From: Bacteroidota bacterium
GTDB lineage: Bacteria > Bacteroidota > Bacteroidia > Cytophagales > Cyclobacteriaceae
Direction: 5' to 3'
Length of the DNA: 64,000 nt
Assembly (NCBI GenBank): GCA_016191555.1
Contig: JACPVX010000073.1
Location: 1 to 64,000 of the forward strand
Position numbers and translations under genes: made by a program. Shown here in pieces: positions 1-64,000 of this stretch (position 1 is the first letter of the stretch; each line of letters opens with the position of its first letter). Under the pieces are notes generated by a model that was given only the letters and a program-made list of their open reading frames with translations, was not told the origin of the DNA and searched no databases.

Positions 1-514
1 GAAAATGTGGGTTCACCTGATTTTTTAAACTTTCATATTGCGCAGCCACACTTTCTTTTTTCGCGCGTTCGGCATCCACAGCCGATTCTCTCCAATTGAG
101 CAGGAACGAGCGGCTCGTCATAAACATGGTGATGATGAGCGTGATTCCAATAGTGGAGTAGTAAGTTCCATAGAGTTGGTCGCCTACATCAAAACTGAAT
201 ACGTGATTAAAGAGAAATACCAATCCATTCACTGCGCCTACCGTATACACCACCATGCCAATCAAACCGGCTATCAGTCTTTTTAAGGGCTCCTTATGCC
301 ACGAGAAGAAATAATCCAGATACTGGCTGAGATAGGCATTCCCCATCCACAGTGCAATCCACAGAGATGAAGTAAATGCGCCAATCCACAGATAGGCTAC
401 GAACTTGTTGCAACAGTCACGCCAAATAAACCAACTCATCGCAAAGCCCGCCACAACCAGCCAGAAAATGGTGATGCTGTTTTCTTTCAGAAATTTGATG
501 ATGCTGGGTCTCAT
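1..514 (-). CDS. Sensor histidine kinase, LytS/YehU type (N-terminal part; C-terminus runs off the window start)
   Basis: Reverse-strand frame not in the ORF track because it has no stop inside the window. It reads MRPSIIKFLKENSITIFWLVVAGFAMSWFIWRD..., multi-TM, ending ...ESAVDAERAKKESVAAQYESLKNQVNPHF, the start of the His-kinase NPHFLFN motif. Confidence 0.85.
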   Translation of the reverse strand, partial: MRPSIIKFLKENSITIFWLVVAGFAMSWFIWRDCCNKFVAYLWIGAFTSSLWIALWMGNAYLSQYLDYFFSWHKEPLKRLIAGLIGMVVYTVGAVNGLVFLFNHVFSFDVGDQLYGTYYSTIGITLIITMFMTSRSFLLNWRESAVDAERAKKESVAAQYESLKNQVNPHF

Positions 515-559
515 GTGCTTACGATTTCACAAGTCAAATTTACAAATGCTGTCTGCTAT

Positions 560-1195
560 TTACTTACAATTTTTAAGTAATCCTTGCGTGATGCTTTTTC
601 CCCAAACAGGCGCCAGCACATTTTCCGATTTGTAGGTCTCAAATTTTTCCAACGCTTTCTTAGCCGTGGCACAAGGCTCTTCGGTTGATGCCCCAAAGAA
701 TTGAGCCGTACCAAATTGCATTTGCGCAAGCAAGCCAAGTGCACGAGGGTTTTCCGGATTTAGGTTGAGCGCTTTGTTGTACGTTTGAAATGCAAGCGAA
801 GAATATTGCTGTCCACGCGTTGCCGGATCCACCGTTACCCGAATCATATAAACAAAACCTTCCAGTGCAATCAACTCCGATTCGTTTGCGTTTATTTTTT
901 TAGCACTTTCAATGGCTGCCATAGCGGCATCCAGATAGCCATCTTTCTTAGCTGCTTCTGTTGAGCGCGTTGCCATCATCAACGATCCGAACGCGCTGTA
1001 GTAGTAAGGCTCCCATTTTGTTTTTTCGGCACTGGCAATGCGATCCAAGGCATTCACAGCAGGCTGCAATTCTTCAATAGTTTCTGATTGGTACACAATT
1101 TGAATTTGCTTTGCCATCTGCTCTTTATACTTCGCATCGTTGGCGAACAAAGTAAGTTGGAGTAACAGAAAAATAGAAAGGATAACTGTTTTCAT
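560..1195 (-). CDS. Secreted hypothetical protein, TPR-like helical repeats
   Basis: 211 aa ORF with N-terminal signal peptide (MKTVILSIFLLLQLTLFA) and helical repeat-like segments (TYNKALNLNPENPRALGLLAQ). Confidence 0.7.
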   Translation of the reverse strand: MKTVILSIFLLLQLTLFANDAKYKEQMAKQIQIVYQSETIEELQPAVNALDRIASAEKTKWEPYYYSAFGSLMMATRSTEAAKKDGYLDAAMAAIESAKKINANESELIALEGFVYMIRVTVDPATRGQQYSSLAFQTYNKALNLNPENPRALGLLAQMQFGTAQFFGASTEEPCATAKKALEKFETYKSENVLAPVWGKSITQGLLKNCK

Positions 1196-1221
1196 AAGAT
1201 TAAAATTTAAGTATGGAATAA

Positions 1222-3411
1222 TTAAAGATTCGGTAATTGATTGACTGATTTATTTTTGGAAAAAGTGATAAACACTCCGAGAAACACGAACTGATTCGCA
1301 GGTTGCTGAATCGCTCTGCTCTTGTACAATCCGTCATTGGCTTGCGTGTCGCTGTACTGGTAGCCAAAGATGTTGTTGTTGTTCAATAAGTTCGTACACG
1401 AGAAGTAAATGATCAGATTCGGCTTCGGCAAATACGCGAGGTTCACACTCAAGTCGTGGTAATCGGGAGTGCGATCCGAATTAAATTGCGTGTTATTCGG
1501 ATTGGTGTATGGCCTTCCGCTGCTGTAACTGTAGGTGGCGCCCACTTGTGTTTTAAGCGCAGATATAAAGTGCTTGTACACAGCCGAGAAATTATGCTTC
1601 GAAGCAAAAGTCGGTACCGCTGCTGTCGGATAGTTAATGTAATCGCGCTCGGTGTCTAAGTATGAATACGACAGCCAGTAATCCACATTTTTGATGGTCT
1701 CGCTATCTCTCCAGAAAAGCTCCACACCACGCGCATAACCATTGCCCGCATTGTTCAAGTCATTCATATTTCCATTCACGAATTTCACCAGGTTTTTGTA
1801 TTGTTTGTAATATGCTTCTACTCGAAATGTCTTTCGATCTGTAATCACCTGATAGTTCAAAATGAAATGCTCTGCCTTCTCCGATTGCAACGCGTGGTTC
1901 AATCGCACAAATTGATTTTTAGGCGACTGACGAAACATTCCATAAGCAAATGCAAACTGTCCTTTCTTGCCGGGCTTGTACGCAACCGAAAGACGTGGGT
2001 CTACACTCACAGCATTCGTAAGTGAGTTGTACTCAAACCGGCCTCCAGCCTTCGTAATAAATTTAGTGTGTACCAACACTTGCGCTTCGGTAAAACCCGA
2101 AGTGATCACCTCCTGAAAAAATAACTTCTGACTTTCCTGCGTTGTAGTATTTAGCTGGTAAGCCTCATAGTTTCGTTGAATCACCTCACCACCCATGCGC
2201 CATTCCAAATTGTCGTTGGCGGCATATTCCGTCACCACCTTTGTGTGTGTGCCGCTTTCGCGTTCGCCAATCGGTTTGCCATCCAGCAGAATAGCATTCT
2301 CATTATACGTGTACGAAAGCCCCCCACGAATATTCCAATTTTCATTCAGCGGTTGCAGATACGATGCATTGCCATACTGATACGTGTTGGTCAAATCATA
2401 CGATTGCTTTTTAGCAGGTTCTAAAATATCGTGGTTGTACAACTGCATTGAAGAGCGATTGAAGTTGCCGTACAATTTCAACATCCCTTCCTTGCCCACT
2501 TGCGTGCGATAGGCCGCACTTCCTTCCAACGCTTGTGGTGGTGTGATCCAATCAATGCGCTGATCGATTAACCCAAAGTACGGACGAATATCCGTGTACT
2601 GAATTTTCCCGGACAGCGAAGATCGTTTCCAAACTTGCGTGTGCGCCACATCGGCACCCACAGACAAAATACCAATGTCCGTTTGATTCGACTCTGCTTT
2701 ATCTTTCGAGTTCAACACCAATGCTGAAGAAATCGCCTGTCCATATTCAGCCGAATAGCCGCCTGTGCTGAAGCTCGTTCCTTTAAACATAAAGGGCATA
2801 AATCTTCCACGCGAAGGTGTGTTGGGTGCAGCTGCTCCGTACGCATCCAGCACCACCATGCCGTCAACGAACGTGCGTGTTTCATTACCATCGCCACCGC
2901 GCACAAACAACCTTCCACTTTCGCCTACTTTTTGTGTTCCGGGCAACGTGTTCAGCGCACCCGCAATGTCAGCCGTTGCTCCGGCCGTCATCGCAATGTC
3001 GAGGGGCTTCAACACCGTTCTGCGTTTCTCTTCGCCTGCTGTAAACGATCCGGCTGAAATCGTTACACCATCCAGTACATTGGCTTCCTCTTGCAACACA
3101 ATGTTCAACACCACCTCTTTTCCGTCCAGTGTTACGGCTTGCGAGAACGATTTGTATCCCACGAAAGTGGCGACCAAAATGTGCGCACCTTTTTCGTCCG
3201 TCTTAAAAGAAAATTTTCCTTCCGCGTCCGAGCTGGTGCCATCGTACGAATCTTTGATCATTACATTCGCGCCAATCACCACTTCGCCTTGCGTGTCTTT
3301 TACCACACCTGAAACTTTCGTTTGAGCCCACGCACACGTGCTCACTAAAATCAATGCTGCCAGTATCTTCATAACTTTTTTTGCTCGATTACACGGTAAA
3401 AGTGTGCGCAT
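1222..3411 (-). CDS. TonB-dependent receptor with CarboxypepD_reg-like N-terminal domain
   Basis: 729 aa; signal peptide, VSGVVKDTQGEVVIGANVMIKDSYDGTSSDAEGKFSF, plug (LNTLPGTQKVGESGRLFVRGGDGNETRTFVDGM) and beta-barrel. True start probably at the internal MKILAALILVSTCAWA (~3369). Confidence 0.9.
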   Translation of the reverse strand: MRTLLPCNRAKKVMKILAALILVSTCAWAQTKVSGVVKDTQGEVVIGANVMIKDSYDGTSSDAEGKFSFKTDEKGAHILVATFVGYKSFSQAVTLDGKEVVLNIVLQEEANVLDGVTISAGSFTAGEEKRRTVLKPLDIAMTAGATADIAGALNTLPGTQKVGESGRLFVRGGDGNETRTFVDGMVVLDAYGAAAPNTPSRGRFMPFMFKGTSFSTGGYSAEYGQAISSALVLNSKDKAESNQTDIGILSVGADVAHTQVWKRSSLSGKIQYTDIRPYFGLIDQRIDWITPPQALEGSAAYRTQVGKEGMLKLYGNFNRSSMQLYNHDILEPAKKQSYDLTNTYQYGNASYLQPLNENWNIRGGLSYTYNENAILLDGKPIGERESGTHTKVVTEYAANDNLEWRMGGEVIQRNYEAYQLNTTTQESQKLFFQEVITSGFTEAQVLVHTKFITKAGGRFEYNSLTNAVSVDPRLSVAYKPGKKGQFAFAYGMFRQSPKNQFVRLNHALQSEKAEHFILNYQVITDRKTFRVEAYYKQYKNLVKFVNGNMNDLNNAGNGYARGVELFWRDSETIKNVDYWLSYSYLDTERDYINYPTAAVPTFASKHNFSAVYKHFISALKTQVGATYSYSSGRPYTNPNNTQFNSDRTPDYHDLSVNLAYLPKPNLIIYFSCTNLLNNNNIFGYQYSDTQANDGLYKSRAIQQPANQFVFLGVFITFSKNKSVNQLPNL

Positions 3412-3489
3412 CAGTCGAGGTTTTCGAATCGCAGTTACCCGCTTGTGGAAGCAGCCGGATGAGTTGTCAAAAACCGATACTGAAAATTT

Positions 3490-3600
3490 GGGGCCTGGCT
3501 AAGCTGCGCAAAGCCACCGGGCTGTCCGCTACAAGTCCGCCCCCCGCCAGTTCGCTATTGAGTATCGGGGGTGCGGCTTTTCGCTTCCATCCCTGGCCCC
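3490..3600. repeat. GC-rich structured intergenic element (REP-like candidate)
   Basis: Closing arms GGGGCCTGG (3490-3498) and CCTGGCCCC (3592-3600), with an inner hairpin CCGCCCCCCG...CGGGGGTGCGG. Much more GC-rich than neighbouring intergenic DNA. Confidence 0.5.
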
Positions 3601-3722
3601 GCCAGCACGTAGTTTCTGCTGATGGAAGTGCTCTTGTCTATTCAAAATTCCCTGAATGAAATTCCCTGCTTTACCTTATTTTTGCTGATTCAAGTATTAC
3701 CAAATTCGAAGAATCAAGCATT

Positions 3723-6521
3723 ATGGCCGACTACAGCAAAGAAGAGATTAAGAAGATCGAGCAAAAATGGCGCGAGGAGTGGCAAAAGCGCTCCGTTTAC
3801 ACCGTCACCAACGATACGACCAAGCCAAAATATTATGTGCTCGACATGTTCCCTTACCCTTCGGGTGCGGGGTTGCACGTAGGCCATCCACTCGGCTACA
3901 TCGCTTCTGATATCGTGGCGCGCTTCAAGCGCATCAAAGGTTTCAATGTGTTGCACCCCATGGGCTTCGATGCATTTGGATTGCCGGCCGAGCAGTATGC
4001 GTTAGAGCACGGCATTCATCCTGCGGTTTCCACAGCCGATAACATCAACAACTTTAAGCGGCAGTTGGGCAACATTGGCTTTAGCTACGATTGGAGTCGC
4101 GAAGTGCAAACCTGTGATCCTAACTATTATCGCTGGACGCAGTGGATCTTCTTGCAAATCTTCGATAGCTGGTTCAATCGCAAAAAGCAAAAGGCAGAGC
4201 GCATTGCCGAGTTGATCAAATTATTTGAAACAGAAGGAAACCAAAACCATCCTGTTCCCAATACAAAATTCAATCCCGAAGGATATCCGGGTCAAAATTT
4301 CACTGCCACGGAATGGAAAAGTTTTGATGAAAAAATACAGCAGGAGATTTTAATGCAATACCGTTTGGCTTACCTCGCTTACACCGATGTGAATTGGTGC
4401 GAAGCGCTGGGAACAGTTTTGGCCAACGATGAAGTAATTAATGGCGTAAGCTATCGTGGTGGATTTCCCGTAGTGAAAAAACAAATGCGCCAATGGAGTT
4501 TGCGCATAACCGAATATGCCGACCGCCTGTTGAAAGGCTTGGAAGAAATCGACTTCAGCGAGTCGATGAAAGACATTCAGCGCAACTGGATTGGCAAGAG
4601 CGTGGGAGCAGAGATAAAATTCTCCATTCATAATTCACAGAACGCAGTCCTTGTCTTCACCACCCGTCCCGATACCATTTTCGGTGTGGACTTTATGGTG
4701 ATTGCACCAGAACACGATTTGGTGAAACAGATTACCACCGAAGCGCAACGTGAGGACATCGAAAAATATTTGAAGTATGTAGAGAGCCGCTCGGAAGTGG
4801 ACCGCATGGCCGAGGTAAAGAAAATTACCGGAGCCTTTACCGGAGCGTATGCCATCAATCCATTGAGCGGGAAACAAATTCCGATTTGGATTAGCGAGTA
4901 TGTGTTGGCCGGATATGGAACCGGAGCCATCATGGCCGTGCCGTGTGGCGATGAGCGCGACCACAAATTTGCCAAGCACTTTAAGTTGCCGATCACGAAC
5001 ATCATCGGTTCGCACTACAATGGCGAAGAAGCCAACGCTACCAAAGATGCGATCTTGGAAAATTCCGATTTCCTCAATGGTGTATTGATGCGCGATGCGG
5101 TGGACATCGTCATTCAAAAGTTGGAAGAAAAGGGAATTGGCAAACGCCAGGTGAATTACAAAATGCGCGATGCCGGTTGGAGCCGTCAGCGCTATTGGGG
5201 CGAACCATTCCCGGTAGTTTTCAAAGACGACATGCCGTATGCCATGAAGGAGAGTGAACTTCCTTTAGAGTTGCCGCCTTCCAATAACTTTAAACCTTCC
5301 GGCAATGGCGAAGGCCCGTTGGCCAACCTGACGGAGTGGATCAACTTTGCACCGAACTCGAAGCGTGACAGCAACACCATGCCTACGCACGCGGGTGCAG
5401 CCTGGTATTTCTTGCGCTACATGGATCCAAAAAATCCAAGCGCATTCGCAGATAAAAAAGCCCTTGACTATTGGGGACAAGTAGATGTGTATGTAGGCGG
5501 AGCTGAACATGCAGTAGCACACTTGCTCTACTCACGCTTGTGGACGAAAGTCCTTCACGATTTAGGTTACCTCAATTTTGACGAGCCTTTCAAGAAGTTG
5601 ATCAATCAAGGAAAGATTACAGGTGATTCGAGGTTTGTTTATCGGGTTAGAGGAACCAATAAGTTTGTTTCATTTGGTTTAAGAGATCAATATCAAACTG
5701 ATGAACTGCATGTAGACATAAGTAGAGTTAATGGGTTGGAATTAGATTTGGAGTCATTTAAAAAGTGGAAACCAGACTTTGCAAGTGCGGAATTCATACT
5801 TGAAGATGGAAAATACATTTGCGGATCTGCTATTGAGAAGATGAGCAAGGCATATTATAACGTAGTCAATCCCGATCAGATCATCGATAACTACGGAGCA
5901 GATACGCTGCGGATGTACGAGATGTTCCTCGGTCCGTTGGAAGCATCGAAGCCGTGGAGTACGCAGGGGATTGATGGCGTTTACAAATTCTTGCGCAGAG
6001 TCTGGAACCTGATGCACGATCAAGCTGGCAACTTTAAAGTGAGTGATGCAGCGCCTTCGCGCGAGGAATTGAAAGTGTTGCACAAAACCATCAAGAAGGT
6101 AGAGCAAGACATTGAGAATTTCTCTTTCAACACTTCGGTGAGTGAGTTTATGATTTGTGTGAATGAGTTGAGTTCACTTAAGTGCAACAAACGCGCCATC
6201 GTAGAACCTTTGATCACTGCCATTTCGCCATTTGCTCCACACATTGCCGAAGAGCTTTGGGAAAAACTCGGACACACTGAAAGCATTCTCACCGGTACCT
6301 TCCCAAAATACGATGAGCAATATCTGGTAGAGAGTACCTTCAGCTACCCGATTTCTATCAACGGAAAAGTACGCGCGCAAATGGAGTTTGCATTGGATAT
6401 GCCTAAGGAGGAAATCGAGCGACTTGTGTTGGCTTCCGATATCGTGCAAAAGTGGACGGAAGGCAAAGCACCCAAGAAGATGATTGTGGTGCAGGGAAGA
6501 ATTGTAAATGTGGTGTTGTAG
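3723..6521 (+). CDS. leuS: Leucyl-tRNA synthetase
   Basis: 932 aa; HIGH-type PYPSGAGLHVGHPLGY, editing domain (TTRPDTIFGVDFMVIAPEH), KMSK loop EKMSKAYYNVVNPDQI. Confidence 0.97.
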   Translation: MADYSKEEIKKIEQKWREEWQKRSVYTVTNDTTKPKYYVLDMFPYPSGAGLHVGHPLGYIASDIVARFKRIKGFNVLHPMGFDAFGLPAEQYALEHGIHPAVSTADNINNFKRQLGNIGFSYDWSREVQTCDPNYYRWTQWIFLQIFDSWFNRKKQKAERIAELIKLFETEGNQNHPVPNTKFNPEGYPGQNFTATEWKSFDEKIQQEILMQYRLAYLAYTDVNWCEALGTVLANDEVINGVSYRGGFPVVKKQMRQWSLRITEYADRLLKGLEEIDFSESMKDIQRNWIGKSVGAEIKFSIHNSQNAVLVFTTRPDTIFGVDFMVIAPEHDLVKQITTEAQREDIEKYLKYVESRSEVDRMAEVKKITGAFTGAYAINPLSGKQIPIWISEYVLAGYGTGAIMAVPCGDERDHKFAKHFKLPITNIIGSHYNGEEANATKDAILENSDFLNGVLMRDAVDIVIQKLEEKGIGKRQVNYKMRDAGWSRQRYWGEPFPVVFKDDMPYAMKESELPLELPPSNNFKPSGNGEGPLANLTEWINFAPNSKRDSNTMPTHAGAAWYFLRYMDPKNPSAFADKKALDYWGQVDVYVGGAEHAVAHLLYSRLWTKVLHDLGYLNFDEPFKKLINQGKITGDSRFVYRVRGTNKFVSFGLRDQYQTDELHVDISRVNGLELDLESFKKWKPDFASAEFILEDGKYICGSAIEKMSKAYYNVVNPDQIIDNYGADTLRMYEMFLGPLEASKPWSTQGIDGVYKFLRRVWNLMHDQAGNFKVSDAAPSREELKVLHKTIKKVEQDIENFSFNTSVSEFMICVNELSSLKCNKRAIVEPLITAISPFAPHIAEELWEKLGHTESILTGTFPKYDEQYLVESTFSYPISINGKVRAQMEFALDMPKEEIERLVLASDIVQKWTEGKAPKKMIVVQGRIVNVVL

Positions 6522-6618
6522 GATTGCACGCAAAGGCGCAAAGAAGTTTTGGAGATAATTAATCGATAGGCTTTCTTAGCGTCTTCGCGCCCTTGTGTGC
6601 AACCGTTATCTTTATTCC

Positions 6619-7641
6619 ATGAAATCAATTCTCCTTCACTACGGCCGACAGTTTGAGAATGCTACCATGGAATTATTATCCGGTGGACTCATCAACCAGA
6701 CATGGAAAGTCGAAGCCAAGGCAGAGAGTTTCATTCTACAGCGCATCAATCAAAATGTTTTTAGTGATCCGCAAAGAATTGCTAACAACGTTCGGTTATT
6801 GGCCAATCACTTACAGTCCACAAATTCAAATTATCATTTAATCGCCCCTATTAAAACCACTACAGGAGCGGAGTTAGTCCACGAGGCCGATGGCTACTTT
6901 CGGTTAACGCCATTTGTAAAGAACTCCAAAACTATTCATGTGGTGGAAACATCCGCGCAAGCGTATGAAGCTGCCTTACAATTCGGACAATTCACGCAGG
7001 CATTTTCTAAATTCAACGCATCACAACTTCAAACAACCATTCCCGATTTTCATAACCTGAAATTTAGGTACGAGCAATTTCTCGATTCCTTACAAAATGG
7101 TAATAGGGAACGCATTCAAGCTTGCACCAAAGAAATAAAGGAAATCGAGCGTTATCATTTTCTGATCGATCAATACAACAGCATTATCCACAATCCTGCA
7201 TTTAAATTACGTGTCGCACATCACGATACTAAAATCAGTAATGTGCTTTTTGACAGCAACGATCAAGGAATTTGCGTGATCGATTTGGACACGGTGATGC
7301 CCGGTTATTTTTTCAGCGATGTGGGCGACATGATGCGCACTTATTTATCTCCGGCCAACGAGGAGGAATCGGATTTTACAAAAATTGAAGTGCGCCCGGA
7401 TTATTATCATTCCATTATGCAAGGCTACTCGGATGCCATGAAAGACGAACTTTCGACAGAAGAGCGCAACGGATTTTTCTATGCAGGCCAGTTTTTGATT
7501 TACATGCAAGCGTTGCGGTTCTTAACCGACTATTTCAATGATGATCGCTATTATGGTGCTAGCTATCCCCAACACAATTTAGTGAGGGCGCAAAATCAGC
7601 TCCAATTGTTGCGCCAATTCTCTACTTTGAATATTCGATGA
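6619..7641 (+). CDS. Aminoglycoside phosphotransferase (APH)-family small-molecule kinase
   Basis: ORF 6595..7641; likely start MKSILLHYGRQF at 6619. Motifs HHDTKISNVLFD and ICVIDLDTVMPGYFFSDVGDMMRT typical of APH-fold kinases. Confidence 0.85.
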   Translation: MKSILLHYGRQFENATMELLSGGLINQTWKVEAKAESFILQRINQNVFSDPQRIANNVRLLANHLQSTNSNYHLIAPIKTTTGAELVHEADGYFRLTPFVKNSKTIHVVETSAQAYEAALQFGQFTQAFSKFNASQLQTTIPDFHNLKFRYEQFLDSLQNGNRERIQACTKEIKEIERYHFLIDQYNSIIHNPAFKLRVAHHDTKISNVLFDSNDQGICVIDLDTVMPGYFFSDVGDMMRTYLSPANEEESDFTKIEVRPDYYHSIMQGYSDAMKDELSTEERNGFFYAGQFLIYMQALRFLTDYFNDDRYYGASYPQHNLVRAQNQLQLLRQFSTLNIR

Positions 7642-7723
7642 AAGTCGATAATTAAATGGCAGTTAGCGTTGATTTTTTAGTTTTTTCGGACTAGCTTGAC
7701 ATCAAAGACCTAACTCCCTAAAC

Positions 7724-8161
7724 ATGAAATTCACCGATATTCTAGGCGTATTTAAACAAGGAAAGTCTACGGCTCGCAGTCACATGAAAAACCTGATTGA
7801 GATGGCGGCTGTCGATGGAAACTTTGACTCGGCCGAATACGACCTCCTCAAATCTATTGCGAAGCGCAACAGCATTTCAGAAACCCAGTTGAAGGAAATA
7901 AAAAGCAATCCGACAGACGTTGTGTTCGAAGTGCCGAATGATCCGAAGGAAAAATTTGATCAATTATATGATCTAGTGCACATGATGAGTATCGATCAAT
8001 CGATCCATCAGGAAGAGATGAAGCTTTCTCACATTTTTGCCATTAAGTTCGGCTACAAAAAAGAAAATGTAAAGGAGTTGATAGAGACGATTCAAAGCAA
8101 TATCAAAAATGGCCAGAGCCATGCAGAGGCGATGAAGCGCGCTTCATTTTTAATCGGTTAG
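7724..8161 (+). CDS. TerB-family (tellurite-resistance-like) protein
   Basis: 145 aa; MKNLIEMAAVDGNFDSAEYDLLKSIAKRNSIS... typical TerB helical fold. Confidence 0.75.
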   Translation: MKFTDILGVFKQGKSTARSHMKNLIEMAAVDGNFDSAEYDLLKSIAKRNSISETQLKEIKSNPTDVVFEVPNDPKEKFDQLYDLVHMMSIDQSIHQEEMKLSHIFAIKFGYKKENVKELIETIQSNIKNGQSHAEAMKRASFLIG

Positions 8162-8190
8162 CGAACTCAAAAAAGTTAGTCAAATAGAAA

Positions 8191-8214
8191 CCTCGATTTT
8201 ATCGGGGTTTTTTG
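8191..8214 (+). terminator. Intrinsic terminator after the TerB gene
   Basis: CCTCGATTTTATCGGGGTTTTTT hairpin plus T-run, overlapping the 3' end of the convergent CDS. Confidence 0.5.
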
Positions 8215-9122
8215 TTTCGGGGCTTAGGAGCGCCCTTATTTCCGCCACGCTCTCGGATGGTTGTCTTTTTTACTTTTTGTTTCGCTTGACTTTGAATGAT
8301 ATAACTCAATCCAAAATTCACCGATAGATAAACTTCACGTCTTTGTCCGGATAAATCGGGTGCACCGGGAACATTATTGATATCAGGGGCGCCACTCGGT
8401 TTCTTCAACTGATCCAAATAGCTGGTTTGTCGCGGATCAAAGATTCCAAAGTTTACCCGGCCGTCAAAGTTTAGGCTCCAGCTGTCATTCAAATCAAAAT
8501 CAGAATGCAGACCCAAGCCGGCAAAGAGTTGAAAGGCATTGAATTTGTCAGTCGACACATACACTTCTTCATCTACGTTAGGAACGAAAACGCCATCATA
8601 GGCTACAATGTAACCGGGTGTGGTTGGAACGGAGACTCCGGAAGGGTATCGCACCTTGGCGCTGGAGTGCGTGATAATTTCTTTTCCACTAATGAGATAA
8701 TTGAAGTTTAAAGCGGCAACGGCACTCAGTCGAAAGAATGCTAAATCGTTAATGTGCAATTTGAGTGCAATGGGCAAACTGATATAGTCCATTTGAATGT
8801 CGCGGGTACCAATTTCGCCACCAATGGTATTTTTAATATTGTACTTCTGGCCAATTTGCAGGTAGGTGGGAGTAATCAGGTATCCATACCCCAACTTGTC
8901 GATTCCATACGAAAATCCGATAGGAGAGGCCCTCAACGTGAACTGACCAAAGTAGCGGGGATCTTTCTGAAGTCCTTCATCGATGGTGATAGGCGAATTG
9001 AGCCCTACAATAATACCAAACGACTCTACATTCTGGCACCAAACTTTGCCAGTGGATAGTAATATAACTGCTATAGCGATAACGACTCGCATCGTGGGGT
9101 TTTGTTTAGCGGATCCAATCAA
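8199..9122 (-). CDS. Outer-membrane beta-barrel (PorT-like) protein
   Basis: 307 aa; signal peptide (MRVVIAIAVILLSTGKVWC), beta-barrel repeats, basic C-terminus. Confidence 0.65.
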   Translation of the reverse strand: MIGSAKQNPTMRVVIAIAVILLSTGKVWCQNVESFGIIVGLNSPITIDEGLQKDPRYFGQFTLRASPIGFSYGIDKLGYGYLITPTYLQIGQKYNIKNTIGGEIGTRDIQMDYISLPIALKLHINDLAFFRLSAVAALNFNYLISGKEIITHSSAKVRYPSGVSVPTTPGYIVAYDGVFVPNVDEEVYVSTDKFNAFQLFAGLGLHSDFDLNDSWSLNFDGRVNFGIFDPRQTSYLDQLKKPSGAPDINNVPGAPDLSGQRREVYLSVNFGLSYIIQSQAKQKVKKTTIRERGGNKGAPKPRNKKPR

Positions 9123-9221
9123 CGGACAACCAGGTTAAAAGCAGCCAGTTGGTTTTCACAACTAACAAAACTAAGACAATTAATCAAATACACATGGTCT
9201 TTACATTTTGAATAGCTTATT

Positions 9222-11219
9222 TTGAGGCACATGAAGGGATTTTTTACTGAAAATAAGAACGATCTGAAGCTAAAGGGAAATATATACATCACCCTGATTT
9301 TGAGTCTGACTTTGGTCATGATTTTATACTCCGTTAGCCGGATAGGCTTTTTCCTGTTCAATACCGCTTTTTTTCCGGAAATGACCTCGAGCCGTATGCT
9401 ATTGATTATGTGGGGTGGCTTGCGGTTTGATTTGGCGGCTACACTCTATTCCAACTCACTCTTTATCCTCCTGCTGATCATTCCTTTGGCTATTCGATTT
9501 AAATGGCTCTATCAGAAAATAGCTTGGTGGGTTTTTGTCATCACCAATTCGCTGGCGATGGCCGTGAATTCGGCAGACATCGTTTACTATCGCTTCACAT
9601 TGCGGAGAACGACCCTTAGCGTATTAGATCAATTTGAAAACGAGACGAATCTGGGCACGTTGTTCTTTCGTTTTTTAATTGACTATTGGTACGTTTTTAT
9701 TTTTTTCATCGCCCTCGTTTTTATTCTTGTTTGGGGTGCACGAAAGTTGATTCGATACGAAGGCCCACAAATCAAAAGTCCGGTTGCTTTTTATGGATTG
9801 GGAACGCTGGGATTTCTTTTGTCGATCGGTCTTTTTGTGGGAGGGGCACGTGGTGGCTTTCGCGAAAGCACACGACCCATTACGCTGAGCAATGCGGCTG
9901 CGTATGCCACGGAACCCAAAGATGTAAATCTGGTGTTGAATACACCTTTCGCCTTGATGCGAACAGCCAAGGCCAACGTCATCCAGAAAGTAAATTACTT
10001 TACCAATGAGGAGGAGTTGAATAAAGTTTTTTCACCACTTCGTTTACCGGATACAACTCGTACGTTCACCAAAAAAAATGTGGTGGTGATTATTTTGGAA
10101 AGTTTTTCGAAAGAGTTTGTCGGAGCCTACCATCCGGATAAAAAAAATCATCCGGGCTACACACCGTTTTTAGATTCATTGATCCGTGTGAGTCATGCCT
10201 TTCAATATTCGATGGCGAATGGCCGCAAATCGATCGATGCCATGCCTTCGGTGATTGCAAGCATTCCTTCCATTGAAGTGCCTTTTGTGCTTTCTCATTT
10301 TTCTGGAAATAAAATCAACAGCTTGCCTAATTTATTACGAGAGAAGGGATACTACAGCGCGTTTTTTCACGGAGCACCGAATGGCTCGATGGGCTTTGAT
10401 GCCTTTGCCCGCCAAAGTGGGTTTAATGATTATTTCGGAAAGGATGAATACAATCACAATGAAGATTTCGATGGCATCTGGGGAATCTGGGATGAGAAGT
10501 TTATGCAGTACTTCGCTAAGAAAATGAATGCGTTTCAACAGCCGTTTTATGCAAACCTGTTCACACTTTCATCGCATCATCCTTATCAATTGCCTGAAGA
10601 GTACGAAAATGCATTCAAGGGCGGGCCTCGTCTCGTGCATCGCACCATTGAATACACAGACATGGCTTTGAGAAAATTCTTTGCTACTGCCTCTACGATG
10701 CCGTGGTTCAAGAACACATTGTTTGTTCTTACGGCCGATCACGCTTCCGCGGAAATTGTGCATCCGGAGTACAACACAGCCTGGGGTTATTTTTCGATTC
10801 CGATCATCTTTTATGAACCGAGTGAATCCAAAGGTTCATTTCAAAATCAGCTCATTCAACAGGTAGATATTATGCCAACAGTGCTTTCGCAACTTGGTTA
10901 TGACCGACCGTATGTTTCGTTTGGTAGAGATGTATTGACTAATCAGGAGGTGCCTTTTGCCTTTACCTATTTAAACAACATGTATCAGCTTTTTCAAGGC
11001 GATTACCTGTTGCAATTTGACGGAAGTAAGTCTGTAGCTTTGTATGATTTCAAAACCGATTTGTATTTGAAGAATAACTTACTTGCCGCGCAACCAGATA
11101 CCGTGAGCAATATGGAAACAAAGCTGAAAGCTTTTATTCAGCAGTATAACAACCGCATGGTAGATGATAACCTGACCCTTGAGGGAAGCCAGATGAAGTT
11201 GGCGCGACCGAAACAGTAA
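9222..11219 (+). CDS. LTA synthase family protein / membrane sulfatase
   Basis: 665 aa; N-terminal TM helices and a sulfatase domain (NVVVIILESFSKEFVGAYHPDK, YTPFLDSL, FVLTADHAS). Confidence 0.92.
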   Translation: MRHMKGFFTENKNDLKLKGNIYITLILSLTLVMILYSVSRIGFFLFNTAFFPEMTSSRMLLIMWGGLRFDLAATLYSNSLFILLLIIPLAIRFKWLYQKIAWWVFVITNSLAMAVNSADIVYYRFTLRRTTLSVLDQFENETNLGTLFFRFLIDYWYVFIFFIALVFILVWGARKLIRYEGPQIKSPVAFYGLGTLGFLLSIGLFVGGARGGFRESTRPITLSNAAAYATEPKDVNLVLNTPFALMRTAKANVIQKVNYFTNEEELNKVFSPLRLPDTTRTFTKKNVVVIILESFSKEFVGAYHPDKKNHPGYTPFLDSLIRVSHAFQYSMANGRKSIDAMPSVIASIPSIEVPFVLSHFSGNKINSLPNLLREKGYYSAFFHGAPNGSMGFDAFARQSGFNDYFGKDEYNHNEDFDGIWGIWDEKFMQYFAKKMNAFQQPFYANLFTLSSHHPYQLPEEYENAFKGGPRLVHRTIEYTDMALRKFFATASTMPWFKNTLFVLTADHASAEIVHPEYNTAWGYFSIPIIFYEPSESKGSFQNQLIQQVDIMPTVLSQLGYDRPYVSFGRDVLTNQEVPFAFTYLNNMYQLFQGDYLLQFDGSKSVALYDFKTDLYLKNNLLAAQPDTVSNMETKLKAFIQQYNNRMVDDNLTLEGSQMKLARPKQ

Positions 11220-11222
11220 ACC

Positions 11223-11930
11223 TTACGCCAGGTTGTGATACACGTTTTGAACGTCATCATCCGCTTCGAGCGCTTCAATGCATTTGAGCACTTCATCTTG
11301 TTCGGCTTCGCCTAATTCTTTGGTGGTGTTGGGAATGTATTGCAACTCCGAACTTTTGGCTTCAAGCTTCTTGGATTCTAAAAACTTCACCATGTGTCCA
11401 AACTCGGCAAACTTGGTGTAGATGATGGTTTCCTCCGCATCGCGTTGAATGTCTTCGGCACCGGCATCAATCAGATCCAATTCTAGCTCATCTAAATTAA
11501 GCTTGGATGGCTCAAATTTGAAAACACCTTTACGTTCAAACATGAATGACACCGAGCCGGAATTGCCCATGCTGCCGTCATTCTTTGAAAACTGTAGTCG
11601 AATATTCGCAACTGTGCGCGTTGGATTGTCAGTGGCGCATTCTACTAACACAGGAATGCCGTGAGGGGCATAGCCCTCATAAACAATCTCTTGAAAATCT
11701 TTTTCTTCTTTGGATGAAGCCCTCTTGATAGCGGCCTCTACTCTATCCTTCGGCATGTTTACGCCCTTTGCGTTGCGGATCGCCATCCTTAGCTTCGGGT
11801 TGTTATCCGGATTGGGGCCACCATTTTTCACAGCCATCGCTATGTCTTTGCCGATGCGAGTAAATGCTTTCGCCATCCTGTCAAAGCGGGCAAACATGGT
11901 GTGTTTTCTTTTCTCAAATACGCGTCCCAT
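11223..11930 (-). CDS. YebC/PmpR family regulatory/translation factor
   Basis: 235 aa; MGRVFEKRKHTMFARFDRMAKAFTRIGKDIAMAVKNGGPNPDNNPKLRMAIRNAKGVNMPKDRVEAAIKRA. Confidence 0.95.
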   Translation of the reverse strand: MGRVFEKRKHTMFARFDRMAKAFTRIGKDIAMAVKNGGPNPDNNPKLRMAIRNAKGVNMPKDRVEAAIKRASSKEEKDFQEIVYEGYAPHGIPVLVECATDNPTRTVANIRLQFSKNDGSMGNSGSVSFMFERKGVFKFEPSKLNLDELELDLIDAGAEDIQRDAEETIIYTKFAEFGHMVKFLESKKLEAKSSELQYIPNTTKELGEAEQDEVLKCIEALEADDDVQNVYHNLA

Positions 11931-12011
11931 TGTGTTAAATCAGTTTATTGAGCAAAAATAGAAGGAGATTTTTAGAATCAAAAGTTGACATTCAAAGTTC
12001 GTTCGAAGCGA

Positions 12012-12872
12012 TTATAAGTTATCGGTAGAAAAAGTATCACCTTGCGCCATATCTCCGGTTTTAAATCCTTTCGAAAACCATCGCACACGTTGTTCTGAAG
12101 TGCCATGCGTAAATGAATCGGGCACTACGGTGCCCTGAAATTGCTTTTGCAAGCGGTCGTCACCAATGGCGGCAGCAGCATTCAAAGCTTCTTCAATATC
12201 ATCTTCTTCAATAAAACCGCGATCGTCTTTTGCATAGTGTGCCCACATCCCCGCAAGGAAATCAGCTTGAAGCTCTAACTTCACGGATAGCTTGTTGTAT
12301 TCTTCATCGCTTAGTTTATCACGCATGGCATGTACTTTATCGGTAATGCCGCGCAGGTGTTGAATATGGTGACCCACCTCGTGTGCAATCACATACGCTT
12401 GCGCAAAATCGCCCGGGGCATTCAGTTGGTTTTTTAGCTCTTCATAAAAACTAAGGTCGATGTACACCCTCTCATCTTGGCTGCAATAGAAAGGACCGGA
12501 TGAAGACGTAGCGGAACCACAACCGGATTGAGTTTGGCCGCGAAATAATTCTAAAGTGGGGTCGCGATACCCCTGCAATTGCGCATGCCACACATCTTCC
12601 GTCGAGGCTAAAACCACAGATACAAATTTAGCCAACTCTTCTTCTTCCGGACTGGCACCTAACGTAACCGATTGGGTTGAACCCGCATCAAGATCCGTTT
12701 GCTGAAGTAACGAAAGTGGATTTGTGCCGGTAAGCCAACTTAAAAGCAATACCACCACAATTGTTCCGAGTCCCCCTTTGGTCAGAAGCCCGCCCGGCAA
12801 TCGGCCGCCACCACCGCTGCTGCCGCGTTGGTCATCTACGTTTGAACTTTCTCGTCTTCCAGTCCATTTCAT
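12012..12872 (-). CDS. Neutral zinc metallopeptidase (YpfJ/KPN_02809 family)
   Basis: 286 aa; MKWTGRRESSNVDDQRG N-terminus, AYVIAHEVGHHIQHLRGI zinc motif, DFLAGMWAHY. Confidence 0.93.
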   Translation of the reverse strand: MKWTGRRESSNVDDQRGSSGGGGRLPGGLLTKGGLGTIVVVLLLSWLTGTNPLSLLQQTDLDAGSTQSVTLGASPEEEELAKFVSVVLASTEDVWHAQLQGYRDPTLELFRGQTQSGCGSATSSSGPFYCSQDERVYIDLSFYEELKNQLNAPGDFAQAYVIAHEVGHHIQHLRGITDKVHAMRDKLSDEEYNKLSVKLELQADFLAGMWAHYAKDDRGFIEEDDIEEALNAAAAIGDDRLQKQFQGTVVPDSFTHGTSEQRVRWFSKGFKTGDMAQGDTFSTDNL

Positions 12873-12903
12873 AGTTTCTTTTTTTTAGTCTAAAATCTGA
12901 TTT

Positions 12904-14121
12904 TTAGAAAGTAACAGGTACGGTTACAATGTCATTTCCTCTTTTCACTTTCACCGGCACAGTTTGTCCTTTTTCAAATTTGCTCAATGAATCCATATAT
13001 GCTTGAATATCTTTGATTGGATAGTCACCGATTTGCACGATTACATCTCCGGTAAGAATGCCAGCTTTCTGAGCAGGCTTTCCTTCGCTTACACCATCTA
13101 CTTTTAACCCTTCATCTGTGGAGGTATAGCTCGGCATTACGCCCATGGTCACTTTAAAGGAACGGGATGAGCTCATCGATTTATTTTTTGTAGTGAGGAA
13201 AGCTAGCTTGGGTTGACCGTTTAGTTTCTCTGTAAGACGAATGATTAAGTCCAGAATTTCTTTTTCACCAGCTACATTGATTTTCTCCGCGTCATCCGAA
13301 GGTTTATGATAGTCGCTGTGCGAACCGGTGAAAAAGTGAAGCACCGGAATGTTTTTTAGGTAGAATGAGGTGTGATCAGATGGCCCCACTCCGGCTGAGT
13401 CGGTTTTGATTTTCAACTTGTCGCTTGAAAGATTTTTGAGCAGAGGCTCCCACACAGGACTTGTGCCAGTGCCACTTACGGCCAAGCTTTTAGTAGCGGG
13501 ATCCAAACGACCTATCATATCCATATTGATCATGTAGGTTATTTTATCCAATGGTATGGTGGGTTGCTCGGTAAAATATTTTGAACCGTATAACCCCAGC
13601 TCTTCGCCACTAAAGCAGATGAATAAAAAGTTGGTGGATTCCTTCACCTTGTTCGTTTGAAAGTAACGCGCCAATTCTATCACCCCCGCTACGCCCGAAG
13701 CATTATCATCGGCACCATTATGAATTTTATTTTGTGGATTCGCATCCAGCGAGCTTCCCTGGTTTCCTAAGCCGAGGTGATCGAAGTGTGCACCAATCAC
13801 CACAGTATAAGGTGCCTTGTTGTCGATATACCCTACCACATTGTAAGCCGTGCCTTCCGCTCCTGTGCCATGTGCACCGGATTTGAAAGTGAATTTTTGG
13901 CTGTAGCCTTTTCCGTCTCCTTTGGGGAGGACACCCAGTTCTTTCCATTGCGATTGAATGTAATGCAATGCCAGTTTCTCTCCGGCCGTTCCGGTGCCTC
14001 TTCCTTCCAATGAATCGCTCGACAAAATTTGAATGTGCGTTTTGATCTTGCTTGAATTGATTTGGGCAGAAAGGCTGGTGAAGATGAATGATCCGATCAG
14101 TATTAGTAAGGCTTGGCGCAT
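12904..14121 (-). CDS. M28 family metallopeptidase with C-terminal PDZ domain
   Basis: ORF 12904..14184, likely start MRQALLILIG at ~14121. Motifs GAHFDHLG, NGADDNASGVAGVIELAR, FSGEELGLYGS, plus PDZ (GKPAQKAGILTGDVIVQIGDYPI). Confidence 0.93.
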   Translation of the reverse strand: MRQALLILIGSFIFTSLSAQINSSKIKTHIQILSSDSLEGRGTGTAGEKLALHYIQSQWKELGVLPKGDGKGYSQKFTFKSGAHGTGAEGTAYNVVGYIDNKAPYTVVIGAHFDHLGLGNQGSSLDANPQNKIHNGADDNASGVAGVIELARYFQTNKVKESTNFLFICFSGEELGLYGSKYFTEQPTIPLDKITYMINMDMIGRLDPATKSLAVSGTGTSPVWEPLLKNLSSDKLKIKTDSAGVGPSDHTSFYLKNIPVLHFFTGSHSDYHKPSDDAEKINVAGEKEILDLIIRLTEKLNGQPKLAFLTTKNKSMSSSRSFKVTMGVMPSYTSTDEGLKVDGVSEGKPAQKAGILTGDVIVQIGDYPIKDIQAYMDSLSKFEKGQTVPVKVKRGNDIVTVPVTF

Positions 14122-14215
14122 GGTGAAATCGTTTGTTATCGAGTGGAAATTTACATCCTTAATCTCTTTTTTGCTGCCCGCCAATGGTTTATTTTTGAAT
14201 TATTCCTTTAAGCAT

Positions 14216-15046
14216 ATGCCAACACCCAAGCTCGTTTTGCTCACCGATTTTTCTGAATTGTCAAAAATAGCCATCAAGTTTGCCATACAAATGGCGGCAC
14301 CGGTTCAGGCGGAGTTTACCATTCTTAACATTATTCGCTTTGATGGCGTGCAGAAAACGAATTTGCGCATGAAGCAAATTGAAAAATCGATGGTGCAAGT
14401 AGCCGAAGAGGAGGGAAGAGAATTGATTGAAGAATTGCGCAAGGAAATTAAAGGCAATTATAAAATTGAGTTTAAAGCGATTCGCTCTCATACTGTGGCT
14501 GAGATGGTGAAGCGCTATACGGATAAGAACAGAACGAACATTGTGGTGATGGGCTCGCGCGGAGCCAGTGCCTTGAAGAAAGTGCGGTTAGGCGGAACTA
14601 CCGTTTCGGTAATTGATGATTGTAATGTGCCGGTGATGGCCATTCCGGAATTTGCCAAGTATAAAAATCTGGAGCATATAGTCTATGCCTCTGATTTGAA
14701 AGACACCCAGAAAGAACTCGATCTGATTGTGGAGTTTGCTCAGATATACGGATCGAGCGTTCATATGATTCATGTCACGCCCAGCATCGATAAAAAAGTA
14801 GAGGCGGCTAAAGCTCAGGTCGAAGAAATTATCAAGAAGGTTAACTACAAGAAGTTAGATTTCAAGCTGATTTTGGAAGATGATATTCCAAAAGCAATCG
14901 ACAATTACATCAAGCTAACGAATGCGGATTTGCTGACTACGTTTACACACAAGCTTAGTTTAGAAGAGAAGCTATTCGCGAAAAGCGTAACGCGCACCTT
15001 GGCTTATCTGGGCTCGATACCGCTCTTAGCTATTAAGCGGAAGTAG
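14216..15046 (+). CDS. Universal stress protein family (tandem USP domains)
   Basis: Likely start ATG at 14216 (MPTPKLVLLTDFSELSKIAIKFAIQMA) with NIVVMGSRGASALKKVRLGGTTVSVIDDCNVPVMAIP. The upstream ORF extension overlaps the divergent peptidase gene. Confidence 0.88.
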   Translation: MPTPKLVLLTDFSELSKIAIKFAIQMAAPVQAEFTILNIIRFDGVQKTNLRMKQIEKSMVQVAEEEGRELIEELRKEIKGNYKIEFKAIRSHTVAEMVKRYTDKNRTNIVVMGSRGASALKKVRLGGTTVSVIDDCNVPVMAIPEFAKYKNLEHIVYASDLKDTQKELDLIVEFAQIYGSSVHMIHVTPSIDKKVEAAKAQVEEIIKKVNYKKLDFKLILEDDIPKAIDNYIKLTNADLLTTFTHKLSLEEKLFAKSVTRTLAYLGSIPLLAIKRK

Positions 15047-15047
15047 G

Positions 15048-15593
15048 TTATTTTTTGACTCGCTTAAAAACAGCGAAGCGATAAACGGCCAAACCTACAA
15101 TCACAAGGCAGCACAACAGCACAAATAACTTTTCGGCATCCAACCAATCGATGGGGCGATCTTGCAATTTAGGATCGGTGATGATGCTATGCAGCACCAA
15201 TGGCACAATCGCAAAATAGGAGAGGTAGTGGAACTTGCGCCACACCGATGATTGGATTTGCTGCTTGAAGTACGAACTGATCACTACCATCCCCAACAAA
15301 TAAAAAGCAACTGAGCCAAATGTATTGGCCAATGGTTGATGTTGTGTCCAGGCGGGCAGGAGCAAATCGCCCCAGCTAAAGCCCGAAAGCGGATCAAGTG
15401 GAATTAAAACGATGTGTAATAGAATGGCGATGGCAGCCGAATATCCGGTGAACTTATGCAGTTGCAGGAAGGTGATGCCTTTTGGTAAAGCATAAGAGAC
15501 ATTAGCCCAAATGCAAATGCCTACTATGAAGTTGGCTGCCAGAGCTGCTAAGCCAATCATGCCAATGATGCCGGATATCTCTATGGTTTCCAT
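15048..15593 (-). CDS. Ferric-reductase-like transmembrane domain protein
   Basis: 181 aa, ~5 TM helices with spaced His residues (LHKFTGYSAAIAILLHIVLI, RKFHYLSYFAIVPLVLHSII). Confidence 0.7.
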   Translation of the reverse strand: METIEISGIIGMIGLAALAANFIVGICIWANVSYALPKGITFLQLHKFTGYSAAIAILLHIVLIPLDPLSGFSWGDLLLPAWTQHQPLANTFGSVAFYLLGMVVISSYFKQQIQSSVWRKFHYLSYFAIVPLVLHSIITDPKLQDRPIDWLDAEKLFVLLCCLVIVGLAVYRFAVFKRVKK

Positions 15594-15598
15594 ATCAA

Positions 15599-17032
15599 TT
15601 AAAATTCAGCGCTTTTTGGAAAACGTGGGAAAGGAATCACATCACGAATATTGGTCATGCCGGTTACAAAAAGCATGAGTCGCTCAAAGCCCAGCCCGAA
15701 ACCACTGTGTGGTGCTGTTCCAAACTTTCGTAATTCCATATACCACCACAAATCTTTTTCTGGAAGTTTCAATTCTTCTACCCGTTTCGCCAGATTTTCA
15801 TAGCGCTCTTCGCGCTGTGATCCGCCAATGATTTCTCCAATGCCCGGAAAGAGCACATCCATGGCAGCTACCGTTTTCCCATCCTCATTTTGGCGCATGT
15901 AAAATGATTTGATTTCTTTCGGATAGTTATAGAGAATCACCGGTTTTTTAAAATGCTTTTCGACCAGATAGCGCTCATGTTCCGATTGCAAATCGGCACC
16001 CCATTGGTCGATCAGATATTGGAACTTCTTTTTCTTGTTCGGAGTAGAGTTTCTGAGAATGTCAATGGCTTCTGTATAGGTGAGTCGCTGAAAGTCATTT
16101 TCAACCACAAACTTCAAACGCTCGAGCAAACTGAGTTCGTTCCTCTGGTCTTGAGGCTTGGCGGCATCTTCTTCCTGCGCTCGCTTGTTCAGAAACTCCA
16201 GATCATCGGCACAATTAGTAAGCGCATACTTCACCAAGTATTGAAGCATATCGGTGGCTAATTGCATGTTGTCTTCAATATCATAGAAAGCCATCTCTGG
16301 TTCGATCATCCAAAACTCAGCCAGGTGGCGTGTGGTATTAGAGTTTTCGGCACGGAAGGTGGGCCCGAATGTATAAATCTCGCCTAACGCCATCGCGTAT
16401 GTTTCTCCTTCCAACTGACCCGACACCGTCAGGTTAGTTTCTTTACCGAAGAAGTCTTCTTTATGGTTAATGTGTCCGTCTTCGGTACGAGGCGGTTGGT
16501 TGATATCCAGCGTAGTGACCCGAAACATATCTCCGGCACCTTCAGCATCAGATCCGGTGATGATAGGTGTGTGTACATATTTGAACCCGCGATCGTTGAA
16601 GAACTGATGAATGGCAAAGGCCATGGCGTGGCGAATGCGCATCACCGCGCTGATGGTATTGGTGCGCGGGCGCAGATGGGCAATTTCACGAAGAAATTCC
16701 AGTGAGTGCTTTTTGGGTTGAAGCGGGAATTTCTCTGCATCGCTATCGCCCAATATTTCCAATTGATTCACTTTCACTTCTGCTGTTTGCCCTTTTCCTA
16801 GCGATGGTATGAGTTCACCAGTTACGGAAAGACACGACCCAGTTGTGATTCGCTTTAAAGTAGATTCATCAATTGAATCAAGAGCTACCACGGCCTGCAC
16901 ATTGTGAATGCACGAGCCGTCATTGATGGCAATAAACTGATTGTTGCGAAAGGTGCGCACCCAGCCCTGTACTATTACCTGCTGCCCCTCCGGGGTCATG
17001 GCAAGCAATTCTTTGATTCGAGTTCTCTTCAT
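15599..17032 (-). CDS. asnS: Asparaginyl-tRNA synthetase
   Basis: OB-fold N-terminus ([24 protein letters not shown]) and class II motifs ([51 protein letters not shown]). Likely start MKRTRIKEL at 17032 in ORF 15599..17086. Confidence 0.96.
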
Positions 17033-17238
17033 TTGCTTCGGTTTTTGAAAGGTAACACTTTGAAAGTGTGACGGATCGCAAAACAAGGCATTTTGATTTT
17101 TTAATCAAAGTGAAAATCCGACCAGAAGTAATAAAAACAGAACATTTCCCATCACTATTGACATCCCCTACTTCGCCCAACTAATAACCACTTAACTATT
17201 TCGCATCATCTGTCGAATTGATAACTTGCAAGCTGAAT

Positions 17239-18738
17239 ATGCAGCGTTTAGGACTAAATCAATCACTTCAGCAAAAACTGTCTCCCCAACAGATTCAGTT
17301 TATCAAGTTATTGCAAGTGCCTACTGCAGAGTTGGAAAACCGGATTGAAGAAGAATTGGAGATAAATCCCGTTCTCGAACAAGGCGAAGACGATGATCGG
17401 ATAGATGATAACCATCCGGATGAAGTTCCAACTGATGATTTGCCCGATGGTGATGCTCCTGTTGAAGAGGTGAATCCCAATGATGAAATCGATATCAACG
17501 ATTACCTGCGGGATGACGACTATGGTAGCTACAAAACCTACAATGATGGCGATGATGAAGATGAGCGTGAATCGCCCGTAGCAACTTCTACGTCTTTGCA
17601 TGAAACGTTGATGACCCAATTAGGATTTTTGGGTTTAGACGATAAAAATTATACCATCGGCAAACAATTAATTGGCAGCATTGAAGGTGATGGTTATATC
17701 CGTAGAGAACTTGATTCGATCGTAAATGATCTGGCCTTTTCGCAACGAGTAGAGACCAATATCGAGGAAGTAGAATCAATCCTCCGAAAAATTCAGTCTT
17801 TTGATCCTGCCGGTATCGCAGCTCGCAATCTGCAAGAATGCCTGCTGCTGCAACTGGATAGAATGGATGATGGGCAAGATGTAGACGTGATTGTAGCTAA
17901 GCGCATTTTAAATGAGTGCTACGAAGAGTTTACCAGAAAGCATTACCCGCGCATTTTGAAGAAACTCGATTTGGATGATGAAGATTACATCAAAGATGCC
18001 ATCGAGCTGATTGTGCGCCTCAACCCCAAGCCGGGAGGCGAAGTAGCCTCTGGAATGGTGAAAAATCAATATGTCATTCCCGATTTTATTTTAGTCAATA
18101 ATAATGGCAAGCTCGAGCTTTCACTCAACTCGCGCAATGCCCCTGAGTTACGCATCAGCCGATCGTACAATGAGATGTTCCACGCCTACGAAAAGAGTGA
18201 TAAAAAGGACAAAAAGCTTCGCGAGGCAGTCGCATTTGTCAAGCAGAAATTAGACTCGGCCCGGTGGTTTATCGATGCCATTCGTCAACGTCAGATCACT
18301 TTATTGAAAACCATGCGTGCGATCGTTGATTTTCAGTATGACTATTTTTTGGAAGGTGACGAGACGAAGCTAAAACCGATGATTTTAAAGGATGTGGCCG
18401 GTATGATCGGTATGGACATATCTACGGTAAGCCGGGTGGCTAGTAGCAAAACCGTGCAAACTGATTTCGGCATCTTTCCGCTGAAGTATTTTTTCTCCGA
18501 GGGTATCACCACCGATTCTGGCGAAGAAGTGAGTAGCCGCGAGGTAAAACAGATTATCAAAGATATCATTGACGCTGAGGATAAGAATAAACCTTTGGCA
18601 GATGATAAGCTGGAGGAAATGCTCAACGAGAAGGGTTATAACATTGCCCGCAGAACAGTTGCTAAATACCGGGAGCACCTAAATATACCGGTGGCACGAT
18701 TACGAAGAGAATTTAAATCAGGTGAAGAGCGCAGCTAA
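17239..18738 (+). CDS. rpoN: RNA polymerase sigma-54 factor
   Basis: N-terminal MQRLGLNQSLQQKLSPQQIQFIKLLQVPTAELENRIEEELEINPVLE, C-terminal RpoN box ARRTVAKYREHLNIP. Confidence 0.97.
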   Translation: MQRLGLNQSLQQKLSPQQIQFIKLLQVPTAELENRIEEELEINPVLEQGEDDDRIDDNHPDEVPTDDLPDGDAPVEEVNPNDEIDINDYLRDDDYGSYKTYNDGDDEDERESPVATSTSLHETLMTQLGFLGLDDKNYTIGKQLIGSIEGDGYIRRELDSIVNDLAFSQRVETNIEEVESILRKIQSFDPAGIAARNLQECLLLQLDRMDDGQDVDVIVAKRILNECYEEFTRKHYPRILKKLDLDDEDYIKDAIELIVRLNPKPGGEVASGMVKNQYVIPDFILVNNNGKLELSLNSRNAPELRISRSYNEMFHAYEKSDKKDKKLREAVAFVKQKLDSARWFIDAIRQRQITLLKTMRAIVDFQYDYFLEGDETKLKPMILKDVAGMIGMDISTVSRVASSKTVQTDFGIFPLKYFFSEGITTDSGEEVSSREVKQIIKDIIDAEDKNKPLADDKLEEMLNEKGYNIARRTVAKYREHLNIPVARLRREFKSGEERS

Positions 18739-19336
18739 AATAATAGCCATCATTTTTCATCCCCTGCTGTTGCCAACTTATTTGGTATTGCTACTGCAGC
18801 TGTATTTGCCTTCCATGCTTGGGATTCGTGCTGAGTACAGTTTGACCATAATCGGTTTAATCTTTGTTTTCACTTTTGTGATGCCTGTACTCAATCTTTT
18901 GATGCTGAAGTTTTTTGGGAATGTGAATAGCCTCACATTGGAATTGCGCCAGCAACGGGTGCTTCCATTTACTTTTATCATGCTCTTGTATGCGCTCGTC
19001 ACATTTCTTTTTTATTATAAACTACCCTTCAGTCAGAATTTCAATAAATTAATGGTCATCATCACGGCAATGGTCATGGTGACATGGGCAGTTACATTCT
19101 TTTATAAGATCAGTGTGCATAGCCTGGCCATTTGTGGCGGTTTGGGCATTTTATTACCACTCAACCAGGCTACCGAACAGCAAGATTTACTAATGCCTAC
19201 TGTGGCGACAATAATAATCAGTGGATTGGTAATGTCATCAAGATTGCTTTTGGATGCACACTCTCCACGCGAAGTCATGTACGGTGGTGTGGTCGGATTT
19301 TTAATCGGCTTTGGCGGGATGACTATTTTGTTTTAA
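18722..19336 (+). CDS. PAP2-superfamily-like membrane protein
   Basis: 204 aa with GTG start overlapping the rpoN 3' end by 17 nt; KISVHSLAICGGLG, SSRLLLDAHSPREVMYGGVVGF resemble PAP2 motifs. Confidence 0.7.
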   Translation: MKSAAKIIAIIFHPLLLPTYLVLLLQLYLPSMLGIRAEYSLTIIGLIFVFTFVMPVLNLLMLKFFGNVNSLTLELRQQRVLPFTFIMLLYALVTFLFYYKLPFSQNFNKLMVIITAMVMVTWAVTFFYKISVHSLAICGGLGILLPLNQATEQQDLLMPTVATIIISGLVMSSRLLLDAHSPREVMYGGVVGFLIGFGGMTILF

Positions 19337-19365
19337 GACTCATTGGTCAATTTAACTTTCCAATT

Positions 19366-20148
19366 ATGAACTTTCAATTTCTTACCTACCAGGTACAAAA
19401 CGGAGTGGCGCTAGTAAAACTCAATCGCCCGGATGTTTATAATGCCCTTAATGACGCGATTACTTTTGAATTACAAGATGCGTTGAAAGCCGTAGCGAAA
19501 GACGATCAGGTGCGGGTAATGGTTTTGACAGGAGAGGGCAAAGCGTTTTGTTCCGGCCAGGATTTGAAGGACAGTGCTACGAAGGGAAAAAGATCGTTTA
19601 TGGATTCGCTCACCAAAAGATACAATCCCATCATCAGCGCTATGCGCCAATTACCCAAACCGATTGTTTGTCGGTTAAATGGTGTTGCAGCCGGTGCCGG
19701 TTGCTCGTTGGCATTGGCATGCGACATCATTGTAGCATCTGAAGAGGCAACGATGATCGAAGTATTCATTAATATAGGCCTAGTACCCGATTCGGGTTCG
19801 GCTTATTTTCTACCCAGATTGGTGGGCATGGCTAAAGCATTTGAGTTGTGCAGCATGGGAAGCAGGGTAAAAGCTACTGAAGCTTTATCGTTGGGATTAG
19901 TTAATAAAGTAGTACCCGTTGAAAAACTGGATGAAGCGGTTAGCGAATACACTACCTATTTCGCGGCAGCGCCTACCAAAGCAATCGGGCTCATCAAAAA
20001 GATGTTGAATAAATCTACTACCTCGACTTTAGATGAGATGCTGGAATATGAAGCTTACAGTCAGGAGATTGCAGGCGCCACCAGCGACCACAAGGAAGGA
20101 GTGCAGGCCTTCTTGGAAAAAAGAAAGCCGGCTTTCACCGGCAAATAA
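19366..20148 (+). CDS. Enoyl-CoA hydratase/isomerase family (PaaG-like)
   Basis: Crotonase fold: MNFQFLTYQVQNGVALVKLNRPDVYNALN, GKAFCSGQDLKD, NGVAAGAGCSLALACDIIVAS. Start ATG at 19366 rather than the ORF-track start. Confidence 0.92.
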   Translation: MNFQFLTYQVQNGVALVKLNRPDVYNALNDAITFELQDALKAVAKDDQVRVMVLTGEGKAFCSGQDLKDSATKGKRSFMDSLTKRYNPIISAMRQLPKPIVCRLNGVAAGAGCSLALACDIIVASEEATMIEVFINIGLVPDSGSAYFLPRLVGMAKAFELCSMGSRVKATEALSLGLVNKVVPVEKLDEAVSEYTTYFAAAPTKAIGLIKKMLNKSTTSTLDEMLEYEAYSQEIAGATSDHKEGVQAFLEKRKPAFTGK

Positions 20149-20149
20149 C

Positions 20150-20872
20150 TTAGAATCCGCTTAATGAAATACCAATGGTGAGGGTATTCATTTTTGTTTG
20201 ACTGGGTCCTTTATTTTCCTGAAAAACAGGAGTGGCGTTATAATAGCCAAACAAGCTAAATGATCCGACCCCCACTTTTCCATAATAACCAAAGCGAACA
20301 GGGCTTATTCCATGCGATTGTGCATCTTTAGAGGTCACGCTTTCGCCATTGAGAGCATAATTTACTTTCGTGTGAGTTTCAAATAACACGCCAAGCCGGA
20401 TACCAGCAGAGATATGAACACTACGGCCCGGATCATTGGGTTTGGTATCAAAACGAAATTCTGCTGGCATAACTTCTAAGTAGTTCATTATCACCATACT
20501 TTTGTCGGCATTGGGCATACCCAAATCACTGGCTGGCACCAGACGGTAGGTGCCATCACCGCTGATCTGCTTATCTAATGTGTAATTGTTAGTCAATTTA
20601 TAGCGTTCAAAGCTAAAACCTGCGGCAGGACGGTAGCTGAACTTCGATTTCCATAACCGAATGGGGTATTGGTAGTATAAGTTAAGTGTACGTGAACCCC
20701 AAAATCCTTGTTCAAAATTTGTGGGTGTACTTCCTTGAGCCCTGTTAAATCCAAATTCCACCAGAAAAGCTCCGGGCAGGTCTGGTCGTTTTACTCTTTG
20801 TTTCTTTTCTTGGGCTTGCAAAGAAAAAGCCATGAACAAGAGGAGGAAGGAAGCTGAAATGATGCGAAACAT
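20150..20872 (-). CDS. Putative outer-membrane beta-barrel protein
   Basis: 240 aa; signal peptide MFRIISASFLLLFMAFSLQAQ, aromatic-terminated beta-strand patterns. Confidence 0.6.
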   Translation of the reverse strand: MFRIISASFLLLFMAFSLQAQEKKQRVKRPDLPGAFLVEFGFNRAQGSTPTNFEQGFWGSRTLNLYYQYPIRLWKSKFSYRPAAGFSFERYKLTNNYTLDKQISGDGTYRLVPASDLGMPNADKSMVIMNYLEVMPAEFRFDTKPNDPGRSVHISAGIRLGVLFETHTKVNYALNGESVTSKDAQSHGISPVRFGYYGKVGVGSFSLFGYYNATPVFQENKGPSQTKMNTLTIGISLSGF

Positions 20873-21028
20873 AGGTTTTTTTAAATTTGGAACGGCAAAA
20901 ATACGCGATTAGTACTCAGTGGCCAAAATCAACACTTGCCTTACGGATTTATTCTATTAAATTTGCCGACCAATTACTGAACTAATGATGCAGACGGTCA
21001 TCAATTAGTTTTGAAAGAATGGTGAAAT

Positions 21029-21102
21029 GGGCCTGTAGCTTAACTGAATAGAGCATCTGACTACGGATCAGAAGGTTGGGGGTTTGAATCCCTCCAAGCC
21101 CA
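21029..21102 (+). tRNA. tRNA-Arg (anticodon ACG)
   Basis: 74-nt cloverleaf: GGGCCTG TA GCTT AACTGAATA GAGC A TCTGA CTACGGA TCAGA AGGTT GGGGG TTTGAAT CCCTC CAAGCCC A. CCA not encoded; T-rich run follows. Confidence 0.93.
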
Positions 21103-21205
21103 CTTTTTTAATCTCAGACAATAATTATAGTATTGTCACTGTTATTTTAACGATTTTAAAACTTTCCTGTCAATCAATCAGTCTTAGGTGAGCTGAATAT
21201 TTTAA

Positions 21206-22606
21206 ATGGATAGAAAGGCTAAGGATATGTATAAGGGGTTAATCGTTTTATTTTTCGCTTCTTCAGCGCTGTTAACCACTTCGTGTGACGATCAAGGTCT
21301 GCTCAAGGCAGATGAGAATTTTAGTTCAGGTGGCCTTGAAACTGTTTATGTTGATACCTTTTCTGTAGTCACCTCTACCGTATTAATGGATTCAATTCCA
21401 TCTTCGTCCAAAGGAACGCTGATCGTTGGTGGATATAAAGATGATTTATTAGGTAAAATCACATCCTCCACGTATTTCCAAATCGGTTATTTTAGTGCCT
21501 TCACTCCAGAGACTTCAAGCATTTACGATTCAATCGGGCTTATACTTCCTTACAATCACCAATCATATGGCGATACGACCAAAACAATGACAATCAATGT
21601 AAGTGAATTGACCGATGCTGTTAATCAGCGATATCTTCCACCTTACGTTCCCAACGACAAAGTTTCAATTCTCAATCCAACATTTGCGCTTTATAATACC
21701 AGCAAAGTAAACTATTCTAACACGGTTATGGCCTCTAAGACATTGGCCACCACTCCACTTAAAGATTCCATTTTTATTAAACTGCCGGATGCGTTGGGTA
21801 TGAAATTCTATTCCATACAAAATAATATTCCGGACGTAGTTAAGTATCAGGCTTCGAGCAACTTCGCGGTAATTTCAAATTGGTTTATCGAAAGTTATTT
21901 TAAGGGTTTTAATTTGTCAGTTCCCACCAATACAGATGCAAGCATTGTGGGATTCAATTCCGCTAAAGTGAGAGTGCGACTTTTTTATCGCAAATATGTG
22001 AATGATATATTGACGAATACGTATATCGATTTTCCGTTGACTAACTCTTTTAATCAATTCAATAATATTAGTGCGGATCGTACAGGAACTCCCGTAGCAA
22101 CGTTAAGTACTGCTAAAATTTTACCAAGTGTTGCAACAGGCAATGTTTCTTTTGTTCAATCGGGTGTTGGTCTTTACACAAAAGTGGAGTTCCCATTTGT
22201 AAAGGGTTTCCTAAAGAAGAATAGATATGTCATACTCGATGCCATCTTAGAAGTTCCATTAGCTCCGGATACCTATTTTGGTTCAACACCTCCGATGAGC
22301 GTTCTGGCAAGCTATACAACCGATGTTTCAAATATTATTTCAGGGGGAGTGCCGGGAAATGGAAATGATGTGTTGAAAGCTTCCGTTCGCTATGACAAAG
22401 AATACACAACTAATACCAAGTACTCGTTTTCGATGACTACTTTCTTTAATACGGAAATAAAAACCAATGCTCCCGTGATTACCCCATTAGCATTAGTTTC
22501 GCCCAATCTATTTGCGGAAGTGAATCGTGTGGTTATTGGAAATAGATTTCACCCTACTAATAAAATTAAACTGAAAATCTACTATACTCAATATGGAACA
22601 AATTAG
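21206..22606 (+). CDS. DUF4270 family lipoprotein
   Basis: 466 aa; lipobox-like LLTTSCDDQGLL, followed by typical DUF4270-like sequence and by a Kelch lipoprotein gene. Confidence 0.75.
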   Translation: MDRKAKDMYKGLIVLFFASSALLTTSCDDQGLLKADENFSSGGLETVYVDTFSVVTSTVLMDSIPSSSKGTLIVGGYKDDLLGKITSSTYFQIGYFSAFTPETSSIYDSIGLILPYNHQSYGDTTKTMTINVSELTDAVNQRYLPPYVPNDKVSILNPTFALYNTSKVNYSNTVMASKTLATTPLKDSIFIKLPDALGMKFYSIQNNIPDVVKYQASSNFAVISNWFIESYFKGFNLSVPTNTDASIVGFNSAKVRVRLFYRKYVNDILTNTYIDFPLTNSFNQFNNISADRTGTPVATLSTAKILPSVATGNVSFVQSGVGLYTKVEFPFVKGFLKKNRYVILDAILEVPLAPDTYFGSTPPMSVLASYTTDVSNIISGGVPGNGNDVLKASVRYDKEYTTNTKYSFSMTTFFNTEIKTNAPVITPLALVSPNLFAEVNRVVIGNRFHPTNKIKLKIYYTQYGTN

Positions 22607-23672
22607 TAATGCAATGAGAAAAATATCCTTCGTATTCTCAGTAGGAGCCATCAGTATGTTAGCGCTAATGCTTTCATCTTGTGGAAGTGATTCTACGACC
22701 ACAACCACCAAGAAAGGTTCTTGGGATAAAAAAGCAGACTTTGGTGGTATCACCAGAGGTAATGCCGTTGGTTTTGTGATTGAAAATAAAGCCTATGTGG
22801 TTGGCGGCTATAATGCAGATGGTAATAAGCGTCTCAATGACATGTGGCAATATGATGCAACTGCAAACAGTTGGATTAAGAAAGCAGACTTTCCGGGCAC
22901 AGCCAGAAGTCAGGCGGTTGCTTTTGTAATTGGAGGCAAGGGTTACGTGGGTACAGGTTTAGATGATGCTTCAAACAAGCTAAAGGATTTTTATGAGTAT
23001 AATCCGGCTACCAATCAGTGGACAAAAATTGCGGATTTCGCAGATGGCACTTCATTCGGTGCTCGTTATGGTTGCGTAGCGTTTTCAGTGAGTAACAGAG
23101 GATTTGTAGGTGCCGGTTATAATGGTAATGCACAAAGTGACTTGTGGGAATATTTGCCTGGAACCAATACTTGGGTGCAACGTGCAAGTCTTTCTGCCAA
23201 GCGTGTAAATGCCGCCGCTTTTGTAATTGATAATGCGGCCTATGTAATTGGTGGAACCAACAATAACACCACTGTAAAGAATGTTGAGAAATATGTACCA
23301 GCCGCGGATGCGGCAGGAGCGTGGGAGCAAAAAGCACAGCTAACACAGCGCGATAAAAACGGAAATACCATTACACAACCTCTTTCAAGAGACTTTGCGG
23401 GCACATTTACTATTGACGGAATGGGTTATGTCACTACTGGTTCAGTAGGCGGAGCCGCTTTTGGTGACACTTGGCAATATGATCCTGCTACTGATTTATG
23501 GGTAGAGTACTACTCGTTGAGCAAAGAGGCATCATCCAGAGATGGAGCCGTAACATTTGCTATCGGCAAGTTTGGCTATATTACTACTGGTAGAGCAGGA
23601 AGCTCACGCTTTGATGATACATGGGTGTTCGATCCACTCGGTGACGAAGGAACCAACGGAAACGGATTATAG
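22593..23672 (+). CDS. Kelch-repeat lipoprotein
   Basis: 359 aa; lipobox LMLSSCGSDS; repeated Kelch units (AFVIGGKGYVGTGLDDASNKLKDFYEYNPATNQW...). Confidence 0.92.
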   Translation: MEQISNAMRKISFVFSVGAISMLALMLSSCGSDSTTTTTKKGSWDKKADFGGITRGNAVGFVIENKAYVVGGYNADGNKRLNDMWQYDATANSWIKKADFPGTARSQAVAFVIGGKGYVGTGLDDASNKLKDFYEYNPATNQWTKIADFADGTSFGARYGCVAFSVSNRGFVGAGYNGNAQSDLWEYLPGTNTWVQRASLSAKRVNAAAFVIDNAAYVIGGTNNNTTVKNVEKYVPAADAAGAWEQKAQLTQRDKNGNTITQPLSRDFAGTFTIDGMGYVTTGSVGGAAFGDTWQYDPATDLWVEYYSLSKEASSRDGAVTFAIGKFGYITTGRAGSSRFDDTWVFDPLGDEGTNGNGL

Positions 23673-23688
23673 TAAGATATTATCAATT

Positions 23689-24252
23689 TTAAGAAGAGGC
23701 CAAGGCATGATATGCTTTGGCCTTTATCATTTCTAAGTCGATAAGAGGAGTGTTTATCTCCTTCGCCAGTTCATCCCATTTTCTCAATTGAATGCTGGCT
23801 TCAAAAAGAGGGTCTTGCTCAAATCGTTCAGCCTCTTTCTCTGACATCTTCCCGCCTTGAAATTCAAGTGTTCGCTTACTCGCTTCCGATAGATTATTAT
23901 AATAATCAGGATAGCGGTACGTCAAATATCTTTTTGCTTCTACATGGTTTTCGACCAGTTTGGCGATTCTCTCCGAGAAGCCTTTCTCGCGTAAATAGTC
24001 AGCTCCGATTTTCTCCTGGCTTTTCACTCCGAAGCCACCCATGTTTTCGGCAGCATTTCGACTCACACAGATATGTCCAATATCGTGGAAGAAAGCAGCT
24101 AAGATCACTTCGTCATCAAATCCACCCTCAATGGCCAATTGAGCGGACTGAGACATGTGTTCGATTTGTGAGATCGCTTCACCGATATAATCATCGTTGC
24201 CAAACTTTTCATACAAAGAAAAAATCTCCTTAATAGTATCTTGAGAATTCAT
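23689..24252 (-). CDS. HD-domain mixed-valent di-iron oxygenase-like protein (PhnZ / phosphonate-associated HDIG family, TIGR03276-like)
   Basis: 187 aa; DDYIGEAISQIEHMSQSAQLA, AAFFHDIGH, ENHVEAKRYL, RRTLEFQGG-like KRTLEFQGGKM, LRKWDELAK match PhnZ-type motifs. Confidence 0.85.
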   Translation of the reverse strand: MNSQDTIKEIFSLYEKFGNDDYIGEAISQIEHMSQSAQLAIEGGFDDEVILAAFFHDIGHICVSRNAAENMGGFGVKSQEKIGADYLREKGFSERIAKLVENHVEAKRYLTYRYPDYYNNLSEASKRTLEFQGGKMSEKEAERFEQDPLFEASIQLRKWDELAKEINTPLIDLEMIKAKAYHALASS

Positions 24253-24384
24253 AGGTGGTAATTTAAGTCATCTAATTTAGACCAGGTCGAGTAAGGAAGT
24301 GATTAATACACATTAAGAAATAATTAATTCGTTCAGCAATGAGTGGAAATGGATAATTTTATCTCCTTCTTGTTTCAAATTTAA

Positions 24385-25074
24385 GTGACCATGATTGATT
24401 TAATTGTGTTTGACCTTGCGGGAACTACCGTAAAAGAAAATTTTGATGTACAGCGTGTACTGAAAAATTCGTTTGAGAAAGTGGGATTGTCAATTTCCAT
24501 AGAGCAAGCAAACAAGGTCATGGGGATACCAAAGCCAGTTGCCATATTACAATTATTAGAATCACTCCACTATCCAAACATCTCAGAAGAGTTTATTCGA
24601 CAAATTCATGTGGACTTTGTTAGTAATATGATTTCATTCTATCAGAACGACTCAACGGTAGAGGAGAATGCAGGCGTGAGCGAGACATTTAGAGTTTTAA
24701 AAAAACATGGAATCAAGGTAATGGTGGATACCGGGTTTGATAGGCCCATTGTAAATTCTTTGCTGATTCGAATGGCTTGGTTAGAAAACGGATTAATCGA
24801 TGGGAGCATTACCAGCGATGAAGTGCCCAATGGAAGACCTCATCCCGACATGATTTATAAAGCAATGCAAATGTCTGGTGTAACGGATGTGAAGAGAGTA
24901 GCAAAGGTAGGTGACACGCTTTCAGATTTAGGAGAAGGCAATTCAGCTGGTTGTGGTTTTGTAGTCGGTATTACTTCAGGTTCTTTCACGCGTGAACAAT
25001 TAGCGGCACTACCTCATACACACATCATTCAACACATTCCCGAAATTTTGAAAATAGTAGGAATCGAAAATTAA
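24385..25074 (+). CDS. Phosphonatase-like HAD hydrolase (TIGR03351-like)
   Basis: 229 aa; MIDLIVFDLAGTTVKENFDVQRVLKNSF, VMGIPKPVAI (M-G-x-x-K spacing of phosphonatase), AKVGDTLSDLGEGNSAGCGFVVGITSGSFTREQL. Confidence 0.9.
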   Translation: MTMIDLIVFDLAGTTVKENFDVQRVLKNSFEKVGLSISIEQANKVMGIPKPVAILQLLESLHYPNISEEFIRQIHVDFVSNMISFYQNDSTVEENAGVSETFRVLKKHGIKVMVDTGFDRPIVNSLLIRMAWLENGLIDGSITSDEVPNGRPHPDMIYKAMQMSGVTDVKRVAKVGDTLSDLGEGNSAGCGFVVGITSGSFTREQLAALPHTHIIQHIPEILKIVGIEN

Positions 25075-26366
25075 TGTAATGAGGCTGCCCATGATTTATG
25101 CTTGTAGTGAAAGTAAATCATCGATCCGGTTATTAGTAGCGTGCCAGTTGCGGAAACGATGTATCCACCGGATAGAAAAAAATTAAGCCAGCTGAGATTT
25201 GCATAACCAAACTCTTTAAAGAAAAGTACACTCACACTTCCTAAGTATCCAAACGAATCGGCTACATACATGATAAAGCCAACAGTACTTGTGTACTTGA
25301 ACGCAGCAATAAGTCGATCAAAGAAAATACTATTGAAAGGGATGTAGCCTAAATACAGGCCAAGCCCGATTAGTACCATCCATGTCTTCGGCTCAATCAG
25401 CTGTTGTTGAAAAAAGTAATTCGCGACACCAATCAGTAGCATACCAAATGCGATGACAATGTGATTGATCATCAATGCAAGTTGATTGTTTTTAATGAGC
25501 ATCAAGCTGCCCATACAGATAAGCACAATGATAGAGACTGGTATTTCAGTACTTGTATAAATCGAGGGGTCGCCACCCATGTTCAGCGATTTCCAAATCT
25601 CAGCTGAAAAGTTATCACGAAAATCACGGAAAGCAGTTAAGAGAACATAGGCCAGTACAAATAAAATAATTCCCGGCAAAAAGGTCGAGATAAAAGCCTT
25701 TCGTTCATCAGCGTTCATCGGTGCGCGTTTGGTGCGAAGTTGTTCATCTAATTCTGATGGAGGCGGTACTTGATTAAGTAGATAGAGAAAAAGAAGGAGT
25801 GGCAAAGCAAACAGACAGCTTGTTACAAATGGCATCCAATATTCTGACGTGCCCCAGTCGCGCATGATGTAAGCGCCCACGGAGCGACAAAATCCTGCGG
25901 AGAAAATAAAGCTAACCGCAAGAGAAGCACCGAGTACCTCCGTCATTCGCCTGCCCTCTAAATAGCCAAATACCATTCCCCATACCATACCGAGTGGTAA
26001 TCCATTGAAGAACAGAAAAATGATATTGTAGGGAGCCGGAACTAACGCAAACAAGAGCCAAGATGCACCAGCAATGCTAGTCATAAGTAAAATGCCAAAT
26101 GCTCGCGAATGTGCTTTTAGCTCAGAGATGACTTTGATGCCAATAAACTTTGATAAGGCATAACCAATTACCTGAAACGTGACCAGCCACACCTTGTAAC
26201 TAACACCAGCGAATAGGAGTCCTTCAAATGTAGCTGCTGCGAATGTTTTGCGAAACGCATAAACACATGTGTACAAGCAAAAGGCTGCCAACGAAGTGTA
26301 AATTGTAAACCAAATGCCGTGAGTTTGTTTCAGCCAATTGCTGATGGTGGATGTAGTAGGTTTCAA
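25071..26366 (-). CDS. DUF5690 family MFS-type transporter
   Basis: 431 aa, ~12 TM; YTSLAAFCLYTCVYAFRKTFAAATFEG..., FNGLPLGMVWGMVFGYLEGRRMTEVLGA. Overlaps the next gene by 4 nt (ATGA). Confidence 0.85.
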   Translation of the reverse strand: MKPTTSTISNWLKQTHGIWFTIYTSLAAFCLYTCVYAFRKTFAAATFEGLLFAGVSYKVWLVTFQVIGYALSKFIGIKVISELKAHSRAFGILLMTSIAGASWLLFALVPAPYNIIFLFFNGLPLGMVWGMVFGYLEGRRMTEVLGASLAVSFIFSAGFCRSVGAYIMRDWGTSEYWMPFVTSCLFALPLLLFLYLLNQVPPPSELDEQLRTKRAPMNADERKAFISTFLPGIILFVLAYVLLTAFRDFRDNFSAEIWKSLNMGGDPSIYTSTEIPVSIIVLICMGSLMLIKNNQLALMINHIVIAFGMLLIGVANYFFQQQLIEPKTWMVLIGLGLYLGYIPFNSIFFDRLIAAFKYTSTVGFIMYVADSFGYLGSVSVLFFKEFGYANLSWLNFFLSGGYIVSATGTLLITGSMIYFHYKHKSWAASLH

Positions 26367-27211
26367 AATACGATTCCTTTTTCATTAAAGTTAAAAGGTT
26401 TCCACTCACCATGGTATAGAATGTGGATTTTTTTAAAGCCAATTTCAGATAATAATCGCGCTGTGGGTTCAAACTGGTTGATTAGATCATCAGCATGATG
26501 TGCATCTGAACTTATTGTGATCGGGATATTTGCATTTAATAATAACTGCAATATCCATGGGCTTGGATAAGTGGTATCGGACTTTTTTTGGTACAAGCCA
26601 CGGGTGTTCACTTCTACAATCGCAGCTGTTTTGCTAATTGCACGAATTGTTTCTTTTACTTGTTCCTGATACCAAGATTCATTTTCTGAGAAGAATTTAT
26701 TGCTCTGATTTTGAATTTTCATTTTATCTAAATGACCGATCACAGTTGGACAATCGAATTGAATCATTTCGCGCGTCAACTCAAAATAACGTGTAAATGC
26801 TTTCTGGTAGTCATTCTTGAAAATTTTCTCGAGCCCATCTAAGAATAGAGTATGTAACCCATCTATTTCCCAATGCTTTCCGCTTTCATATGAATCAACA
26901 AAATGGATCGAACCAATGGTGTAATCCAATAAATGTGAAAATTGTTTGGGACCGATTACATCAGGAATGAAGTCTACCTCCAGGCCTGCATAAATTTCAA
27001 GTGAATTGTTTTCTGATTTTAAATCTTGAATCGTTTTGACGTAGTCATTCAAGGCGTTTGATTTCATGCACCAAAGACATTCAAATGGAACAGGTGCATG
27101 CGATGAAAAACCCAATGCACTTAATTGAAGCTGCTTCGCAATTTGAATATGTTCTGCGAATGAACTTTTACCATCGCAATAATTGCTATGTGTATGAAAG
27201 TTGGCCCACAT
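26363..27211 (-). CDS. PHP-superfamily phosphoesterase (histidinol-phosphatase-like)
   Basis: 282 aa; MWANFHTHSNYCDGKSSFAEHIQIAKQ, LEVDFIPD, GSIHFVD, VIGHLDKMK, ITISSDAHHADD. Confidence 0.88.
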   Translation of the reverse strand: MWANFHTHSNYCDGKSSFAEHIQIAKQLQLSALGFSSHAPVPFECLWCMKSNALNDYVKTIQDLKSENNSLEIYAGLEVDFIPDVIGPKQFSHLLDYTIGSIHFVDSYESGKHWEIDGLHTLFLDGLEKIFKNDYQKAFTRYFELTREMIQFDCPTVIGHLDKMKIQNQSNKFFSENESWYQEQVKETIRAISKTAAIVEVNTRGLYQKKSDTTYPSPWILQLLLNANIPITISSDAHHADDLINQFEPTARLLSEIGFKKIHILYHGEWKPFNFNEKGIVF

Positions 27212-27213
27212 AC

Positions 27214-28371
27214 CTATGAATTCATAATTTTCTTGATGCTTTCTTCAGCATAACCTGCCGCAGTGGTCATGCCCTTTCCTCCAATGGCTGTGCGAATGTG
27301 AATACGTTTATCAATATCCATTTCCACGATGTCTTTTTCGTTGTGCTGCGGATAAAATCCAGACCAACTTTGTGCAATTTGGGTTACATCAAAAGTAACA
27401 ATTCGTTTGGCTTCGTTCAACATCAGCTGATTAATGTACTCACTTTGTGAAAATCCAAGGTCATCTGTGTTGCTAGCTTCCGCATATTCGTGAGAGTCGC
27501 CAATGATCAGGGAACCATCTGTAGCCTTTTTAAACAGAATATGAATTCCCCATTTTTTTAATTCGGTGAGGTGTTCTGGTGTAGATAGAGATTGATAGGA
27601 AGGACATTCCTGAAATGACTCATACCTGCGGATGGTGAGACCTGTCAGAATATTCCCCTCCAAGTCTACTTGCGGCATGGGTTTAGTGCGCAGCATTTGC
27701 AGCTTGCTGACGATAATGCCGCTGCTTCTGAAGTAATTACCAAAAAGTAATTTGAATTCGCCACCATTGCAAACGATCACATGATCGGCAGTAAATTTTT
27801 CTTTTAGATGACTGATTACGTTTACGTGATCTCCGTTCGTTTCGCAATCAATAATGGTAGTAGATGGACGATACGTAAACTGAGGAAATTTTTGAGAACT
27901 ATAAATCAACAACCGATGAATGAGTGTTTCGGGTTCGGCACTTAGCTCTTGTGGAAAAAACAGGGCTTCCTTGCAATAGTTACTATTCAAGGCGGGCCAT
28001 TTTTCAATGCATTGAGCGGTTGTTAATAATTGAGCATCGTAGCTGCGACTATCCATCACTTTCTTTAGTTCATGAATTAATTGAAGTTCGTCATCATCCG
28101 ATGCAATGTATACACTTCCATTGTTTCTAATCGATATATCAAACTCAGATTGAATTTGCTGGTAGGTGGAAATGCCTTTCAATCCATAGTTAAACCATTC
28201 AGATCCCATGCCGGAGGGAACCACTTGGCCAAAATTCCGAACGGTGGCTTGTGTGGGATATTGATCTTTTTCAGTGAGTAGCACTTTTTTTCCTGATCGA
28301 GCAGCATGATACGCATGGAAAGTACCAAGAACACCTGCGCCAACAACAATGACATCGTAATGATTTTGCAT
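27214..28371 (-). CDS. FAD-dependent oxidoreductase, TIGR03364-like (aminophosphonate-associated)
   Basis: 385 aa; DVIVVGAGVLGTFHAYHAARSGKKVLLTEKD, ATVRNFGQVVPSG, IGGKGMTTAAGYAEE. Confidence 0.87.
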   Translation of the reverse strand: MQNHYDVIVVGAGVLGTFHAYHAARSGKKVLLTEKDQYPTQATVRNFGQVVPSGMGSEWFNYGLKGISTYQQIQSEFDISIRNNGSVYIASDDDELQLIHELKKVMDSRSYDAQLLTTAQCIEKWPALNSNYCKEALFFPQELSAEPETLIHRLLIYSSQKFPQFTYRPSTTIIDCETNGDHVNVISHLKEKFTADHVIVCNGGEFKLLFGNYFRSSGIIVSKLQMLRTKPMPQVDLEGNILTGLTIRRYESFQECPSYQSLSTPEHLTELKKWGIHILFKKATDGSLIIGDSHEYAEASNTDDLGFSQSEYINQLMLNEAKRIVTFDVTQIAQSWSGFYPQHNEKDIVEMDIDKRIHIRTAIGGKGMTTAAGYAEESIKKIMNS

Positions 28372-28435
28372 AATTCTAAAAATAGTGAGCCAATATGCTC
28401 AAACTTTGTTATGTGCTGGTTACTGAATTGAGAAT

Positions 28436-29038
28436 TTATTTGAGTGTAAGAAAATAAATGACGAGCATCACCACCTTTCTCTTAGAGTTGTTTATCGGAT
28501 AATGAGGTTTAGAGGCATCAAAAAAGATGGAATCCCCTTCGCGCAAGGAGATTTTCTCCTCTTGGATAAAATAATCGCAATCTCCGGATAGGATAAATTT
28601 GAATTCAAAACCATCCGTAGTCGTGGGTTTAGATTTGGCATGAGGCTTTAGTGCAAGTAAAACAGTTTCCATGGTACAACCTTGGAGCGAGTGCGCAAAG
28701 ATGTGACGGTATTCAAAACCTGGCCGGTCTTCTTTTTTAATTTGACGATATTCTTTTTTCTTAAAGTGAAAATAAAATTGATTTTGAGTAACACTCATCG
28801 CCTCAAAAAAATCACTCGGCTTGATTTCTAGGGCATGAATTAGCGTAAAAAATACTGGTAGTGAGGGAATTGTGCGCGAGTTTTCAATTTTTGAAATAAG
28901 CCCTTTCGTAAGGTTGGTCCGCTCGCTTAATGTTTGCAGAGTGATACCTTTTCCTAACCGAAGTGTTTTAATTCGTTTAGCGACATGTGTAATCAGTTCT
29001 TCATGTATCATGATTCGCAGTTTACTATTTGTAAACAT
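28436..29038 (-). CDS. XRE-family regulator with C-terminal cupin domain
   Basis: 200 aa; HTH (RLGKGITLQTLSERTNLTKGLISKIENSRTIPSLPVFFTLIHAL) then cupin (FKFILSGDCDYFIQEEKISLREGDSIFFDASKPHYPINNS). Confidence 0.92.
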   Translation of the reverse strand: MFTNSKLRIMIHEELITHVAKRIKTLRLGKGITLQTLSERTNLTKGLISKIENSRTIPSLPVFFTLIHALEIKPSDFFEAMSVTQNQFYFHFKKKEYRQIKKEDRPGFEYRHIFAHSLQGCTMETVLLALKPHAKSKPTTTDGFEFKFILSGDCDYFIQEEKISLREGDSIFFDASKPHYPINNSKRKVVMLVIYFLTLK

Positions 29039-29273
29039 TTGGTTGAGCGAGCAAGGTAATTCGCAGATGTTATGTGATTGTTACTTAAAAGACATCATTA
29101 TTCGAGGAGAAAAGGGATTTTTCCTACTTGTCCTTTAAGCCACTATTAATTTTCGGCCGGCTATCGACTGAATCTTAACCGATCAATAACCTTACTCTAA
29201 ACTCAACGTCAATTGATAACCCAATCTTTGAGCAAGCTAATCTGACTAGCGAAAAACTAAACCAATCACACTT

Positions 29274-32200
29274 ATGCTTCAATTTTTACGATTCAAACTT
29301 CGTAATCAACATCTGGTACAGCGTCTTCTGCCAGTATTGTTTACGATCATGGCGGCCACCTCTGCCATGGCACAGTATTCGGTATCCGGGAAAGTACTTT
29401 CCGGAGAAGATCAAAGCCCGCTACCGGGTGTTAACATTATTGTAAAAGGTACAACCAATGGTACCATTACGGATGGAGACGGCTCATTTGTTATCAATGC
29501 CGCTTCCGCAAACGATGTGCTTTTATTTTCATTTGTAGGCTATGCCACTCAAGAAGTAGCAATCAGCAATAGAACTACAATTGAAGTTGTATTGGCACCA
29601 GATGCTAAGCAATTGAGCGAGGTGGTGGTAACTGCATTAGGTGTTGAAAAGGAAGCTGCTAGACTCGGTTATTCTCAACAAAAAGTTTTGGGTTCTGATT
29701 TGACCAAAGCACGCGAAGCTAACCCACTCAACTCGTTAGTTGGAAAAGTGGCTGGATTAACCGTTGGGCCATCATCAGAGATGCTTGGTAGACCACAATT
29801 AGTATTAAGGGGTGAAACAAACCTATTAATAATTGTAGATGGAATTCCTGTTGTGTCTGACTCATGGAATCTTAGCCCAGATGATATCGATACGTATACC
29901 GTACTAAAAGGACCTGCGGCTGCAGCCCTTTATGGTTCACGTGGTCAAAATGGTGCAATCATGATCACTACAAAAAAGGGAACAAAAGATCAACGTGGTT
30001 TTTCTATTGAGTTTAACTCCAGTACAATGATAGAAAATGGGTTTATCACAATTCCTAAAGTTCAAAATGAATATGGTGGCGGTGAATATAATACCTATAA
30101 ATTTGGTAATGATGATTTAGGACAAGCAGGTGGATATAATCAAAATGACTACGATGTGTGGGGACCCCGTTTTGCGGGACAATTGATTTCACAGTATGAT
30201 AGCCCTGTTGATCCTGCTACAGGTATACGCACTTCAACTCCTTATACAGCGAGAGGAGCCGATAACCTCCAGAAATTCCTTCGCCCAGGTGTGTTGTCAA
30301 CAAATAATATTGCCATAGCTGCATCTGGAGAGAAATACGATGTTCGTGCTTCCGTATCTCATTCGCACCAAGGCGGCATTATCCCTAATACTGAGTTAAA
30401 CATTACTAACTTCAATATTTCTTACGGATATAACTTTAGTAAACGGTTAAGATTAGAATCAAATTTAAATTATAGCCGTCAATACACAGATAATATTCCA
30501 GATGTTAATTATGGACCTAATAGTATTATCTACAATTTGGATGTTTGGTCAGGTGCCGATTACGATGTTAATGATTTAAAGAATTATTGGCAGCCTGGCA
30601 AAGTGGGAGTGCAGCAACGCAACTTCGAATATATTCGTTATAACAATCCTTACTTTCAAGCATATGAGTGGCTTCGTGGTCACCACAAAACCGACATCTA
30701 CGGGTATATCGCTCTTAAGTATAAGATTACCGATTGGTTGAATGCTTCGGTTAGAACTCAGGTTACTAGCTGGGATGTGCTACGCAGCGAGAAATTTCCA
30801 TTCTCAGCTTCTGCTTATGACCGTGATCAGAAATCGGGCGACTATCGCGAAGATAAACGCACTCTGTTTGAAAACAATACAGATATATTGTTAGACTTCA
30901 ATAAGAATGTTACACCTGATTTTAACGTTTCCGGACTTGTAGGAGGTAATCTAAGAACCTACATGTACAATTCGAGCTATGTAACCACCGATTATTTGAT
31001 CGTTCCGAATGTATACAATTTTGGAAATTCCAAAAATCCTGTAAAAGCATACAATTATACAGCTCCAATGCAAGTTGGAAGCTTGTATTACTCGCTTGAC
31101 TTTTCGTTCCGCAATTACGTAACAGTATCTACTACGGGTCGCTATGATAAATTCTCCAACTTACCTTCCGGAAACAATGACGGATTTTATCCATCCGTTG
31201 GATTTAGTACGGTATTAAGCGAATACATTAAACTCCCTGAAGTAATTTCCTTTTTGAAATTAAGAGCTACATACGCCAATGTAAAGAATACGAATACCTC
31301 TTCAAATATTGGTCCGGCATGGTCAGCTAGTGGTTATGGAAATCCTCTTGGCTATGGAGATGTTTACTCATCTGCGTATGACGGACCGAATTATACCACT
31401 ACCAATCCTTACACGATATCGAGACCTTATAATAATGAGCCAGCAGCTTACTATACTACTCAGCTAGCAAATGCGAATACAAAACCTAATTCGAATGAAA
31501 CGACTGAATTTGGTGCAGCTATTAAGTTCTTGCAAAATCGTATCGGCTTAGATGTTACCTACTTTGAAGCACTCAGAGGACCCGGCACCGTAAGGTCTCA
31601 GGCGTCAGAAGCTTCTGGTTTCTTTGGCGGAACTATAAACGGAGTAGTGACTCAGAAGAAAGGATGGGAATTATCTATTAGCGGTACGCCATTGAAAAGT
31701 GCTAGCGGTGTTACTTGGAACGTGTTAGCTAACTGGTCTACGTATACAGAAACCTATAAAGAATTCTTCAATGGATTAACTTCTGTGAATGGTGGGGTAA
31801 TTGGTAATGACGGAAGGATTACTTATAAAATTGGTGATCGCGTAGATGGAAACTATGGTTATAAATTCTATAGAGATAACAGTGGCAACATCATTCACAA
31901 AAGCAATGGGGATGTATTTAGAAGTAACTTAGTAGCGCAGAAATTAGGTAATTACAATCCGGATTGGGTATGGTCTGTAGTGAATACCATTAGCTACAAA
32001 AATTTCTCGCTGAATTTCCAATTTGATGGAAGAGTTGGTGGTGTAGGACAGGATTACGTTTATAAGAAACTTTTACAGGGTGGTCGCGAAATCTCTACGG
32101 TTGAAGGTGCTTATGGTGCCGCGCGATTGGCTGAATTTAACGCTAATCCTAATAATGATCCTAATAAGGTTACTGCCACTTATACTGGACAGGGAGTTGC

Positions 32201-32588
32201 TTTAACTACCGATTCTCCACTTCCTGTTATTGATCCAAGTACTGGCCAGATCACAAACTTCAGTGCACTTAAACTTGAAACAAATAAGACACCTTACACG
32301 CTTCAAGATTATATTGGTTCTGAAACTAAGTTTGATGAGCGCTACTTGATCAGCAAGACATTCTCAAAGCTGAGACAAGTAACAATTACCTATAATTTCC
32401 CTGCGAGCACCTTGAAGAAGACTCCATTTGTTAAGGCAAGCGTTTCGTTAGTTGGAAGAGACTTATTCTATTTTGCTGAGCGTACAGATATCGACTGGGA
32501 TTCTTTCATCGGTACTTATACCTCAGCTCAGGATTTACGCTCACCGACTCAACGCAAGTATGGTATTAACATTAACCTGACATTTTAA
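29274..32588 (+). CDS. SusC/RagA family TonB-linked outer-membrane protein
   Basis: 1104 aa; YSVSGKVLSGEDQSPLPGVNIIVKGTTNGTITDGDGSFVI, LKGPAAAALYGSRGQNGAIMITTKKG. Confidence 0.97.
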   Translation: MLQFLRFKLRNQHLVQRLLPVLFTIMAATSAMAQYSVSGKVLSGEDQSPLPGVNIIVKGTTNGTITDGDGSFVINAASANDVLLFSFVGYATQEVAISNRTTIEVVLAPDAKQLSEVVVTALGVEKEAARLGYSQQKVLGSDLTKAREANPLNSLVGKVAGLTVGPSSEMLGRPQLVLRGETNLLIIVDGIPVVSDSWNLSPDDIDTYTVLKGPAAAALYGSRGQNGAIMITTKKGTKDQRGFSIEFNSSTMIENGFITIPKVQNEYGGGEYNTYKFGNDDLGQAGGYNQNDYDVWGPRFAGQLISQYDSPVDPATGIRTSTPYTARGADNLQKFLRPGVLSTNNIAIAASGEKYDVRASVSHSHQGGIIPNTELNITNFNISYGYNFSKRLRLESNLNYSRQYTDNIPDVNYGPNSIIYNLDVWSGADYDVNDLKNYWQPGKVGVQQRNFEYIRYNNPYFQAYEWLRGHHKTDIYGYIALKYKITDWLNASVRTQVTSWDVLRSEKFPFSASAYDRDQKSGDYREDKRTLFENNTDILLDFNKNVTPDFNVSGLVGGNLRTYMYNSSYVTTDYLIVPNVYNFGNSKNPVKAYNYTAPMQVGSLYYSLDFSFRNYVTVSTTGRYDKFSNLPSGNNDGFYPSVGFSTVLSEYIKLPEVISFLKLRATYANVKNTNTSSNIGPAWSASGYGNPLGYGDVYSSAYDGPNYTTTNPYTISRPYNNEPAAYYTTQLANANTKPNSNETTEFGAAIKFLQNRIGLDVTYFEALRGPGTVRSQASEASGFFGGTINGVVTQKKGWELSISGTPLKSASGVTWNVLANWSTYTETYKEFFNGLTSVNGGVIGNDGRITYKIGDRVDGNYGYKFYRDNSGNIIHKSNGDVFRSNLVAQKLGNYNPDWVWSVVNTISYKNFSLNFQFDGRVGGVGQDYVYKKLLQGGREISTVEGAYGAARLAEFNANPNNDPNKVTATYTGQGVALTTDSPLPVIDPSTGQITNFSALKLETNKTPYTLQDYIGSETKFDERYLISKTFSKLRQVTITYNFPASTLKKTPFVKASVSLVGRDLFYFAERTDIDWDSFIGTYTSAQDLRSPTQRKYGININLTF

Positions 32589-32608
32589 TCAGACATTTTA
32601 ATTGACTA

Positions 32609-34453
32609 ATGATTATGAAATTAAATATAAAAATAGTTACAGCTCTATTCAGCCTTTTGGTGCTGGGTAGTTGCCAAGACTTCGATGAATTAGTGAAGAA
32701 TCCGAATCTTCCAACTTCTGTCCCTCCTTCACTTCTCTTAACTGGCGCACTAAATAGAATGAACGACCAAAATGCTTGGGATGGTAAGCAAGGCTCTATG
32801 AGCGCAGCGCAATTTTATTTAAGTACATACGATTATTATGGAACGAATAACTATGACCAGGAGCCATTTACGAATACCAAGAATAACTTTGAATACACTA
32901 CTGTACTAGAAAATTTGGTGCGCATGGATATTGAAGCAAAAAATGCCGGAAAGCCAGATCTGAACCCTTACAGTGCAATCGGTAAGTTTTTAAAAGCTTA
33001 CTATTTTCATTTGATGTCTCAAAAGCTGGGAGATATACCTGTGTCTGAGGCATTGCTTGCCGAAAAGAACACAGCGCCAAAGTACGATTCGCAAAAAGAG
33101 GTTTATAAGCAAGTACTAGCATTGCTCGAAGCTTCAAATACGGATTTGGGTAAACTGATTGCGAATAATGATGGAACCTTGCAGGGCGATATCTATCTTG
33201 GAAATGACCTTAGAAAATGGCAAAAAATTGTCAATTCATTCACCCTGCGTGTTTTAATCAGCTTGAGTAAAAAAGAAGCGGACACTGATTTAAATATAAA
33301 ACAAAAGTTTTCTTCCATTGTAAATGACCCTGCGAAGTATCCGGTGATGTCTGGTAATGTTGATAATTTACAATATGCATTTAATGCAGCGTATAATCCT
33401 TATCCAAAAAATCCAACCAGTTTAGGAAGAGATGGTACCAGAGAGAATGTTGGCTCTGTTTATTTGGGCTTAACTTCATCTCTAAATGATCCAAGAACTT
33501 TCGTTGCTGCAACGCCAGCACCTAGACAATTGGAAAACAACATCCTGAAAATCACTTCTGGAGGTACAACAGAAGCGACAGTGACTTTCAAGAAAAAGCA
33601 AGCACATGATTTGAAAGTAGGTCAAACCGTAAAAATTAGTGCAGATGGATTGAGTCCTATCCCGGCAGATTATTTAACAAACAATGCAATCATATTATCA
33701 GTACCAACAGATACTACATTTACATACGCTGTTCCTGCAGGTTTGGCGGATGTTAGTTACAAGATTGTCGATAAAGCATTCGTTCCTGTTGCTAAGTCAA
33801 ATAAGAGCTATACTGATTTTACAGCTTACATTGGAGCGGAAGCGGGTGCATCAATGAGTAGTTTAGGTACTGATGCCCAAGGTGGTAGATTCTCGTATAT
33901 TAATGCTCTACGTTATTCATTTGACTTTGGAGGTACAAAAGCCGAATCAGCCATAATCATTGGTTACCCAGAGCTCTGCTTTAATATAGCGGAGGGTATC
34001 AATCGCGGATGGGCAGCAGGAAATGCAGGGACTTGGTATACAAACGGTATAAAAGCATCCATGGCCTTTTTGGGCTTAGCAGATGGTAGTTCGATTCCTG
34101 TAGGTAACCTTACTGGTACGACAACCTATGGAACCATTTCTGTTTCAGTTACAAATTATTTGGCTCAGCCTTCTGTTCAATATCAAGGTGGTTCAGCTGG
34201 TTTAACTCAAATTTTAAATCAGAAATACATAGCTTTTTGGCAGAATTCGAATTGGGAAGCATTCTTCAATCAACGTAGAACTGGTGTTCCTGTATTTTCA
34301 GAAGGTGTTGGCAATGGCAATGGAAACAAGATTGCTAAGCGCTGGCAATATCCTCGCGCTGAAGCGGATGCTAACAGCGTTAATTATAATGCCGCTGTGG
34401 CAAGTCAATATGGAAAAGATGACTTGGGTGGAGTTATGTGGATTCTACAATAA
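32609..34453 (+). CDS. SusD/RagB family nutrient-binding lipoprotein
   Basis: 614 aa; LVLGSCQDFDELVKNPN lipobox, directly downstream of SusC; C-terminal ...YWQ/FFNQRRTGVPVFSEG.... Confidence 0.95.
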   Translation: MIMKLNIKIVTALFSLLVLGSCQDFDELVKNPNLPTSVPPSLLLTGALNRMNDQNAWDGKQGSMSAAQFYLSTYDYYGTNNYDQEPFTNTKNNFEYTTVLENLVRMDIEAKNAGKPDLNPYSAIGKFLKAYYFHLMSQKLGDIPVSEALLAEKNTAPKYDSQKEVYKQVLALLEASNTDLGKLIANNDGTLQGDIYLGNDLRKWQKIVNSFTLRVLISLSKKEADTDLNIKQKFSSIVNDPAKYPVMSGNVDNLQYAFNAAYNPYPKNPTSLGRDGTRENVGSVYLGLTSSLNDPRTFVAATPAPRQLENNILKITSGGTTEATVTFKKKQAHDLKVGQTVKISADGLSPIPADYLTNNAIILSVPTDTTFTYAVPAGLADVSYKIVDKAFVPVAKSNKSYTDFTAYIGAEAGASMSSLGTDAQGGRFSYINALRYSFDFGGTKAESAIIIGYPELCFNIAEGINRGWAAGNAGTWYTNGIKASMAFLGLADGSSIPVGNLTGTTTYGTISVSVTNYLAQPSVQYQGGSAGLTQILNQKYIAFWQNSNWEAFFNQRRTGVPVFSEGVGNGNGNKIAKRWQYPRAEADANSVNYNAAVASQYGKDDLGGVMWILQ

Positions 34454-34480
34454 TTATTTGCTTCGTGTTTTAATCAAATT

Positions 34481-34506
34481 ATCCGGGGTTCGCCCCGGAT
34501 TTTTTG
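34481..34506 (+). terminator. Intrinsic terminator downstream of susD
   Basis: Perfect stem ATCCGGGG-TTCG-CCCCGGAT followed by TTTTT. Confidence 0.9.
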
Positions 34507-34542
34507 CTCTATACCAGTTCATTCATCATTAATAGAAATAAA

Positions 34543-35628
34543 ATGAAATTATACCTATCTATTTTTGCATTATGCTCCTTTGCATTTACAATCGAGGCAC
34601 AGCAAAAAACAAAAACAGAGAATGTCATCCTTATCACGCTGGATGGCATGCGCTGGCAGGAAGTATTCAATGGTGCCGATTCTTCTTTCATGCGCCAGCA
34701 ACAGCATTTGAAAGACGGAAACCTGAAAGCAAAATATTGGCGCAATGATTTGACCGAAAGAAGGAAAGCCTTGTTTCCTTTTTTCTGGAATACAATCGCC
34801 AAGCAGGGGCAGTTGTACGGCAATCGTGTCATTGGAAGTAAAGTAGATATCACTAACAACCAGCTGTTTTCATATCCAGGCTACAATGAAATACTAACAG
34901 GCCGTGCGGATAATGAACGGATCAACAGCAATGATAAATTTTACAACCCCAATAAAAATGTGCTGGAGTATTTTAACTCGTTGCCTGCATTTAAAAATAA
35001 AGTAGCGGCTTTTACTTCATGGGATGTTTTTCCTTACATCATCAACGATAAAAGAAGCGGAGTTTATGTAAGTACAGGGTGGGAACCTGTTAAAGATAAG
35101 AGACTTAATGACCGAGAACAAATGATGAATCAATTGACGCAGTCATTGCCTAATCCGCTGGGTGATGTTCGCCTGGATGGCTTTACATTTTATTACGGTA
35201 TGGAGTACATGAAGAAGAATAAGCCGCGAGTGATGTTTTTTGCTTTTGATGAAACGGACGACTTTGCACATGGTGGGGAATATGCGGCTTACCTCAACTC
35301 AGCGCACTATACGGATCGCTTCATTAGTGAATTGTGGGACTACATTCAATCAGATCCAACTTATAAAAACAAAACGACACTCATCATTACCTGCGACCAC
35401 GGTCGTGGCGCGGATGCGGAAGGATGGAAACACCACGGACAAAAAATACCTGAGGCGACACAAATCTGGTTTGCGTTTTTAGGTCCGGATACACCGGCAT
35501 TGGGCGAAGTGAAAACTGGACAGGCTTATCAAAGTCAGATTGCCAAAACCATGGCTGCATTACTCGGACTGAATTACACAAGCGAGCAACCGGTGGGAGA
35601 GGTTTTGACTGATGTAATTAAAAAGTGA
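34543..35628 (+). CDS. Alkaline-phosphatase-superfamily secreted hydrolase (phosphodiesterase/phosphoglyceromutase-like)
   Basis: Signal peptide MKLYLSIFALCSFAFTIEAQ; NVILITLDGMRWQEVFNGAD, FSYPGYNEILTG, FFAFDETDDFAHGGEYAAY, IITCDHGRGADAEGWKHHG. Confidence 0.88.
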   Translation: MKLYLSIFALCSFAFTIEAQQKTKTENVILITLDGMRWQEVFNGADSSFMRQQQHLKDGNLKAKYWRNDLTERRKALFPFFWNTIAKQGQLYGNRVIGSKVDITNNQLFSYPGYNEILTGRADNERINSNDKFYNPNKNVLEYFNSLPAFKNKVAAFTSWDVFPYIINDKRSGVYVSTGWEPVKDKRLNDREQMMNQLTQSLPNPLGDVRLDGFTFYYGMEYMKKNKPRVMFFAFDETDDFAHGGEYAAYLNSAHYTDRFISELWDYIQSDPTYKNKTTLIITCDHGRGADAEGWKHHGQKIPEATQIWFAFLGPDTPALGEVKTGQAYQSQIAKTMAALLGLNYTSEQPVGEVLTDVIKK

Positions 35629-35658
35629 TTGAAGTAATCCTGTCATTTAAACTAGTTC

Positions 35659-35695
35659 AAAAGCCAAGCAGTATCATGGTACTGTTTGGCTTTTC
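35659..35695 (+). terminator. Hairpin terminator candidate
   Basis: AAAAGCCAAGCAGTATCATGGTACTGTTTGGCTTTT long stem between two phosphatase genes. Confidence 0.6.
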
Positions 35696-35762
35696 TGATT
35701 AGTTAGTGAAATGAAGTCACAAAAGTTTATTTAGATTTGATGTGTAACCTAAGCCAAAATGT

Positions 35763-38576
35763 ATGCTAGCTTTTTCTCGTGATTGCAATAAGTATCTTTT
35801 CGTTTTACTTTTCGCTCTATTTCTTTGGTCGTGCACACAATCTGAAAACAAGCCTTCAAAAAATATTTGGATGGCCACCGCACCTGCGGGCGATCGCTAC
35901 ACGCAAATAGATCGGGTAAATGAAACGGTTCTACCCAATGGTCGCATCATTACGCCAGCTGGAAAACAAATCACGGTAGCGCCTCATCCATTTGGTTTAA
36001 CTCTTAGTCCAGATGGAAAAACAATTATCACTGCAAATTCGGGCACAGGCCCTTTTTCCATTTCGATTATTACCAATTTTAATTCAGCAACTCCTTTGAT
36101 AAAACAAATCCCGGAATCCGCCAGCGCTGAGAAGGGGTTGCTCGAGGCAACCTTTATGGGATTGGCTATATCACCGGATAATCAAAAAGTATATGTGGCA
36201 GGCGGACAACAAAATCGAATTTATGTTTTCGATTTAAAGACAAATAAAAAGTTAGCCGAGATCAATTGCAACAAAACGTTTGATGGAACTGATTATAGTG
36301 ATGGATACATTGGCGATCTGGTATTGAGTAGCGATGGTTCGCGATTATACGCAGTGGATCAAATAGGTTTTCGCATGATCACAATTGATACTAAAACCAG
36401 TCAAGTAATTTCAAATGTGGAAACAGGTCGCTATCCTTTTGGAATTGCTTTATCGCCCGATCAGAAAACTGTTTTCGTTGCCAACGTGGGCATGTTTGAG
36501 TACAGTTACATCAAAAGCCTTGATAAAAAGAAACTGAAGGAAACAGCTGCGAAGTATCCTACTTCTGCTTATGGTTCGAAAGAGATGCGCGAAGGAGTTA
36601 AAAATGATTCGATTGAGTTTGAAGGGTTAGGGGATCCGAATGCTCCCGAATCTTTTTCGGTGTGGTCAATTGATGTGAGTAAATCGAAGCCCGAAGTAGT
36701 TGCCAAAGTCAAAACCGGTATTTTGGTAGGAGAGGAAGTAGAGGGAATTTCTGCTGTTGGTGGGTCAAGCCCCAATTCATTAGTAGCGACAGACGATTTT
36801 GTTTTTGTGAGCAATGGAAACAATGATAACATATCGGTAATCGATGTTGCAAAGAGTAAGGTGATCGAAAGCATTGAGTTGAAACTCGATGAGCGACTAA
36901 GCAATTTGAAGGGAGTTATCCCATTTGGTTTAACTATTTCTCCAGATAAAAAAAGATTATATGCTGCCGAAGCAGGAATCAATGCAGTAGCTGTTATTGA
37001 TTTACCAACAAGAAAAGTAATCGGACACATTCCTACAGGTTGGTTTCCTTCTAAATTAAAAGTTACACCCGATGGAAAGCAACTGATTGTTTCCAATGCA
37101 AAGGGTTTTGGCAGTGGCCCGAATGGTGGAGCCGATTTTGAATCGACACACAAGGATCAATCCAGTTACATTGGTTCATTGATGTTAGGAACTGTTTCTG
37201 TGATTGATATTCCTTCCGATGAAGTGATTCAGTCGCTTACGCAGAAAGTTTTGGAGAATAATTTCCATTTGAGAGAACTTGCTTCATCATCAGACGAAAA
37301 TCCAATTCCAAGTTTCCCAACAGAAAAAGAATCGCCTATCAAATACATTGTTTTCATTTCGAAAGAGAATAGAACGTATGATGAGGTGTTTGGCCAGTTG
37401 CCTTCCGGTAACGGAGATGCTTCGCTCGCGCATTATGCTAAAAATGTTTCGTTCACCAATCGCAGCAAGACGTTGAAAGTAGAGAACGCTACCGTCATGC
37501 CAAACCACTTAGCTTTGGCAGAACGCTTTAGCATCAGCGACAATTTTTATGTTGATGCAGATGTGTCAGCCGATGGGCATGTGTGGTTGACGAATACGTA
37601 TCCCAATCAATGGATGGAAACACATCATCCCGCTGCTTACGGAGGTAGGCGTGAGCAACGAGAAGAATCGAAAGCACCGGGCAAGTTTGGAATGACAGGT
37701 GCAGCGGGGGCGATTTTTCCGGAGAGTTATAACCAGGCAGGTTCTATGTGGGAGAATTTAGAACGACATGGAATTGAGTTTTATAATTTTGGATTCGGAG
37801 TAGAGTTTGATGCGGGCAGCTTTGCAGACTCTACATTTAAGTATGGAGGTGTGCGCTATCTGGTAAACTATCCATTGCCTGGCCCGCTGTATGATCGCAC
37901 GTCACGTAAGTTTCCTACATTCAACATGGCAATACCAGATCAATTCAGGACGGATATATTTATTGAAGAAATTACCGAGAAGTATATTCAACGGAAGCGT
38001 GAATTGCCTTCTGTCATCACACTTCAATTATTAAATGATCACGGAGCAGGTGAACGACCCGCTGCCGGGTTTCCATTCAACGAAAGTTATATGGCAGATA
38101 ATGATTTGGCTTTGGGACGTGTAGTGGAATTTCTGAGCCATACACCGTATTGGAAAAACATGATGATTATTGTGACTGAAGACGATGCGCAGGGCGGAAC
38201 AGATCACATTGATGCCCATCGCAGTTTGTTGATGGTGATTTCTCCTTATGCCAAGAAAAGTTTTAATAGCCACCTGCATTACAGTTTTGGAAGCATTTTT
38301 AAAACATTTTGGAATGTATTGGGAACTTCGTACCTAAATCAATATGACTTTGGCGTGAATGATTTAAGCGATTGTTTCTCCAATAAGCCTGACTTTACTC
38401 CCTACAATGCCGTGGCGGTTGATCCACGCATTTTCGATCCTGCGAAAGCAATGACCCCATTGCATGAGAATTTCGATTGGGAAGCATTTCGTAAATCTCC
38501 CGAGTTAGATGATCCGGAGGATATGAAGGAAAATGCAAAGCGAAAAGATGATGGCAGAACAAAGGTAAATCATTGA
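35763..38576 (+). CDS. YncE-like beta-propeller / phosphoesterase (PF04185-like) fusion lipoprotein
   Basis: 937 aa; FLWSCTQSEN lipobox; propeller repeats (VAPHPFGLTLSPDGKTIITAN...); phosphoesterase ISKENRTYDEVFGQLPSGNGDASLAHYAKN, VTEDDAQGGTDHIDAHRS. Confidence 0.9.
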   Translation: MLAFSRDCNKYLFVLLFALFLWSCTQSENKPSKNIWMATAPAGDRYTQIDRVNETVLPNGRIITPAGKQITVAPHPFGLTLSPDGKTIITANSGTGPFSISIITNFNSATPLIKQIPESASAEKGLLEATFMGLAISPDNQKVYVAGGQQNRIYVFDLKTNKKLAEINCNKTFDGTDYSDGYIGDLVLSSDGSRLYAVDQIGFRMITIDTKTSQVISNVETGRYPFGIALSPDQKTVFVANVGMFEYSYIKSLDKKKLKETAAKYPTSAYGSKEMREGVKNDSIEFEGLGDPNAPESFSVWSIDVSKSKPEVVAKVKTGILVGEEVEGISAVGGSSPNSLVATDDFVFVSNGNNDNISVIDVAKSKVIESIELKLDERLSNLKGVIPFGLTISPDKKRLYAAEAGINAVAVIDLPTRKVIGHIPTGWFPSKLKVTPDGKQLIVSNAKGFGSGPNGGADFESTHKDQSSYIGSLMLGTVSVIDIPSDEVIQSLTQKVLENNFHLRELASSSDENPIPSFPTEKESPIKYIVFISKENRTYDEVFGQLPSGNGDASLAHYAKNVSFTNRSKTLKVENATVMPNHLALAERFSISDNFYVDADVSADGHVWLTNTYPNQWMETHHPAAYGGRREQREESKAPGKFGMTGAAGAIFPESYNQAGSMWENLERHGIEFYNFGFGVEFDAGSFADSTFKYGGVRYLVNYPLPGPLYDRTSRKFPTFNMAIPDQFRTDIFIEEITEKYIQRKRELPSVITLQLLNDHGAGERPAAGFPFNESYMADNDLALGRVVEFLSHTPYWKNMMIIVTEDDAQGGTDHIDAHRSLLMVISPYAKKSFNSHLHYSFGSIFKTFWNVLGTSYLNQYDFGVNDLSDCFSNKPDFTPYNAVAVDPRIFDPAKAMTPLHENFDWEAFRKSPELDDPEDMKENAKRKDDGRTKVNH

Positions 38577-38590
38577 GGATATTTTATTCA

Positions 38591-38622
38591 ACATCCCGAA
38601 GCCGTTGTTGTCTTCGGGATGT
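38591..38622. terminator. Bidirectional hairpin between convergent genes
   Basis: ACATCCCGAAG...CTTCGGGATGT inverted repeat. Confidence 0.6.
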
Positions 38623-38633
38623 TTGATGAAATT

Positions 38634-39329
38634 TTAGTTACTCAGCTTAAAGTACACAGGCAATACCATTTTCACGCGCACGGGCTTGCCACGTTGTTTG
38701 CCGGGCTCCCATTTAGTAAGAGCAAGTATTCGCATGGCTTCTTCATCGCAGCCGGAACCAATGCCTTTCAAAATTTTCAAATCAGAAGGTTCACCATTCT
38801 TGTTGATGATAAATTCTACAAATACTTTTCCTTCGGTGCCGATACTCTTAGCCTGTCTTGGATATTTAATCATTTTTCCAAGCTGCTCATAGAAAGCTTT
38901 GTAGCCGTTGATAGGTTCTGGCTGGTGTTCCGCAAACACCACAATATCCTCACCAGTTTCCACATCAGTAATAATTGGTAAAGAGTTAGTAGTGTTCTCT
39001 GTGTAGTCGATAGTGGGTACGACCTGATCGGGAGTGGTTTGGTTGCTTGTTTCTATAATGGTAACAGCTAAAACGGGATCTGTTTGTTTCTGAATAGGTT
39101 GTTTTATTTCTGCTTGAACAGGAATGACAGGTGATTCTGTTTTTACCTCCGGAATATAAAAGATTGGTTCTGTGATCACCTCATTATATTCTTTTGACTT
39201 TGGTTGAACCTTCACAGTTGTCCACTCAAAAGCAGAAATAGCAAGTCCAATACTAATCGAGAGCCCGATCAAGAAAAACTTGTTACGTTGTCGACTCAAA
39301 TCATACGCGGGATTTTTCTTCGCTTCCAT
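38634..39329 (-). CDS. Energy transducer TonB family protein
   Basis: 231 aa; one N-terminal TM, linker, C-terminal TonB domain (YPRQAKSIGTEGKVFVEFIINKNGEPSDLKILKGIGSGCDEEAMRILALTKWEPGKQRGKPVRVKMVLPVYFKL). Confidence 0.95.
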   Translation of the reverse strand: MEAKKNPAYDLSRQRNKFFLIGLSISIGLAISAFEWTTVKVQPKSKEYNEVITEPIFYIPEVKTESPVIPVQAEIKQPIQKQTDPVLAVTIIETSNQTTPDQVVPTIDYTENTTNSLPIITDVETGEDIVVFAEHQPEPINGYKAFYEQLGKMIKYPRQAKSIGTEGKVFVEFIINKNGEPSDLKILKGIGSGCDEEAMRILALTKWEPGKQRGKPVRVKMVLPVYFKLSN

Positions 39330-39501
39330 AAGTTTTATTGTTTAAGTTTTGTGTTCATAATCCATGATAAGGATAATGGTCACATACATTGCAAATAATA
39401 AAAATCGCGGATGGAATAAATGAGGCTTATAAGTACGAACGATGACTTCGACTATTTAGTAGATATAGATAAGGATTGGTTTTGAAGATATTCTCTTCAA
39501 C

Positions 39502-39753
39502 CTAGCGATTGCTTTTGATGCGCACCTCTTTCTTAGGCACATCTTTACTTTTTACTTTCTTTTCCCACCGGTTGACCATCACATACAATACGATGATTCC
39601 GGCAATCAAAACGAAAAATGTAAACACACGAACAATTTTCTTCATTCGTTTTTCCTGCTCATGCTGGCGCAATACCGCATCGTAGTTGCGAAACCGTTCG
39701 GTGCCGCGAGCGGTGAGCCGTTGCCTACGCATTCGTATTTCGTGTTTACCCAT
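39502..39753 (-). CDS. Small single-TM protein co-encoded with sigma factor
   Basis: 83 aa with one TM helix; overlaps the upstream sigma-factor gene by 8 nt. Confidence 0.65.
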   Translation of the reverse strand: MGKHEIRMRRQRLTARGTERFRNYDAVLRQHEQEKRMKKIVRVFTFFVLIAGIIVLYVMVNRWEKKVKSKDVPKKEVRIKSNR

Positions 39754-40306
39754 TGTATTTTACTTTGATGTGGAAGTGCGTCCGCAATTTGTCCAAGGCC
39801 CGGTACGTCCGCATTTTCGCACCACTTTCTGTAATATCTAAAATAAATGCAATTTCTTTAAAGTCTTTGTCTTCAAAAAATCGCAACTCCAAAACCTGAA
39901 TCATATCGGTGGGCAACTCATTCATGTAGTTGATCACCTTATTGACCATCTCTTCATCCCAGCCATCGCTGGCTTGTTCCACCAATTCTTTCACTTTCAG
40001 CTCTTCAATGCTGAAGACTTTTTTGCCTTTGCTTTTGCGGTAATGTTTGTTCACCTCATTACCTGCAATTTTATAAAGCCACGCAGAAAAAGGAAAGCCC
40101 CTGAACTCATATTTGTGTAAATGATTCAACGCATTCACAAATGTCTGCGAACAAAGGTCGCCCGCCAGTTCTTCATCATCCGTTTGTCGGTAGATGTAAT
40201 TAAAAATCCGATCAAAATAATGCTCATAGATTTCTCCAAAAGCCTGAGGCTCTTTTTTCGATCGTTCGATCACTTCTTGCTCTTTTCGGATTTCAGCTTC
40301 CGACAT
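39746..40306 (-). CDS. RNA polymerase sigma factor, sigma-70/ECF family
   Basis: 186 aa; FGEIYEHYFDRIFNYIYRQTDDEELAGDLCSQTFVNALNHLHKYEFRGFPFSAWLYKIAGNEVNKHYRKSK; LELRFFEDKDFKEIAFILDITESGAKMRTYRALDKLR. Confidence 0.95.
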   Translation of the reverse strand: MSEAEIRKEQEVIERSKKEPQAFGEIYEHYFDRIFNYIYRQTDDEELAGDLCSQTFVNALNHLHKYEFRGFPFSAWLYKIAGNEVNKHYRKSKGKKVFSIEELKVKELVEQASDGWDEEMVNKVINYMNELPTDMIQVLELRFFEDKDFKEIAFILDITESGAKMRTYRALDKLRTHFHIKVKYNG

Positions 40307-40448
40307 GCGATAGGCGGTTTATAGTCTAATAATGCAAAGGATTTCATAAAGTCACAACTTTTATTTCGTTGGTTTCACTTTACGACAAACGGCTTTTTCA
40401 TACTTTGATGCAAATGCACTATTTTGCCACGACCAAAGAAAAAAATCG

Positions 40449-40799
40449 ATGAATCAGAAGCCAATCACATTATATCGACCAGTAAATCAGAAAGAGCTCG
40501 ACTTAATTGAAGCGTCAGGATGGAAGAAGTTTCCACCCCGTTTAACGGAGCAACCCATATTTTATCCGGTTACGAATTTGGAGTATGGCCGCCAAATTTC
40601 TAAAATGTGGAATGTGCCTGCGTATGGAGTGGGTTATGTTACTAGGTTTGATGTAGATGCAAACTATGCCAGTAAGTTCCCAATCCAAAATGTAGGTGGA
40701 CATATCCATAATGAACTGTAGGTGCCTGCCGAAGAGTTGGAGGAATTTAATTCGCATATTATTGGATTGATTGAAGTAGTTGAAACCCATCATAAATAA
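40449..40799 (+). pseudogene. Small conserved protein (ADP-ribosylation/crystallin J1-type annotation) interrupted by an in-frame TAG at codon 91
   Basis: ...NVGGHIHNEL-TAG-VPAEELEEFNSHIIGLIEVVETHHK-TAA stays in one frame on both sides of the TAG. Family assignment from memory. Confidence 0.75.
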
Positions 40800-40804
40800 T
40801 TAGT

Positions 40805-41524
40805 ATGAAAACATACCATTCATTGTTATTAGTGATTCTCACAATTTTATTGGCGAATTGCACAGTTACACGACCAACGCCCTATGCAAATCCGGCCGCT
40901 GGCTCGCATGATCAAGAAACGATTACGAGTTCTCTCTTTACTGATAAGGAAAGTACCATTTCTGAGTCGGCCATCCAACGATTATTGAACGGTAAAATCC
41001 GTTTGCCGGATACTGTTCGAGTAGTGGTTTTCAAATACGGCAGTTCATCGATCAGCCGTTACTTTTCATATTGGCAATCGGATGAAGAATACCTTCGGAC
41101 ACAACAAGCTTTTGTGGATGAGTTGATCGATAAGATTGGCCAATCTTCAAAAGTAAAAAAAGTTATACCGGTGCCATCGCTGATGGTCACGGCCAAGCCA
41201 ACGATGACGCAGCTTCGGGAAACCGCTGTTCGCTTACAAGCAGATGTTTTGATTGTCTATTCAATGACAAGCGACATCTATTATAAATACAGGCTGTTTA
41301 AGAAAAGCGAGGCAAAAGCATTTGCTACAACAGAAACTATTTTGATGGATACAAGAACAGGTGTGATCCCACATTCATCCGTGATTACAAGAGATAAAAT
41401 AGTAATGAAGGTTCAGGAAGATTTGTCAGATGAAGAAACCAGAAAGAATGCGGAGCGTGAAGCCATTATGGCTACATTAACTGAAACTGGAAATCGCATA
41501 GCTCAATTCTTAAGTAAAAAATGA
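40805..41524 (+). CDS. Hypothetical lipoprotein
   Basis: 239 aa; lipobox ILLANCTVTRP. Confidence 0.75.
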   Translation: MKTYHSLLLVILTILLANCTVTRPTPYANPAAGSHDQETITSSLFTDKESTISESAIQRLLNGKIRLPDTVRVVVFKYGSSSISRYFSYWQSDEEYLRTQQAFVDELIDKIGQSSKVKKVIPVPSLMVTAKPTMTQLRETAVRLQADVLIVYSMTSDIYYKYRLFKKSEAKAFATTETILMDTRTGVIPHSSVITRDKIVMKVQEDLSDEETRKNAEREAIMATLTETGNRIAQFLSKK

Positions 41525-41525
41525 G

Positions 41526-42098
41526 ATGAAAAATTTGACGGATTGGATCCCTGAGATTCAAAATTTTATTGAAACGACTTTCCGGCAAATCGATTACTGG
41601 TTTGATATGGCTGAACCTTGTCGGCAATATAAACCTTTGAATGGTGGTTGGTCCATTGATCAGATATTGGAACATATTTCTTTAACAAACCATTTTCTTT
41701 TGATTCTCATTTTAAAGGCAACGAAAAAATCGTTGGAGAAAAAAGCATCCACACTGGATTGGCAACAAGAAGTTACTAATTATTCTTTTCAATTAGAAAA
41801 ATTGCAACAAATAGGCATACACAAATCTTTTTGTTGGATGCGGCCGGAGCACATGGAGCCAAAGGGTGATATTACATTAGTTGAAGTGCGTCAAAAATTA
41901 AAGGAACAATTGCATCAATGTTTGCAAGTGTTGGATCAATTAAAGAATGGAGAAGGTGCCTTGCATAAAACTACCATGACAGTTAATTCCTTAGGAAAGA
42001 TGGATGTTTATGAGTACCTCTACTTTTTAGCTCAACATGGTCAGCGACACGTCACCCAAATGGAGAACAATAGGACTGAGTTCGAGAGCCTTGGCTAG
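41526..42098 (+). CDS. DinB-family protein
   Basis: 190 aa; NGGWSIDQILEHISLTNHFLL..., FLAQHGQRHVTQMENN typical of DinB_2 His-triad. Confidence 0.85.
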   Translation: MKNLTDWIPEIQNFIETTFRQIDYWFDMAEPCRQYKPLNGGWSIDQILEHISLTNHFLLILILKATKKSLEKKASTLDWQQEVTNYSFQLEKLQQIGIHKSFCWMRPEHMEPKGDITLVEVRQKLKEQLHQCLQVLDQLKNGEGALHKTTMTVNSLGKMDVYEYLYFLAQHGQRHVTQMENNRTEFESLG

Positions 42099-42236
42099 CG
42101 AAACAAGTATTTGAATAGCGCTCATCCGCATTTTGTCTGGTAGTTTCCGGAGATTTCAAAACTTGGATAGACCATTCATCAATTTAGCTGGTATACCACC
42201 AAATATTTTTTTAGATTACCTCTAAATCATTTTTCT

Positions 42237-44708
42237 ATGAATCGAATACTCTTGCTCTTAGCCATGTTCACCTCATTGGGCGTTTATGCTCAAAAGAAGA
42301 ATCAGGATGCTCCACCGTCCACACCGGCACCATCATCGCCCATCGAGGCAAAGGTGGCTGGTCTGAAAAAGTTTCCAGGCTTTATTGAATTCTATTATGA
42401 CGAAAAGCAAGACAAAATATACTTGCTTATTGATAAATGGGATACAGAATTGATTTATGTAGAATCGATCACCGCAGGAGTTGGGTCCAACGACATAGGC
42501 TTAGACCGAAATCAATTGGGTGGAGAGCGAATCGTAAGGTTTGAAAGACGAGGCCCTAAAGTATTTATGACCCAGCCGAATTATTTCTATCGCGCCATCA
42601 GCAATAATCCGTCAGAAGTAAAAGCCGTTCAGGAGTCGTTTGCCACATCGGTGTTGTGGGGCTTTACCATCGCGGCCGAAGAAAACGGAAAAGTATTGGT
42701 AGATGCATCCGATTTTTTGATGCAAGATGCACATGATGTCATAGGCACATTGAAATCTGCACAACAAGGAAATTATTCTTTAGATAAAACGCGCTCGGCA
42801 TTTTACTTGCCTCGAACCAAAAATTTTCCTCAGAACACAGAATTCGAGACTACACTTACATTCACAGGCCAACCGACAGGTGGTTTTATTCGCAGTGTCA
42901 CACCAACGCCTTCTATCGTTACTGTTCGTGAACATCATTCTTTTGTGCAATTGCCGGACGCCAATTTTAAACCGCGCAGGTTTGATCCGCGAGCCGGTTA
43001 TTTTTCGACTTCCTATTATGATTACGCCACACCGATCAGCGAATCTTTGGAGAAGCGTTTGATCACACGCCATCGTCTCCAAAAGAAAGACCCGAATGCC
43101 GCTATGAGTGACCCAGTTAAGCCAATCGTTTATTATATGGATCCCGGTGCACCGGAACCGATTCGCAGTGCATTGATGGAAGGCGCTCGTTGGTGGAATC
43201 AGGCATTTGAAGCAGCTGGCTACAAAGATGCATTTCGGGTAGAGCTTTTGCCACCCGATGCCGACCCCATGGACGTTCGCTACAACATGATCAATTGGGT
43301 ACATCGCTCTACGCGTGGTTGGTCGTATGGTGGTGGTGTTAATGATCCGCGCACAGGTGAGATCATCAAAGGTCATGTTGTTTTGGGATCACTACGCGTG
43401 CGTCAGGATTATTTGATTGCTGAAGGTTTGTTGGCTCCCTATGAAGAAGGCAAACCGGTGTCAAAAGAAATGGAAGAGATGGCGCTGGCACGCTTGCGCC
43501 AATTAGCGGCTCATGAGGTTGGTCACACGCTTGGGTTAGCTCACGCCTATTCATCAAGTGCCGAAAATATGTCTTCGGTGATGGACTATCCGCATCCCGT
43601 TGCTAAAATTAAGAATGGCAAAATCGATTTGAGTGAAGCCTACGATACCAAAATCGGTTCGTTTGATAAAGTTTCGATTACGTGGGGCTATCAGGATTTT
43701 CCGCAAGGAACAAATGAAGAAAGCACACTCGAGCAAATCATTCAAAGTTCGTTGAAGGCAGGTCTAACATTTTTATCCGATCAGGATGCGCGCCCGCTAG
43801 GAGGTGCACACCCCTACACGCACTTGTGGGACAATGGCAAAGATCCGGTCGATGAATTGAATCGTGTAATGGAAATTCGATCGTTGGCACTCAAAAATTT
43901 CGGAGAGAAAAATATCAAGCCGGGAGCGCCCATGGCGATGTTGGAAGAAGTGCTGGTGCCCATGTATTTTTTCCATCGCTACCAGGCAGAAGCAGCTGTA
44001 AAAATGATCGGTGGGCTGAATTATCGCTATGCTCTTCGCGGAGATGGGCAGCCGGTTGCCGAATTGCTTTCACCACAACAGGAAATCAAAGCATTGGAGG
44101 CTTTACTAAAAACAGTTGATCCAGCGTCACTTGCACTACCAGAGTCATTGCTCAAAATTATTCCACCAAGGCCGCTCGGCTACTCCCGTCACCGAGAGTT
44201 AATCAAGTTAAAGACCGAATTGACATTTGATCCATTGTCTGCAGCAGAAACAGCTTCCGATCTTACATTCAGTATGATTCTCCATCCGGCCAGAGCCAAC
44301 CGATTGATTGAGCACCATGCTCGTAATTCGAATTTGCCCGGATTGGAAAATGTGGTGGACAGAATAATCGCTAGCACAGTAAAAGCAACCCCTAAACCGG
44401 GTATGGAAGGTGCCATTCAAATGACAACGAATTACACATTGTTTACTAATATGGCTAAGCTGGCTCTATCAAAATCATCATCGGCCGAGGCAAAAGCAAT
44501 TATGTTTTTGAAATTAGATCAGCTAAAAGCATGGCTACAGTTGAAAGTAACATCGGATGAAGAATGGAAAGCTCACTACCGTTTCATGGCTAAGCAAATC
44601 AATTCTTTGCAAACCGATCCTGATGAATTCAAAAGTGAGGAGTTCTTGGCAGCACCTCCGGGCATGCCCATTGGAAGTGAAGAAGAGAATTTTTGCAACC
44701 ACAATTAA
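42237..44708 (+). CDS. Zinc-dependent metalloprotease (DUF5117/DUF4953-type)
   Basis: 823 aa; RQLAAHEVGHTLGLAHAYSSS (HExxHxxGxxH), secreted. Confidence 0.93.
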   Translation: MNRILLLLAMFTSLGVYAQKKNQDAPPSTPAPSSPIEAKVAGLKKFPGFIEFYYDEKQDKIYLLIDKWDTELIYVESITAGVGSNDIGLDRNQLGGERIVRFERRGPKVFMTQPNYFYRAISNNPSEVKAVQESFATSVLWGFTIAAEENGKVLVDASDFLMQDAHDVIGTLKSAQQGNYSLDKTRSAFYLPRTKNFPQNTEFETTLTFTGQPTGGFIRSVTPTPSIVTVREHHSFVQLPDANFKPRRFDPRAGYFSTSYYDYATPISESLEKRLITRHRLQKKDPNAAMSDPVKPIVYYMDPGAPEPIRSALMEGARWWNQAFEAAGYKDAFRVELLPPDADPMDVRYNMINWVHRSTRGWSYGGGVNDPRTGEIIKGHVVLGSLRVRQDYLIAEGLLAPYEEGKPVSKEMEEMALARLRQLAAHEVGHTLGLAHAYSSSAENMSSVMDYPHPVAKIKNGKIDLSEAYDTKIGSFDKVSITWGYQDFPQGTNEESTLEQIIQSSLKAGLTFLSDQDARPLGGAHPYTHLWDNGKDPVDELNRVMEIRSLALKNFGEKNIKPGAPMAMLEEVLVPMYFFHRYQAEAAVKMIGGLNYRYALRGDGQPVAELLSPQQEIKALEALLKTVDPASLALPESLLKIIPPRPLGYSRHRELIKLKTELTFDPLSAAETASDLTFSMILHPARANRLIEHHARNSNLPGLENVVDRIIASTVKATPKPGMEGAIQMTTNYTLFTNMAKLALSKSSSAEAKAIMFLKLDQLKAWLQLKVTSDEEWKAHYRFMAKQINSLQTDPDEFKSEEFLAAPPGMPIGSEEENFCNHN

Positions 44709-44803
44709 TGAATTTAGTATAGAAAGGTATTGTATGTAGGGTTTCAGACAATTTTTAAGGTTTGGATCGTTCGTTAAGAATTAATTTTACCACTTAAGTT
44801 GGA

Positions 44804-46702
44804 TTGATTTGTAGCATGGTGAGGTTAGTTCTTTTTATTCTACTGTTTTCGCCCCTGTTTAGCATTAGCCAATCGCAGGATAGCTTGCTTTTGCTTGCAC
44901 GGGCGGCCAGGCCGGATACCACCAAAGTAAGGTTGTTAAACAAAGCGGCTGTTGCTTTGCGCGAAACAGATAGCAATGTGGCACTTCGGTATGCCGAACA
45001 GGCGCGGGGCCTTGCCGATAGTTTGAATGATCAACGCGGATTGGGTGAAGTCTTAGCAAATATCGGTTGGATTTATTATCGCAAAGGAATCTATTCGAAG
45101 GCTCTTGAATTAACCACGAGCGCGATGGTGATCAATAAGCTATTAAATAATAAATCAGAGATAGCCGCATGTTTAAACACGATGGGTGCCATTCAGTTTG
45201 AACAAAATGATTTTGATGAAGCGATCTCTTCATTTAAAGAAGCTTACAGGCTGGCTAAAAGCGTGAATCATCGCGTAAACATGAGCCGAAGCCTGAATAA
45301 CATTTCCTTTTCCTTTCTTCGACTGAAAAACTACGACTCTGCGCGCTACTACGTAAACCGTTCTGTCACCGAGCATGTCAACGATAATTTTAGATTGGCC
45401 TTCTCTAATCGAATACTAGGAGATATCTTTTTTGAAGAAGGAAAATATACGGAGGCTTTGAAGAGTTATGATATCTGTTTGGCAAGCGCCAGCGATCAAA
45501 ATAACAATTTTTTAAAAGCGTCTACGCTTTATCGTATCGGCAAAACATATTTAAAGCTACGTGACACGGATAAAGCGCTAGCCGTACTTAATCAGAACTT
45601 GTTTCTCTCCAATCGCTTTGGCTTTAAGGGCGAGCAAGAAACTACGCTTCAATTAATGTCCGAAGCTTTTGCCATGCGAAAGGATTATGCTAATGCGTAT
45701 GATTTTCAAAGTCGATTTGTAGCTCTTCATGATTCGTTACTCGACCAGCGTGGAGGCGAACAGATCAATTTGCTGGAGACACAGTATAAATTGGATTTGA
45801 AGAATTCGCAGATCGATATACTGACAAAGGAAACTCGCTACAAAGAGCAAGAAATTCGAATACAGCGCATCGGTATTTATGTAGCACTTGTTTGGCTGGC
45901 TTGTATGCTACTCTTAATAATTATTTTATTTCGTACCAATGGACGAGCGAGAGCAGCTAATCGATTATTGAAAGAAAAGAATGAGTTAATCGGGCTGCAA
46001 TCGGAACAACTTATTGGATTAAATACAACGAAAGATAAATTACTATCTATTATTGGGCATGATTTGCGCGGGCCATTAAATAGCCTTCGCGGAATGATGG
46101 ATCTTTTGAATAAATCGGTGATCACCCAAGATGAATTCATTGAATTTTCTAAGAAGATTAAAGCCAATGTGGATTTTGTGTACACCGATTTAGAAAACCT
46201 GCTTAGTTGGGCGCAAGCTCAACAGAAGGGACTCAAAACAATTTTCGAAAAAGTTATTCTTCAGCAAGCTGTAAAAAATAAAGTAGACCTGTTTCAGGAG
46301 GCTATCAATTCGAAGCAATTAAAAATAGAAACTGAGATTGAGCCAAGTATCGAAGTACTTGCTGACAAGAATCAACTGGATCTAATCTTGCGAAACTTAA
46401 TCAGCAATGCTATCAAGTTTAGCTATGCCGGTGGCACCATAGTGATCGGAGCAAATGTGGAATCAGATAATCTCGTCCGCATTTTTGTCAAGGATAATGG
46501 TACAGGAATGGAGCCAGCTGACCTTGATAAGTTATTAAGCAGCAATTTTCATTTTACTAAACCCGGCACACGAAACGAAAAGGGAATGGGGCTGGGTTTA
46601 TTGTTGGTCAAAGAATTTGTTGAGTTGAATAAGGGTAAGCTCGTCATTCAAAGCATACCGGGTCAAGGGTCTACATTTTCATTTACATTACAGGCTGATT
46701 GA
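44804..46702 (+). CDS. TPR-containing sensor histidine kinase
   Basis: 632 aa; TPRs, one TM, HisKA (LSIIGHDLRGPLNSLRGMMDLL), HATPase (NLISNAIKFSYAGG, DNGTGMEPADLDKL, GMGLGLLLVKEFVELNKGKL). Confidence 0.95.
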   Translation: MICSMVRLVLFILLFSPLFSISQSQDSLLLLARAARPDTTKVRLLNKAAVALRETDSNVALRYAEQARGLADSLNDQRGLGEVLANIGWIYYRKGIYSKALELTTSAMVINKLLNNKSEIAACLNTMGAIQFEQNDFDEAISSFKEAYRLAKSVNHRVNMSRSLNNISFSFLRLKNYDSARYYVNRSVTEHVNDNFRLAFSNRILGDIFFEEGKYTEALKSYDICLASASDQNNNFLKASTLYRIGKTYLKLRDTDKALAVLNQNLFLSNRFGFKGEQETTLQLMSEAFAMRKDYANAYDFQSRFVALHDSLLDQRGGEQINLLETQYKLDLKNSQIDILTKETRYKEQEIRIQRIGIYVALVWLACMLLLIIILFRTNGRARAANRLLKEKNELIGLQSEQLIGLNTTKDKLLSIIGHDLRGPLNSLRGMMDLLNKSVITQDEFIEFSKKIKANVDFVYTDLENLLSWAQAQQKGLKTIFEKVILQQAVKNKVDLFQEAINSKQLKIETEIEPSIEVLADKNQLDLILRNLISNAIKFSYAGGTIVIGANVESDNLVRIFVKDNGTGMEPADLDKLLSSNFHFTKPGTRNEKGMGLGLLLVKEFVELNKGKLVIQSIPGQGSTFSFTLQAD

Positions 46703-46798
46703 TCAAGACATCCACTTGCCAAATTCTAAAGCCACTCCTGTAAGGAAATTCTTATACTGGCCTTTTCTTGCTATCTTTTCAACCTAAGATAAAAAGAT

Positions 46799-48529
46799 AT
46801 GATTACAAAAAATAGAATGCTTCCGGGGGTAAGCGGGCTGATCATTTTGATGCTCGTCTCTTGTTCATTATTAGCTCAGGAAGAAAAAGAGCTTAAGCCT
46901 GTTACAAGGACCTACGCGATTACGAATGTCAATGTAGTGCAGGCACCGGGAAGGAAGATGGATATGGCGACCGTGTTAATTAAAGACGGTTTGATTGTAT
47001 CGGTAGGCAAAGGTATTTCTATTCCGGGCGATGCGATCGTTATTAAAGCGGACTCCATGTTTATGTATGCCGGATTTATTGATGGCCTTTCGCGTGTTGG
47101 CGTTGCAAGGCCGAAAGAAGAACCGAGCCGTGATCGTGTGAAGGACCCGGGCAACCCTACTCCAGAGCGCGCAGGCATAACACCGCAAAATGATGTTCGC
47201 TACTCTTTGAATCCGTCTGATAAGTCGGTGGAAGATTTGCGCAACATCGGGTTTACTGTAGCGCAAGTTGCTCCTTACGGGAATTTGCTTCCTGGTCAGA
47301 GCAGCATCATTCTATTAAGTGGAAAATCGATTGATCAGATGGTATTGGTCAGCAACGCATCACTTTACTCAGAGTTGTCAGGCGCTAATAACGTTTACCC
47401 AAACACAACAATGGCTGTGATGGCGAAATGGCGAGAGCTTTATCGCCAGGCATCACAGGCAAAATCCTATCAAAGTTTATATGCCTCGAATCGCAATGGA
47501 CTAGAGCGTCCAGCCAGCGATCGGGTGTTGGAAGCATTCTATCCTGTTATTGACCAAAAGATGCCGGTCGTTTTTAAATCAGAAAAAATGTTAGAATCAC
47601 ATCGTATTCTTAGTTTGAAAAATGATTTAGGTTTCAACCTTACGTTGGGCGAAGTGAAGGAAGGTTGGCCATTGATTAGCAAGATAAAAGCATCTGGAGC
47701 AAAAGTATTTTTAGCATTGGATTTGCCCGAGGAAGTAAAGAAAGAGGAGAAGAAGGACGATAAGAAAACGGATAAAAAAGCAGACTCCACCAAAACCAAA
47801 GAAGTTGCCAAACCAAAGACAGCTGCCGATTTGGAAAAAGAAGCATTGGAAAAAAGAAAAGCCGAAGCGATCGCTAATTACACTTCACAAGCAAGTGCCT
47901 TTGCAAAAGCTGGTGTTCCTTTTGGATTTTCTACACTTACTGCAAAACCAAAAGACATCCCCGCCAACCTACGTAGAATGATCAGCGCAGGCTTATCGGA
48001 AGATGCAGCGCTTGCCGCACTCACAACAACTCCGGCACAACTGCTGGGTCTATCAGATCGATTGGGTACAGTAGATGCGGGGAAGATGGCCAACTTGGTG
48101 ATCTCCGACAAATCATACTTTAATGAAAAATCTAAAGTGAGATATGTTTTTGTGGATGGCACAATGTATAAGATGGAAGTGAAGGAAGAAAAGAAGTCCG
48201 ATCCCAACGCAAAAGTTGAAATAGAAGGAAGCTGGTCTACGGTCACGCAAACACCCCAAGGAAGTAATGATGGTAAAGCTACTTTCAAAAAGGAAGGAAG
48301 CAGTTATAAAGGAACTGTTTCAGGCGGCAGGCTACCTTCTCCGGTGGACATGACTTCTGTAACATTGGAAGGGAATAAACTCTCCTATTCGTATTCGCTA
48401 AGCTTTGGTGGCAACTCGATTAAGGTAGACGTAGAAGTTACCGTAGAAGGCGATACATTTAAAGGCAGTGCCAGCATTGGTGCACGTGGAAGTTTCTCGA
48501 TTGAGGGAACAAAGAATCCAAAAAACTAA
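46799..48529 (+). CDS. Amidohydrolase-fold protein lacking the HxH metal motif; C-terminal lipocalin-like domain
   Basis: 576 aa; amidohydrolase frame (ITNVNVVQAPGRKMDMATVLIKDGLIVSVGKGISIPGDAIVIKADSMFMYAGFIDGLSRVG) with GLSRVG where DxHxH is expected; K/E-rich linker. Confidence 0.85.
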   Translation: MITKNRMLPGVSGLIILMLVSCSLLAQEEKELKPVTRTYAITNVNVVQAPGRKMDMATVLIKDGLIVSVGKGISIPGDAIVIKADSMFMYAGFIDGLSRVGVARPKEEPSRDRVKDPGNPTPERAGITPQNDVRYSLNPSDKSVEDLRNIGFTVAQVAPYGNLLPGQSSIILLSGKSIDQMVLVSNASLYSELSGANNVYPNTTMAVMAKWRELYRQASQAKSYQSLYASNRNGLERPASDRVLEAFYPVIDQKMPVVFKSEKMLESHRILSLKNDLGFNLTLGEVKEGWPLISKIKASGAKVFLALDLPEEVKKEEKKDDKKTDKKADSTKTKEVAKPKTAADLEKEALEKRKAEAIANYTSQASAFAKAGVPFGFSTLTAKPKDIPANLRRMISAGLSEDAALAALTTTPAQLLGLSDRLGTVDAGKMANLVISDKSYFNEKSKVRYVFVDGTMYKMEVKEEKKSDPNAKVEIEGSWSTVTQTPQGSNDGKATFKKEGSSYKGTVSGGRLPSPVDMTSVTLEGNKLSYSYSLSFGGNSIKVDVEVTVEGDTFKGSASIGARGSFSIEGTKNPKN

Positions 48530-48541
48530 GAGCTACGATTT

Positions 48542-49924
48542 ATGAAGAAAATAATAACACTCCTCTTTTCAAGTCTTGCACTGTTCAGCGCGAAGGCTCA
48601 GGTCGATAAAGGAAATATGCTGATTAAGAATGGCACGGTCATTACCATTACGAAAGGCAACCTTGAGCAAACTGATGTGTTGATCAAAGATGGTAAGATT
48701 GCTCAAATAGCTAAGAATATTCAAGCACCGGCAGGCGTACGCGTGATTGACGCGACAGGGCACTATGTGATGCCTGGAATCATTGATGCGCACTCGCACA
48801 TTGCTTTAGATGGTATAAACGAAGGGACTAACCCTATTACTCCTGAAGTAAATGAGAGCGATGTGATCAATCCTTTCCAAATAGGAATCTATCGCGCTTT
48901 GGGTGGTGGCATCACTACTGTACATGCCATGCACGGTTCTGCAAATGCCATTGGCGGTCAATGTGAGACAATTAAATTACGTTATGGCACCTTTGATCCT
49001 GAGGTGCTGAAAATGGAAGGAGCACCACGAACCATCAAGTTTGCGTTGGGCGAAAATCCAACCCGTAGTCATGGAGAGGCGAGTGGAATAGTGCCTCGCA
49101 CGCGTATGGGAGTGGAGTTTGTCATTCGCCAGGCGTTTTCAGAAGCAAAGGAATATGCCGAAGCGTGGAACAAATACAATAAGAACAAATTGGTGAAAGG
49201 ATTTCGTGGAGCACCACCTGCCTACAGCTATCGCCATGAAGTATTGTCTGATATCTTAAATGATAAGATCATTGTTCACTGCCACAGTTATCGCGCAGAC
49301 GAAATTTATATGATGTTAAAAGTGTGCAAAGATTTTGGTATTAAACGTATCGTGTTTCAACACGTGAACGAGGGTTTCAAAGTAGCACCTGAGTTGGCAG
49401 CGCAAGGAGCAATGGCCTCCGTGTTTTCAGATTGGTGGGCATATAAGTTCGAAGTGTATTACTCCACAGCTTATAATGCAGCTATCCTGACGCGTAATGG
49501 AGTGGTTACTTCCATTAATTCAGACGATGCGGAAATGATGCGCCACTTGTACCACGAAGCAGGTAAAACACAAAAGTATGGCGCGCTTACAGATGATGAA
49601 GCACTCGCACTCATCACTATCAACCCTGCCAAGCAATTAGGAATTGACAGTCGGGTAGGTTCGTTAGAAGTGGGCAAAGAGGGCGATGTGGTTATTTTCA
49701 AAAATCATCCGCTGTCAATCTATGGTGTTCCCATGTATACAATCGTAGATGGAATTGTTCGCTTCGATCGAGAAAAAGATCCGGATGACATGCGGTTAAT
49801 GGTAGATCCTAAACAAACCATCGAATCTGCTACGCTTCGTGATAAACACAATGACCAAGACCACTGCATGGAAGGAGCAGAGTTTATTTTAGATTCAGAA
49901 TTGTTTAATGCAAACAAGAAATAA
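48542..49924 (+). CDS. Amidohydrolase (imidazolonepropionase-like), motif-intact
   Basis: 460 aa; VMPGIIDAHSHIALDG, IIVHCHSYRADE, IVFQHVNEG, TSINSDDAEMMRHL. Confidence 0.93.
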   Translation: MKKIITLLFSSLALFSAKAQVDKGNMLIKNGTVITITKGNLEQTDVLIKDGKIAQIAKNIQAPAGVRVIDATGHYVMPGIIDAHSHIALDGINEGTNPITPEVNESDVINPFQIGIYRALGGGITTVHAMHGSANAIGGQCETIKLRYGTFDPEVLKMEGAPRTIKFALGENPTRSHGEASGIVPRTRMGVEFVIRQAFSEAKEYAEAWNKYNKNKLVKGFRGAPPAYSYRHEVLSDILNDKIIVHCHSYRADEIYMMLKVCKDFGIKRIVFQHVNEGFKVAPELAAQGAMASVFSDWWAYKFEVYYSTAYNAAILTRNGVVTSINSDDAEMMRHLYHEAGKTQKYGALTDDEALALITINPAKQLGIDSRVGSLEVGKEGDVVIFKNHPLSIYGVPMYTIVDGIVRFDREKDPDDMRLMVDPKQTIESATLRDKHNDQDHCMEGAEFILDSELFNANKK

Positions 49925-49925
49925 T

Positions 49926-51239
49926 ATGAAGGGCTTACAAACAATCATCGGGTTAGCTACGGCTATTGTGTGTGGAGTAGTGATGCACACACAGGCTCAA
50001 AGCCCCAAAGGCAAATATGTAAATGTGGCCTTAACCAATGCTACTATTGAAACAGTAACGAAAGGAACCATTCAGAATGGAACGGTCGTCATCACTGATG
50101 GGAAGATTTCAGCTGTTGGCACAAATGTTTCCATCCCGGCAGGTACAGAAATCATTGACTGTAAAGGAAAGTTTATCTATCCGGGAATGATCGATGCAGG
50201 AACTAACCTCGGCTTGAATGAGATCAGCGCAGTAGCGCGCACCACCGACTTCAATGAAATCGGTGAGGTGATTCCGCAAATGAAAGCGCTCACAGCGGTC
50301 AACCCAAATGCCAGTGCGATTCCTGTCACACGTGTGAGTGGCGTTACAACCGCATTAACAATTCCAACAGGAGGTATGCTTTCCGGAACGGCTGCCCTAA
50401 TCAACCTACACGGTTATACACCCGATCAAATGTATGCTGGCTTTGAAGGAATTGTTTTAAATTTTCCTAACACAGGCCGCAGAGGTTTCTTCGATCGGAG
50501 AACGGATGACGACATTAAGAAGGCATCTGAAAAAGCATTAGCTAGTTTGAATGATGTGTGGGACAAAGCTACTCAGTACCATAAACTGGATTCAGCTACA
50601 AAAAGTAAAGCCGGATATTATCCGGAATTGCAGGCACTCGTTCCCGTGATTCGTGGAGAACAAACTTTATTAGTAGAAGCTAACACGTCCAAAGATATTC
50701 AAGCTGCTCTTAAGTGGGTAAAGGAGAAGAAAGTGAAGAAAGTAATTTTAACAGGAGTAGCTGAGGGCTGGCGCGTAGCAGATGAAATTGCAAAAGCAGG
50801 AATTCCGGTAATAACAGGTGGTGTTTTGGAATTACCTACACGTGATTATGATCGATATGACAAAGCTTACGCGAATGCCGGGTTACTAAAAAAGGCTGGT
50901 GTAAAGGTCGCAATCAAATCAGAAAGCGGTAACAACAACTACCGCAACTTGCCCTATCACGCAGGATTTGCAGTGGCTTATGGCATGAATAGAGAAGATG
51001 CTTTAAAAGCAATCACGATTGTTCCGGCCGAGCTTTTTGGTGTTGCTGAAAAGCTCGGATCCATTGAAGTAGGGAAGAGTGCCACTCTTTTCATTTGCAC
51101 AGGTGATCCATTCGAAACCAAAACCAATGTGTCCCATGTATTTATTGACGGATGGCAAATGCCGATGGTAAGCCGCCAAACAGAATTGTATGATGAGTTT
51201 TTAAAACGCGATCCTGGAGTGAGCAAAACGAAAAAGTAA
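49926..51239 (+). CDS. Amidohydrolase-fold protein lacking the HxH metal motif
   Basis: Likely start MKGLQTIIG at 49926; FIYPGMIDAGTNLGLNEI replaces DAHSH; C-terminal amidohydrolase end (KLGSIEVGKSATLFICTGDPFE). Confidence 0.88.
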   Translation: MKGLQTIIGLATAIVCGVVMHTQAQSPKGKYVNVALTNATIETVTKGTIQNGTVVITDGKISAVGTNVSIPAGTEIIDCKGKFIYPGMIDAGTNLGLNEISAVARTTDFNEIGEVIPQMKALTAVNPNASAIPVTRVSGVTTALTIPTGGMLSGTAALINLHGYTPDQMYAGFEGIVLNFPNTGRRGFFDRRTDDDIKKASEKALASLNDVWDKATQYHKLDSATKSKAGYYPELQALVPVIRGEQTLLVEANTSKDIQAALKWVKEKKVKKVILTGVAEGWRVADEIAKAGIPVITGGVLELPTRDYDRYDKAYANAGLLKKAGVKVAIKSESGNNNYRNLPYHAGFAVAYGMNREDALKAITIVPAELFGVAEKLGSIEVGKSATLFICTGDPFETKTNVSHVFIDGWQMPMVSRQTELYDEFLKRDPGVSKTKK

Positions 51240-51265
51240 CAAATTCGAAACTTGAGAATTACAGG

Positions 51266-51296
51266 CAGCCGCTTGAAAGAGCGGCTGTTTTTATTT
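51266..51296. terminator. Intrinsic terminator between convergent genes
   Basis: CAGCCGCT-TGAAAG-AGCGGCTG followed by TTTTTATTT. Confidence 0.85.
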
Positions 51297-52091
51297 ATGA
51301 ACTTGGAAGTTACGTTGTCGCATGGCCTCATAAACGACCACCGCAGCAGCATTCGAAACATTCATGCTATCAATTTTGCCGAGCATGGGAATGATAATAT
51401 TGGCAGAAGAATTTTTCACCCATATATCGGAGAGTCCGGTGGCTTCTGTCCCCATTACAATAGCCGATGCTTTTGTAAAATCGGTTTGATGATACGGCTT
51501 CGAGGCTTTCAGATACGTGCAGTATATAGAGATGTCATTCTTTTTGAGCCAGGCAATCGTTTCGTCAGATGAAGCCGCTGCCAGTTGATTGGTAAAAACG
51601 CAACCAACGCTGGATCGGATGACATTCGGATTATAGAAATCAGTTTGTGGATCGCAGATGATAACCGCATCCACATGGGCAGCATCGGCTGTGCGTAAAA
51701 CGGCCCCAAGGTTTCCGGGCTTTTCAACACCTTCTAAAATAAGTATAAGAGGATTTTTACTTAAGCGGATACCATCCAGCCGATGAGTCTTTTGCTCGGC
51801 TACTGCCAGCAACCCTCCGGTGCTTTCACGCATCGCAATTTTTTCAAAAACTTCTTTAGAGACTGGAATCAAAAGTTTGTCTTCGAGAGGGAGAGTGGCG
51901 AGTTCACTTTCGGTTACAATCTCATCGCAAAAAAACAGGTTGCCAATTTTGTATCCAGCCTCTAGTGCCAAGGCAATTTCGCGCTGGCCTTCGATAATAA
52001 ACAGTTGTTGTTTTCTGCGTTCACGCGGTTTCTCCAGAGCCATCAGGCTCTTTACCTTAGGGTTTTGCGTGCTGGTAATTTTAAAATGCAT
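51291..52091 (-). CDS. TrmH/SpoU family RNA 2'-O-methyltransferase
   Basis: 266 aa; STQNPKVKSLMALEKPRERRKQQLFIIEGQREI, ILEGVEKPGNLGAVLRTADAA, VMGTEATGLSDIW. Confidence 0.95.
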   Translation of the reverse strand: MHFKITSTQNPKVKSLMALEKPRERRKQQLFIIEGQREIALALEAGYKIGNLFFCDEIVTESELATLPLEDKLLIPVSKEVFEKIAMRESTGGLLAVAEQKTHRLDGIRLSKNPLILILEGVEKPGNLGAVLRTADAAHVDAVIICDPQTDFYNPNVIRSSVGCVFTNQLAAASSDETIAWLKKNDISIYCTYLKASKPYHQTDFTKASAIVMGTEATGLSDIWVKNSSANIIIPMLGKIDSMNVSNAAAVVVYEAMRQRNFQVHK

Positions 52092-52228
52092 AGACTCAAA
52101 AGTAAGGATTCGATGCCGTAATTTATAGAGCTGCTCGTTTCACCCTAAAAGTGAGTATTTGGCGGCTGCATAAGAAAGGCTGGCGTTTTGAATATTGGAC
52201 TATCTTTGCAACTTCAAATAAAGAACTG

Positions 52229-53125
52229 ATGAAGCTATTGAGCCCCACCTCCTGGACAGAATATGAATTACTAGATTCAGGTGATTTTGAAAAGCTAGAA
52301 CGTTTTGGGAAGTATATTCTAATTCGCCCTGAACCCCAGGCCATCTGGGAGAGATCACTAAGTCAACAAGAATGGCTCCAGTTATCACATGCTCACTTTA
52401 CGCGCGAACAGAAAGACAACTTTCGATTTGGAGAAGAGATTAAGGGAGGTTGGAAAAAATACAAGACGATGCCCGATAGCTGGGATATCAATTATCAATA
52501 TGGAAAGCTGAAATTGAAGTTACGTCTCGCATTGACAAATTTTGGGCACGTTGGGATGTTTCCAGAGCAAGGTCAGAATTGGAATTTTATTTACGATACC
52601 GTCACTTCATGGAATATTCAGGATGCACGAGTTTTAAACCTCTTCGCATATACTGGTGCAGCTTCGGTAGTGGCCAAAGCAGCAGGAGCGGATGTAACCC
52701 ATGTTGATGCCTCCCGACCTGGTTTAAACTGGGCAAATCAAAATATGCAAGCCAACCAGCTCAACGATATTCGTTGGGTGCATGAAGACGCCCTCAAGTT
52801 TGTGAAGCGTGAAGCCAAACGGGGAAAGAAATACAATGGAATCATTATGGATCCTCCACCTTACGGGCGCGGTCCAGAAGGGGAAAAGTGGACATTGGAA
52901 GAAAAATTAAGTGAATTACTTTCATTGAGTAGTCAGCTATTGGAAGACAAACATTCTTTTTTAATCTTATCCATGTATGCTGTTGGATTTTCGCCATTGG
53001 TTGGATTAAATGTTGCTAGGACTTACTTTAAAAATATTGAGCCTGAGTTTGGCGAATTCTTTTTACCCGGTAAAGAGGGCAAAGATTTGCCGATGGGTAC
53101 TTTTTTAAGATTTGCTTCTAGATAA
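52229..53125 (+). CDS. Class I SAM-dependent methyltransferase (RlmI-like)
   Basis: Likely start ATG 52229 (MKLLSPTSWTEYELLDSGDFEKLERFG); LNLFAYTGAASVVAKAAGADVTHVDAS, GIIMDPPPYGRG. Confidence 0.92.
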   Translation: MKLLSPTSWTEYELLDSGDFEKLERFGKYILIRPEPQAIWERSLSQQEWLQLSHAHFTREQKDNFRFGEEIKGGWKKYKTMPDSWDINYQYGKLKLKLRLALTNFGHVGMFPEQGQNWNFIYDTVTSWNIQDARVLNLFAYTGAASVVAKAAGADVTHVDASRPGLNWANQNMQANQLNDIRWVHEDALKFVKREAKRGKKYNGIIMDPPPYGRGPEGEKWTLEEKLSELLSLSSQLLEDKHSFLILSMYAVGFSPLVGLNVARTYFKNIEPEFGEFFLPGKEGKDLPMGTFLRFASR

Positions 53126-53259
53126 TTCAAACAGTCAGCCCATATTTTCTTCGAAGGAATAAGCGCAATTTATTTTTGAAATACTCTGACTAGCATCTTT
53201 CATAGGCTAATCCAGGCATAAGAAAATCAAATCTCAGCGGCCTGCAAATACCTCAGTTT

Positions 53260-53299
53260 ACTAACGAAAAAACGAAAAAATTAACGATATATCGTTAGT
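53260..53299. promoter_or_regulatory. Putative activator site cluster upstream of the sigma-54 promoter (contains a perfect 16-bp palindrome)
   Basis: ACTAACG...AACGAAAAAATTAACGATATATCGTTAGT; TAACGATATATCGTTA at 53282-53297 is a perfect palindrome. Confidence 0.5.
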
Positions 53300-53346
53300 C
53301 CTAAAAACCCGACCTCGTTTCCAGCTCAATTTCGCAGATTTTCGAT

Positions 53347-53362
53347 TGGTATGACTTTTGCC
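53347..53362 (+). promoter_or_regulatory. Sigma-54 (-24/-12) promoter
   Basis: TTGGTATGACTTTTGCC: GG at 53348-53349, exactly 10 nt, GC at 53360-53361. Confidence 0.7.
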
Positions 53363-53394
53363 TAGAGAATTTGTACAAAGCTGAAATAAATTCA

Positions 53395-53517
53395 ATGGTT
53401 TTACGAATAGCGGTCTTATCCATAATATTTCTACCTACAGTGATAATAGTTGTTGTTGATGTAATGAGTAGCGTTAAGAAAAGTGAATTGGATAAGATGA
53501 AATATTCTAACAAGTAA
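53395..53517 (+). CDS. Possible 40-aa single-TM microprotein
   Basis: MVLRIAVLSIIFLPTVIIVVVDVMSSVKKSELDKMKYSNK*, between a sigma-54 promoter and an intrinsic terminator; could instead be a non-coding transcript. Confidence 0.35.
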   Translation: MVLRIAVLSIIFLPTVIIVVVDVMSSVKKSELDKMKYSNK

Positions 53518-53578
53518 TCTACCTGCCATGGTAGTAAAAGTGCTCAACGAGGTTTTGGGGAAGACTAATGTTGAGCAA

Positions 53579-53605
53579 GCCCTCCGAAAGGAGGGCTTTT
53601 TTTTT
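53579..53605 (+). terminator. Intrinsic terminator
   Basis: Perfect 7-bp stem GCCCTCC-GAAA-GGAGGGC followed by nine T. Confidence 0.9.
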
Positions 53606-53648
53606 ATTGATGCCCCAGAAGAAGCTTAAAACCTCCCCAAAACTTACT

Positions 53649-53686
53649 TTTTCGTTAAATAAAAACAGTCATTTCGTTTTTAGAAA
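53649..53686. promoter_or_regulatory. Composite two-box CGTT element
   Basis: TTTTCGTTAAATAAAAACAGTCATTTCGTTTTTAGAAACGA; CGTT at 53653 and 53675 (22 bp apart). Confidence 0.5.
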
Positions 53687-53760
53687 CGAATTATGGGAAA
53701 AAATAGAAGCTGGAAAGACAGAAAAGTTGATAATTAGCTCAATTTCGATGGTTTAAAAAC

Positions 53761-53776
53761 TGGCCTTTAATTTGAT
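53761..53776 (+). promoter_or_regulatory. Degenerate sigma-54-like promoter upstream of glycosyltransferase
   Basis: CTGGCCTTTAATTTGATA: GG-N10-GA; -12 GC not conserved and the start codon is very close. Confidence 0.3.
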
Positions 53777-53787
53777 AACGTCTGCGT

Positions 53788-54954
53788 ATGAAAATAGCAA
53801 TTGTTATCAATACAACTTGGAACATCTTTAATTTCCGAATGGGATTATTAGAAGCGCTTCAAAGTGATGGTCATGAAATTCACGCGATTTCACCTGCAGA
53901 TGAATATGTAACTCATTTAGTCGATACAGGGATTATCCACCACCATGTGTCGATCAGTGCACATGGAAGCAATCCAATTAAAGATTGTGCACTATTAATG
54001 GATCTAATGCGTCTCTATATCAAAATCAAACCCGATGTGATTCTTCACTATACCATAAAGCCCAACATCTATGGTTCATTGGCGGCTGCAATATTAAAAA
54101 TACCTGTTGTCAATAACGTATCTGGTCTGGGCTCTGCATTTCATCGCAAAACGATCACATATTACATGGTTCAACTGCTCTATAAACTTGCTTTTATAAA
54201 TGCTGACAAGATTTTCTTTCAAAACAACGAAGACAGAAATTTCTTTGTCCAGAAGAAATTAGTTCGAAGTGCAAAAACTGACCTCCTGCCCGGTTCTGGA
54301 ATCAATTTGCGTAAATTTCATCCGGTTCATTATCAGAAAGGATCTCCATTTGTTTTTTTAATGGTTGCCAGACTTATTTCGGATAAAGGCATTTTTGAAT
54401 ATGTAGAGGCAATACGGCATTTAAGAAGCAAAGGATACCAAGCTAAATTTCAGTTGCTGGGTGCTTTTGATGCTAAGCCGGACCGTGCAGTGAAACCAGA
54501 AATGATAGATGCTTGGGAAAAAGAAGGTTTGTTAGAATATTTAGGCGTCACAGATCATGTGCAGGAAATCATGTCCCAATCGCATTGTGTCGTGCTACCT
54601 TCCTATCGGGAAGGAACTCCACGAGTGCTGCTAGAAGCAGGTAGCCTATGCAAACCAATCGTTGCAACGGACGTTGCCGGTTGCCATCATGTGGTGAAAG
54701 ATGGGTGCAATGGATTTTTATGCAAACCAATGGATTCCATTGACCTAGCAAACAAAATGCAACTTATTTTAGAGTCTCCGGAAGAACAACTTCGAAAAAT
54801 GGGTGAAAATGGTCGCCAATTAATAGAAACTACATTTGATGAAAATAGAGTAATTGATAAATATCGTCAAGCGATATTTCAATTTGACATCCCTCTACCT
54901 TTCAGTCTCCAGAAACGAGTGCAAAGCTTAACTGATACGATTACTGTTGGGTAG
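53788..54954 (+). CDS. Glycosyltransferase family 4/1
   Basis: 388 aa; MKIAIVINTTWNIFNFRMGLLEALQSDGHEIHAISP, VARLISDKGIFEYVEA, VLPSYREGTPRVLLEAGSLCKPIVATDVAGC. Confidence 0.95.
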   Translation: MKIAIVINTTWNIFNFRMGLLEALQSDGHEIHAISPADEYVTHLVDTGIIHHHVSISAHGSNPIKDCALLMDLMRLYIKIKPDVILHYTIKPNIYGSLAAAILKIPVVNNVSGLGSAFHRKTITYYMVQLLYKLAFINADKIFFQNNEDRNFFVQKKLVRSAKTDLLPGSGINLRKFHPVHYQKGSPFVFLMVARLISDKGIFEYVEAIRHLRSKGYQAKFQLLGAFDAKPDRAVKPEMIDAWEKEGLLEYLGVTDHVQEIMSQSHCVVLPSYREGTPRVLLEAGSLCKPIVATDVAGCHHVVKDGCNGFLCKPMDSIDLANKMQLILESPEEQLRKMGENGRQLIETTFDENRVIDKYRQAIFQFDIPLPFSLQKRVQSLTDTITVG

Positions 54955-55006
54955 GTCGGCTGTTTAGAAGTAGAATTTTAAATTTCCGATAGCTTAACCA
55001 CCGGAT

Positions 55007-55372
55007 TCAGGGCTTCAAGAATTTAGCTATTTGTAATTCCAATCGATTAAAGCCGATCGTTACCAATCCTCTATTGGTATTTTCAAATCGTATATAGCAT
55101 ATTTCAGTTTTGGTACTTCTCCAGGTTATGTAGCTTCCATGTATTTCCTGCGTGAACAGTATTTCTCGTTTACTATTTAATAACGTAAACCTGCCTGAAT
55201 GCATATTTTTTAAGTCAAGGCAATAGTTGGTCCCTTTAGTCAAAGGATAGGAGACTTCAGTACCGCCTTCGCGAATAGTCCATTCTTTGAGAGGATAGAA
55301 CCATAAGGGTGCACTTTGTGCATGGCTAACGAGAGATAAAAATAGAGATGCGATGAATAGGATATTCTTCAT
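55007..55372 (-). CDS. Secreted hypothetical protein
   Basis: 121 aa with signal peptide MKNILFIASLFLSLVSHAQS. Confidence 0.6.
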   Translation of the reverse strand: MKNILFIASLFLSLVSHAQSAPLWFYPLKEWTIREGGTEVSYPLTKGTNYCLDLKNMHSGRFTLLNSKREILFTQEIHGSYITWRSTKTEICYIRFENTNRGLVTIGFNRLELQIAKFLKP

Positions 55373-55441
55373 TGATTAAATGATTAACAGGTGCCACAAA
55401 ATATTTCAGTCAAAAAGCAAACCAAGGACTTCTCTCTGTTG

Positions 55442-55627
55442 CTAGAATCGAAAAGGTGGGCTAAATGTTTTGCGGCCATATTTTTTTTGTTTCTTCTCGC
55501 CATACGTAGTGAGCTTTTTGCCCGCTCCATAAGTAGGACAGACTGTATAGACTGTTGTGCTGCATGATGTGATTAGGAGAGCTAATCCGATGATTAAATA
55601 CTTTCCTGTGTGATTGAAATTTTTCAT
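55442..55627 (-). CDS. Small lipoprotein
   Basis: 61 aa; lipobox GLALLITSCSTTVYTVCP. Confidence 0.6.
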   Translation of the reverse strand: MKNFNHTGKYLIIGLALLITSCSTTVYTVCPTYGAGKKLTTYGEKKQKKYGRKTFSPPFRF

Positions 55628-55657
55628 AATGAATTTTGTTTTTTGCTCAATCCTCTA

Positions 55658-55675
55658 TTCAAATTGCGAGCCAAA
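55658..55675 (-). promoter_or_regulatory. Degenerate sigma-54-like promoter for the small lipoprotein
   Basis: Reverse strand TTTTTGGCTCGCAATTTGAAT: GG-N10-GA; a CGTT-containing AT-rich box lies ~75 bp upstream (55740-55760). Confidence 0.3.
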
Positions 55676-55950
55676 AACAAAAACCCTTTAATTCAATTGG
55701 AAAGCGTGTTTTTGATCTTTTTCCATTTATAAAAAACTGGTTTTTCGTTTTATATAAACAAAAAAATGTTTGCTAAAAGCGAAAATGGGTTATCTCAACC
55801 TTGGTGAAGTAAGCAGATACGGTAGTGAATCAGAATCTTTGAGATCATTCTACTTTTTATTTTTTCCAACATCGAAAATTGATTTTCATTTTAGCTCTAG
55901 CGTGCTATAAAACTCACCTAGTGGGTATACTTAGAGGCTCGAAAATGAGC

Positions 55951-55998
55951 TTTTTTCGTTTTTAGAAAACAGTGATTTCGTTATATATCGTAAAAACC
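55951..55998. promoter_or_regulatory. Composite two-box CGTT element
   Basis: TTTTTTCGTTTTTAGAAAACAGTGATTTCGTTATATATCGTAAAAACC; CGTT at 55957 and 55979. Confidence 0.55.
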
Positions 55999-56053
55999 AC
56001 TTTTTCGATTTGCTGAAAATGGCGTTTTTAGCTCAAAAACAGCGTTTTCGAGT

Positions 56054-56071
56054 TTGGCATAATGCTTGGTA
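56054..56071 (+). promoter_or_regulatory. Near-consensus sigma-54-like promoter
   Basis: TTTGGCATAATGCTTGGTA: TGGCA...TTG with GG-N10-GG (C to G at -12). Confidence 0.4.
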
Positions 56072-56112
56072 TGCACCACACGTCTTCAAACATTTTTTGA
56101 AGGCAAATATTT

Positions 56113-57183
56113 ATGCCAACTACAATAAAAAAGTTTCGATTCATTTTAGTGCTGGTCATCGTAGGCTTCTTTGTGGAAGATGCCTTTGCCCAATTTAAAG
56201 GTGCTCGCAAAATTAAAAGGTATAATTTGGTTTACAAGAAGAAGCGTAAGCGGCTAGTACGTGAAAATACATACACGGCCGTTGGCTTGTCAATGAATGC
56301 CTTAAACTATTATGGAGACTTAGCCCCTCTCCCCACCAGACTTAGCACCGATATTGGATTCACTCACCCTGGTTTTGGTCTTACATTTGTTCATCGTTAT
56401 GGCCCCAGATATACTTTTTTGGCTGAATTTTTAGTAGGTCAATTAGAAGGGTCAGATGCACAGTCGGCTGATATGAATACATCTGATGGAAAATATCGAA
56501 AGCAACGAAACGCATCCTTCAGAAATCCGATTCAAGAAATCACCGCGGTTGCCATTTTTGACTTGTTTCCTAATAAGGGTAATTATTTACATCGGGTGAA
56601 TTGGACTCCATATGTTTTTGCAGGAGTCACTCTATTTAAACATAACCCGCAAGCCCAAGCTCCGGCAACTTACTTGGATGGAACACCAAATCCACAAGCC
56701 GGTCAATGGATAGACTTACAACCGCTGGGTACGGAAGGTCAGTATTCAACTCTTTTACCAACGGACGCGAATTATGGAATTAAGCCGTATAACCTAATGC
56801 AAGTGGCAATTCCATTTGGTGTCGGAGCACGCATTCGCATTGGTGAGTACGTTGATGTGTGGGCTGACATGAGTATGCGATTCACGTTTACAGATTATTT
56901 AGATGACGTGAGTAGAAATTATGTTGATCTTAACCGAATCAAAGACCCGCTGACACAAGCCTTCTCATACAGATCCAATGAAATTCCAAATGTCGGTTTG
57001 CCAACAATAAGTCAAAATATAAATGTCAACGGTGAGATCAAACCTATATCACTAGTGAACGGTTATGGCAGCGAGTACAAGACAAATATTCGTGGCAATT
57101 CAAAGCAAAATGACATTTACACAGTAGCGTCCATTAAAGTAACCTACATCATTACCAGGCTTGGTAAAGCAAAACATAGATAA
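56113..57183 (+). CDS. Outer-membrane beta-barrel protein (DUF6089-like)
   Basis: 356 aa; signal peptide; NTYTAVGLSMNALNYYGDLAPLPTRLSTDIGFTHPGFGLTFVHRYGPRYTFLAEFLVGQLEGSD. Confidence 0.65.
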   Translation: MPTTIKKFRFILVLVIVGFFVEDAFAQFKGARKIKRYNLVYKKKRKRLVRENTYTAVGLSMNALNYYGDLAPLPTRLSTDIGFTHPGFGLTFVHRYGPRYTFLAEFLVGQLEGSDAQSADMNTSDGKYRKQRNASFRNPIQEITAVAIFDLFPNKGNYLHRVNWTPYVFAGVTLFKHNPQAQAPATYLDGTPNPQAGQWIDLQPLGTEGQYSTLLPTDANYGIKPYNLMQVAIPFGVGARIRIGEYVDVWADMSMRFTFTDYLDDVSRNYVDLNRIKDPLTQAFSYRSNEIPNVGLPTISQNINVNGEIKPISLVNGYGSEYKTNIRGNSKQNDIYTVASIKVTYIITRLGKAKHR

Positions 57184-57211
57184 CTATTACCATAATTTAA
57201 AATAAAATAAA

Positions 57212-57643
57212 ATGAACGAAGAAACTAAATTGCCAATCGTCATGGTGCTAGACCAGGACGAGATATTCCATTTCATTGTCACGAAGGTTCTCAACCGAGA
57301 CGGCATCAACTGTAATGTGATAAATTATAATAGCATCACTTCGGCAGTTTCTTATTTGCTGGAGAATGCGGAAAGCGAGGCTGAATTACCTGATTTGATT
57401 TTATTGGAGTTATATTTTCATTCAGATCAGGATGGATGGGTGTTTATTGAGTTGTTTGAAAAGATTAAGCAACGCCTGATCAAGCAGCCGAAGGTCCTCA
57501 TTGTTTCGTATACTATGAAACATGCCGACATGACAAGGGTGAGTTCCCATCAAACTATCTTTGATTTTGTTTCTAAACCATTAGATACCGATAGTATTGA
57601 TTATATCCGTGATTTGCTCAAGCCAGCCAATGAAATGAATTAA
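57212..57643 (+). CDS. Degenerate response-regulator receiver domain protein
   Basis: 143 aa; IVMVLDQDEIFHFIV acidic pocket, PDLILLELYFHSDQDGW (Glu at phosphoacceptor position), FVSKPLD. Confidence 0.85.
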   Translation: MNEETKLPIVMVLDQDEIFHFIVTKVLNRDGINCNVINYNSITSAVSYLLENAESEAELPDLILLELYFHSDQDGWVFIELFEKIKQRLIKQPKVLIVSYTMKHADMTRVSSHQTIFDFVSKPLDTDSIDYIRDLLKPANEMN

Positions 57644-57940
57644 CCCTGGGAGTTTCATTTATTATTCTCCCCTTAACTGCTTAAATCAGCAGGCATAATC
57701 CGTTATTTTCTGAAGTTCACAAATTCTTTGTGCTCGGGAACTATTTTTTTTAAAGTTCCTGAATAGTTGATTGATCCCCTCTCGTAGCGACCGACTTGTA
57801 GTCTGTAAATACTCTGGGTCAATTCATCTCCTATCTATTTTCTGTATTCGTGCCTATCGTTCAAGTCTTTGCGCGCAACTTATTTTTTATGATGAGAACT
57901 CGAATCAAGAATTCCTATCCTATGGCCCACCTATAATTTG

Positions 57941-57984
57941 ATTTTTCGTTTTTAGGAAACAGTCATTTTCGTTAAATAAAAACA
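57941..57984. promoter_or_regulatory. Composite two-box CGTT element
   Basis: ATTTTTCGTTTTTAGGAAACAGTCATTTTCGTTAAATAAAAACA; CGTT at 57947 and 57970. Confidence 0.55.
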
Positions 57985-58064
57985 ATCAAGTTTTATTTCG
58001 TTACGCCTCTCGTTTCAAATCACGTTTTTCAACTGGATTTCGCACTTTTTTTGATTTGTAATTT

Positions 58065-58082
58065 TTGGTACAGGATTTGCCA
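58065..58082 (+). promoter_or_regulatory. Sigma-54 (-24/-12) promoter
   Basis: TTTTTGGTACAGGATTTGCCA: GG 58067-58068, N10, GC 58079-58080. Confidence 0.7.
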
Positions 58083-58110
58083 AGGCTTTTTGTAAAAAAA
58101 CATCAATACA

Positions 58111-60282
58111 ATGAGCAACCAACAAACCTCTACTAACAGTAAATGGAGCATAGCATTTGCAGCTGTCCTCTTAATTTGCGCTCCCCAGGTATGGGCACAG
58201 ACATTGGGCGATTATCGTTCCATTGCAACCGGCAACTGGAGTTCCAATTCTACATGGCAAAGCTATAATGGTTCTGCATGGGTCGCGGCCACAAGCTATC
58301 CGGGGCAGTCGGCCACGGCTCCGATAGTGACTATACAAACTCCTCATACAATTACTTTAAATATAAACCCACCGCTTATAGTTGCGGATCAATTAATTAT
58401 CAATGCCGGCGCTTCTTTGGTAGACTCACCAGCTTCTCCTAGCTATACGTTGTGGACTCAAGCTCGCTTAGATGTATACGGCAATCTAAACTTTACCAAT
58501 ACGCTTACTGCAACGTCAGGCGTTCAGTCGAATTTTATATTTATATATGCAGGGGCTTTGTTTTCAGTACACACCATAAGAATAGATCGATTTGTGTCCA
58601 ACTCAGGAACGGCAACTGTAACTACTGATGTAATCAATCTCTTGCCAATTTCAACTACTTTACCATTCCCAACAGGTACGTGGATTAATCAGCCCGGTGG
58701 AACTTTCAACTTTTTGGGAGCGGCAATTACTGCGGGCCTTCACGCAAATTTTTTCAATAATACCGTTAACTACGCCTCTGCTAACACGAATCAAACAGTA
58801 AGAATTCCGGCATCGTCCTACTTTAGCCTGACAATATCGGGCAATGGAGGTAGAACAAAAACACTCCCTGCATCCACAGTTGTTTTAGAGACTGTTGCCG
58901 TACAAGGAAATTCAAATTTTAGTCTAGGGGGCTTCGATTTATTTGTGGGTGGTGATTGGAACTATTCAAGTTCAGGAAATTTTATAGCCGCTGCAAATAC
59001 CACTGTCACGCTAAACGGATCCAGTCAACAAAACATAATCAATACCGGCAATAGCTCGGGGACAATTTTCAGCAACTTTACTATCAATAATGATTTTGCA
59101 ACTTCGCCACAAATAAATGTGCAGGCCACAACGTGGGTTGACCGAACACTTACGATGTTGCAAGGAAACATCAACTTAAACGGCAATTCGTTCAATCATG
59201 GGCCTGTGGCTGGCTCGTTGACTACGCTTGTGCATAGTGGACTTGCCTCGGCCGGATGGATTTATGGAGGTCCGTATCGCAGAACTTTTCAGAATGGTGC
59301 CACGATTGCCGATGGATCTATCAGCGGTATGTTTCCGGTAGGTACAAGCCAGTACTTCCGTCCAATTTATATTTCTAGCCCTACTGTTGCAATCAATAAC
59401 CAAGCACCTACAGTTACTGTTAGCTCAGCTTCCAATGTAACCGATGTAACCATTCCGGATACCGGGGGCCCGATTGTACGACAGCATCAAGGTGCGTGGC
59501 AAATTCTTTCGCTAATCGGTGCGACTGGCGCCTATAATATAAATGCAGGCGGTTTCGGCTTTTTATACATTGGAGATGTAAACGATTTAAGGTTGAGCTT
59601 AGCGTCTTCAGTTGTAGGTGGTGCTGGTGTAAATTCTGGTACTACAACTATTCCTTTTGTACAGCGCACCGGTTTGACACCTGCCCAATTGGGTAATACA
59701 TTTTATTTGGGATCAGTAAACAAAACCAGATCTCCTCTGCCGGTTGAACTAATCGCATTTAATGGAGAAGCCGAAGGTGGCGCAGTTAACCTGAATTGGA
59801 TCACGCGCACAGAGTTGAACTGTGATTACTTTACAGTCTATCGTTCGCGCAATGGTATTGATTTTCTGCCCTTAGGAACCAAAAAGGGTGTGGGCACAAC
59901 TAAGGAACAACGCTCCTATGAAATACAAGATCAGAACCCATGGCAAGGAATCAATTATTACCGATTGGAACAAACGGATTTTGATGGAACCAAAAGTAGC
60001 GTAGCCATGATTTCTGTAGAGGCTAATGGCGCTGAGGCGATTCAATTTTATCCTTCGCACTTAATTAGTGGCCAAAATATTCACTTGCAATTACAAGGAT
60101 TAGCTCCTCAGGCTCAGATGGAAATTTATTTGGTGAATGCCACGGGCCAAACGATTGAACAGTATATTATTAACACTGATCAAGAGGGTAGGTTTTATGG
60201 AGATATCCGAATTGGGGATATCTCTGCTGGATTTTATTATCTAAAACTAAATCAGATTATTATGAAGATTCTGATTAACTAA
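58111..60282 (+). CDS. T9SS-sorted surface protein (paralogue 1)
   Basis: 723 aa; signal peptide, QTLGDYRSIATGNWSSNSTWQSYNGSAW..., C-terminal sorting-like domain (GFYYLKLNQIIMKILIN). Confidence 0.85.
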   Translation: MSNQQTSTNSKWSIAFAAVLLICAPQVWAQTLGDYRSIATGNWSSNSTWQSYNGSAWVAATSYPGQSATAPIVTIQTPHTITLNINPPLIVADQLIINAGASLVDSPASPSYTLWTQARLDVYGNLNFTNTLTATSGVQSNFIFIYAGALFSVHTIRIDRFVSNSGTATVTTDVINLLPISTTLPFPTGTWINQPGGTFNFLGAAITAGLHANFFNNTVNYASANTNQTVRIPASSYFSLTISGNGGRTKTLPASTVVLETVAVQGNSNFSLGGFDLFVGGDWNYSSSGNFIAAANTTVTLNGSSQQNIINTGNSSGTIFSNFTINNDFATSPQINVQATTWVDRTLTMLQGNINLNGNSFNHGPVAGSLTTLVHSGLASAGWIYGGPYRRTFQNGATIADGSISGMFPVGTSQYFRPIYISSPTVAINNQAPTVTVSSASNVTDVTIPDTGGPIVRQHQGAWQILSLIGATGAYNINAGGFGFLYIGDVNDLRLSLASSVVGGAGVNSGTTTIPFVQRTGLTPAQLGNTFYLGSVNKTRSPLPVELIAFNGEAEGGAVNLNWITRTELNCDYFTVYRSRNGIDFLPLGTKKGVGTTKEQRSYEIQDQNPWQGINYYRLEQTDFDGTKSSVAMISVEANGAEAIQFYPSHLISGQNIHLQLQGLAPQAQMEIYLVNATGQTIEQYIINTDQEGRFYGDIRIGDISAGFYYLKLNQIIMKILIN

Positions 60283-60296
60283 CTTACTTATATATG

Positions 60297-60341
60297 TTTT
60301 TCGTTATTAGTCGTTAGTGTTTTTCGTTGTATTTCGTAAAA
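60297..60341. promoter_or_regulatory. Composite CGTT element
   Basis: TTTTTCGTTATTAGTCGTTAGTGTTTTTCGTTGTATTTCGTAAAA; CGTT at 60302, 60312 and 60325. Confidence 0.55.
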
Positions 60342-60399
60342 GCGCCTTTTTCAAAATTTAAAAAGGCCATTTTTAACAGCATAAATAAGGTTTTAGGTA

Positions 60400-60417
60400 T
60401 GGTATAATATTTGCCTA
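60400..60417 (+). promoter_or_regulatory. Sigma-54 (-24/-12) promoter
   Basis: TATGGTATAATATTTGCCTAG: GG 60402-60403, N10, GC 60414-60415. Confidence 0.7.
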
Positions 60418-60443
60418 GGGTGCTCCTTAAATTGGATTAATTT

Positions 60444-62609
60444 ATGAGAGCATTGAAGATTATTTGCCTTAGTGTTTGTTTTAGTTTATGGGTTAACGCA
60501 TCAGTTCAACTACAAGCACAAAGTTTAGGAGATTATCGGTCTGTCGCTACGGGTGATTGGGGCACGCCATCAACATGGCAATATTACAACGGTTCGGCTT
60601 GGGTGCCATCTACTACCTATCCGGGTCAGATAGCAGCCGTTAATAATGTTACTCTGCAGAGCCCGTTTATTGTGACAGTGGATGTTAATCCCGGTTCCTT
60701 CACCAATCAAATGAATAGTCTTAGGGTGAATAATGGGGCTACCTTGAAAGACAAAGTTGGTGCGCTGTATTATGACATATCGCCCGCAGGCCAATTGGTT
60801 GTAGATGGAACAGTTAATTTGACCAATACGACAGACGTAACAGCGCGGGTGGTAGCCGCTAACTGTATTATTTCCCCTACAGGCAATCTATCTGCACATG
60901 TGTTGTGGATGGTGACTACATTTAACTATGGTATAGCAACCATCACTCATGATGTAGTTAATCTGGTTGCAATTAACCCCCTTTCAAATGTTGGCGTTTG
61001 GGCTAATCAAACAAACTCTGTTTTTAATTTTGGGGGCTCTTCGATGACCGCTGGATTACGAGCGGAATCGGATGGCAATACTGTAAACTACTATTCATCA
61101 TCGAGCAATCAGATCGTAAGAGCACCGGTTACCACCTATTATAATTTAACATTGTCAGGAACTGGTGGCACAACTAAGTCTTTATCTGCAAATACCATAC
61201 TATCAGGAACACTATCCATTCAAGGAAGTTCTAGCTTTAGCTTGGGAGGGTTTGACTTATCAGTTGCTGGTGATTGGAATAACTCCAGTACAAACACGTT
61301 AGCATTAGCAAATTCTTTGGGTATAGTTACTTTCAATGGATCAACAAATCAATCTATCATTAATACGGGAAATTATTCAGGTACTTCTTTTTACTATTTA
61401 AACATTGCTAATACTTCTGCAACGATACCTCAGATTACAATCAGTAATTCAAGTGGACAACCTACCAGGGTGGCAAATTCCTTAATCATGACTTCGGGCG
61501 TAATTAATTTGAACGGGGGGGGCTTTACTTTTGGTTCAAATTATACTAATCCAGTTGTATTTACTCATTCCGGCACATCGGCCTCCGGATGGTTTTACAA
61601 TGGAGTAGTTTATAGGTTATTAATAACAAGTTCTGCAATTGCCGCGGGATCGAATTCCGGTTTGTTTCCAATAGGAGTAAGCACGGAATTCCGGCCATTT
61701 TATATTTCAACGGTTCTTCCTTCGACTACTCCTACTTTAGTCAGCATCACAGCTCCAGGCACTTCTACTTTTGCAAATGTTTCTCTCATTGATGGTGCAT
61801 CTACTATTCGTAGGCAAAACCGTAGTGGTTGGTTAGCAAGCTCCTTTGGAAATGGTATATATAACATACGAGCCGGTGGTACAGGTTTAGGTGTCATTGG
61901 GAATATTGCAGATTTACGTTTAACTCCGGCAACTTTGGTGCTAGGAACTGCAGGGACAAATACGGGCACTACATCCAATCCGCTGGTCGAAAGAACAGGC
62001 ATAACACTTGCGGATCTTAACACAACATTTTATGTGGGGTCAGTTAACTTAATAAGCTCTCCGCTTCCGGTAGAATTGATTTCATTTAGCGGAGAAGCTG
62101 AAGGCTCAGTTGTTAATTTAAATTGGATTACAAGGTCTGAATTGCACTGTGACTATTTCACTGTTTATCGATCGCTAAATGGTATTGACTTTGTTGCAAT
62201 AGGAAACAAAAAAGGATCCGGAACAACAAAAGAGCTGAACAAATACGACCTTCAAGATACAACCCCGTTGAATGGTAATAATTACTATCGGTTGGAGCAA
62301 ACGGATTGGGATGGCTCGAAAACAATCCTTTCAATAATATCAGTTGAAGCAAATGGATCAGAAGCAATACAAGTTTATCCAAATCCTATTGAAGATGGAC
62401 AATCCGCTGAATTGAAGTTGCAGGGATTGGCATCTAATACATTTCAGTCCATTTATGTTTTTGATCAATTAGGAAGGCAAGTATTAAATTCAAAGATTCC
62501 TGTTGATGAGACTGGTGGTTTTAACGGCAAGCTCAAATTGCCGCAACTTCCCGCTGGTTGTTATTTCCTAAAGATCAACAACAATACGAAGCGCCTAATA
62601 ATACGATAA
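60444..62609 (+). CDS. T9SS-sorted surface protein (paralogue 2)
   Basis: 721 aa, collinear with 58111..60282; C-terminal AIQVYPNPIEDGQSAELKLQGL...LPAGCYFLKINNNTKRLIIR type A sorting domain. Confidence 0.9.
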   Translation: MRALKIICLSVCFSLWVNASVQLQAQSLGDYRSVATGDWGTPSTWQYYNGSAWVPSTTYPGQIAAVNNVTLQSPFIVTVDVNPGSFTNQMNSLRVNNGATLKDKVGALYYDISPAGQLVVDGTVNLTNTTDVTARVVAANCIISPTGNLSAHVLWMVTTFNYGIATITHDVVNLVAINPLSNVGVWANQTNSVFNFGGSSMTAGLRAESDGNTVNYYSSSSNQIVRAPVTTYYNLTLSGTGGTTKSLSANTILSGTLSIQGSSSFSLGGFDLSVAGDWNNSSTNTLALANSLGIVTFNGSTNQSIINTGNYSGTSFYYLNIANTSATIPQITISNSSGQPTRVANSLIMTSGVINLNGGGFTFGSNYTNPVVFTHSGTSASGWFYNGVVYRLLITSSAIAAGSNSGLFPIGVSTEFRPFYISTVLPSTTPTLVSITAPGTSTFANVSLIDGASTIRRQNRSGWLASSFGNGIYNIRAGGTGLGVIGNIADLRLTPATLVLGTAGTNTGTTSNPLVERTGITLADLNTTFYVGSVNLISSPLPVELISFSGEAEGSVVNLNWITRSELHCDYFTVYRSLNGIDFVAIGNKKGSGTTKELNKYDLQDTTPLNGNNYYRLEQTDWDGSKTILSIISVEANGSEAIQVYPNPIEDGQSAELKLQGLASNTFQSIYVFDQLGRQVLNSKIPVDETGGFNGKLKLPQLPAGCYFLKINNNTKRLIIR

Positions 62610-62629
62610 GTGCGGGCTGAATTTTGAGC

Positions 62630-62675
62630 TTTTTGTTGATTAGTCGTTAGTGATTTCGTTATATATAAACAAATT
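62630..62675. promoter_or_regulatory. Composite CGTT element
   Basis: TTTTGTTGATTAGTCGTTAGTGATTTCGTTATATATAAACAAATTG; GTT boxes at 62634, 62645 and 62657. Confidence 0.55.
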
Positions 62676-62730
62676 GATTATTCTAAAATCGAAAAAGTGC
62701 GAATTTGGCCTTTTTAGGCGGTTTTTAGTT

Positions 62731-62748
62731 TTGGTACAGCTTTTGTTA
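62731..62748 (+). promoter_or_regulatory. Sigma-54-like promoter upstream of the enhancer-binding protein gene
   Basis: TTTTGGTACAGCTTTTGTTA: GG 62733-62734, N10, GT 62745-62746; near-identical to the 58067 promoter. Confidence 0.5.
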
Positions 62749-62860
62749 AGCAAAGTGCAGAAACAAGCACATTTTAAATCGTTGAACGCCATCAAAATTG
62801 TGGTTCGACTAATAAACTTAAGAGCATTTTATCTAACTTTTTAAAACTAAACCCTAACTC

Positions 62861-64000
62861 ATGAACCTCCCTAATCCCAACATTCTTTATTTGGATGACG
62901 AAGAAGATAACTTGACTGTCTTCAAATCAACATTCCGTCAAAAATTCAATGTATTAACGGCTACTACTGCACAAGCTGCAATGTCCTTACTTCAGCAAGT
63001 ACCAGTAGGCGTTGTTTTATCGGATTTTAGATTGCGCGAAACGACAGGAATTGATTTCCTTAAAACTGTTTCGGAGTTGTATCCAAACACCGTGCGCATT
63101 TTGATTAGTGCCTATGGCGAAAAAGAAACCGTCATTCGGTCTATCAACGAGGCCAAGGTATTCAGCTTTATTACCAAGCCATGGGATAAAGAGGATATTG
63201 AGCGAGTGATTAGCAGCGCTGTTAATTTGTATCACTTGAAGTTCAAGAATGAGGAGTTAATCACCAATCTGACTATGACGATTGATGAACTAACCATTGC
63301 CAATAAAGAGATTAAGGTACTAAAGGCTAAGCTCCAAAAAGAAAATGAATACTTACGCAGAGAGATTGATAATAACCGCGGAAGTATAGAATGGATTGGT
63401 GCGGGTGAAAAAATGCAATTGGTTAAACAAAAAGTTAGTCAAGTAGCGAAGTTAAATACCGTTGTGTTGATAAAGGGTGAAACAGGAACCGGCAAGGATT
63501 TGGTAGCCAGATCCATTCACGCTTTTAGTAATCGAGCAGCAGCACCCTTTGTCACGTTGAATTGCTCAGCTCTTCCGGGGAACTTAATTGAAAGTGAGCT
63601 ATTTGGTTTTGAGAAGGGTTCTTTTACTGGAGCTTTGAATAATAAAGAAGGCCTTTTTGAATTAGCAGATGGCGGCACCATATTTTTGGATGAGATAGGA
63701 GAGATGTCCATTGAATTTCAGGCGAAGTTACTAAGAGTACTTCAAAACGGTGAGTTCTATCGCATTGGTGGCTTAAAGCCGATCAATGTAGATGTTCGAA
63801 TCATAGCAGCAACCAATCGCGATCTGGAAGATTCAATGAACACGGGAAGATTTCGAACTGATTTGTTTTATAGACTTAATATTTTCCCGATTAGTTTACC
63901 GCCATTACGAGAGCGACAAGAAGATATTCCTGAATTGGTAAAGCACTTTTTGGATAAGTTTCAGAAAAAGCTAGGAATTGAAGTTACATCTGTTTCAGAT
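62861..64000 (+). CDS. Sigma-54-dependent response regulator, NtrC type (REC + AAA+; C-terminus beyond the window)
   Basis: Open frame to window end, absent from the ORF track. MNLPNPNILYLDDEEDNLTVFKSTF, VVLSDFRLRETTGIDFL, FITKPWD; GETGTGKDLVARSIH, ESELFGFEKGSFTGA, GGTIFLDEIGEM, FRTDLFYRLNIFPISLPPLRER. Confidence 0.96.
   Translation, partial: MNLPNPNILYLDDEEDNLTVFKSTFRQKFNVLTATTAQAAMSLLQQVPVGVVLSDFRLRETTGIDFLKTVSELYPNTVRILISAYGEKETVIRSINEAKVFSFITKPWDKEDIERVISSAVNLYHLKFKNEELITNLTMTIDELTIANKEIKVLKAKLQKENEYLRREIDNNRGSIEWIGAGEKMQLVKQKVSQVAKLNTVVLIKGETGTGKDLVARSIHAFSNRAAAPFVTLNCSALPGNLIESELFGFEKGSFTGALNNKEGLFELADGGTIFLDEIGEMSIEFQAKLLRVLQNGEFYRIGGLKPINVDVRIIAATNRDLEDSMNTGRFRTDLFYRLNIFPISLPPLRERQEDIPELVKHFLDKFQKKLGIEVTSVSD

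Follow-up and report, generated by a model that had tools for sequence, protein, structure and literature searches.

A tandem-repeat element phased to sigma-54 promoters, a probable enhancer of a response-regulator activator in a few Cyclobacteriaceae of one genus

In a 64,000-nucleotide stretch of a Cyclobacteriaceae genome (the window, i.e. the whole stretch of DNA analyzed), several genes between positions 53649 and 62675 are preceded by similar sequences with repeated CGTT boxes. A sequence-only reading had described these as a composite two-box element at helically phased distances from promoters and had interpreted them as upstream activating sequences of a sigma-54 activator (bEBP). This raises the question of whether they constitute a genuine regulatory element, how far it extends and which protein might read it.

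The five strings quoted in that reading each occur exactly once, at 55951, 57941, 60297, 62631 and 53649. A degenerate pattern of the element matches the window five times, as against no match in 100 dinucleotide-preserving shuffles, and the largest family recovered by a repeat finder takes in four of the five, while Rfam gave no match in 53000-63500. Alignment of the sites revealed two head-to-tail units of ~22 bp, TTTCGTTnTATAwCGTTAGTnA followed by TTTCGTTnTATATCGTTA. The two-box element is therefore real, but is better described as a ~22-bp tandem repeat with variable right arms; its box-to-box distance is indeed 22 or 23 bp, which slightly exceeds the two helical turns (of 10.5 bp) claimed for it. 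Beyond the original five, the cluster contains a single unit and a likely unit on the reverse strand:

53280..53299, forward strand: single-unit element ATTAACGATATATCGTTAGT, its inner 14 bp palindromic, 68 bp from the GG at 53348
53647..53688, forward strand: two-unit element preceding the glycosyltransferase gene 53788, a match to the model, with a weak promoter
near 55750, reverse strand: likely unit TTTGTTTATATAAAACGAA, 89 bp upstream of the -24 GG at 55671..55672, weaker than the other sites
55951..55994, forward strand: two-unit element before the PorG-like gene (E = 1.2e-9), with 96% identity to its counterpart in G382
57941..57985, forward strand: two-unit element upstream of the gene for secreted-type protein 58111 (E = 4.4e-7)
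60296..60340, forward strand: two-unit element upstream of the gene for secreted-type protein 60444 (E = 9.9e-9)
62629..62672, forward strand: two-unit element upstream of the 62861 regulator gene (E = 5.5e-7), conserved in G380 and G382

The right arms of the units are of two kinds, namely AAAACAGT or AAACGAAT, which are inverted relative to the left arm, and TCGTTAGT, which is a direct repeat 10 bp further on. The first right arm of the element at 57944 is AAACAGT in the window genome and TCGTTAGT in its ortholog in the congener G382; because both share one position in orthologous promoters, the two types look interchangeable. On the same grounds it is conceivable, if rather doubtful, that the activator reads half-sites in either orientation, a mode of recognition that we know of for no described bEBP.

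Distances to the promoter were counted with the first T of box 2 as start and the first G of GG-N10-G as end. The values reported earlier proved correct to within 1 nt; they had been taken from the C of CGTT, and our starting point lengthens each by 3. Position 60402, given as the start of a promoter's GG, is its second G, the first lying at 60401. Recounted in this manner, the distances are 80 (55954), 100 (57944), 79 (60299), 79 (62632) and 90 (53650). The last is the weakest of the five phased promoters proposed: CTGGCCTTTAATTTGA, whose GG is at 53762, makes a poor promoter, and at distance 78 there is an alternative GG-N10-GG. The promoters in the cluster are:

53346..53363, forward strand: sigma-54-type promoter TTGGTATGACTTTTGCCT, promoter matrix score 17.3
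53760..53777, forward strand: weak sigma-54-like site CTGGCCTTTAATTTGATA at distance 90, with the alternative at 78
55671..55672, reverse strand: -24 GG of the sigma-54-like promoter TTGGCTCGCAATTTGAAT, which precedes an ORF for a small lipoprotein and is weaker than the rest
56054..56071, forward strand: sigma-54 promoter TTGGCATAATGCTTGGTA at distance 80, identical in G382
58065..58082, forward strand: sigma-54 promoter TTGGTACAGGATTTGCCA at distance 100, the same in G382
60399..60416, forward strand: sigma-54 promoter ATGGTATAATATTTGCCT at distance 79
62731..62748, forward strand: sigma-54 promoter TTGGTACAGCTTTTGTTA at distance 79, and at 78 in G380 and G382

A model built from eight sites on sequence alone recovered more copies in the window genome (G000, an assembly 77% complete), and a refined model was then built from 15 sites. 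At E<=0.01 the latter gave 21 matches in the 4.1-Mb window genome; in 58 relatives, of which 36 belong to the same genus, it gave none. Among 397 genomes of the family, at least 10 elements were found only in five congeners, namely the window genome, G362, G380, G382 and G390. The motif is hence not a general feature of AT-rich intergenic DNA, and chance AT-rich repeats are ruled out by the shuffles and by both genome scans. The regulon reaches far beyond the cluster. Many of the copies outside the window again precede sigma-54 promoters (e.g. TTGGCACGCTCTTTGG and TTGGCACGAGTTATGC).

Across the window genome, 12 clear promoters lie at distances of 79 (five), 80 (five), 69 and 100, and less certain sites, with hand-chosen anchors, at 90 (53650), 68, 67, 81 (reverse strand) and 89 (the minus-strand candidate at 55672). 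In a Rayleigh analysis of these spacings the peak lies at 10.5 to 11 bp, and the phase describes the off-mode sites better than uniform placement does (P about 0.002 to 0.01). An independent set was provided by 52 sites from the four sister genomes, which had played no part in forming the idea; promoters were called at a score >=10 with a matrix trained on G000 only and devoid of any distance term. A sigma-54 promoter (GG-N10-G) was found downstream of the element at 40 of the 52, at distances of 78 (2), 79 (13), 80 (15), 81 (3), 69 (3), 91, 99, 100 and 120. Thus, 33 of the 40 lie at 78-81, and the seven others differ from a single distance by whole helical turns, in agreement with the phase predicted from G000 (P about 0.0002 against uniform placement). 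As the sites are kin by descent, several being orthologous to G000 sites, these P values are optimistic, yet the quantized lengths are plain. Among the 12 sites with no downstream promoter, a promoter-like match lies on the opposite strand at seven, of which five show a divergent -12, and a few sites have a clear promoter on neither strand. The ~10-bp periodicity anticipated earlier is borne out in these genomes: the distance to the promoter is constrained to one face of the helix, and the phasing may have a functional role.

The genes placed behind these promoters in the window, with a probable operon partner, are the following:

53788..54954, forward strand: glycosyltransferase of 388 aa (PF00534)
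55442-55627, reverse strand: small lipoprotein ORF behind the minus-strand promoter
56113..57183, forward strand: PorG-like outer membrane protein of 356 aa (PF19573; NF052316 T9SS_PorG at 1.4e-27, below the curated cut-off)
57212..57643, forward strand: single-domain response regulator of 143 aa (PF00072), by its position probably co-transcribed with the PorG-like gene
58111..60282, forward strand: secreted-type protein of 723 aa, a paralog of 60444 with no Pfam match and a C-terminus like that of 60444 by eye
60444..62609, forward strand: protein of 721 aa with a C-terminal T9SS sorting domain (PF18962, TIGR04183), the only one of the pair to reach the threshold for that domain

A 40-aa hydrophobic peptide and the small lipoprotein are possibly further members of the regulon in the window. 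Outside the window, the element precedes genes for small proteins of at least three families, for which Pfam and NCBIfam hold no family. For one of these, the dispersed F3 family, no element was found upstream of the homologs in relatives. The element thus does not accompany these genes everywhere, and this points to a recruitment of genes into the regulon.

The last element of the cluster stands in front of a gene for a candidate reader, and the window also encodes sigma-54 itself:

62861..64000, on to contig position 64336, forward strand: response-regulator bEBP of 491 aa (receiver, AAA+, Fis-type HTH or HTH-like region), the probable reader by predicted binding
17218..18738, forward strand: rpoN (sigma-54), the only copy found (PF04552 at 18235-18708, E = 9.1e-55)

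The receiver domain of 62861 (PF00072) retains D12, D13, D55 and K106, which are invariant in five homologs, and its AAA+ sigma-54 interaction domain (PF00158, E = 7.8e-70) has the variant GSFTGA at the GAFTGA-type loop in all five. The C-terminal region gave no Pfam HTH match, but alignment with other bEBPs pairs it with their C-termini, and the NorR and FhlA profiles span it (residues 128-483 and 136-485, respectively). Scores against NtrC, NorR and FhlA are all far below the curated cut-offs (NtrC, 366.8 vs 558.6 bits). Among the 397 genomes of the family, full-length orthologs of 80-90% identity occur only in G362, G380 and G382, all of them element carriers, and the HTH is near-identical, its core KISGKGSAAEIL-LNHNTLRSTMTRL being unchanged in all four genomes. 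The next full-length homolog, from G330, is 52% identical with a different HTH, and G330 is not an element carrier. A scan of named genomes recovered no ortholog, with matches of up to 50% identity, and no element was found near distant bEBP homologs (about 50% identity) in 25 loci. The window genome encodes three strong bEBPs; the other two are unlikely readers, as one ends before any HTH and the HTH of the other recurs almost unchanged in element-free congeners. We infer from the confinement of the full-length orthologs to element carriers, their near-identical HTH and the disfavoring of the two other bEBPs that 62861 is the probable reader.

A different bEBP might nevertheless read the element, with the 62861 gene as merely one of its targets. 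In its favor, G390 carries elements yet its fragmented assembly (470 contigs, about 92% complete) yielded no 62861 ortholog, congeners encode several other bEBPs, and a further bEBP of the incompletely assembled window genome may be unseen. The carriers may also form one clade, in which case the co-occurrence of regulator and element could be a single shared event. The restriction of full-length orthologs to element carriers and the poor candidacy of the other two strong bEBPs speak against a different reader, an alternative that we consider improbable, though the best placed of those considered.

Comparison of orthologous promoters revealed how the element has been retained. Five comparisons over three promoters gave identities of 80-96% for the element and 67-100% for the promoter, as against 59-68% for the spacer and 35-69% for the flank upstream. 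Ahead of the regulator gene, G000, G380 and G382 have kept the element along with the -24/-12 region as the rest drifts; in G362 the regulator is present with only a very weak element before its gene. G382 also clusters the PorG-like gene, the response regulator and the secreted-type proteins, with distances of 80, 100, 99 and 79. This conservation bears on the possibility of a dispersed, MITE-like mobile repeat that carries a promoter and has landed upstream of genes by chance, as might be proposed from the about 20 copies per genome and the few copy pairs near-identical even in their flanks (L031/L032 and L084-L086). Such an origin is very unlikely, as orthologous copies stay in place while their flanks drift, likeness stops at the two units and the promoter, the spacers of paralogs differ yet keep their length modulo one turn, and no conserved ends or target duplications were seen by eye. 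Least probable of all is that a general DNA-bending protein occupies the element and that the phasing arises from bending and not from an activator: the element and most spacers are AT-rich and A-tracts in the spacers are weakly phased (P=0.018, which lends intrinsic spacer curvature weak support), but the specificity of the element and its limitation to a few genomes, almost all of which have the regulator, are unlike what general architectural sites show.

We accordingly favor, at a probability of roughly 85%, the reading of the element as the upstream activating sequence (enhancer) of the 62861 response-regulator bEBP, which is predicted to bind it and to act through a short, face-dependent loop. 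Traits of such a sequence are present, with the element upstream of a -24/-12 promoter in the 12 clear cases and the 40 held-out ones, in a genome that encodes sigma-54; the narrow distribution, the promoter association and the helical phasing all support the enhancer function proposed for it in the sequence-only reading. Under the enhancer reading, the two units, spaced by about two helical turns, would bring two activator dimers to about the same face of the DNA. Phosphorylation of the receiver domain, probably by a neighboring receiver-histidine kinase, would lead the AAA+ domains to assemble, and the ~80 bp that separate box 2 from the -24 element would loop such that the ATPase contacts the sigma-54 polymerase and the promoter opens. 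The activator would stay on the right face only if the loop measured ~80 bp or differed from that by whole turns (69, 80, 90, 100, 120). The regulator would thereby control its own gene and those for T9SS-type secreted proteins, the PorG-like protein, the glycosyltransferase and dispersed families of unknown proteins.

In NtrC-type upstream activating sequences, activator sites occur in pairs some 100 bp ahead of a GG-N10-G[C] promoter and are read by a protein of receiver-AAA+-HTH order. The element resembles them in its paired sites, promoter type and the domain order of its putative reader, but its units, in head-to-tail order and with right arms that vary, are not plain dyads, and 62861 falls far short of the NtrC cut-off. 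The NorR and FhlA profiles both match 62861 through its C-terminal HTH-like region, whereas its N-terminal domain is a receiver and not a GAF domain, and its scores are below their curated cut-offs. A closer parallel is offered by the qrr enhancers of Vibrio, whose tandem LuxO sites are separated from the sigma-54 promoter by ~80 to ~120 bp, with lengths that cluster at intervals of ~11 bp (PMC4740811). By analogy, the architecture matches these enhancers in its tandem putative activator sites, sigma-54 promoter, probable response-regulator bEBP and predicted loop lengths of ~80 to ~120 bp (PMC4740811), and the principle is thus already known. LuxO acts on small-RNA genes in Vibrio, whereas here the site sequence is another and the targets are protein genes, with the phasing seen among many promoters of one genome and between species. 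We found no described case of such a phased sigma-54 enhancer from Bacteroidota in the open-access literature.

These observations yield a probable enhancer together with its likely activator and a regulon that spans the genome, in a lineage (Bacteroidota, to judge by its T9SS signatures) whose sigma-54 regulation is little studied. The dozens of natural promoters, with loops that differ by whole helical turns, amount to a natural experiment on DNA looping. Several unknown protein families are tied to one regulator alongside T9SS-type secreted proteins, which gives them a first functional handle, and with the system restricted to a few species within a single genus, the origin of a regulon becomes traceable.

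A second class of copies of the tandem element, found in the stretches L088, L288, L315, L317, L322 and L323, is associated with a promoter on the reverse strand, and these promoters carry TTTTCTTA as their -12 part in place of TTTGG or TTTGC. Tandem repeats of ~20 bp were also seen downstream of the element or promoter in L023, L004, L030 and L084-L086 (e.g. GGCGCTGCAAGCTTCTTGTA and GCGGAGAGTCAGGACGCATAG), those of L004 and L023 preceding small ORFs of unknown type.

Within the window, two small ORFs lie behind predicted sigma-54-like promoters:

53395-53517, plus strand: peptide ORF, ~40 aa, downstream of the promoter at 53348
55442-55627, minus strand: lipoprotein-like small ORF, 61 aa, downstream of the minus-strand promoter at 55672

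The ~40-aa peptide contains a hydrophobic stretch, and a terminator-like hairpin lies downstream of its ORF, near 53580.

An uncharacterised family of ~240-aa proteins has eight copies in the genome, only part of which possess a sigma-54 promoter (L035, L038, L083 and L178 versus L187, L189 and L191); the element is absent from homologs of this family in relatives.

L011 encodes a 386-aa sigma-54 activator that lacks an HTH; many relatives have homologs of about the same size. A receiver-histidine kinase gene convergent with the regulator gene falls in two stretches:

L328:1761-2858, plus strand: receiver-histidine kinase
L010:2965-3498, minus strand: receiver-histidine kinase

This convergently encoded kinase is a candidate partner of the regulator.
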